This document shows positions 1 through 32,821 of a stretch of DNA of 32,821 nucleotides, one piece after another (position 1 is the stretch's first letter; every line of letters starts with the position of its first letter). The notes below the pieces were generated by a model. The model was not told the origin of the DNA and ran no database searches. It saw only the letters and a list, made by a program, of their open reading frames with translations. The translations under genes and the position numbers were made by a program. Source of the stretch: Gammaproteobacteria bacterium (lineage in GTDB: Bacteria > Pseudomonadota > Gammaproteobacteria > Steroidobacterales > PWYM01); NCBI GenBank assembly GCA_007127715.1, contig SKYU01000156.1, positions 1 to 32,821 on the forward strand, written 5' to 3'.

Positions 1-1
1 C

Positions 2-82
2 GAGATGATGCGCAGCATCGCCCGACGGATGACCGACGAGGAAATCGACGCCGTCTCCGCCTTCATGCAGGGCCTGCAGTAA
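2..82 (+). CDS. C-terminal end of a cytochrome c, probably c4/c553 type (partial)
   Basis: Only the last 26 codons are in the window. They read as a short helix ending in a Gly-Leu-Gln tail just before TAA, with the order Met-Arg-Ser-Ile-Ala ... Thr-Asp-Glu-Glu-Ile ... Ala-Phe-Met. This pattern is typical of the last helix of small class I cytochromes c such as c4. The heme-binding CxxCH is outside the window and cannot be checked. A cytochrome c4 gene directly before dsbA is a known arrangement in Pseudomonas and relatives, which supports the call. The protein would be a periplasmic electron carrier. Any c-type cytochrome with this C-terminus would also fit. Confidence 0.6.
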   Translation, partial: EMMRSIARRMTDEEIDAVSAFMQGLQ

Positions 83-198
83 GTCGGCCCCGGGCGCCGC
101 GGCGGGGCATCCCGAGCAGGCACTGAAGGGCGGTAGCGGGAACTCCGGGGACCGATCCCGGCACTAAGCTGAAGCACTTACGGACAGGCAGGAACGCC

Positions 199-1065
199 AT
201 GAGAACGATCATCATCGCCGCGGCACTGCTCGCACTCGTCGCCTGCAGCCAGGAGACCCCGCCCGCACAGGTCGACCAGCCTGCCCCCGATCGTGGCGAG
301 GAAGCGCTCTACGCCACCGCGCCGACCGACGCCATGACGACAGGCGATGTGCAGGTCGTCGAGCAGGCGCCCGAGGATGCAGCGCACAGCGAAGGCGGCA
401 CGCTGGTGACGGAAGAGGCGATCGATGAGCCGGCGCCCGCCACAGCCAGCGGACCCGGAGTGCTGCAGCTCGCGCAGGCGCGCAGCGCGTCCCCCAACGG
501 CCAGTTCAGAGAGGGGCGCCACTTCCAGCGGCTGTCGCCGTCGCAGCCGACCTCCAGCGGTCCCGACACCATCGAGGTGGCCGAGGTGTTCTGGTATGGC
601 TGTCCGCATTGCTACGAGTTCGAGCCCTTCGTGCGCAACTGGAAGGACAATGCACCGGACGGCGTGACCGTGGTCGGCATCCCGGCCACCTGGAACCCGC
701 TGCTGGTGCTGCATGCGCGCGCCTACTACACCGCCGAGTTCCTCGGCGTTCTGGACAGCGTGCACCGGGAAATTTTCCGTGAGTACCACGAGCGCCGTAA
801 CCCACTCGACAGTGAGGGGCGCATCCGGGATTTCTTCATCTCGCAGGGCGTGAGCGCCGAGGATTTCGATCGCGGCTGGAATTCGTTCAACGTCCAGAGC
901 CGGGTGCAGCGTGCCGAACAGCTGGCACGCCGCTATCGCGTGACCGGGGTCCCCATGATCGTGGTCAATGGGAAATACACGGTCGATGGGCGCTCCGCCG
1001 GCGGTCTGCGCCAGATGCTCGACGTCGCCGCCGAGCTGGTCGAGCGCGAGAAGGCAGCACGCTGA
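199..1065 (+). CDS. dsbA: Thiol:disulfide interchange protein DsbA, lipoprotein form
   Basis: 288 residues, a periplasmic oxidase that introduces disulfide bonds into exported proteins. The thioredoxin-fold active site Cys-Pro-His-Cys is at residues 135-138 (context FWYGCPHCYEF), and the cis-proline loop Gly-Val-Pro is at 250-252, both as in DsbA. The N-terminus is a lipoprotein signal peptide with lipobox LVAC, so Cys16 is likely lipidated. About 90 acidic, Ala/Pro-rich residues separate the anchor from the DsbA domain, which starts near residue 105. Classical DsbA is soluble and about 210 residues long, so the tether and linker are extra. The start is supported by an AGGAA ribosome site just upstream. 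The gene follows a cytochrome c gene and ends in a GC-rich hairpin. Confidence 0.92.
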   Translation: MRTIIIAAALLALVACSQETPPAQVDQPAPDRGEEALYATAPTDAMTTGDVQVVEQAPEDAAHSEGGTLVTEEAIDEPAPATASGPGVLQLAQARSASPNGQFREGRHFQRLSPSQPTSSGPDTIEVAEVFWYGCPHCYEFEPFVRNWKDNAPDGVTVVGIPATWNPLLVLHARAYYTAEFLGVLDSVHREIFREYHERRNPLDSEGRIRDFFISQGVSAEDFDRGWNSFNVQSRVQRAEQLARRYRVTGVPMIVVNGKYTVDGRSAGGLRQMLDVAAELVEREKAAR

Positions 1066-1071
1066 ACCCGT

Positions 1072-1095
1072 CGGCGGCGCCGCAGGGCGCCGCCG
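1072..1095 (+). terminator. GC-rich hairpin after dsbA
   Basis: A 10-bp perfect stem (CGGCGGCGCC / GGCGCCGCCG) with a GCAG loop lies 6 bases after the dsbA stop. There is no T-tract, so it may be a weak terminator or an mRNA-stabilising 3' end rather than a classical intrinsic terminator. Confidence 0.45.
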
Positions 1096-1289
1096 CGTGA
1101 CCGGTGTCACGGACGGCACCATTGGCGTGTTAGCCAGTTCTCATTCCGCACATTTTTACGTTGTCTGCTTATTGAAAAGCGGTTTTCCGGACCCCAAGAT
1201 GAGCCTGCAACGGGACGACATAAGTCCCGGGTGCGGGAGCCGCCGGAGCATCGCCTGCCCGGCGCCTGGGGGTCAGCCGGAGAACGCCA

Positions 1290-1520
1290 ATGAGCGACTT
1301 CAAACACTACGAAGAAGGCGATGACAACGACTTCCTCTACGACGAGGAATTCGATGCCGAGGATTTCCTCGACGCCATGGCCGACACGACACAGCAGCGG
1401 CGCCGACCCGTGCGGCCCAAGGGCGGACGCCCGGCCCTCGACCTGATCGAGCGTCGCAACGAAGAACGCTGGCTGCGCGCGCAGCTCAGTGACCTTGACG
1501 ACGACGAACTGTTTCACTGA
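1290..1520 (+). CDS. Small acidic hypothetical protein
   Basis: 76 residues. The first 45 residues are strongly acidic (runs such as EEGDDNDF and DEEFDAEDF); the middle is basic (QQRRRPVRPKGGRP), and the tail is a charged helix ending in DLDDDELFH. No signal peptide or membrane segment is present, so it is probably cytoplasmic. Bipolar charge of this kind is common in small uncharacterised gammaproteobacterial proteins, but I do not recognise a family with certainty. The gene stands alone: about 190 bases separate it from the dsbA hairpin, including an AT-rich stretch near 1131-1190 that probably holds its promoter, and a strong terminator follows. Confidence 0.75.
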   Translation: MSDFKHYEEGDDNDFLYDEEFDAEDFLDAMADTTQQRRRPVRPKGGRPALDLIERRNEERWLRAQLSDLDDDELFH

Positions 1521-1527
1521 CGCCCGG

Positions 1528-1557
1528 GGCGTGCCGCCGTGCAGCGTGCGGCACGCC
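1528..1557 (+). repeat. Inverted repeat (first of two hairpins)
   Basis: GGCGTGCCGC (1528-1537) pairs perfectly with GCGGCACGCC (1548-1557) across a 10-base loop. It lies between the small acidic gene and its intrinsic terminator and would form a hairpin in the transcript; possibly it protects the 3' end. Confidence 0.5.
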
Positions 1558-1580
1558 TCTGAAGCCTGCCTACCCCATGT

Positions 1581-1604
1581 ATCCGCCGGCTGGCGGATTT
1601 TTTC
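1581..1604 (+). terminator. Intrinsic (Rho-independent) terminator
   Basis: ATCCGCC (1581-1587), loop GGCT, GGCGGAT (1592-1598), followed directly by a run of six T (1598-1603). This is a textbook terminator for plus-strand transcription of the small acidic gene. It lies just past the end of the convergent minus-strand gene, but there is no T-tract in that direction. Confidence 0.85.
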
Positions 1605-1613
1605 TGGCTGTGC

Positions 1614-1913
1614 TCAGGCGTGCGCGACGTCGTGATCGGTGGGCGAGTGGTAGTAGTCGCTGCTCTGCGCAAACTCCTGCAGCAGCCGGCGAAGTTCGGC
1701 AACGCGCCTGTCCGCCGTGCTGATCGGCGCACACTCCTCGCACTCGCGATCCTCGCAGGGCTGGTTTGCATACAGCCACCAGTGCACGGCCCCTGCCAGC
1801 AGCCCGTCCGCAATGTCGCGCAGATCGGCCTCGGGCCGGAGATCCGCCAGGCGATTACCCAGTTCAACAAGTTCGCGGGCGGTCTCTTCGTGCGTGTCGA
1901 AATGGTGTTCCAT
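1614..1913 (-). CDS. Hypothetical protein with a Cys-rich acidic patch
   Basis: 99 residues from the chosen ATG; an in-frame ATG 12 bases upstream (1925) is also possible. I prefer the inner start because a GCAGG lies 5 bases before it. The protein looks helical (heptad-like pattern from ARELVELGNRL to LRDIADGLL), contains a WWLY patch, and then a cluster Cys-Glu-Asp-Arg-Glu-Cys-Glu-Glu-Cys that could bind a metal. No signal peptide is seen. It sits about 50 bases after the ABC permease gene on the same strand, so it may be the last gene of that transcript. I do not recognise a family. Confidence 0.6.
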   Translation of the reverse strand: MEHHFDTHEETARELVELGNRLADLRPEADLRDIADGLLAGAVHWWLYANQPCEDRECEECAPISTADRRVAELRRLLQEFAQSSDYYHSPTDHDVAHA

Positions 1914-1964
1914 TGAGCCTGCCATGCCGTCAATTCGGGATTCAGGCCCTCATGATACCGCCCC

Positions 1965-2753
1965 CTACCGCGCGCTGTCGTGCCAGCGCGCCAGCAGCCG
2001 GCGTTCGAGCCAGGTGAGCGCGGCAAACAGGCCGATGCCAATCAGGGCAAGCAGCAGCAGGGCGGCGAACATCCGCGGGGTCTGCAGGCGATTGCCGGCC
2101 TCGATGATGCGCCAGGCCAGCCCCGGCGAGGTGCCGGAGCCTGCGACGAACTCCGCCACCACCACACCCACCAGGGACAGCCCGGCCGAGACCTTCATGG
2201 CCGAGAGCAGGTAGGGCAACGCAGCGGGCAGCCGCAGGCGCCAGAGTTCCTGCCAGGGCCCGCCGCCATAGAGCCGGAACAGCGCCCGCAGACCTGGATC
2301 GACGGCGCGCAGGCCGAGCGTCATGTTCGACAGCACGGGAAAAAACGCCACGATCCAGGCCAGCAGCACCACTGCAGTGCTCGCGTTGTCCACACCCACC
2401 CAGATCAGTACCAGAGGTGCGATGGCGACTACTGGCGTGACCTGCAGCACCACCGCATAGGGATAGAGGGCCGCCTCCAGCAGCCGGCTGCCGGTGAACA
2501 GCACGGCGATCAGCACGCCACCGACGACGGCGGCCACGAACGCCGTCAGCGTCAGCCGCAGTGTGTGGCCGGCCGAGGACAGCAACAGCGGCCCGGCCTC
2601 GAACCCCGCTGCGAGGATCATGCTCGGGGCCGGCAGTACGAATACCGGGACCTCACTGATGCGCACGCCCGCCTCCCACGCGAGCAGCACCAGCGCGCCC
2701 AGCACGAGCGGTGCGAGCCAGCGCTGCAGGGAGAGCGCCGCAGCCCCGCTCAT
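1965..2753 (-). CDS. ABC transporter permease, NitT/TauT or ThiX type
   Basis: 262 residues, an inner-membrane channel subunit of the binding-protein-dependent transport (SsuC/TauC/ThiX) superfamily. It has an N-terminal membrane segment, then further hydrophobic helices. The EAA-like cytoplasmic loop that contacts the ATPase lies at about residues 165-190 (ALFRLYGGGPWQELWRLRLP). Length and layout are normal for single-domain permeases of this class. Its start overlaps the end of the ATPase gene by 4 bases, so the two are translationally coupled. Together with the ATPase and binding protein it forms one importer. The substrate cannot be read from the permease alone. Confidence 0.88.
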   Translation of the reverse strand: MSGAAALSLQRWLAPLVLGALVLLAWEAGVRISEVPVFVLPAPSMILAAGFEAGPLLLSSAGHTLRLTLTAFVAAVVGGVLIAVLFTGSRLLEAALYPYAVVLQVTPVVAIAPLVLIWVGVDNASTAVVLLAWIVAFFPVLSNMTLGLRAVDPGLRALFRLYGGGPWQELWRLRLPAALPYLLSAMKVSAGLSLVGVVVAEFVAGSGTSPGLAWRIIEAGNRLQTPRMFAALLLLALIGIGLFAALTWLERRLLARWHDSAR

Positions 2754-3514
2754 GGAGCCTGCTCCGGACCGGCGGCGTGGCGCAGCCGCGCGGCGAGTTC
2801 GCCCCGCAATGCGGCGAACGCGGAATCCTCCCGCCAGGCATCGCCCCGCGGGTACGGCGCCGGCACCTCGACTTCGGCGATGACCCGGCCGGGACGTGGC
2901 GCCATCACCAGCACACGGGTCGCCAGGAACACCGCCTCATAGAGGCTGTGGGTCACGAACAGACAGGTGATACCCAGGCGGCGCCAAAGCGCCAGCAGCT
3001 GCTCGTTCATGCGCTCACGGGTGAGTTCGTCCAGTGCGGCGAAGGGCTCGTCCATCAGCAGCAGGCGCGGCTGCGTCACCAGGGCGCGGGCGATGGCCAC
3101 GCGCATGCGCATGCCGCCTGAAAGCTCCGCCGGGAGACTCTCCTCGAAGCCGTCCAGGCCGACCTGCCGAACCGCCTCGGCCACGCGGCTGGCGATCTCG
3201 TCGGACGCCCGATGCATCAGCTGCAGCGGCAGCGCGATATTGGCGACCACACTCGCCCAGGGCATGAGCGTCGGGTCCTGAAACACCATCCCCAGTTCCC
3301 CAGGCGCGCGGACCGCCGAAATCACCCTCCCGGATGCGGGTGCCGTCAGACCAGCGAGCAGCGACAGCACCGTACTCTTGCCGCACCCGGAGGGGCCGAC
3401 CAGGGCAACGAACTCGCCCGGCTGCAGACCCAGCGACACCCGGTCCAGGGCGCGCACGCCCCCGGCATAGCGATGGGTCACGTCCTCCAGCGCGAGTACC
3501 GTGGCCGTCGGCAC
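2750..3514 (-). CDS. ABC transporter ATP-binding protein, NitT/TauT type
   Basis: 254 residues. It powers the importer from the cytoplasmic face. Walker A is GPSGCGKST (residues 39-47), the Q-loop is in FQDPTLMPW, the signature is LSGGMRMR, and Walker B is LLLMDEPFAALD followed by the switch His in THSLYEA. The Q-loop context and the short length match the SsuB/TauB/ThiZ group. The gene starts 6 bases after the binding-protein gene and overlaps the permease gene by 4 bases, making a three-gene operon. All catalytic motifs are intact. Confidence 0.93.
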   Translation of the reverse strand: MPTATVLALEDVTHRYAGGVRALDRVSLGLQPGEFVALVGPSGCGKSTVLSLLAGLTAPASGRVISAVRAPGELGMVFQDPTLMPWASVVANIALPLQLMHRASDEIASRVAEAVRQVGLDGFEESLPAELSGGMRMRVAIARALVTQPRLLLMDEPFAALDELTRERMNEQLLALWRRLGITCLFVTHSLYEAVFLATRVLVMAPRPGRVIAEVEVPAPYPRGDAWREDSAFAALRGELAARLRHAAGPEQAP

Positions 3515-3520
3515 CGCGGG

Positions 3521-4543
3521 TCAGTCCTCGAGGTCCGGACCGTCGACGAAGGCGAGCGTATAGGCGCCCCGAGGATCGAGCTGCGGACTGTAGATGCCTT
3601 CGGCCGCCATGGTGGCGTGGAATTCCCGCCAGCGCGCGTGACTCATCGTACCGATCCCCCAGCGCGCCGCATCCCCGGAATCCACCAGGCCAAACGCGCG
3701 CATCTGTGCAATGGCATGGGCCAGCAGCTCAGGGGTCATCTCGGGATTGTCACGCAGGATCAGCGTGTTCCCGGGCGTGGGGTCGCCGTGCAGGTAATCG
3801 GCCCAGCCGCGCGCAGTGGCGGCCACGAAGGCCTGCACCACGTCCGGACGCTGATCGATCAGACGCTGATGGGCAAGCACCATCGCTGCATAGCCGGGAT
3901 ACCCCTCGTCCGCCAGCAGGAACACCTGCGGAGGCTCGCCCAGGGCCTGGCCGATGGCAAAGGGCTCGGAGGTCACGTAGCCCTGCTGGATCGCGCCCGG
4001 GTCGACCAGGAACGGCGCGAGATTGAACGTGTAACGGCGGATCTGGCTGTCGTCGAAACCGAACCGCGCCTGCAGCCAGACCCAGAAGGCGCCTATCGCC
4101 GCATCGGACAGCATGATGGGCAACCCCTGCATGTCCGCCAGGCTGCGGATATCCTCCCTCGGATGGGTGATGATGACCTGCGGGTCCTTCTGGAAGATCG
4201 CCATCACGGCGCGCACCGGGGCCCCTTCGGCTGCGAGGTTCATGCTGATGAACGCATTGGAGCCCAGACCGAAATCGACGGCGCCGGTGGCGATCAGCTG
4301 GGCGACGTTGACGGCGGGTCCGCCCTGGCGGAGCTGCACGTCGAGCCCTGCCTCACGGTAAAACCCGCGGGCGAGCGCCTGATAGAAGCCGCCATGCTCC
4401 GCCTGGGCACGCCAGTCGGTCGCGAAACTGACGCGAGTCAGTGTCGTGTCTTCTCCGCTCGGCGGGTCGCCCGCGCAGCCAGTCAGCCAGACAAGCACGA
4501 GCAGCGCCAAGACTCTAGAATCGATGTGCAACGCCCTGATCAC
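3521..4543 (-). CDS. ABC transporter substrate-binding lipoprotein (NMT1/THI5-like)
   Basis: 340 residues. A lipoprotein signal ends in LTGC, so the mature protein is anchored by its Cys. The body follows the NMT1/THI5-like (PF09084) pattern: an early DWRAQAEHGGFYQAL segment, then FYREAGLDVQL and a QGGPAVN stretch. The family includes binding proteins for thiamine pyrimidine precursors, riboflavin, taurine, nitrate and alkanesulfonates. The EHGG element is similar to that seen in pyrimidine-binding members, so a thiamine-precursor or related aromatic ligand is possible, but this is inference. I searched the 113-base gap upstream for TPP riboswitch elements and found none. It is the first gene of the operon and is divergent from nikR. 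Confidence 0.85.
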   Translation of the reverse strand: MIRALHIDSRVLALLVLVWLTGCAGDPPSGEDTTLTRVSFATDWRAQAEHGGFYQALARGFYREAGLDVQLRQGGPAVNVAQLIATGAVDFGLGSNAFISMNLAAEGAPVRAVMAIFQKDPQVIITHPREDIRSLADMQGLPIMLSDAAIGAFWVWLQARFGFDDSQIRRYTFNLAPFLVDPGAIQQGYVTSEPFAIGQALGEPPQVFLLADEGYPGYAAMVLAHQRLIDQRPDVVQAFVAATARGWADYLHGDPTPGNTLILRDNPEMTPELLAHAIAQMRAFGLVDSGDAARWGIGTMSHARWREFHATMAAEGIYSPQLDPRGAYTLAFVDGPDLED

Positions 4544-4656
4544 CCGTCTACCACTCCGGCCGCTCGACAGCGTGCAACTCTAACGCCGTCCCCGGCGGCC
4601 GTCACGCGGGGTGTCGGGCACAGGCCGAAGAACCGACCATCCCCGAGGAGCTGCCG

Positions 4657-5076
4657 ATGACCGACCGGTTCACCGTCTCGCTGGAGCCCGCACTCGCCGC
4701 CGAGTTCTCGGCCTTCCTCGCCCGCAAGGGCTATGACAACCGCTCTGAAGCCGTGCGGGACCTGATCCGCGAGGCGCTGACGCGAGATCGGCTGGAGCAT
4801 GCGCCGGAGGGCGGCTGCGTGGGCGTGCTGAGCTATCTTTACGATCACCACGAACGCGAACTCTCCAAGCGCCTGACCGAGGTCCAGCATGACCATCACG
4901 ACCTCAGCGTGACCACCCTTCACATGCACCTCGACCGCGACACCTGTGTAGAGACCGCGCTGCTCCGGGGCCGGGCGCAGGACGTGCTGGCGTTCGGTGA
5001 GACGGTGATGTCCCGACCGGGTATCCAGCACGGTCGGCTCCACCGCATCCCCCTGCCCGACCGCCAGGGCGGATGA
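4657..5076 (+). CDS. nikR: Nickel-responsive transcriptional regulator NikR
   Basis: 139 residues, close to E. coli NikR. An N-terminal ribbon-helix-helix DNA-binding domain (RFTVSLE then NRSEAVRDLIREAL, residues 4-41) is followed by the ACT-like nickel domain. The high-affinity nickel ligands align with those of E. coli (H76, H87, H89, C95): here H78 in QHDHHDL, H89 and H91 in TLHMH, and C97. A GAGGAG ribosome site precedes the ATG. NikR represses nickel uptake genes when nickel is plentiful. It is placed immediately before the nickel uptake operon and a palindrome that is a likely operator, so it probably controls that operon. Confidence 0.95.
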   Translation: MTDRFTVSLEPALAAEFSAFLARKGYDNRSEAVRDLIREALTRDRLEHAPEGGCVGVLSYLYDHHERELSKRLTEVQHDHHDLSVTTLHMHLDRDTCVETALLRGRAQDVLAFGETVMSRPGIQHGRLHRIPLPDRQGG

Positions 5077-5120
5077 TGCCGCCTCGACCATGACCTCTCG
5101 GGCCCGCCGGTTGGCGGCGC

Positions 5121-5147
5121 GTATGAATTATGAAAAAATCTTCATAA
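5121..5147. promoter_or_regulatory. Putative NikR operator in front of the receptor gene
   Basis: An AT-rich palindrome in an otherwise GC-rich gap: TTATGAA (5128-5134), 6-base spacer, TTCATAA (5141-5147), a perfect 7-bp inverted repeat. An outer pair GTATGA (5121-5126) and TCATAA (5142-5147), 15 bases apart, resembles the E. coli NikR site GTATGA-N16-TCATAC with one spacing and one base change. The site lies 30 bases before the receptor start, where it could cover the promoter. Assignment to NikR rests on this similarity and on location. Confidence 0.65.
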
Positions 5148-5177
5148 CGCTGGCCGCTGATCCCCGCTGGAGCCCCT

Positions 5178-7151
5178 ATGCGTCCTACCCGGCCCGTCAG
5201 CACCTTCGGGGTGCTGATCCTGGCATGGTCCGGCCTGCCGTCAATGGCACAGGCAGACGCCACCGGCCCGCTCGAGACACTGGTCGTCACCATCAGCCGC
5301 GAAGCACTGCCCGAGGACCGCACCGTCGCACCGGTGGTGGCGCTGGATCGGGAAGTGCTGGACCTGCGGCAGGCCAGCCAGCTCGATGACCTGCTGCGAG
5401 GGCTGGCCGGGGTCACGGCCGAGGGCGGGCCTCGGCAGGCGGCGCTGCAGCCGAACATCCGCGGACTTGGCGAAGGGCGCGTGGTCATGCGTCTCGACGG
5501 GGCCCGGCAGAACATGAACATCCGTCACCGTGGCCAGAGCTTCATCGACCCTGCACTGCTGCGCCGGGTGGAGATCTGGCGGGGGCCGGCCTCCACACTC
5601 CATGGCAGCGGCGCGATCGGCGGTGTGGTCAGCCTGCATACTCTGGATCCGGAAGACCTGGTAGCGCCGGGGCGCGAGCTCGGGGGACGCGCCACGCTCG
5701 GCTACCACGACAACGGCGACCAGCGCTTCGGAGCGGCGACCGTGGCCGCGCGCCGGGGCGACCTGGGGCTGCTCGCCAGCGTGAGCCGCCGACGCGCCGG
5801 CGACTTCCGGGCCGGAGACGGTGACACGATCGACTTCACCGGGAGCGACGTCCTCGGCACCCTGGGAAAGGTGACGTGGCAGGAACGCGACACCCAGCGC
5901 GTCACCCTGACCTGGCTGGGTTTTGACGACCAGGCGGAAAGCCTGCTCACAGCCGACCGGCCGACGGGCGTGAACATCGACCGACGCGTGCGCCAGCAGA
6001 CCGGCAGCCTGCGCTACGAGTTCCGCCCCGCGGCCAGCGCGCTCCGTGATCTCGACCTCACCGTCTACCGCACCGACCTCACGCTCGACGAGCGCCTTCG
6101 GACCACCGGCGACCGACAGGAAAACCAGCTGGAGACCACGGGGCTCGACCTGGCAAATGGCAGTGACTGGCAGATCGGGCGCATCCATCACCGCATCACC
6201 TGGGGGACGGAGTTCTACCGAGACCGCCAGCGCGGCACCGAGAATGGCCTCCCGCGAGAAGGCTTTGCCAGCGCCAGCCAGCACACCCTGGGCATGTTTC
6301 TGCAGGACCGGGTGAGTTTCGACGGCAGCTTCGAACTGGTCGCCGGCCTGCGCTACGATCGCATCCGCCAGCAGGCCGACCGCGCTGGTGCCGAAGACAA
6401 CCGGCTGGGCAGGCTGTCCACCCAGCTGGCACTCGAGTGGCCCCTGAGCGATGCATTGCGGGCCTATGCCGGCCGCGCCGAGGCCTTCCGGGCGCCCGCC
6501 CTGCGCGAGCTCTACATCGGCGGTCAGCATTTCCCCGGCAACCAGTATCTGCCCAACCCTGACCTGCGGGCCGAGCGGGCCCGCAACCTTGAACTCGGTC
6601 TGGTGTACGCCCGCCGGGACCTGTGGCATCCCGGCGATGCCCTGCAGCTTCGCGCCAGTGGCTTCCGTAACACGGTCGAGGATTTCATCGAGCAGGTGGT
6701 GCAGGCCACGACCACCCGATTCGAGAATGTCGAGGATGCCCGGGTGCGCGGCCTCGAACTGGAGCTGCGCTATCGTACGCCCCGCAGCCAGTGGCTCGCC
6801 GCCGCCGCGGTCCAGCGGGGTGACGACCGCGGCAGCGGGCTGCCGCTGGAGAGTATTCCCGCCGACAGCCTGAGCCTCGAGGGCGCCCTGCGCCAGGCCG
6901 ACGACGCGTGGCTTGTCGGCGCCCGTGCCACGCTCGTGCGGGCGCAGCGCCGGGTACCGGAAGGCCCCTTCACCATCGATGCCACACCTGGCTACGCCCT
7001 GTTCGACCTGTTCCTGCGCTGGACCCTGGCTTCCGGGACGACGCTGCATGCGGGCGTCGACAATGTCCTGGATGCGGACTACCGTGCCCACCTGACGCAA
7101 CTGAGCGGTCGTGGGCGAGGCCTGCGTCTGCAGCTGCAGCACCCGTTCTGA
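5178..7151 (+). CDS. TonB-dependent outer-membrane receptor, probably for nickel chelates
   Basis: 657 residues. The signal peptide ends in SMAQA, followed by a TonB box ETLVVTIS, a plug domain to about residue 160 (NIRGLGEGRVVMRLDGARQ; GPASTLHGSGAIGGVV), and a 22-strand-type barrel ending in Phe (LQHPF). The plug wording resembles the heme/hemoglobin receptor subgroup. That group also includes FrpB4, which takes up nickel in Helicobacter. The position directly behind nikR and its likely operator, and before NikK, NikL and NikMQO-like genes, points to nickel or a nickel chelate. The substrate is inferred from context; heme or another metallophore is the alternative. Confidence 0.88.
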   Translation: MRPTRPVSTFGVLILAWSGLPSMAQADATGPLETLVVTISREALPEDRTVAPVVALDREVLDLRQASQLDDLLRGLAGVTAEGGPRQAALQPNIRGLGEGRVVMRLDGARQNMNIRHRGQSFIDPALLRRVEIWRGPASTLHGSGAIGGVVSLHTLDPEDLVAPGRELGGRATLGYHDNGDQRFGAATVAARRGDLGLLASVSRRRAGDFRAGDGDTIDFTGSDVLGTLGKVTWQERDTQRVTLTWLGFDDQAESLLTADRPTGVNIDRRVRQQTGSLRYEFRPAASALRDLDLTVYRTDLTLDERLRTTGDRQENQLETTGLDLANGSDWQIGRIHHRITWGTEFYRDRQRGTENGLPREGFASASQHTLGMFLQDRVSFDGSFELVAGLRYDRIRQQADRAGAEDNRLGRLSTQLALEWPLSDALRAYAGRAEAFRAPALRELYIGGQHFPGNQYLPNPDLRAERARNLELGLVYARRDLWHPGDALQLRASGFRNTVEDFIEQVVQATTTRFENVEDARVRGLELELRYRTPRSQWLAAAAVQRGDDRGSGLPLESIPADSLSLEGALRQADDAWLVGARATLVRAQRRVPEGPFTIDATPGYALFDLFLRWTLASGTTLHAGVDNVLDADYRAHLTQLSGRGRGLRLQLQHPF

Positions 7152-7165
7152 ACCCGGAGTCCGCC

Positions 7166-7975
7166 ATGTCATCCCACCGCTCGACCCCATGCACCCTCGC
7201 CACGACAGGCGCGTGTCGCCGTCGTACCGGTGCGCCTGTGGCCGCCCTGCTGCTGCTGGCCGTGCTGCCCGCCGCCGAGGCGCATTTCGCCTGGCTGGAG
7301 ATCGTGAGTCTCGAGTCCGACCAGGTAGAGGTGGCCGTGGTCTTCGGCCATCATCCGCCGGCCGAGCGGCGACTGCCCGTCGAGCGCATCATCGAGGTCG
7401 AAGTCATATCGCCGGACGGCACCCGCCGACCTGCCCGACCGGCCGATGATGGCTGGCGGGGCCAGGTGGCCGGACCCGGCAGTCACCTGGTCGCGGCGCG
7501 ACAGCGACCGAGCTTCTGGAGCCGCACCGTGGAGGGCGGACGCAACGCCTCGCGCCGGGAATACCCCGATGCCTTCAGTTGCCGGGTGTCGGACAATGCC
7601 ATGAAGACGGTCATCGCAGGCCAGGCGGATGACGGGCATTCGCCGGCAGTCACACAGGCGGTCGGTCACCGACTGGAGATCATCCCCGAAGCCGACCCCA
7701 CGCGGCTGTCGGCAGGTGATCGGCTGCCGCTCCGTGTCCTGTTCGACGGTGAACCCTGGCAGGGCATGCTTCGGGCCACCTGGGCGGGCTATCCCGCCGA
7801 GCATGACGACGACTACCCGGTCCATCTCGAGACCGGCGTGGACGGACGTGCCGTGCTGGCACTGCCGCGCGGTGGCAGCTGGCTCGTCCATGCCAACGCC
7901 GAGACCGATCACCCGGGCCCGGCAGTCTGCGACCGCCAGGCGTGGAACGCAGCGCTGGCTTTCACGCTGCGTTGA
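7166..7975 (+). CDS. nikK: Periplasmic DUF4198/NikK-like nickel transport accessory protein
   Basis: 269 residues from an ATG with a GGAG site 7 bases upstream. A longer in-frame reading upstream overlaps the receptor gene and lacks a signal, so it was not used. The signal peptide ends AAEA, leaving His40 as the predicted first mature residue (HFAWLEI). The body is all-beta in character, with GHHPPAERRLPVE and a Cys at the FSCRVSDN segment, and it matches the DUF4198 pattern of proteins encoded with Nik/Cbi ECF transporters. These are thought to bind metal in the periplasm. It lies 14 bases after the receptor and 5 bases before the NikL-like gene, in one operon. The family call is from motif memory, not a search. 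Confidence 0.72.
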   Translation: MSSHRSTPCTLATTGACRRRTGAPVAALLLLAVLPAAEAHFAWLEIVSLESDQVEVAVVFGHHPPAERRLPVERIIEVEVISPDGTRRPARPADDGWRGQVAGPGSHLVAARQRPSFWSRTVEGGRNASRREYPDAFSCRVSDNAMKTVIAGQADDGHSPAVTQAVGHRLEIIPEADPTRLSAGDRLPLRVLFDGEPWQGMLRATWAGYPAEHDDDYPVHLETGVDGRAVLALPRGGSWLVHANAETDHPGPAVCDRQAWNAALAFTLR

Positions 7976-7980
7976 GCCCG

Positions 7981-8451
7981 ATGCCGCGACTCAGCCCCCG
8001 AGCAGGTCTGCTGTCCGCCGGAATGCTCGTCGCGACCCTCTGGGCCCTGGCGATGCCGGTATCCGCACATGGCCATGCCCTGCTCCACGACGTGGGCGAA
8101 GGACGCGCGATCACGGTCAGGCTTTACTTTCCCGATGACGACCGTCCGCTGTTCGAGCCCTATCAGGTGTTCGCACCTGGCAGCGAGCGGCCGTTCCAGG
8201 CCGGTCGTGTCAACGCCTTGGGCGAGGTGACCTTCCGGCCAGATCGCCCGGGCGAGTGGCGGGTTCAGGTCACGACCGCAGATGGCCATGGCGCACGGGT
8301 CACGCTCCAGCTGGACGCGGAGCTGGGCGTGGAGCGCGTTTCCGCGACGCCAGGCTGGGCCCAGCGCGTTCTGACGGGCCTCGGCTGGCTGCTCGGGTTG
8401 TTCGGACTGCTGGCGCTCTGGCGGCTGCACCGCGCGACACGACCAGGCTGA
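7981..8451 (+). CDS. nikL: NikL-like periplasmic/membrane component of nickel ECF transporter
   Basis: 156 residues. A signal peptide ends in PVSA, so the mature protein would start His-Gly-His-Ala-Leu-Leu-His (first residue H30). A beta-rich periplasmic domain follows, and a single C-terminal membrane helix (about 134-150, LTGLGWLLGLFGLLALW) ends the protein. In described Nik systems NikL replaces NikN/CbiN, a small two-helix subunit with a periplasmic loop; this layout agrees. The gene begins 5 bases after nikK and is followed by nikM at 15 bases. Without a search the family assignment depends on the layout and on the neighbours. Confidence 0.7.
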   Translation: MPRLSPRAGLLSAGMLVATLWALAMPVSAHGHALLHDVGEGRAITVRLYFPDDDRPLFEPYQVFAPGSERPFQAGRVNALGEVTFRPDRPGEWRVQVTTADGHGARVTLQLDAELGVERVSATPGWAQRVLTGLGWLLGLFGLLALWRLHRATRPG

Positions 8452-8466
8452 CAGCGGAAGCGCGCC

Positions 8467-9117
8467 GTGCATATCCCCGATGGACTACTGTCCCCCCAGA
8501 CCTTCATCCCGGCCTTCGCCATTGCAGCCCCGGCCTGGTGGTGGGCGAGCCGACGCGCGCGGCGACAGCTTGACGATGCCCTGCTGCCCCGTCTGGCAGT
8601 CTTCACGGCGTTCGCGTTCCTGCTGTCCACCCTGATGCTGCCGCTGCCGGGCGGCACCTCCGGACACGCGCTGGGGTTGGCACTGCTGACGCTGTGTTTC
8701 GGGGTGCCACTGGCCTTTCTTGCCTACACACTGGTGCTGGTGCTTCAGGCGCTGACGCTGGGGGCCGGCGGACTCACCGCGCTGCCCGTCAACGCCCTGT
8801 GCATGGGGCTGGTCGGCGCGCTGGTCGTCGCCGGTGTCTACCGCGGCCTCGGCGGTCTCCATGCCGCCACAGCCGTGGTACTGGCGACCTGGCTGTCGGT
8901 GATGCTGTCGGCCACGCTGGTTGCACTGGTGCTCGGCGTGCAACCGCTGATCGCCCGGGACGCCGACGGCGCACCCCTGTTCTTTCCCTTCGGCCCGGCC
9001 GTGACGTTGCCGGCCATCCTGCTGCCCCATGCGGTGCTGGCGACGGCCGAAGCGGCACTGACGCTGCTCGTATGGCGGCATGCGCGACGCCGGCAGTGGC
9101 TGGCGAGGGTCGCATGA
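8467..9117 (+). CDS. nikM: Nickel ECF transporter substrate-binding membrane subunit NikM
   Basis: 216 residues with a GTG start, chosen because translation then begins Met-His-Ile-Pro-Asp-Gly, the CbiM/NikM signature. In NikM the N-terminal amine, His2 and His67 coordinate the metal; here H2 and H67 (in GGTSGH, residues 62-67) are both in the exact positions. About six membrane helices follow. As the S-component of an energy-coupling-factor importer it selects the metal at the inner membrane. CbiM (cobalt) has the same fold, so the nickel call rests on the neighbouring nikR. Its stop overlaps the start of the next gene (ATGA). Confidence 0.93.
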   Translation: MHIPDGLLSPQTFIPAFAIAAPAWWWASRRARRQLDDALLPRLAVFTAFAFLLSTLMLPLPGGTSGHALGLALLTLCFGVPLAFLAYTLVLVLQALTLGAGGLTALPVNALCMGLVGALVVAGVYRGLGGLHAATAVVLATWLSVMLSATLVALVLGVQPLIARDADGAPLFFPFGPAVTLPAILLPHAVLATAEAALTLLVWRHARRRQWLARVA

Positions 9118-9674
9118 AACCGAATCGACACAGTCTGGCGCTGCTCGGCTGGGCCGCTGCGGTGGTGACCAGCACCCTCGTGCACGAGCCGGCAGTCCTG
9201 GCGGCGGCACTGCTGGGTGTGCTGCTCCTGTCCGGCCGGGGCCGGTGGGCCCTGGCCACTCGCACGCTGAAAGCGGTCGCCGCCGTGGTGCTGCTCATCA
9301 GCCTGGGCTACGTCGGCATGGGGTGGCTTGGGGGCACTCTCGACACCGCCGTACTGCTCCGCCTGAATCTGCGGCTGCTGCTGATCGCGATGCTGACCGC
9401 CTGGATGCTGCGCGATGTGCCCTTGATCACGGCGCTGTCGGGTCTGCCGAGCGCACAGCGTTGGCTGGTCATCGTCCAGGCTCAGGTCGCCCTGTTTCGG
9501 CGGCTGGCAGAGGACTACCGGCTGGCCCGTCGCAGCCGCAGCACCGTCGCACCCACGCTGCGCCAACGCTATCTGGGCGCTGGCAGCCTGACGCTTGCAG
9601 CCCTGGACAAGGCCGTGCACAACGCCGAGACCGTCACCCAGGCGATGCGCGCCCGCGGAGCCCTCGATGACTGA
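9114..9674 (+). CDS. nikQ: ECF transporter T-component NikQ/CbiQ
   Basis: 186 residues, starting at the ATG that overlaps the nikM stop. A longer in-frame reading that overlaps nikM was set aside. It has four to five hydrophobic helices and then a soluble coupling region. The C-terminus has ETVTQAMRARGALDD, matching the Ala-x-x-Arg-Gly coupling motif by which CbiQ-type proteins bind the ATPase. Typical CbiQ is 220-260 residues, so this is a short form. It transmits ATPase movement to NikM. Overlap with the following ATPase gene is 8 bases, so synthesis is coupled. Confidence 0.87.
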   Translation: MKPNRHSLALLGWAAAVVTSTLVHEPAVLAAALLGVLLLSGRGRWALATRTLKAVAAVVLLISLGYVGMGWLGGTLDTAVLLRLNLRLLLIAMLTAWMLRDVPLITALSGLPSAQRWLVIVQAQVALFRRLAEDYRLARRSRSTVAPTLRQRYLGAGSLTLAALDKAVHNAETVTQAMRARGALDD

Positions 9675-10470
9675 ATCGCGGTCTGCCGAGACGCCGCTGA
9701 TGCGCCTGGAAGACGTCCACCTCATCCATGGGGAGGGCCGGATCGCGCTGGCAGGGATCGACCTCGAGATCAGGCGCGGTGAACGCCTGGTCCTGCTGGG
9801 GGGCAACGGCAGCGGCAAGAGCACGCTGCTGAAGCTGCTCGATGGGCTGGTATTCCCGACCCGGGGACGCTACCTGTTCGAGGGGCAGACCATGGACGGA
9901 TCGGCGACCCGGCGTCATGGCGGGCTTCCCGACTTCCGGCAGCGGGTGGTCCTGATGTTCCAGCACCCCGAGGCGATGCTGTTCAACCCCAGTGTTCGCG
10001 AGGAACTCGCCTATGGGCTTCGTCATCTGCCCGACGACGAGCGGGATGCACGCGTGATCTACTGGGCCGGTGCGCTGGGTCTCGCCGGCCGGCTCGAAAC
10101 CCAGCCCTCGGAGCTGTCCGGCGGCGAGAAGCAGCGTCTCTGCCTGGCCTGCCTGCTGGCCGTGGAACCCGAGGTGCTGCTGCTGGATGAGCCGACCGCC
10201 AATCTCGACCCCCGCACGACCGGCTGGCTGCTGGACTGGCTGGCCGACCGCGAGATCACCAGCGTGGTGGCCACCCACCAGCTGGGCATGGCCGCGGAGC
10301 TTGGCGAGCGCCTGGTGGTCCTGGGCGAAGACCATGCCATCGTCTTCGACGGGTCGGTGGAACAGGGCCTCGGGGACCTGGAGATGCTGACCGCCCAGGG
10401 GCTGGCGCACGTGCACGGCCACCGCCACGGCGCCCGGTTTCATCGACATCCGCACTGGCATGGCGACTGA
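9667..10470 (+). CDS. nikO: Nickel ECF transporter ATPase NikO with His-rich tail
   Basis: 267 residues. Walker A GGNGSGKS, Q-loop FQHPEAMLFNPSV, signature LSGGEKQR, Walker B LLLDEPTANLD and the switch His in ATHQ are all intact, and the FQHPEAMLF segment is typical of CbiO/NikO. The start overlaps nikQ by 8 bases; an upstream in-frame ATG inside nikQ was set aside. The last 23 residues contain eight His in an almost alternating pattern (HVHGHRHG ... HRHPHWH), which is not part of the usual ATPase fold. This tail probably binds nickel at the cytoplasmic side. It ends the operon, 9 bases from the convergent DUF2845 gene. Confidence 0.92.
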   Translation: MTESRSAETPLMRLEDVHLIHGEGRIALAGIDLEIRRGERLVLLGGNGSGKSTLLKLLDGLVFPTRGRYLFEGQTMDGSATRRHGGLPDFRQRVVLMFQHPEAMLFNPSVREELAYGLRHLPDDERDARVIYWAGALGLAGRLETQPSELSGGEKQRLCLACLLAVEPEVLLLDEPTANLDPRTTGWLLDWLADREITSVVATHQLGMAAELGERLVVLGEDHAIVFDGSVEQGLGDLEMLTAQGLAHVHGHRHGARFHRHPHWHGD

Positions 10471-10479
10471 GCCGCCCGC

Positions 10480-11118
10480 TCAGGGCGCGCGGCCACGACG
10501 CCCGGTCTCGACCTCGGCGATCCGTCCGTCGACCACCGTGACGATCCGGTAGAAGCGGGCGGGCCCGAAATCGTAGATCCACTGTTCCTCGAGCACGACG
10601 CTGGCCGTCGTGAAGGGATGGAGCGCGCGCCGACCCACCTGGCGCACCCGCTGTTCGCGATCGGCGGGCTGGCCGCAACGCGCGAGCAGCTCCAGTACGG
10701 TCATCCCCCGTCGTAAATCCTCAGGCCGACAGCGGCCAGGTGCCGCCTCGGCAAACCCGTAGCCGGCCGTCTCGATCGCCACGATTCGCTCGCCGCGGAA
10801 CCGCAGTTGCCGAATGAGCCGCTGAGGCCCGAAGTTGTAATACCAGACCTCTTCATAAGGCAGCACGGGCAACGCGCCGAGCAGCTCCAGGCGAACGGGC
10901 ACCCGCAGATCGGGCTCGCCGCAGGCCGCGAGGGCGTCAAACCGCCGATCGCCAATGCTCACCAGCCGACCGTCGCAGCGCAGCGTCTGGCCTTCTGCGG
11001 CCATGCCCGGCCAAAGCCAGGCGAGCGCGCAGCACAACAGTGCGAGAGCAGGTCGATCCAGCGGTCTCTCCGAAATGTACCGGTGCTCCAGTCTAGGCAA
11101 TGGCGCACGGAACTGCAC
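10480..11118 (-). CDS. DUF2845 family exported protein with two repeats
   Basis: 212 residues. An N-terminal hydrophobic segment (ALALLCCALAWLWPG) preceded by a basic stretch suggests export; the true start may be a little further in. Two similar units follow. The first has a RCDG...LAACGEPD core and EVWYYNFGPQRLIRQLRF; the second has RRGMTVLELLARCGQP and EQWIYDFGPARFYRIVTV. The recurring Cys-Gly-x-Pro and W-x-Y-x-F-G-P elements are characteristic of DUF2845. Function is unknown; a periplasmic role is inferred. It is convergent with nikO and divergent from the secretion-type ATPase gene. Confidence 0.75.
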   Translation of the reverse strand: MQFRAPLPRLEHRYISERPLDRPALALLCCALAWLWPGMAAEGQTLRCDGRLVSIGDRRFDALAACGEPDLRVPVRLELLGALPVLPYEEVWYYNFGPQRLIRQLRFRGERIVAIETAGYGFAEAAPGRCRPEDLRRGMTVLELLARCGQPADREQRVRQVGRRALHPFTTASVVLEEQWIYDFGPARFYRIVTVVDGRIAEVETGRRGRAP

Positions 11119-11167
11119 GTCAGCAGTGGCTAGACTTGGGTGTGCCGGTCATGACTCTGGACACCCC

Positions 11168-13051
11168 GTGCAGCACACCGTGAACCTCGCCTCCCGCGAC
11201 ACCCAGCGAACTCGCCCCGGCCTGGGCAGGATCCAGCCCGCGGATACGCCGGCGGCGCTCGCGGCCACCCGCGAACATCTGCGCCAGGTGGGCCCGATTT
11301 CGCTGGGGGAAGCGCTGATCGCCCTGGACCGGGTGGAGGTCTCGGCACTGGAGGCGGCCGCCAGCCACAAGGCCGAACAGCCTCACCGGCCAATGGGCGC
11401 CATCCTCCACGACCTCGGTCACGTGGATGAGGAAGGCATCCGCGCAGGGCTCGCCCTGCAACTGGGCATCCCCCCGGTGGCGCTGACGGCCTGGCCACTG
11501 GAACCGACCCTGCTGGCCAGCCTGCCGGCCTCCCTGGCAAGAACCCATGGCGTGCTGCCGCTGTACAAGCAGGACGGCACCCTCTACGTCGCCATGAGCA
11601 ATGTGCTCGACCGCGAGGCTCTGGAAGCCCTGCGCTTTCGCTCGTCGTGTACGGTCGAGCCGGTCTACGCACCCCGCGCGGACATCGACCGGGCGCTAAG
11701 CGATCACTACTTCGCCGAGGCGGTGGTCCCGCTCAGCGAGGAGGAGCTGCGCGGCGAGGATCACGCGCGGACGGAGGTCCCCGACGACGACGCCCACGAA
11801 CCCGCAGCCATCACCGACAACGTGGTCGTCCGGCTGGCAAACCAGATCATTGCGGAGGCCTACCGGGCACGCGCATCCGACATTCATGTCGAGCCCTCGC
11901 CGGGGCGCGGGCCCACGCTGGTCCGGTTCCGTATCGACGGCCGACTTTACCTTCGCCACAGCATTCCGTGGTCCTGTCGCGATGCGCTGGTGTCACGGTT
12001 CAAGGTCATGGCCGGCATGGATATTGCCGACCACCGGCTGCCGCAGGACGGGAAGATCCGCTTCCGACGCGCCGGGGCGCCGCCGATCGAGTTGCGCATC
12101 GTCACCCTGCCCACGGCCGGCGGGGTCGAGGATGTAGTGCTGCGAATCCTCGCCTCGTCCACGGCGCTCCCGCTTGCAGCGCTCGGACTGCAGGCCGACG
12201 ATCATGAGCGACTGCGCTCGGTCATCGAGAAACCCTACGGCATCCTGCTGGTCTGCGGGCCCACCGGTTCCGGCAAGACGACGAGCCTGCACGCCGTGGT
12301 ACGGCATCTCAACGACGGTGCCAGAAAGATCTGGACCGCGGAAAACCCCATCGAGATCACCCAGCCAGGCCTCCGGCAGGTGGAAATCAAACCCCGCGCC
12401 GGGCTGACGTTCGCTGCCGCGTTACGGTCGTTTCTCCGGGCCGACCCCGACGTCATCATGGTCGGGGAAATCCGTGATGCCGAAACCGCCAAGACGGCGC
12501 TGGAGGCCTCTCTCACCGGCCACCTGGTCCTCTCCACCCTGCACACCAACAACGCACCGGAGAGCATCGTGCGGCTGCTGGAAATGGGCATGAACCCGTT
12601 CAATTTCGCCGATTCCCTGCTCGGTATTCTCGCGCAGCGGCTGGTGCGCTGCCTGTGCCGGGAGTGCCGTACCCCTCAGGCCGCCGACCAGGCCACCCTG
12701 GAGCAGCTGGCGCGCGAGTACCTCAATGCCCCGACCGCCAGCCAGGACAGTCTGGACGAGCAGATCGACCAGTGGCGTGAACACTACGGCACTGACGGGC
12801 AGATCGTCCTGCATCAGGCCAACGGCTGCAACGCCTGCCGTGACAGCGGTTATCGCGGGCGGCTCGGCCTGTTCGAACTGATGATCGCCAGCGACGACAT
12901 CCGCCACGCGATCATTCACGGCGCAGGCGCCGGCGAGCTTTTCCGACTGGCCCAGGCCGAGGGCATGCGCACCCTGAAACAGGACGGCATCCTCAAGGTC
13001 CTCGAAGGCCAGACCGATCTGGCCCAGGTCCTGGCCGTCAGCCAGCGCTAG
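11168..13051 (+). CDS. GspE/PilB/MshE-type secretion ATPase
   Basis: 627 residues from the GTG at 11168 (another GTG at 11180 is possible; a longer reading that overlaps the divergent gene was set aside). An N-terminal GspII_E_N-type domain spans about 45-170 (MGAILHDLGHVDEEGIRAGL; LPLYKQDGTLYVAMSNVLD). The ATPase core has Walker A GPTGSGKT at 364-371, a Walker B-like RADPDVIMVGEIRD, and the HLVLSTLHTNNA segment. A four-Cys zinc site is formed by C497/C500 and C554/C557. These enzymes drive type II secretion or type IV pilus assembly. No pilin, GspF or PilC gene lies nearby, so it is a lone copy whose partner machine is not visible. Confidence 0.9.
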   Translation: MQHTVNLASRDTQRTRPGLGRIQPADTPAALAATREHLRQVGPISLGEALIALDRVEVSALEAAASHKAEQPHRPMGAILHDLGHVDEEGIRAGLALQLGIPPVALTAWPLEPTLLASLPASLARTHGVLPLYKQDGTLYVAMSNVLDREALEALRFRSSCTVEPVYAPRADIDRALSDHYFAEAVVPLSEEELRGEDHARTEVPDDDAHEPAAITDNVVVRLANQIIAEAYRARASDIHVEPSPGRGPTLVRFRIDGRLYLRHSIPWSCRDALVSRFKVMAGMDIADHRLPQDGKIRFRRAGAPPIELRIVTLPTAGGVEDVVLRILASSTALPLAALGLQADDHERLRSVIEKPYGILLVCGPTGSGKTTSLHAVVRHLNDGARKIWTAENPIEITQPGLRQVEIKPRAGLTFAAALRSFLRADPDVIMVGEIRDAETAKTALEASLTGHLVLSTLHTNNAPESIVRLLEMGMNPFNFADSLLGILAQRLVRCLCRECRTPQAADQATLEQLAREYLNAPTASQDSLDEQIDQWREHYGTDGQIVLHQANGCNACRDSGYRGRLGLFELMIASDDIRHAIIHGAGAGELFRLAQAEGMRTLKQDGILKVLEGQTDLAQVLAVSQR

Positions 13052-13083
13052 CCGGTCGCCACCCGGCCTGGAGCATCATCGCC

Positions 13084-13707
13084 ATGAAAGACCAGCCCAT
13101 CCGCCGCATCATGACTCCGGACCCCGTCACCGTCACCCCGGCCGATACTGCCGCTGCAGCGTTTGCGGCGATGCGTACGGCGCGGTGTCATCATCTGCCG
13201 GTCACCGAGAACGGCATCCTGGTGGGCATGCTTGGCAGCGCGGATCTCGTCAAGGCGCTGATTCCACCCGCTCACCACGAGGACCCGCTGACGGGCCAGG
13301 CGCTTCTCCAGGCCCGGCGGGTAGACAGCATCATGAGTCGGCGACTGATCACGCTGCCGCAACAGTCCAGCATGCTGGATGCGGTGACGGCGCTTGCGCA
13401 GGGTGGCTTCCATGCGTTGCCCGTCGTCGCGCCGGGCAACGTGCTGGTCGGTATCGTCACTTCGACAGACCTGATCGACGCGCTGCACGACGCGCTCGTA
13501 CACCCGCTCGCGGACGCCCGGCAGCTGCTCGACCCCGCCGAGCAGGCCGCCCCTCCGTCTCCGCAGGCGGATGCCGCGCTGCACGAGCTGTACCGGGCGG
13601 TGGGCCATTATCTGCATTCCGGGCGCGGTGATCTCGAGCACGGCCGCCTGCTGGCGACCTGGGGCCGGGCCCGGGAGCACCTGGAGAGCCGCAACACGCC
13701 CTTCTGA
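13084..13707 (+). CDS. Tandem CBS-domain protein
   Basis: 207 residues. Two CBS units are clear: the first at about 1-60 (IRRIMTPDPVTVTPADT ... HHLPVTENGILVGMLGSADL), the second at about 81-138 (VDSIMSRRLITL ... FHALPVVAPGNVLVGIVTSTDL). Each carries the usual Val-Gly-(Met/Ile)-(Leu/Val)-x-(Ser/Thr)-x-Asp-Leu end. A pair of CBS units normally binds an adenine nucleotide. The remaining 70 residues form an uncharacterised helical tail. No enzyme or transporter domain is attached. It starts 32 bases after the secretion ATPase, so the two are possibly co-transcribed, which hints at nucleotide-sensing control but does not prove it. Confidence 0.87.
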   Translation: MKDQPIRRIMTPDPVTVTPADTAAAAFAAMRTARCHHLPVTENGILVGMLGSADLVKALIPPAHHEDPLTGQALLQARRVDSIMSRRLITLPQQSSMLDAVTALAQGGFHALPVVAPGNVLVGIVTSTDLIDALHDALVHPLADARQLLDPAEQAAPPSPQADAALHELYRAVGHYLHSGRGDLEHGRLLATWGRAREHLESRNTPF

Positions 13708-13790
13708 ATCCAGGCCGGCAGCCATGTCGTATCCTTGGGCGCAACGGCACGCCTGGTGGGGGCGTTGTCGGCGGTCTTGAAAGGAAGGGC

Positions 13791-13844
13791 ATGCAGCACG
13801 GGGAAGCTCGGGGGCGCGCAGGCTGCTGCGCAGTGGTCTCGTGA
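13791..13844 (+). CDS. Possible 17-residue leader peptide coupled to the FAD oxidoreductase gene
   Basis: An ATG at 13791 follows a good ribosome site (AAAGGAAGGG, 13780-13789) and encodes MQHGEARGRAGCCAVVS. Its TGA stop overlaps the GTG start of the next gene (GTGA at 13841-13844). The GTG itself has no visible ribosome site, so translation of the large gene may depend on ribosomes ending here. No regulatory codon run is apparent. Confidence 0.4.
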   Translation: MQHGEARGRAGCCAVVS

Positions 13845-15118
13845 GGGTTGCGGTCGTAGGCACGGGAATCTCCGGCCTGGCGGCGGCGCGGGCGCTGGCC
13901 GCCAGGGGCTGCGAGCTGACGGTCTTCGAGGCGCAGGCCCGTCTCGGCGGTCACACCCACACCCACACGGTCCAGGTCGCAGGACGCGACTACCGCGTCG
14001 ATACGGGGTTCATCGTATTCAACGACCGCACCTATCCGGAGTTCCGCAAACTGCTGCAGGCACTGGGGGTCGACAGTCGCGACGCGCCGATGAGTTTCAG
14101 CGTACGCTGCGCCGACACTGGGCTGGAGTATGCCGGCACCAACCTCGACACGGTGTTCGCCCAGCGTCGCAACCTGCTCTCGCCGGGATTCCTGGGCATG
14201 CTGACCGACATCCTGCGCTTCAACCGGGTCGCCCCGCGCGACCTGGCCGCGGGCCGCGCCGAGGGTGGCCTGGGCGAGTATCTGGCGGCAGGCGGCTTCG
14301 GCGAACGTTTCATCCGCCACTATATCGTGCCGATGGGTGCGGCGATCTGGTCCACCGACCCCGGGAAGATGCTGACGTTTCCCGCTGGCTTCTTCATCCG
14401 CTTCTTTCTGAACCACGGTCTGCTCACCCTCGATGATCGCCCACAGTGGCAGGTCGTCGAGGGGGGGTCGGACAGCTACATCGAACCGTTGATCCGGCCC
14501 TTCGCCGGGGCGATCCGTCGGCACTGCCCGGTACTCGGCGTGCGTCGTGTCCAAGACCAGGTGGAGCTGCACAGCAGCGACGCGGGCTGGGAGCGCTTCG
14601 ACGCGGTCTTCCTGGCCTGCCACGCCGACGAGGCGCTGACGCTGCTGGAGCCACCCAAACCGCTGGAGCAGGAGGTACTCTCCGCGCTCCCCTATCAGCG
14701 CAACGAGGCGATCCTGCACACCGACAGCCGGGTCATGCCCCGACGCCGGCGCGCCTGGGCTGCCTGGAATTATCATCTGCAGGGTGCGGGCCAGCCCGTC
14801 TGTCTGAGCTACAACATGAACATCCTCCAGGGGATCGAAGCACCGGTGCAGTTCTGCGTGACACTCAACGCGCCGCATGCCATGGCGCCCGAGTCGGTGA
14901 TCGCCCGCATGGACTACGCCCATCCGGTATTCACGCCCGCCAGCGTGGCCGCACAGGCACGGCATGGTGAGCTTCACGCGCAGGGCCGGGTATTCTTCTG
15001 TGGCGCCTACTGGGGATACGGATTCCACGAGGACGGCTTGCGCAGCGCGCTGCGTGCGGTCGAGGATTTTGATCGACGGTTCGGGCATGCAGAGCGCGCT
15101 CTACAGCGGTCGGCTTGA
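13841..15118 (+). CDS. FAD-dependent amine oxidase-like oxidoreductase of a lipid operon
   Basis: 425 residues from a GTG, which puts the dinucleotide-binding motif VVGTGISGLAAA at residues 5-16, the normal position. The ELTVFEAQARLGGHTHT segment is the second FAD signature. The C-terminus carries CGAYWGYGFHEDGLRSA, the usual closing FAD contact of the NAD(P)/FAD-dependent family. It is probably soluble or membrane-peripheral. The downstream DUF1365 and cyclopropane-synthase-like genes recur with this oxidoreductase in many proteobacteria, some under singlet-oxygen stress control, where they act on membrane fatty acids. The exact reaction is not known to me. It overlaps the DUF1365 gene by 32 bases. 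Confidence 0.87.
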   Translation: MRVAVVGTGISGLAAARALAARGCELTVFEAQARLGGHTHTHTVQVAGRDYRVDTGFIVFNDRTYPEFRKLLQALGVDSRDAPMSFSVRCADTGLEYAGTNLDTVFAQRRNLLSPGFLGMLTDILRFNRVAPRDLAAGRAEGGLGEYLAAGGFGERFIRHYIVPMGAAIWSTDPGKMLTFPAGFFIRFFLNHGLLTLDDRPQWQVVEGGSDSYIEPLIRPFAGAIRRHCPVLGVRRVQDQVELHSSDAGWERFDAVFLACHADEALTLLEPPKPLEQEVLSALPYQRNEAILHTDSRVMPRRRRAWAAWNYHLQGAGQPVCLSYNMNILQGIEAPVQFCVTLNAPHAMAPESVIARMDYAHPVFTPASVAAQARHGELHAQGRVFFCGAYWGYGFHEDGLRSALRAVEDFDRRFGHAERALQRSA

Positions 15119-15854
15119 ACATCGCCGGCACCTGCCGGTCACCCATGCGTTTCGCCATCGGCTGTTCATGCTGTATCTCGATCTCGATGAACTCGATGAG
15201 GTGTTCGCGGAGCGCTGGCTGTGGTCGACCGCAGGGCCAGCACCGGCCTGGTTCCGGCGCGCCGACCACCTCGGTGACCCGGCGCAGGCGCTGGATGAGA
15301 GCGTGCGGGAGCTGGTCGAATCGCGGCTGGGCCGCCGACCTTCAGGGCCCATCCGACTGCTGACGCACCTGCGGTACTTCGGACACTGCTTCAACCCGGT
15401 GAGCTTCTACTACTGCTTCGACGCGGGTGATACCCGAGTCGACGCCATGGTGCTGGAAGTGACCAACACCCCCTGGCAGGAACGCCACTGCTACGTGCTG
15501 GAGAATGCTTCGCCGGATACGCCGATCGCGCATTACCGTTTCGGCAAGGACTTCCACGTTTCGCCTTTCCTGCCGATGGACATGCACTACGACTGGCGAT
15601 TTCCACTCCCTGGGCAGCTGCTGAAGGCCGGGATGCAGGCAATGCGTGGCGGTCGGCGTGTCTTCGATGCCAGCCTCGTGCTCGAGCGCCGGGCCATCAG
15701 CGGCCCGCGGCTCGCGGCCACGCTGGCCAGGCAACCGGTCATGACGCTCAAGGTGGTGCTGCTGATTCATTACCAGGCGCTGCGCCTGTGGCTGAAGCGC
15801 GTGCCTGTCCATGCCCATCCCGACCGATCATCAGCTGGAGGAAAGGGAAGATGA
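15087..15854 (+). CDS. DUF1365 family protein
   Basis: 255 residues. The start ATG at 15087 gives the family beginning MQSALYSGRLEHRRHLPVTHAFRHRLFMLYLDLDEL. Further hallmarks are LLTHLRYFGHCFNPVSFYYCFD, a Val-Thr-Asn-Thr-Pro-Trp segment and a FHVSPFLPMDMHYDW stretch. These fit DUF1365, whose biochemical role is undefined. It overlaps both neighbours (32 bases with the FAD oxidoreductase, 4 bases with the methyltransferase), so the three are made together. No signal peptide is evident. A longer in-frame upstream reading overlaps the FAD gene and was set aside. The setting implies membrane-lipid modification. Confidence 0.88.
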   Translation: MQSALYSGRLEHRRHLPVTHAFRHRLFMLYLDLDELDEVFAERWLWSTAGPAPAWFRRADHLGDPAQALDESVRELVESRLGRRPSGPIRLLTHLRYFGHCFNPVSFYYCFDAGDTRVDAMVLEVTNTPWQERHCYVLENASPDTPIAHYRFGKDFHVSPFLPMDMHYDWRFPLPGQLLKAGMQAMRGGRRVFDASLVLERRAISGPRLAATLARQPVMTLKVVLLIHYQALRLWLKRVPVHAHPDRSSAGGKGR

Positions 15855-17119
15855 ACGAAGACATTCTCGAAGGCCGGATCCGGCCCGCAGCCAGGCGCCG
15901 TGGGCGCTGGCTGACGCAGCGGGCGCGGTCCGGTGTGCTTGCGCTGCTTTCACAGCTGCGCGAGGGCCGACTGCACCTGTGCGAGGATGGCCGCGAGCAG
16001 ATCTTCGGAGAACCCGCCCCCGAGCCCGGACTGGTGGCGCGGGTGGACATCCGCGACCCCCGCTGTTTCGCAGATATTGCCCTCGGCGGCACGGTGGGCG
16101 TGGCCGAGGCCTATATGGCCGGCGACTTCGACTGCGACGATCCAACCGCGCTGGTGCGGATCTTCGTGCGCAACCGCGAAGTGATGGAGCGCATGGAGGG
16201 CGGGGCCGCGCGGCTGCTCATGCCAGTGCTCCGGCTCGCACACCACCTCAACCGCAACACCCGTCGCGGCAGCAGACGGAATATCGCTGCGCACTACGAT
16301 CTCGGGAACCCGTTCTTCCAGCTGTTTCTGGACCCGACCATGATGTATTCCAGTGCCATCTATCCGCGGGAAGATGCGCCACTGGAGGAGGCGGCGGTCC
16401 ACAAGCTTGAGGTCATCTGCCAGAAACTCGACCTCAGACCCGAAGATCATCTCCTGGAGATCGGCACCGGCTGGGGCGGTCTGGCCGTGCATGCGGCCGG
16501 ACGCTACGGCTGCAGGGTCACGACGACCACGCTGTCTTCCGAGCAGCACGCCCTGGCCCGGGAGCGCGTAGCCGCCGCCGGGCTCGCCGACCGCGTGGAG
16601 GTGGTGCAGTGTGATTACCGCGACCTGCGCGGCCAATACGACAAGCTGGTCTCCATCGAGATGTTCGAAGCCGTCGGGCACCGCTACTTCAGGACCTTCT
16701 TCAACCAGTGCGCCGAGCTGCTGAAGCCGGCCGGGCAGATGCTGCTCCAGACCATCACCATCGCCGACCAGCAGTTCGAGCAGGCGAAACGAAGCGTGGA
16801 CTTCATCCAGCGCTACATTTTCCCCGGTGGCTGCCTGCCGTCGGTGGCCGCCATCGCCGACGCCGTGGCCAGCGCCAGCGATCTGCGGATCGTGGACCTC
16901 GATGACATCGGCCCGCATTACGCCCGTACCCTGCGGGACTGGCGGGCGCGCTTCCAGGACAACCTGCATGAGGTCAGACGCCTGGGCTATCCGGAATCCT
17001 TCGTGAGGATGTGGGACTGGTACCTGTGCTACTGCGAGGGCGGGTTCCTCGAGCGTGCCATCGGTGATGTACAGGTCGTCCTGTCCAAGCCGCGCAACCT
17101 GCGTCCCCTGCCGGTGTAG
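15851..17119 (+). CDS. Cyclopropane-fatty-acyl-phospholipid synthase family methyltransferase
   Basis: 422 residues, the normal length for CFA synthase. It transfers a methyl(ene) group from SAM to an unsaturated acyl chain of a membrane phospholipid. The family landmarks are AHYDLGNPFFQLFLD (147-161), the SAM-binding EIGTGWGG (203-210), SIEMFEAVGH, and FIQRYIFPGGCLPS. Near the C-terminus is MWDWYLCYCEGGF, matching the conserved end of CfaA. The start overlaps DUF1365 by 4 bases. Whether it makes cyclopropane, methyl-branched or furan-precursor fatty acids cannot be told from sequence alone; the neighbouring flavoenzyme keeps the latter options open. Confidence 0.9.
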   Translation: MNEDILEGRIRPAARRRGRWLTQRARSGVLALLSQLREGRLHLCEDGREQIFGEPAPEPGLVARVDIRDPRCFADIALGGTVGVAEAYMAGDFDCDDPTALVRIFVRNREVMERMEGGAARLLMPVLRLAHHLNRNTRRGSRRNIAAHYDLGNPFFQLFLDPTMMYSSAIYPREDAPLEEAAVHKLEVICQKLDLRPEDHLLEIGTGWGGLAVHAAGRYGCRVTTTTLSSEQHALARERVAAAGLADRVEVVQCDYRDLRGQYDKLVSIEMFEAVGHRYFRTFFNQCAELLKPAGQMLLQTITIADQQFEQAKRSVDFIQRYIFPGGCLPSVAAIADAVASASDLRIVDLDDIGPHYARTLRDWRARFQDNLHEVRRLGYPESFVRMWDWYLCYCEGGFLERAIGDVQVVLSKPRNLRPLPV

Positions 17120-17137
17120 GCCCGCCGCAACCCTCCC

Positions 17138-18697
17138 TCAGGAACTGCAGGACAGCATCGAACATCCAGCCCGATGGCGCGCCCACTCGGGCCGACGCGC
17201 AGCAAAGGCCTCGCGACCCGGCTGGTCATCATAGGGCCGTCTGAGCACTTCGAGCAGCTCGTCGATCATCCCGCTATCGCCCTGTTCGGCGCGATCGATC
17301 GCCTGCTGCGCCAGCCAGTTGCGCAGCACATAACGCGGGTTCGCGGCGTTCATGCGGGCACGCCGCTCTGCGACGGGCTCGCCGTCGCGCAGCGCCCGGG
17401 CAGCATAGTCTGCCAGCCAGGCCCGCCAGGCCGGGTCATGGCGTGCGCGCAGGTCCTCGCGGTAGAACGCCGGCGCCAGCGGTGCCAGCGACGGCGCGTC
17501 GAGCGCGACGTCGGCCAGCCCTCGGAAGGCCAGCGTGAAATCCACCTCCGATTCATGCATCAGGCGGTAGAGCCGCTGGACCAGTTCGGTGTCGGCGTCG
17601 CCAATTTCGCGCAATCCAAGCTTGTCGGCATGCATCCGCCGGTATGCGTCGCTATAGACGTCGACGTAACGCTCCAGACCGGCACGCAGCGGCTCCGGAT
17701 CCTCCAGCAGCGGCGCCAGCGCCCGCGCGAGGCACAGCAGGTTCCACTGGGCGATCTCCGGCTGACGGCCGAAGGCATAGCGCCGACCCTGCGCATCGGT
17801 CGTGTTGGGGGTCCAGTTGGGGTCCACATCCTCGAGCCAGCCATAGGGCCCGTAGTCGATGGTGAGTCCCAGGATGGAGAGATTGTCGGTGTTCATCACC
17901 CCATGCACGAAGCCCACACGCATCCAGTGGGCGATCAGCCGCGCGGTACGGACGCAGACCTCCTCGAACCAGCGGCCGAGCCGGTCAGGCGCCTCGGCGT
18001 CGAGTTCCGGGAAGTCACGGCGCAGGGTGAAGTCGACCAGCTGCGCGAGCAGGTCGTGCTCGCCGCGTGCAGCGAAGATCTCGAAATTCCCCAGACGAAT
18101 GAACGATGGCGCGACCCGGCAGACGATCGCGCCCGGCTCGGCGCGGGGATGACCGTCATAAAACATGTCGCGCACCACGTCCTCGCCTGTCAGCACCAGC
18201 GAGAGGGCACGTGTGGTCGGCACCCCGAGGTGATGCATGGCCTCGCTGCAGAGGAATTCGCGCAGCGAGGAGCGCAGCACCGCCCGGCCATCGGCCATGC
18301 GTGAATACGGGGTGAGCCCCGCACCCTTGAGCTGCAGCTCGTGGCGACGGCCCTCCGGGGTGACCGCCTCACCGAGAGAGATCGCCCGCCCATCGCCCAA
18401 CTGACCGGCCCAGTTGCCGAACTGGTGCCCGCCGTAACAGGCGGCCCAGGGGTCCATTCCGGGCAGCAGCGCATTGCCGGAGAACACCTCCGTGAAACGC
18501 GGGTCGGCGATGTCGGCGGGGCTCAAGCCGAGGTCCGCGGCGACTTCGGATGAATACGCCAGCAGACGCGGCGCGGCAACCGGGGTCGGGCGTACGCGGG
18601 ACCAGCAGGCGCCGGTCACCTGGCGCGGACGGAGGCTGTCGTCCGGATCACCGGGCAGTTCGCGGAGGAACCGGTTGTCGAATTCGAGTCTGTCCAT
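17138..18697 (-). CDS. selO: SelO/YdiU family protein adenylyltransferase
   Basis: 519 residues. SelO is a pseudokinase-fold enzyme that transfers AMP to protein hydroxyls in redox stress. Visible landmarks are [18 protein letters not shown], the nucleotide-contact Lys124 in [15 protein letters not shown] (265-272) and the metal-binding Asp281 in DYG. The protein ends in Ser-Cys-Ser-Ser, with Cys517 at the antepenultimate position where eukaryotic SelO has selenocysteine and E. coli has C476. The E. coli disulfide partner C272 appears to be replaced: the matching segment here is WTPNTTD with Pro297. It is longer than E. coli YdiU (478). It lies 45 bases after the PhyH gene on the same strand. 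Confidence 0.93.
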
Positions 18698-18742
18698 GAC
18701 GGGAATGTCCGGGTCCCGCGGCAGGTGCCGCGGGCGGGTGGG

Positions 18743-19603
18743 TCAGCGCGACCAGAGTACCGGGAAGAGTTCCTCGGGGGGCGGGCAGCCGCGTCTCATC
18801 AGGGGATGATTGTCCAGTGATGGAATACGCACGGCAAGGTCGTCCGGATCCCAGGTGACGTCGCTGCCCAGCCAGCGTGTGGTGAACGCCAGCCGACGCC
18901 CTGGTGCCGCACTGCGCCTCGGCAGTGAGGAATGGATGGTCTTGGGGTGAATCAGCATGGCGTCGCCGGCACGGGCGGGCCACACCCGGATGGGCGCGCC
19001 CTGCGCCTCGACCCGCGCCAGCAGCTCCGCCCAGGGACGATAGCCCCGCGGGGTCGGAATATCCTGGCGGGACAGGGGCGAATGGTAGCGGAATGGATCG
19101 CGGTGCGAGCCTGTCAGTGTGCGCATCGGCGCGTTGTCCTCGGGGACATCCGTCAACGCCACCCAGAACGAGGGCATGTGCTCCCCCCAGAACGGGAAGG
19201 TGCAGACGTCGTTGTGCCAGGGCGTGGCCGTCCCGGAATGGTGCCCCTCCTTGAGGAAAGAGGCGTCCATCCAGAAGCGCACATGATCGGCGCCGATCAC
19301 GGTACCGACTATCCGGGCGGCCTCCGAGTGGCGCAGCCATTCGTCGAACTCCGGCGCATGATGCATCAGGTTGCGGAGCACGACCGCGCCGTCGCGGTCA
19401 TCCATCGACAGGGGGTTCTGCGTGGTACTGCCGGCGAACACCTCCACGCCCTCCCTGCGCACCCGGGCCACGATGCGATCTATGGCGCCTGCCAGACGTT
19501 CCACCCACTCGGTGGAAAAGGCGCCGGGCACCAGTACGGCGCCCTCCTCGGCATAGGTGCGGACATGCTCTTCGGTGACAGGGAACACTCGCCCGGCCCT
19601 CAC
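18743..19603 (-). CDS. PhyH-type Fe(II)/2-oxoglutarate dioxygenase
   Basis: 286 residues. The double-stranded beta-helix iron site is formed by His130 and Asp132 (TPWHND) and probably His224 (HPKTIHSS); an Arg in RRLAFTTRW soon after is a good candidate for binding 2-oxoglutarate. The early AEEGAVLVPGAFS segment is typical of the phytanoyl-CoA dioxygenase superfamily. Members hydroxylate acyl-CoAs, small molecules or antibiotics, so the substrate is open. The start overlaps the upstream small gene by 4 bases, so the enzyme is coupled to it and to the methyltransferase beyond. Confidence 0.88.
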   Translation of the reverse strand: MRAGRVFPVTEEHVRTYAEEGAVLVPGAFSTEWVERLAGAIDRIVARVRREGVEVFAGSTTQNPLSMDDRDGAVVLRNLMHHAPEFDEWLRHSEAARIVGTVIGADHVRFWMDASFLKEGHHSGTATPWHNDVCTFPFWGEHMPSFWVALTDVPEDNAPMRTLTGSHRDPFRYHSPLSRQDIPTPRGYRPWAELLARVEAQGAPIRVWPARAGDAMLIHPKTIHSSLPRRSAAPGRRLAFTTRWLGSDVTWDPDDLAVRIPSLDNHPLMRRGCPPPEELFPVLWSR

Positions 19604-19902
19604 CGATCGAAGACTCCCGAGGTATTGCCGTCGTCGAGCAGCGCGTCGGTCAGGGCCTTCAGGATGCGCTTGCGCTCGGCATCGAGCTTCGCCTGCAGCG
19701 TGGCATCCGGCACATGCGTATCGACCAGGGTGGCGACGTCCATACCCTGCTCACCAAGGACATGCTCGAGCACCATCATGCGGTCGCGCATGATCCACAG
19801 TTCCGTCGCAAGGGTAAGCACTGCCTGGCCGACATTGTGCACATCCTGGCTACCCAGTATCCGCTGAGCGGTGCCCCCGTCCGTGTTGTCTTCGGCGCTC
19901 AT
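19600..19902 (-). CDS. Small hypothetical protein coupled to PhyH and methyltransferase
   Basis: 100 residues from the ATG at 19902; in-frame starts at 19908 and 19911 (GTG) are also possible and would overlap the stop of the methyltransferase gene. The centre is a long helix (VGQAVLTLATELWIMRDRMMVLEHVLGEQG) and the tail another (LQAKLDAERKRILKALTDALL), so it may be a helical adaptor or oligomer. No signal peptide, Cys pair or known motif is seen. Its stop overlaps the PhyH start by 4 bases. Tight coupling to two enzymes suggests a partner role. I do not recognise the family. Confidence 0.7.
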   Translation of the reverse strand: MSAEDNTDGGTAQRILGSQDVHNVGQAVLTLATELWIMRDRMMVLEHVLGEQGMDVATLVDTHVPDATLQAKLDAERKRILKALTDALLDDGNTSGVFDR

Positions 19903-19907
19903 CGCCA

Positions 19908-20954
19908 TCACTCCGGCTTGCGGGCGACAGTGATCCAGGGGTATCTGGCGCCCTCGAGACCATATGACCGCGCATCGACGAATCCGGCCTCTCGGGCCAC
20001 CTCGGCCAGATCGAGACTCGCCGACTCACGCCAGTGCGGCTCGCCGCCGTGCGTGGCGTCGTAATCGGCCCGCCACTGACCCAGGCGGTCCAGCGCCCGG
20101 TAGGGCGTGACGTCGCTCATCAGCAGGTCGCCACCGGGGCGCAGGATGCGGAAAGCCTCGCGGAACACGGCACGGACGACCTCGGCCGGAAGTTCGTGCA
20201 GGAGGATGTAAGAGGTCACCAGATCGAACGACGCATCGGGTTGACCGGTCGCCTCGGCGCGCGCCTGGAACAGTCGCCAACGATATCCGCCGAGGTTGCC
20301 CACCCGACGCGCGTGCTTCAGCAGGGTGGCGCTGATATCGCAGCCCCAGAGTTCCGCGTCAGGAAACTTGTCCTGGAGAGCCACGGTGAAGTGCGCAGTA
20401 CTGGTGCCGAGCTCCAGGATCCTCCCGTAGCGTTCATGGGGAAGTTCGTCGAGAACCCGCCGACGCTGGCCGAAGATGTCCCCGCCGTACGCTCTGTTCA
20501 CCAGCTGCTTGTGGATCAGTTCACCATGGATCAGGCCCATTTCCGGATGGCCTTCCCAGCCGCCCCGCGTCCGGTGGAAATCCACCCTGCGCCAGTAGTC
20601 GGGCAGCGCCAGGGCGGGATCAAGAACCAGCGTGGTCGGGCCATCGTCCAGCGCCTGCAGCTTCGGGTCGAGATCCTCGGCGAGCTCCTCGTAGGCCAGC
20701 GTACAGGCCCGTCCATGCTCGTCAGCGTAGAAGTCGCGCAGCAGATTCGCGACCCGAAACGCCCGCAACGGACCGAGAACCTGCTCGAATTGCGCGGCCC
20801 GCTCGTCCAGGTCTTCGGCGAGCGCCTCGTCCCGATCGAGACCAGCCGCCTGGATACGCTGGTCCACTGCCGCGGTGATCGGCGGGAAGGCCAGGCCGAT
20901 CCCGCCGATGAAATCGATGGCCGCGCGGCCGCGCTGCCTCAGTTCAATCTCCAT
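19908..20954 (-). CDS. SAM-dependent methyltransferase with an extra N-terminal domain
   Basis: 348 residues. The start at 20954 is chosen for its strong GAGGGGG ribosome site; a longer in-frame reading lacks one. The C-terminal 170 residues are a class I methyltransferase: motif I RILELGTSTAHF (178-189; a final Gly is replaced), the acidic GCDIS that binds ribose, SFDLVTSYILLHEL, and EAFRILRPGGDLLMSDV. About 175 residues precede it with no known motif; the linker PDYWRRVDFHRTRGGW resembles that of some methyltransferases with an N-terminal helical domain. The substrate is unknown. It follows the flavoprotein gene by 112 bases and overlaps the next small gene. Confidence 0.82.
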   Translation of the reverse strand: MEIELRQRGRAAIDFIGGIGLAFPPITAAVDQRIQAAGLDRDEALAEDLDERAAQFEQVLGPLRAFRVANLLRDFYADEHGRACTLAYEELAEDLDPKLQALDDGPTTLVLDPALALPDYWRRVDFHRTRGGWEGHPEMGLIHGELIHKQLVNRAYGGDIFGQRRRVLDELPHERYGRILELGTSTAHFTVALQDKFPDAELWGCDISATLLKHARRVGNLGGYRWRLFQARAEATGQPDASFDLVTSYILLHELPAEVVRAVFREAFRILRPGGDLLMSDVTPYRALDRLGQWRADYDATHGGEPHWRESASLDLAEVAREAGFVDARSYGLEGARYPWITVARKPE

Positions 20955-21066
20955 ACACGCCCCCTCAGACGTCGCCTTCGTCGGTCTCAAGCGCCCTACG
21001 ATGCGCCCGGGTCGCCGCCTCGGCCAGCTTCGCGCCGCGCGACGTCCACGCATCGGATACCGGAGC

Positions 21067-22461
21067 TCACCCCAGACCGGCCGCACCCCGGCCTGCCGCC
21101 CGGCCCAGAGCCGTTGCCGTCAGCAGGCCATTGCCGGCGAGATACCCGCTGGCCCCGGGGCCGGAGATGCCCCGCGCAGCGCCGCCGCCAGCGAAGAGGT
21201 TGGGAAACGGCGTACCGTCCTCGCGCAGCACACGGGCCTGTTCGTCGACTTCCAGCCCGCCCTGGGTGTGGAACAGCGCGCCGGTGACCCGCACGGCCCG
21301 ATACGGGGGCGAGAGCGTCCCACCGGTGGTGAAGTCCCTACCCAAGGGGTCGGTGCGCTCGCCGCGGGTCATCGCCGCGACCTCGTCCAGTGTCTCACGC
21401 AGGGGCTCGAGCGGCAGACCGGTGCGCTCGGCAAGCGCCTCCAGCGTATCCGCCTGGACGACACAACGGGCCTCGAGCGCATCGCGGTAGTCGTCGAATT
21501 CCCGCATGGCTTCGTGAATCCGCTCGTCGAAGAGGCTCCAGGCCACATGCCCCGGCTGGGCAAGAATGTCCACGGCCTGCTCGGAGTAGCCGCGGGCCTC
21601 GTTGGCGAAGCGCAGGCCCGCGGTGTTGACCTGGATCCCGCCGAGCACGATGTGCGCCCACAGAATCGGCACGCCCTGGCCGGCGGCCAGACCGCCGTGC
21701 CCCTGGTAGGCATGCATGTCAGCCAGCCGCGCGCCCAGCGCGCTACCCCAGAGAATGGCGTCACCCTTGTTGCCGGGATGGCCAAAAAAGGTACCGGAGG
21801 CTATTTCCGGAATATAGCGCTGCACGAGCTCCGGGCTGCCGGCAAACCCGCAGCAGGCGAGTACCAGGGCGTTGCAGCCGATATCCTCGTGGCTGCCGTC
21901 TGGACGCTGCACGCGTACGCCATGAACGCGCCCGTCGCTGTCGGCAAACAGCGCCGTCGCCCGGGCCTCGAGCAACAGGTCGAGGCCCCTGCGCTCCACC
22001 TCGCCCTGCAATGCGCCCATCAGTTCGGCACCTGTCCTGTTCGGTGTGCCATGCATGCGCATGCGCGAATGTCCCGGATAGAGAAAGGTATCAACCAGCG
22101 ACAGAGGCACACGGCAGTCGTCCGCCAGCCATTCCACCGTCGCGGCCGAGACCCGTGCCAGATGAGCCACGAGCGCGTGATCGACCTGTCCGCCGGTCTT
22201 GGCGAGCACGTCCGCTGCAAAACGTTCCGGCGAATCCTCGATACCTGCGGCACGCTGGAACCGGCTGCCCGCACCAGGGATCAGTCCGGTGGACATTGCG
22301 GTCGTGCCCATGGCGGAGGCGTCACGCTCGAGCACCAGCACCTCCGCGCCGGCATCGTCGGCCGACAGCGCGGCCGACAGGCCACAGGCACCGGCACCGA
22401 TCACCAGCACCGGCACGGCACCGATGAACTCCGCATCCTGCGGTCTCAACACGCCGTTCAT
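21067..22461 (-). CDS. FAD-binding fumarate-reductase/3-ketosteroid-dehydrogenase-like flavoprotein
   Basis: 464 residues. The FAD-binding Rossmann motif VLVIGAGACGLSAAL is at about residues 18-32, followed by the EVLVLERD acidic end. The C-terminal region has FHTQGGLEVDEQARVLREDG and LFAGGGAARGISGPGASGYLAGNGLL, the standard closing motif of the FAD_binding_2 family (fumarate reductase, aspartate oxidase, 3-ketosteroid dehydrogenase). No signal peptide is seen, so it is cytoplasmic. Members reduce or oxidise C-C double bonds; the substrate here is unknown. Its start overlaps the stop of the membrane-protein gene by 4 bases. Confidence 0.88.
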   Translation of the reverse strand: MNGVLRPQDAEFIGAVPVLVIGAGACGLSAALSADDAGAEVLVLERDASAMGTTAMSTGLIPGAGSRFQRAAGIEDSPERFAADVLAKTGGQVDHALVAHLARVSAATVEWLADDCRVPLSLVDTFLYPGHSRMRMHGTPNRTGAELMGALQGEVERRGLDLLLEARATALFADSDGRVHGVRVQRPDGSHEDIGCNALVLACCGFAGSPELVQRYIPEIASGTFFGHPGNKGDAILWGSALGARLADMHAYQGHGGLAAGQGVPILWAHIVLGGIQVNTAGLRFANEARGYSEQAVDILAQPGHVAWSLFDERIHEAMREFDDYRDALEARCVVQADTLEALAERTGLPLEPLRETLDEVAAMTRGERTDPLGRDFTTGGTLSPPYRAVRVTGALFHTQGGLEVDEQARVLREDGTPFPNLFAGGGAARGISGPGASGYLAGNGLLTATALGRAAGRGAAGLG

Positions 22462-23051
22462 CCGCGCTGCCCCGAGGCCCCGTCCGGGCTCTGTGGACGC
22501 AGCAGATCGCCCACGCCACCGATCGCCTCGAACTCGCCATCACGCTGCAGATCCCAGCGCAGGTTCAGTGCGATGCCGGTGTAGTGGACACCGATGTTGA
22601 TCAACCACAGCACGAGCAGCGCCACCAGGGTCAGTTTCGTCAGCACAAGGCCCTCCATTGGCCAGACAGTCGCAAGCCCGACGTACACCTGGAAACACCG
22701 CCAGGGCAGAAACAGGCAGGGCACGAGCACCCAGACCACGGAGCGCCAGCGCTTCCAGACGAACAGCTCGAACGCGATCTGTACGATGAACATCAACAGG
22801 TAGGGCAGCAGCGCCAGCCAGACCGCGCCGTGACCGCCGAGTGCGCCGTCGACGATGATCGCGAGCACGGGCAGCGCGAACCCCACCAGCCAGATCACCA
22901 GCAACCATCCGCGGAACACCCTGCCCACGGGACGCGGGCCCGGCCATGGTGGGGCGTGGCGCACCCTGGCCTGACCCCACAGCAGAATACTCATGGCAAA
23001 CACGATGAACGCGATATTCTGAAGCACCACCCCGGCCAGACTGGTCAGCAT
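22458..23051 (-). CDS. Hypothetical multi-pass membrane protein
   Basis: 197 residues with about five membrane segments (roughly 5-27, 46-68, 76-98, 103-124, 132-160), rich in Trp, and a short hydrophilic C-terminus. Polar residues inside segments are few, so it could be a channel, a scaffold or a quinone-linked anchor, but no family motif is recognised. Its stop overlaps the flavoprotein start by 4 bases, so the two are a pair: a membrane anchor for the flavoenzyme is a reasonable guess. No His cluster typical of heme-b anchors is present. It starts 26 bases from the divergent hydrolase. Confidence 0.75.
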   Translation of the reverse strand: MLTSLAGVVLQNIAFIVFAMSILLWGQARVRHAPPWPGPRPVGRVFRGWLLVIWLVGFALPVLAIIVDGALGGHGAVWLALLPYLLMFIVQIAFELFVWKRWRSVVWVLVPCLFLPWRCFQVYVGLATVWPMEGLVLTKLTLVALLVLWLINIGVHYTGIALNLRWDLQRDGEFEAIGGVGDLLRPQSPDGASGQRG

Positions 23052-23077
23052 CGCAACACCCTCCCGGAGAACGAACC

Positions 23078-23908
23078 ATGACGCATGCGAACAGCGCGCA
23101 CCGTAAGGGCTATGTCGATACCCGTGCAGGGCAGGTCTTCTACCGTCAGGCGGGCCACGGCCGCCCGCTGCTGCTGCTGCACTGGACGCCGCTGTCCAGT
23201 CGCATGTACCGGCACATCATGCCGCTGCTGGCGGCGCGCGGCTTCGCCTGCATCGCGCCCGACCTGCCCGGCTATGGACGCTCGGATCCGCGACCCGAGC
23301 GCTGGAGCATGCCCGAGTATGCCGGCGTGATGCTGGAGGTGCTGGATGCACTCGGGCACACATGCGTCAGTGTTCTCGGGGGACACAATGGCAGCTCGGT
23401 GGCCGCCGAAATCGCCCGCCAGGCGCCTGAGCGGACAGATGCGCTGATCCTGGACGGCGCGCCGCTGCTCACGCCCGAGCTGCGCGCCGCCTTCGCCCAG
23501 CTCGCCGAGAGCCAGCCCCCGGTCACGCGAGAGGACGGCAGTCATGCTTCGCAGGCCTTCACGACAGCCGTCGCGCTGCTGCGCGAGTACATCCCGGGCT
23601 TCGAGGTCACCGACGAGACCCTGCCACTGATCTACGAGACCCTGATCGATTACCTGGAAACCGGCTTCGTGTCCTCCGGCCCGATCGCCGGGCGCTACGA
23701 CCTGGCCGAAACCCTGCCGCTGCTCACTACGCGCACGCTCCTGCTCGGGGCCGAACGCGATACGCTGGCCAGCCATTTCGAACGCGCGGCCGAACGGCTT
23801 CGCCCGGCCCACAGGCACTTCTTCCCCGGCCATCATCCCCTGCACTTTCCCTCGCGAGCCGTGGAGTATGTCGATGTGCTGACCGATTTTCTGAACACAC
23901 CCGACTGA
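23078..23908 (+). CDS. Alpha/beta hydrolase-fold protein with a non-standard nucleophile position
   Basis: 276 residues. It follows the alpha/beta hydrolase pattern: LLLLHWTPLSSRMY for the oxyanion region, IAPDLPGYGRSD, a nucleophile elbow, then GAERD (Asp228) and GHHPLHFP (His252/253) for the acid and base. The elbow reads Gly-Gly-His-Asn-Gly-Ser-Ser, so the residue usually Ser, Asp or Cys is Asn104. Related proteins are known with HxTG-type elbows, also without Ser. It may catalyse by another route or use the fold for binding. A GGAG site precedes the ATG. It is divergent from the membrane-protein/flavoprotein pair with a gap of only 26 bases. Confidence 0.85.
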   Translation: MTHANSAHRKGYVDTRAGQVFYRQAGHGRPLLLLHWTPLSSRMYRHIMPLLAARGFACIAPDLPGYGRSDPRPERWSMPEYAGVMLEVLDALGHTCVSVLGGHNGSSVAAEIARQAPERTDALILDGAPLLTPELRAAFAQLAESQPPVTREDGSHASQAFTTAVALLREYIPGFEVTDETLPLIYETLIDYLETGFVSSGPIAGRYDLAETLPLLTTRTLLLGAERDTLASHFERAAERLRPAHRHFFPGHHPLHFPSRAVEYVDVLTDFLNTPD

Positions 23909-24021
23909 GCGCCAACCTGCCTGGTCCCGCGGCCGCCTGGTGGTTGCATGGCCATGGAAAGGCGACATCGCCGGCCGCGCAAGTCCTAAGGTGGGAGGTG
24001 GGGCAATGCCGGGGGGCTGGC

Positions 24022-24126
24022 ATGAACGACGCACTCACGCAGCTGTTTACGCGGCTGAGAGTCATGTGGGGCACCGGTGCGGTCGGCCTCGACGCCTGCA
24101 TTGCCGCTGCGAGGGAAAACCCATGA
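24022..24126 (+). CDS. Possible 34-residue upstream ORF
   Basis: An ATG 5 bases after a GGGGGG stretch encodes MNDALTQLFTRLRVMWGTG and a further 15 residues, ending in a TGA that overlaps the ATG of the thioredoxin-fold lipoprotein gene. It could couple translation. No family match is known to me and chance is not excluded. Confidence 0.3.
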   Translation: MNDALTQLFTRLRVMWGTGAVGLDACIAAARENP

Positions 24127-25415
24127 TGACGATTCACCGACGTACGCAGACGGGCCTGTTCCTCGGGACAGTGCTGCTCGTTCTGCTTGCCGGCTGCACT
24201 CCACCAGACGAGGCGGCGGACACCGCCGCTGTCGACAGCCGGCTGGCAGCCGGCCCATGGCGCGGTGAGATCGCACACTTCGGGCGACAGTTGCCGTTCA
24301 ATTTCGAAGTGACCTACGCCGACGACGACAGGCTGGAGGTCACCTATCTCAACGGTCCCGAAAGGATGCCGGTAGAGCAGGTGATCGAACATGCGGACGG
24401 GCGCATCGAACTTAATTTCCCCTCCTACGCCGCCACGCTGACGGCCCGGCAGACGCAGGGGCGGCTGGAGGGCGAAATCGGCCTGGCCCGCAGGGATGGC
24501 ACGCAGACCTTCACTTTCACCGCAGAGCCCGGGCCGACCCACAGGTTCTTCGCTGCGCCCCAACCGGTGGAGATCGACGTCAGTGGGCGCTGGCAGGCGA
24601 AGATCAGCTATCCGGGATTCGGCTTCGATCAGGACGCGGTGGCCATCCTCGAACAGGACGGTCATCGCGTCCACGGCACATTCATGACGGATGTCGGGGA
24701 TTTCAGATTCCTCTATGGCGAGGTCCGGGGTCGCGAACTGCACCTGTCGGCCTACGACGGCGGCTACACGCAGTTATGGTCTGGCGAGATGGATGAGACA
24801 GGCAGGCTGGCCGGCAGATTCGACAGCGCCACCTACGCGGAGGCGACCTGGACGGCAGAGCTCGATCCGCAGGCGAGGCTGATCGACCCGGCCTCGGTGA
24901 CCTGGCTGCAGGAGGGGGTCGAACGCTTCGACTTCACCTTTGCCGATCTTCAGGGGCGGCCGGTATCGCTGAGCGATCCTCGCTACGCGGACAAGGTAGT
25001 GATCGTCGTGCTGGCCGGGTCCTGGTGCCCCTCCTGTCACGACGAAGCTGCATTCATGGCGCCGTTTTACGAGACGCACCGCGAACGCGGACTGGCCATC
25101 ATCAACCTGATGTTCGAGTACTCGGATGATCTCGAAGATGTCCGCGAACAGGTCGAGGCCTTCCGCGACCGCTACGACATCGGCTACGACATGCTGTTCG
25201 CCGGGGACGCCAGTCGCATGACCCGGGGCAGCCTGTTGCCCGCACTGAACGGTATCTTCGCGTTCCCCACGACCATTTTTGTGGATCGGCGCGGCGAGGT
25301 CCGGCGGATCCACACGTCGTTTCCGGGGCCGGCCACCGGCCTGGAACATGAAAACTACGTTCGGGAATTCCGTGCGTTCGTGGACATGCTGCTGGCGGAA
25401 GCCCCCGACGCATGA
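24123..25415 (+). CDS. Thioredoxin-fold (TlpA-like) lipoprotein with two beta domains
   Basis: 430 residues, start chosen for the GAGGG site and the lipoprotein signal ending LLAGC (Cys25 lipidated). Residues 40-135 and 154-247 look like two copies of one beta-rich domain: each begins with Gly-x-Trp, has an acid-rich turn (DDDRLEVTYLNG; EQDGHRVHGTF) and ends T-x-T-A-E or W-T-A-E-L. A TlpA/ResA-like domain follows with Trp-Cys-Pro-Ser-Cys (C302, C305) and the cis-Pro region FPTTIFVD. This suggests a periplasmic thiol-disulfide reductase, e.g. for cytochrome c maturation or disulfide repair. The repeats are probably ligand- or partner-binding. Confidence 0.84.
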   Translation: MMTIHRRTQTGLFLGTVLLVLLAGCTPPDEAADTAAVDSRLAAGPWRGEIAHFGRQLPFNFEVTYADDDRLEVTYLNGPERMPVEQVIEHADGRIELNFPSYAATLTARQTQGRLEGEIGLARRDGTQTFTFTAEPGPTHRFFAAPQPVEIDVSGRWQAKISYPGFGFDQDAVAILEQDGHRVHGTFMTDVGDFRFLYGEVRGRELHLSAYDGGYTQLWSGEMDETGRLAGRFDSATYAEATWTAELDPQARLIDPASVTWLQEGVERFDFTFADLQGRPVSLSDPRYADKVVIVVLAGSWCPSCHDEAAFMAPFYETHRERGLAIINLMFEYSDDLEDVREQVEAFRDRYDIGYDMLFAGDASRMTRGSLLPALNGIFAFPTTIFVDRRGEVRRIHTSFPGPATGLEHENYVREFRAFVDMLLAEAPDA

Positions 25416-25427
25416 GTGCTCCTGCAG

Positions 25428-25444
25428 TGGTCAGCCGCTGACCA
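25428..25444. repeat. Inverted repeat between convergent genes
   Basis: TGGTCAGC (25428-25435) and GCTGACCA (25437-25444) are exact inverted repeats around one base, overlapping the stop of the NAD(P)-binding gene and 13 bases after the lipoprotein stop. There is no T-tract. It may act as a shared 3' hairpin for the two convergent transcripts. Confidence 0.4.
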
Positions 25445-26084
25445 GAGTCACTGCCTTGCCCACCAGGGTGCCCTGTTCCAGACTGTCCAGCAGGGCACTG
25501 GCCACCGAGCGCCTGGAAATCATGCGCTCGGATTTCTCGAGCGGATGATCTGCGGTCAGCGCCCGCCATGACACCGTGCTGTCCGCGTCCGTCAGCCCAC
25601 CGGGACGCATCAGCGTAAAGTCGAGTCCGCTGGCGCGGACGGCAGCCTCCTGACGGTTCTTGTCCGCCCAGATCTCGCGCGCCAGGCGCTTGACGATCAG
25701 CTCCCTGAATACGAAACCAGGCACCTGCTGGAGCGAATCGCCACATCCGAGACTGGTGACCGCGAGCACTCTGCGCACGCCGGCGGCCGTCATCGCGTCC
25801 AGGATATGTCCGGTTCCCCGCGACAGCTCCGTATTCGCCTGCCGACGGGCGTTGCCGAGCGTGATGATCACGGCCTCGCTGGTATCGAGCACGTTGGCAA
25901 TGGCCGAGCGGTCATCGGTATCGCCCGTCACAAGTGTGAGGCGATCGGCCGAATCCGAAAAAATGTCGCCGGGAAACGCCTCGGGGCGGCGTACCAGACA
26001 GCGAAATTCGTGGCCGCGGGCCAGCCCCTCACGCAGCACCCACAGGCCTGTACCTCCAGTGCTTCCGAACAGCGCGATGCGCAT
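25431..26084 (-). CDS. NAD(P)-binding atypical short-chain dehydrogenase-like protein
   Basis: 217 residues. The start at 26084 (MRIALFGSTGGTG) is preferred to the in-frame ATG at 26105 because GGGAGA lies just upstream and the nucleotide motif then starts at the usual place. GSTGGTG at 7-13 is the NAD(P)-binding motif of NmrA/SDR_a-type proteins. Further landmarks are RCLVRRPE, a GDTDD segment and MRPGGLTD, but no YxxxK catalytic motif is visible. Members act as redox sensors or flavin/biliverdin-type reductases. It is convergent with the thioredoxin-fold gene and lies head-to-head with the PAP-like gene. The substrate is unknown. Confidence 0.85.
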   Translation of the reverse strand: MRIALFGSTGGTGLWVLREGLARGHEFRCLVRRPEAFPGDIFSDSADRLTLVTGDTDDRSAIANVLDTSEAVIITLGNARRQANTELSRGTGHILDAMTAAGVRRVLAVTSLGCGDSLQQVPGFVFRELIVKRLAREIWADKNRQEAAVRASGLDFTLMRPGGLTDADSTVSWRALTADHPLEKSERMISRRSVASALLDSLEQGTLVGKAVTLVSG

Positions 26085-26259
26085 GGGCGTCTCCCGGTTC
26101 GCCAATCCTCATGAGAGTGTGCGTGATCGCGTCGGCAAACGGGCCCGTGCCCCATCGGGCTGTTCAACAGGCGAGCAGCGCGAGGGCGCGGCTTTGCCGC
26201 GGGAACCTCCGCTCGGTAGGATTCCGGCATCGTGTCGAGTCGACGAGGAGGACCCCGCC

Positions 26260-26916
26260 ATGACCGATGTCGCCACCCTGAAGGCGCAGATCCACGACTG
26301 TCTCGACACCGCTGACGACAACGGAGGCCTCGATGAGCCCCACTACGAGAAGCTGACGGGCTTGATCGATGAACTCTCGCAGCACTCGCCTTACGTAGCC
26401 CACTCACGCCCCGACATGGTGGCCGGCAGCTGGGCGACCCTGTTCGCGTCGTTTGGTGCCCGACACTCGTCAGGGAAGACGGTACGGCACGCGGCCGACC
26501 TGCAGATCCACAGTCTCGGCAAGCTGCCGAAAGCGCCGATGCAGGTGCTCTCGATCGTGCAGGAAATCGACGAGCAGGGCGAGGCGTACAACAATGTCGT
26601 CGACTTCGAATGCGGGTCTGACAACACGCCTGGCCGCCTGATTGTCCGCGGCCGCTTCAGTTGCGACCAGGACGCGCCGATCCGCTACCAGGTGCGGTTC
26701 TACAGGGCCGAGGTCCACGGCCGTGACGGCAGCACCGAGGAGGCTGTCCGCAGCGGACTGGGACTGGACGCCGAACAGGCCCTGTCGGTCGAGTTCACAC
26801 CGCCCCCGTTTTATTCCGATATCCTGTTCGTGGACGAGGAGATGCGCATCAACCGTGGCAACTTCGGCGGAGTCTACGTGCTGACCCGGCGCGACGCCGC
26901 TCCGCTGTCGCTCTAG
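26260..26916 (+). CDS. PAP/fibrillin-like (plastid-lipid-associated type) protein
   Basis: 218 residues, with a GAGGAGG ribosome site before the ATG. The order of landmarks agrees with PAP_fibrillin: an N-terminal helical part (TLKAQIHDCLDTADDNGGLDEPHYEKLTGLIDEL), a Gly-Ser-Trp-Ala-Thr-Leu-Phe-Ala-Ser region like the GxWxLLYTS of fibrillins, VQEIDEQGEAYNNVVDFE, and RLIVRGRF with RYQVRFYRAEV. Fibrillins are lipocalin-like proteins of plastids and cyanobacteria that bind lipids or quinones; some bacteria have relatives. No signal peptide is visible. The assignment is by pattern and would need a profile search. Its stop shares a CTAG with the convergent gene. Confidence 0.62.
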   Translation: MTDVATLKAQIHDCLDTADDNGGLDEPHYEKLTGLIDELSQHSPYVAHSRPDMVAGSWATLFASFGARHSSGKTVRHAADLQIHSLGKLPKAPMQVLSIVQEIDEQGEAYNNVVDFECGSDNTPGRLIVRGRFSCDQDAPIRYQVRFYRAEVHGRDGSTEEAVRSGLGLDAEQALSVEFTPPPFYSDILFVDEEMRINRGNFGGVYVLTRRDAAPLSL

Positions 26917-28007
26917 TCACCGCCGACACGGCACGCCAGCCGGCGTTCATACAGGCCTACCAGCAGGTCCGCCACCCGGGACACATCGTTACGCAGTCCG
27001 TGGGCGGCTGCACGGTCGGCCAACGCATGGCGCAGGGTCTCATCCTTCGCGAGGCGCACAGCCGCCTCGGCGATGGCCTGGGGCTCGAGCGGCGCCGCAA
27101 GTGCCGCGCCAGCCTCGGCGAGAGCCCGGATGCGGGCGGGCTGGTCCGAGCCTCCGGCAGCCACCAGCACGCTCGCCACCCCCGCCGCCACGCCCTGGGC
27201 CGTCATCATGCTGCCTGCGCCGGTGACCGCGGCCCGTGCACGGGCCAGCAGCGCACCCAGGGTTGCGGTGGGCAGGGTGTCGATCAGGTGTACCCCCGGC
27301 GCCACCTTGGGCAGGCCCCCGCCGTCCGGCCGATACTGGGGTCCGAGCACCACCACGCAGGGCAGGCCACAGCGTGCCTGAACCTCTACAGCGGCGTCGA
27401 TCAGCAATTCCGGCACGGGGCGGCCTTGATGCCGATACCCACCGCCACCGGCCACCAGGACCAGGAATTCCCCGGGTGCGATCGCCAGCCGATCGAGCAG
27501 AGGCTGTACCTGCGCCGCGTCCCCCGCCGGGGCCACCGTGCTGAAAAACGCCACGGCCGCATCCGGACACAGTCGGTGCATGAGGCGTTCACGCGCAGTC
27601 AAGCGCGGGTTCAGCTGGCCCGGCACGCCTACGAGGTGCAGATCCAGCTGGCGCAGCGTGCGCCAGCGAAACCCCTTCCGGCGTTTACCGGGCCGGTCGC
27701 TCAACCAGACCGTGGCTGCGCCCGCAGCACGCGCCGCGCGCAGCTGTTGCACCCGACCTGCCGAATCGAAGAGCATCAGCGCCGGGCGCAGTTCCGTGAT
27801 CAACCCGAGCACCTGCGGGGTCTGGCGCGTCGGCGTATCGTCCAGCAGGTGACAGGGGATATCGGGGTCGACCTCCACGGCTGCGCCGCGGTGCAGCAGC
27901 GCGTGACAGGCGATATCCGGTCGACGTGCTCTGACGGCGCGCGCCAGCGCAAGACACCGATAGTACTCGCCGGAACCGGCCGGTCCGCTGGCCGGCACGA
28001 ACAGCAT
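26913..28007 (-). CDS. MurG/PseG-like glycosyltransferase-fold protein
   Basis: 364 residues. The start ATG at 28007 has an AGGA 4 bases upstream; a GTG at 28019 is an alternative, and a longer upstream reading overlaps the divergent gene. The N-terminal GPAGSGEYYRCLALARAV resembles the first nucleotide-sugar loop of PseG/MurG-type GT-B proteins. The C-terminal part has VAGGGGYRHQGRPVPEL, HLIDTLPTATLGALLARARAAVTGAGSMMTAQGVAAGVASVLV and a GGSDQPARI segment, matching the UDP-sugar binding half. It would be a cytoplasmic or peripheral enzyme using a nucleotide sugar. Acceptor and product are unknown. Convergent with the PAP-like gene (stops share CTAG) and divergent from the FkbM gene. Confidence 0.78.
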   Translation of the reverse strand: MLFVPASGPAGSGEYYRCLALARAVRARRPDIACHALLHRGAAVEVDPDIPCHLLDDTPTRQTPQVLGLITELRPALMLFDSAGRVQQLRAARAAGAATVWLSDRPGKRRKGFRWRTLRQLDLHLVGVPGQLNPRLTARERLMHRLCPDAAVAFFSTVAPAGDAAQVQPLLDRLAIAPGEFLVLVAGGGGYRHQGRPVPELLIDAAVEVQARCGLPCVVVLGPQYRPDGGGLPKVAPGVHLIDTLPTATLGALLARARAAVTGAGSMMTAQGVAAGVASVLVAAGGSDQPARIRALAEAGAALAAPLEPQAIAEAAVRLAKDETLRHALADRAAAHGLRNDVSRVADLLVGLYERRLACRVGGD

Positions 28008-28046
28008 CAGGTCCTGCACACGCCCCTCTGGGATGATCTTCCATTC

Positions 28047-28922
28047 ATGTCGGTTGCAGCATACCCTTGCCGCGGGACGCGACCCAGCGACCAGGAGACT
28101 CCCATCATCAACGCGCGCAGCATACTCCACACCTTTCATCGCTGGGTGCTTCGATCCCGCCACCTGAACGCGAAAATCCCCCAGCATGATCTCGTTCTCC
28201 GGGTCACCCCGGCTGACGTGGTCGGCAGGCACCTCTACAAGTATCGGGAATACGAACCTGGAGTCGCCGCGACACTGGAAGAGCACGTCCGGCCCGCCGA
28301 GGGTGACCTCTGCCTGGACATCGGTGCCAATATCGGCTGGTATTCGTTACTGGTCTCACGACTGTCCGGAAATGCAGCGACGGTGCTTGCGTTCGAGCCC
28401 GATCCGGACAACTACCGCCTGCTGGAACACAATCTTCGGCACAACGATGTACCCCTTGTCCGCGCCTTCCGGCGCGCGGTCGGCGAGACCCCGGGGACGC
28501 TGCAGCTGCACCGCTACGGGCGGGGCAACACCGGCAGGCACTCACTGCTCCCGCTGCATGAAGGCGAGACCGTTGATGTCGAGGTGGTCGGGCTGGACAG
28601 GTTCCTGGAAACAGAGGGTCTGGGGTCCACCCCGATCAAGCTGCTGAAAATGGACATCGAAGGCTATGAGCTGCCGGCGCTTCGTGGTGCCCCACGGGTT
28701 CTGGAGCGCACGCAGTGGGTGTTGATAGAGCACTCGCCGGCCTACATGCGCCAGGCGGGCATGGTGCCCGGTGACCTGGTTCAGCTGCTGGTCAACAGCG
28801 GCTTCGCGCCGTTCGAGCCCGAGGCGGGGCCGCTGGTCGGGATCGCGGCCGACGTGCTCCGCAACGACCCCGACCAGCGTAACGTGCTCTGGCGCCGGAC
28901 TCCGGCTCAGCCCTCGCCGTAG
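28047..28922 (+). CDS. FkbM family SAM-dependent methyltransferase
   Basis: 291 residues from the ATG at 28047. Motif I is LCLDIGANIGWYSLL, followed by VLAFEPDPDNYRLLEHNL, and the family end KLLKMDIEGYELPALRGA with LIEHSPAY. FkbM enzymes methylate hydroxyl groups on sugars, polyketides and other molecules. The start is uncertain: this ATG has little ribosome-site support, whereas a perfect AGGAG (28093-28097) sits 6 bases before an in-frame ATC at 28104, a very rare start codon. The gene overlaps the convergent BtuB gene by 16 bases. Next to a GT-B-fold gene, a role in glycan decoration is plausible. Confidence 0.85.
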   Translation: MSVAAYPCRGTRPSDQETPIINARSILHTFHRWVLRSRHLNAKIPQHDLVLRVTPADVVGRHLYKYREYEPGVAATLEEHVRPAEGDLCLDIGANIGWYSLLVSRLSGNAATVLAFEPDPDNYRLLEHNLRHNDVPLVRAFRRAVGETPGTLQLHRYGRGNTGRHSLLPLHEGETVDVEVVGLDRFLETEGLGSTPIKLLKMDIEGYELPALRGAPRVLERTQWVLIEHSPAYMRQAGMVPGDLVQLLVNSGFAPFEPEAGPLVGIAADVLRNDPDQRNVLWRRTPAQPSP

Positions 28923-30709
28923 CGCAGCCTGAGGAATACCGTCCGGCCGGGCTCCTGAAAATCGAAACCGGCGAAGCTGTCGCGTGCCGTGGTGTAGGCC
29001 TTGTCCAGCGCATTGTCGAGCGTCAGGCGCAGGGACAACCGATCGGTGAACGCCCAGCCGGCACGCAGACTCAACAGCCCGAACCCGCCGAGGCGCTCGG
29101 TGGCGGCGGGGTTGTTGTAGCGATCGCCCTGGATCACCAGACTGGCACCGAGCGACCAGCGCTCGCGGCCCGTATCGGCATCCAGTCGGAAGCTGTCGCG
29201 CGTGCGCCGCGGCAGCCGCAGGTCGGTCTGTCGATCGACCGGATCGAGGTGACTCCAGGCCAGGGCCAGCGACCAGCCGCCGAGCTCGACGCCACCACTG
29301 GCCTCGACTCCACGGATCCGTGCCTCGGCCACGTTGAACGCAGCAAAGCGGCCATCGACCACCGTAAACGCGATCAGGTCGTCAATATCGGTCTGATAGA
29401 CCGCCACGTCCCAGAACAGGGCCTGCGAGCGCCCGCTGAGACCAAGCTCGATGCTGCGGGAAGTCTCTGGCTGGAGATCCGGGTTGGCGAACCCCGGGAA
29501 ATACAGGTCGTTGAAGGTGGGCGCGCGGAAGGCCGTGCCGACGCTGGCCCGCAGCCGCTGGGTCTCGCCCAGCGGCAGGCCGAAGGTCAGTCCTCCGGTC
29601 CATTCGCTGCCATAGGCCTCGTTGTCGTCGAATCGCAGGGCCGGCTGAAGGTCGAAGGCTCCCAGGCGCACCAGACCACGGGCGAACACCCCAAGGTTGT
29701 CGCGCGATCGCTCGTCATACGCGGTGGTGCTGTCCACAACGTCCTCGCGCCATTCCGCACCAAACACGAACTCATGGCGCGCCAGGTCCAGCACATTCAG
29801 CCAGCGGACCGCCCTCAGACGTGTATCGAAGCGGCTCGGCCCGAATGCCGTCAGGTTGTCTGCCTCGTCCCGGCCCTCGTTGAGCGCGAGCTCGCTGGTC
29901 CAGATGTCGCCCAGAGGCAGCGAGACGGTGACCGCCGCCGACTGGTGAACGAAATCCGTCTCGCCGCCCACGAACTCGGTGTTGCCCTGCGAGCGCAAGG
30001 CGTTGAGCCGGAGGCTCAGACCGTTATCGAGCCGGGCATTGCCTCGCAGAAAAAACGAGGTGTTGTCGTAACCCTTGCGATCGCCGCCCGGCTGCAGCGC
30101 GATGCCATCGCTGCGGAAGCGGTTGACCGCCACGCCCAGCGAGGCCTGTTCGCCACCGGTGTCGAAACCCGCTCCAAGCTCCCGCGTATCGAAGCTGCCG
30201 AGACCCGCGTGACCCCAGGCACCCGGCGCTGCCGCGGGGGCACGGGTAAACACCTGAACCACGCCACCGACCGTATCGGCCCCGTAGATGGCTCCGCGTG
30301 GACCGCGGACGATCTCGATCCGCTCGATCAGCTGCGGCGGGACGAATTGCCAGGTCGGACCGCCGCTGGTCGCCGAACCCATGCGCACGCCGTCTATCAG
30401 CAGCAGCGACTGACTGTTGCTGGTGCCACGCAGGAAGAAGCTGGTGACCTTGCCATAGGGTCCGTTGCCACTGACATCGACGCCGGGCTGCGCACGCAGC
30501 AGATGAGCAAGATCTCGCGGCAGCTGACGTTCGATGGCCGGTCCGTCGACCACGGTAACGGAGACATCGCTCTCCGAGAGCAGACGCTCGGTGAGCGTCG
30601 GGGTGACGACCAGGGTATCGAGGGGATCCATCGCCTCCATGGTATGGGCAGGCATGGACAGAACGCTGAGCAGGCCCAGCGCGCAGGACTGAGGGAACAG
30701 AGGTTTCAT
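28907..30709 (-). CDS. btuB: TonB-dependent vitamin B12 receptor BtuB
   Basis: 600 residues. The start at 30709 is preferred (GGAGAG upstream and a signal peptide), not the longer in-frame reading, which runs into the riboswitch. After the signal comes the TonB box DTLVVTPT (31-38), a plug with GVDVSGNGPYGKVTSFFLRGTSNSQSLLLIDGVRMGSATSGG and GPRGAIYGADTVGGVVQVFT, then a beta barrel ending near VFLRLRY. The wording of the plug is typical of BtuB. It imports cobalamin across the outer membrane. A cobalamin riboswitch precedes it, so it is expected to be turned off when B12 is abundant. No other B12 import gene is adjacent. Confidence 0.92.
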   Translation of the reverse strand: MKPLFPQSCALGLLSVLSMPAHTMEAMDPLDTLVVTPTLTERLLSESDVSVTVVDGPAIERQLPRDLAHLLRAQPGVDVSGNGPYGKVTSFFLRGTSNSQSLLLIDGVRMGSATSGGPTWQFVPPQLIERIEIVRGPRGAIYGADTVGGVVQVFTRAPAAAPGAWGHAGLGSFDTRELGAGFDTGGEQASLGVAVNRFRSDGIALQPGGDRKGYDNTSFFLRGNARLDNGLSLRLNALRSQGNTEFVGGETDFVHQSAAVTVSLPLGDIWTSELALNEGRDEADNLTAFGPSRFDTRLRAVRWLNVLDLARHEFVFGAEWREDVVDSTTAYDERSRDNLGVFARGLVRLGAFDLQPALRFDDNEAYGSEWTGGLTFGLPLGETQRLRASVGTAFRAPTFNDLYFPGFANPDLQPETSRSIELGLSGRSQALFWDVAVYQTDIDDLIAFTVVDGRFAAFNVAEARIRGVEASGGVELGGWSLALAWSHLDPVDRQTDLRLPRRTRDSFRLDADTGRERWSLGASLVIQGDRYNNPAATERLGGFGLLSLRAGWAFTDRLSLRLTLDNALDKAYTTARDSFAGFDFQEPGRTVFLRLRYGEG

Positions 30710-30849
30710 TTCGTGTCTCTCCACCGGACGCGCCAACCCGCACGACCGGCCTTGCAACGGCTGACGTGGCGCGGAGAGGGTCAGGCAGACAGAGATGCGC
30801 GCGAAGACGCACACCAGAGACCGGCCCGGTGTTGCCCTCCGCAACACGT

Positions 30850-31016
30850 GGTGCATGCACCAGGCCGGTCTACGGGCTTACGCGCGATGCAGCGAATGCA
30901 TCCGGCAGGCCACCTTCCCATGCGACAGCACAGTGGTGTACGGCCAGCCTTGACGACGTCTACCGTTGCGGGGGCAGCACCGGAGTTGTGCAAAGTGAGC
31001 GCTCTGCACGCACCGG
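30850..31016 (-). promoter_or_regulatory. Cobalamin riboswitch in the btuB leader
   Basis: Read on the minus strand, conserved elements occur in the right order: GGTGCTGCCCCCGCAACGG (the core around 30962-30980, matching the 'GCAACtG' element), ACCACTG (30930-30940 area), GGGAAGGTGG, and the B12 box TAAGCCCGTAGACCGGCC (30863-30880). After the box a TGGTGCATGCACCA palindrome (30849-30862) closes the aptamer region, and a GTGTTGC/GCAACAC hairpin (30829-30847) follows. Boundaries are approximate. Placement about 140 bases before btuB fits a class-I-type B12 riboswitch. Confidence 0.9.
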
Positions 31017-31064
31017 TTTCCCGATTATTTCCGCGGATCGCGGAACACCTGGAGCGGGATCGAA

Positions 31065-31092
31065 GCTATCACGCGCCAATCCGGCGGGTCAA
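31065..31092 (-). promoter_or_regulatory. Possible promoter for the riboswitch-btuB transcript
   Basis: On the minus strand TTGACC (31087-31092) is followed after 16 bases by GATAGC (31065-31070). The first is a near-consensus -35; the second matches the -10 at its central bases only. It starts just past the stop of the upstream lipoprotein gene and lies about 50 bases before the aptamer. Confidence 0.35.
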
Positions 31093-31108
31093 TTCGCACC
31101 GCCCAGCC

Positions 31109-31654
31109 CTATCGGTAGACCTGCTCCACGGCGGCAAGGTCCGCAGTCAATGGCCGAAGGATGTCCAGCGCCCGCTCGAGCCCGGCCGCACCACGGGTGT
31201 TCAGCACCGCCAGGGCCAGCGCGGGTCGCACCACGAGATCCTGCGCGTGCTGGCAGCGGGCCGGCGGCGGCGGCATCGAACCATCATGGACCCACACACG
31301 GGCGAGCTCCGCCGGACCAAGTGCATCGACCAGAGCACGCGCATCGAGCACCAGGGTGAAATGATCCACGCAGTCCGGATGCTGCGCAGCAAATTCCTGC
31401 AGCACCGGCTCGCCGAGCTCGAGCAATTCCCGCAGCAACGGCTCGATCTGGGCGATCCGAGCCTCCGATGACCCCTCCGGCAGCGCCGGAGACTGGAAGG
31501 GTGCGCCGGCGTCGGCCCGCAGCGCTGCTGCACTCGCAGCATAAGCAGACAGGGGCTCGACGTCGGACGCCTGTGGCGGCGGGGCCGGTGGCCCGCAGGC
31601 CGCCCCACCGATCGCCAGCACGGCCAGCCACACGGCGGCGAGCGCCCGGCGCAT
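31109..31654 (-). CDS. Hypothetical lipoprotein
   Basis: 181 residues from the ATG at 31654; an in-frame ATG 63 bases upstream (31717) would add a soluble tail in front of the signal, so the inner one is preferred. The signal MRRALAAVWLAVLAIGGAAC ends in a Cys, a slightly weak lipobox. A Pro-rich spacer (GPPAPPPQ) follows, then a helical domain with EARIAQIEPLLRELLELGEPVLQEFAAQHPDC and a second Cys in PPPPARCQHAQD. It probably faces the periplasm. No family is recognised. It is transcribed towards btuB but separated by the riboswitch promoter, and it is divergent from the azurin gene. Confidence 0.7.
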   Translation of the reverse strand: MRRALAAVWLAVLAIGGAACGPPAPPPQASDVEPLSAYAASAAALRADAGAPFQSPALPEGSSEARIAQIEPLLRELLELGEPVLQEFAAQHPDCVDHFTLVLDARALVDALGPAELARVWVHDGSMPPPPARCQHAQDLVVRPALALAVLNTRGAAGLERALDILRPLTADLAAVEQVYR

Positions 31655-31890
31655 GGAACGTGCGCCCCGGAGGACATCCGCGGCCGGGTTTCCGGCAGTC
31701 TCGTTCAGGCCCGACATGGCAGGGAGTGTGCCGTGATTGCGCTGACCAAACCGTGCACGGCATCACGTGACCACACAGGGCGGCGCGGCTCGGTGGCGGC
31801 ATGGATGTCAACGCCCCCCGGAGAGAGTATCCTCACGCTGTCCGTGCCCGTGCGGCCGCGGCTCGCGTATCCACTGCCTGGAGAACACGC

Positions 31891-32511
31891 ATGATTCTTC
31901 CGTTTCGCGCCATGCTGCCCTGGATCACCCTGGCCCTTGCAGCCCTGTGGTTGGCGGCCTGCAGTCCGCCCGCCGACGAGCCCCCCGCGCCGCCGCCGCC
32001 CGCCGAGGAACCCCCGCCGCTGCCGGCACCGGCACCCGAACCCGCACCGGCCCCCGAAGCGGTCGAAGCGGCTGACGACGAAACCGTCCCGGCCGAAGAG
32101 GCGGTCACGGTCGATGACGCCGGCGTGGCCCAGGTGACCATCGGCAGCACCGACCAGATGCAGTTCACGGTGCGGGAGTTCACCGTCGAGGCCGGCCAGG
32201 AGGTCGAGCTTACGCTCGTCCATGAAGGCCGGCTGGCGGTGGAGGTCATGGGCCACAACGTGGTGATCCTGCAGCCCGGCGAAGACTACATGGCCTTCGG
32301 CGGCCAGGTGATGGTCGAAGGCGGGTCCATGGCCAACGACTACCTGCCCGAGGGCATGCGTGACCGGGTTGTCGCCTTTACCCGGATGATCGGCGGCGGC
32401 GAGACCGACACCATTCGGTTCACCGCACCGGACACACCGGGTGAATACCCGTTCCTCTGCACCTTCCCGGGACATTTCGGGGCGATGAACGGTGTGATGA
32501 TCGTCCGCTGA
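31891..32511 (+). CDS. Lipid-anchored azurin with a Pro/Ala/Glu linker
   Basis: 206 residues, start supported by a GGAGA site. The lipoprotein signal ends LAAC (Cys24). About 45 residues of Pro, Ala and Glu form an extended linker, as in the Neisseria lipid-anchored azurin. The blue-copper domain is complete: Gly121-His122 (MGHN) and Cys190, His195, Met199 in FLCTFPGHFGAM, with the same spacing as azurin H46/C112/H117/M121. It carries single electrons in the periplasm. The gene is followed by a perfect hairpin and a membrane-anchored ORF. A longer reading upstream (from 31801) would precede the signal and was set aside. Confidence 0.93.
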   Translation: MILPFRAMLPWITLALAALWLAACSPPADEPPAPPPPAEEPPPLPAPAPEPAPAPEAVEAADDETVPAEEAVTVDDAGVAQVTIGSTDQMQFTVREFTVEAGQEVELTLVHEGRLAVEVMGHNVVILQPGEDYMAFGGQVMVEGGSMANDYLPEGMRDRVVAFTRMIGGGETDTIRFTAPDTPGEYPFLCTFPGHFGAMNGVMIVR

Positions 32512-32538
32512 GGTTGCGGACCCTCTGACTTAAGGATC

Positions 32539-32579
32539 CCGGTCGCTGCGTCGCACGGTTCCCGCGACGCAGCGACCGG
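32539..32579 (+). terminator. Perfect 16-bp hairpin after azurin gene
   Basis: CCGGTCGCTGCGTCGC (32539-32554), 9-base loop, GCGACGCAGCGACCGG (32564-32579) pair without mismatch. It begins 28 bases after the azurin stop and ends just before the ribosome site of the next gene. A T-tract is absent, so termination strength is uncertain. Confidence 0.6.
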
Positions 32580-32588
32580 CAGGACGAA

Positions 32589-32821
32589 ATGCACGACAGG
32601 GAAACGTCGTCAAAACGCTTCAGGCTCCTCGCCGTGCCGCTGGCCGTGGTGATGGTGCTCGTGGGCGTTCTCGCAGCGCTGGTCTGGCAGCGACTGCAAC
32701 TGCCGTCCGACGCCCGGGTCGTCACCGCACCGGCCGACTGCAATCTGCATGCAGGGCCCTGCCGGGCGATATTGCCCGAGGGTGGATGGATCGAACTGGA
32801 CATCTCGCCCCGGCCCATCGA
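32589..32821 (+). CDS. Membrane-anchored hypothetical protein (partial, runs off the window)
   Basis: The first 77 residues are present. A charged N-terminus (MHDRETSSKRF) precedes one membrane segment (LLAVPLAVVMVLVGVLAALVW), then a periplasmic-side part with CNLHAGPCRAILPEGGWIELDI. Two Cys five residues apart with a nearby His could bind a metal. AGGA precedes the ATG by 4 bases. The rest lies beyond the window, so no function is assigned. The gene follows the azurin by 77 bases, with the hairpin between. Confidence 0.7.
   Translation, partial: MHDRETSSKRFRLLAVPLAVVMVLVGVLAALVWQRLQLPSDARVVTAPADCNLHAGPCRAILPEGGWIELDISPRPI

Follow-up and report, generated by a model that had tools for sequence, protein, structure and literature searches.

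The DNA analysed here (a stretch of 32,821 nucleotides, referred to as the window) carries nikR, a NikR-type box, a gene for a TonB receptor and nikKLMQO, in that order. The open reading frames were re-read, and the positions given for nikK to nikO in the original prediction, which had proposed a histidine relay for nickel through these genes, were correct. The features used below, all on the + strand, are:

4657..5076, +, nikR, nickel-responsive regulator, 139 aa (PF08753, E 7.5e-27; translation with LHMHLDRDTC)
5121..5147, +, NikR-type operator GTATGA-N15-TCATAA, 1 mismatch against GTATGA/TCATAC; kept in three same-genus loci (L094, L095, L096)
5178..7151, +, TonB-dependent outer-membrane receptor (PF00593, PF07715; the heme-receptor-like subfamily TIGR01785 scores above cut-off)
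7166..7975, +, nikK, secreted DUF4198 protein (PF10670, E 4.4e-30; fold similar to 9GCB and Zcp)
7283..7285, +, codon of the mature His1 of NikK (His in 46/46; Ala, Gly or Ser before it in 46/46)
7349..7351, +, codon of the mature His23 of NikK, in Gly-His, candidate second ligand (46/46; aligned near His18 of 9GCB)
7981..8451, +, nikL, signal peptide, Ig-like domain and C-terminal membrane helix (NF058648, E 9.9e-16, below cut-off; AF2 pLDDT 93.1)
8074..8076, +, codon of the conserved NikL His, H32 of the precursor, likely the mature His1 (60/60)
8284..8292, +, Gly-His-Gly of NikL, candidate second ligand, H103 of the precursor (60/60)
8467..9117, +, nikM, S component, GTG start (PF01891, E 2.2e-49)
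8467-8472 and 8665-8667, +, Met1-His2 and His67 of NikM (H2 and H67 invariant in 19; aligned with 4M58)
9114..9674, +, nikQ, T component (by position and homologues)
9667..10470, +, nikO, ATPase (PF00005, E 8e-31; ECF ATPase models)
10408..10461, +, NikO tail HVHGHRHGARFHRHPHWH, 4+4 alternating His (pattern in 51/70 loci; 15/104,000 shuffles)

The match of NikL to NF058648 reaches 58 bits against a curated cut-off of 100, and NikL adjoins NikM across relatives. NikQ gave no match to any Pfam or NCBIfam model and was placed by its position between NikM and NikO, which is conserved in relatives. We infer that the locus encodes a NikR-controlled NikKLMQO ECF nickel importer, nickel transport being read from nikR and the NikR-type box, and the TonB receptor is assigned a putative role in nickel uptake by its position. 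The same gene set is found in the group I ECF nickel transporters of Synechocystis (sll0381-0385) and Brucella (ure2 nikKMLQO), where nickel uptake by NikKLMQO has been shown by mutants (PMC5904137, PMC2868824). Compared with these systems, the window adds nikR and the TonB receptor, and a patterned His tail on NikO.

The regulator gene lies directly upstream, as in relatives, and the box stands ahead of the TonB-nikKLMQO operon (nikR and box, 4657-5147); neither figured in the original prediction. Of 53 named relatives, 14 have such a box ahead of the operon at 0-1 mismatch; allowing up to 3 mismatches raises the number to 39 of the 53, against 18 expected from shuffles. A NikR operator with the N16 spacing of E. 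coli was also tried and gave only chance-level matches in the window, while the N15 form fits. On the opposite strand, genes for an ABC importer (NMT1/THI5-like binding protein, ATPase and permease; 1968-4543, - strand) adjoin nikR. Two relatives from the same genus (L094, L096) also have the ATPase of this importer next to their nik operon.

N-terminal histidines of NikK and NikL

Conservation was assessed in two samples. The first comprised the window and 38 neighbourhoods extracted from whole genomes within its phylum; a His follows a signal-peptidase-type junction in all 35 NikK/DUF4198 proteins and all 28 NikL-like proteins of this sample, whose selection relied in part on family models covering the His. 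The second consisted of 80 named loci identified by NikM only, in which NikK and NikL were detected by HMMs that lacked the first residues and had the His-rich columns masked. In this blind set, with the window counted in, the first mature residue is His in 46/46 NikK and 60/60 NikL proteins, and a second His is equally invariant in each family: that of Gly-His at precursor residues 61-62 of the window's NikK (46/46), and that of Gly-His-Gly at residues 102-104 of NikL (60/60). The residue before the first His is Ala, Gly or Ser in every NikK (46/46) and in 59 of the 60 NikL proteins, and position -3 of NikL is small or aliphatic throughout. The alignment of homologues that had been proposed as a check on the original prediction thus came out in its favour for both proteins, and the NikM His and the NikO tail (below) are conserved as well.

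A crude rule-based signal-peptide finder was applied to the window and the 38 loci; of its 101 candidates, 11 had His at +1. Ten of the 11 were NikK or NikL, so that the frequency among other candidates was about 1 in 91. Occurrence of the His at the cleavage site by chance was ruled out by the blind conservation in NikK and NikL.

The cleavage site of NikK reads PAAEA|HFAW, with His as the mature start, as had been predicted. The AF2 model of NikK (pLDDT 94.7) is similar in fold to PDB 9GCB and to the Zcp structures, at TM values of about 0.76-0.80 by query length. The protein in 9GCB, IsDUF4198, holds Ni by His1 and His18 with a Ni Kd of 18 nM, as published in October 2025 (PMC12537917), and the PDB record names its chain NikK. 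It is like the window's NikK in fold, N-terminal His and second His, at 28% identity in the fold alignment. Either His23 or the adjacent His24 of the window's NikK is aligned at His18 of 9GCB, the gap placement being ambiguous, and His23 is the family-invariant one of the two. NikK has the sequence and fold features of the DUF4198 N-terminal-His proteins, namely a mature His1, a second His and the DUF4198 beta-sandwich. Nickel binding by the N-terminal His of DUF4198/NikK is already published chemistry, and the original statement that no relay of this form had been described has, for NikK, been overtaken by the report of a Ni-bound N-terminal-His brace in DUF4198 (PMC12537917).

CopC-type copper proteins share the N-terminal His metal ligand with NikK but differ in fold, and the DUF4198 geometry is facial and Ni-preferring, unlike theirs (PMC12537917). 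Membership of NikK in the CopC family was ruled out on fold, 9GCB and Zcp being matched and CopC being absent among the best 50 fold matches. A set of DUF4198 proteins without an ECF cassette (L104-L112), several of them near a TonB receptor, also keep His1; these have Ser-Asn at the position of the second His of NikK, which may reflect a different metal or geometry.

In NikL the sequence is PVSAHGHALLH, where signal peptidase could cut at two sites, VSA|HGH and AHG|HALLH, either of which leaves His as the first mature residue. Judged from the sequence, cleavage at AHG|HALLH is the more likely, because the mature N-termini of homologues line up with the second His, H32. The original prediction that NikL starts His-Gly-His therefore holds with respect to a mature N-terminal His, but its start is probably two residues off, H32 being the residue that is invariant in homologues. 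In a 28-sequence alignment, with identities to the window's NikL down to 9%, the only invariant columns are the two His. In its AF2 model, NikL forms a sandwich of eight strands and has a single C-terminal helix. The fold matches of this model are weak (best E 5.6e-3) and superpose poorly; the top ones include Zcp, whose structures have the DUF4198 fold and contain zinc, copper or cobalt. Profile comparison by hhalign connects the C-terminal domain of NikK with NikL (88.6%, P 2.7e-6). We take His1 and the GHG His to form a putative metal site in NikL.

An analogy can be drawn with the anglerase domains Ang-1 and Ang-2, N-terminal-His domains on HupE/UreJ-2 permeases (PMC12537917). Like these, and by analogy only, NikL would be an N-terminal-His Ig-like domain on or beside a metal permease: His1 follows the signal peptide in 60/60, the model has eight strands, and NikM is adjacent or fused. 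The anglerases, however, sit on another permease family, Ang-1 has one His and an Asn where NikL has two invariant His, and the Ang-1 structure 9GCE is absent among the best 50 NikL fold matches. The papers found on NikKLMQO group I ECF transporters describe no metal sites for NikL. A literature search that was thin on subscription journals returned no published description of the NikL His site and no account of the ordered NikO tail; these two parts of the system are apparently new.

Small NikL-like proteins that lack a membrane helix and have His directly after AxA occur in other loci (L097-L102, L113-L115). Six of them adjoin DUF4198 in loci that have a different ABC ATPase close by but no NikM, and these proteins are possibly parts of importers of another metal.

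NikM, its fusion to NikL and the NikO tail

In agreement with the original description, NikM begins Met-His and carries H67, and both His are invariant in 19 NikMs. Met1-His2 and His67 align with the same positions of the solved NikM2 (PDB 4M58; also 4M5B and 4M5C), whose Met-His site and Ni ligand set are established knowledge. This NikM2 comes from a NikM system that has NikN in place of NikK and NikL. Two NikM systems encode MAHIPDG, where loss of the Met before Ala would again place His second.

NikM and NikL occur as a single open frame of 421-434 aa in one genus (L080:3133-4434, - strand; L082:3976-5238, + strand), which suggests that NikL acts at NikM. The fusion retains an internal junction, VWA|HN or AWA|HN, and its His is N-terminal only if the chain is cut. 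Cutting within a polytopic membrane protein, as the fusion would need, is unusual.

The final 23 residues of NikO contain 8 His, as first noted, and these have the order HxHxHxH-x4-HxHxHxH. The order was found in 51 of 70 NikM loci, with a spacer of 4 in 42 of the 51. Shuffling of equally His-rich tails reproduced the 4+4 pattern in 15 of 104,000 trials, by which a merely His-rich stretch was ruled out. The tail is distributed over beta-, gamma- and epsilonproteobacteria, Persephonella, Aminicenantes and others, and is missing from several other KLMQO clades. It is thus considered an optional module, not an obligatory step. The alternating His may form a hairpin, and the tail is a putative metal-binding element.

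A possible path for nickel across the envelope

On balance we think it probable that the window encodes a NikR-controlled NikKLMQO importer with conserved His metal sites in series across the envelope. The TonB receptor would provide the first step. Secreted NikK would then capture Ni(II) via a brace of His1 and His23, and NikL, with its His made N-terminal by processing and tethered beside NikM, would hold the metal via His1 and the GHG His and load NikM, replacing NikN/CbiN. NikM would bind Ni via the N-terminal amine, His2 and His67, uptake would be driven by NikQ and NikO, and the ion released inside would, in the window's clade, meet the 8-His tail of NikO. Three N-terminal sites are conserved on this route and a NikM-NikL fusion exists; what would explain them most simply is a transfer from NikK to NikL to NikM.

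A relay is made plausible by the blind conservation of the NikK and NikL His, the fold match to 9GCB, H2 and H67 of NikM, the NikO tail, the fusion, and nikR with its boxes. Counted against it are the weak fold match of NikL, the His of the fusion, which stays internal if the chain is left uncut, the absence of the tail in several KLMQO clades, and a search of the window's own genome (G000, about 90% complete) in which urease and [NiFe]-hydrogenase were not found. What survives of the relay as originally proposed is a set of conserved His sites in all four proteins, between which hand-off is plausible; the NikO tail does not belong to it as a required station.

We propose, more tentatively and with less than even confidence, that NikL represents an undescribed family of N-terminal-His metal-binding proteins, and that three N-terminal-amine Ni sites pass the ion inward to the 4+4 element of NikO. 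If this is true, nickel is channelled from periplasm to cytoplasm and does not diffuse. The proposal addresses how the S component is loaded in metal ECF transporters that lack a classical binding protein, where NikK and NikL usually figure as 'additional components'. The NikL His pair would extend the N-terminal-His nickel proteins of 2025 to a membrane-tethered loading subunit and, together with the ordered NikO element, offers a few point mutants able to test stepwise hand-off of nickel.

The sites could also act independently, with NikK as a scavenger or store in the periplasm, NikL as a NikN-like structural or gating partner of NikM, the NikO tail as a buffer in the cytoplasm or a nickel sensor acting on the ATPase, and NikM loaded from solution. 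Such an arrangement would accommodate the optional nature of the tail and the complete site present in NikM alone, but it fits less well with the existence of the NikM-NikL fusion, and NikL keeps just two metal-type residues, one of them at the processed N-terminus, which goes beyond a purely structural need; we consider it rather unlikely. If the N-terminal segment of NikL were instead an uncleaved anchor, as in the two-helix CbiN/NikN, the His would not be N-terminal and could offer side chains only. The literature does term NikL an integral membrane protein, and the segment is internal to the polypeptide in the fusion. The Ala, Gly or Ser before the His and the small or aliphatic residue at -3, however, form a signal peptidase pattern that an uncleaved anchor would not keep right before an invariant His, which makes this reading improbable.

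With respect to the metal, import of cobalt for B12 instead of nickel would be in line with NikK1ML1QO operons, some of which adjoin B12 genes or riboswitches (PMC2667541), with the outcome of the urease and [NiFe]-hydrogenase search and with the presence in the window of a cobalamin riboswitch (RF00174, 103 bits) ahead of a second TonB receptor (28910-31067, - strand). We rejected cobalt as very improbable because nikR and its operator are present before the operon, as in relatives, whereas the riboswitch is ∼20 kb from the nik operon on the other strand and lies ahead of another TonB receptor. Two same-genus genomes (G001, G004) show [NiFe]-hydrogenase-family matches, and the second TonB receptor, behind the riboswitch, is probably of the B12 type.
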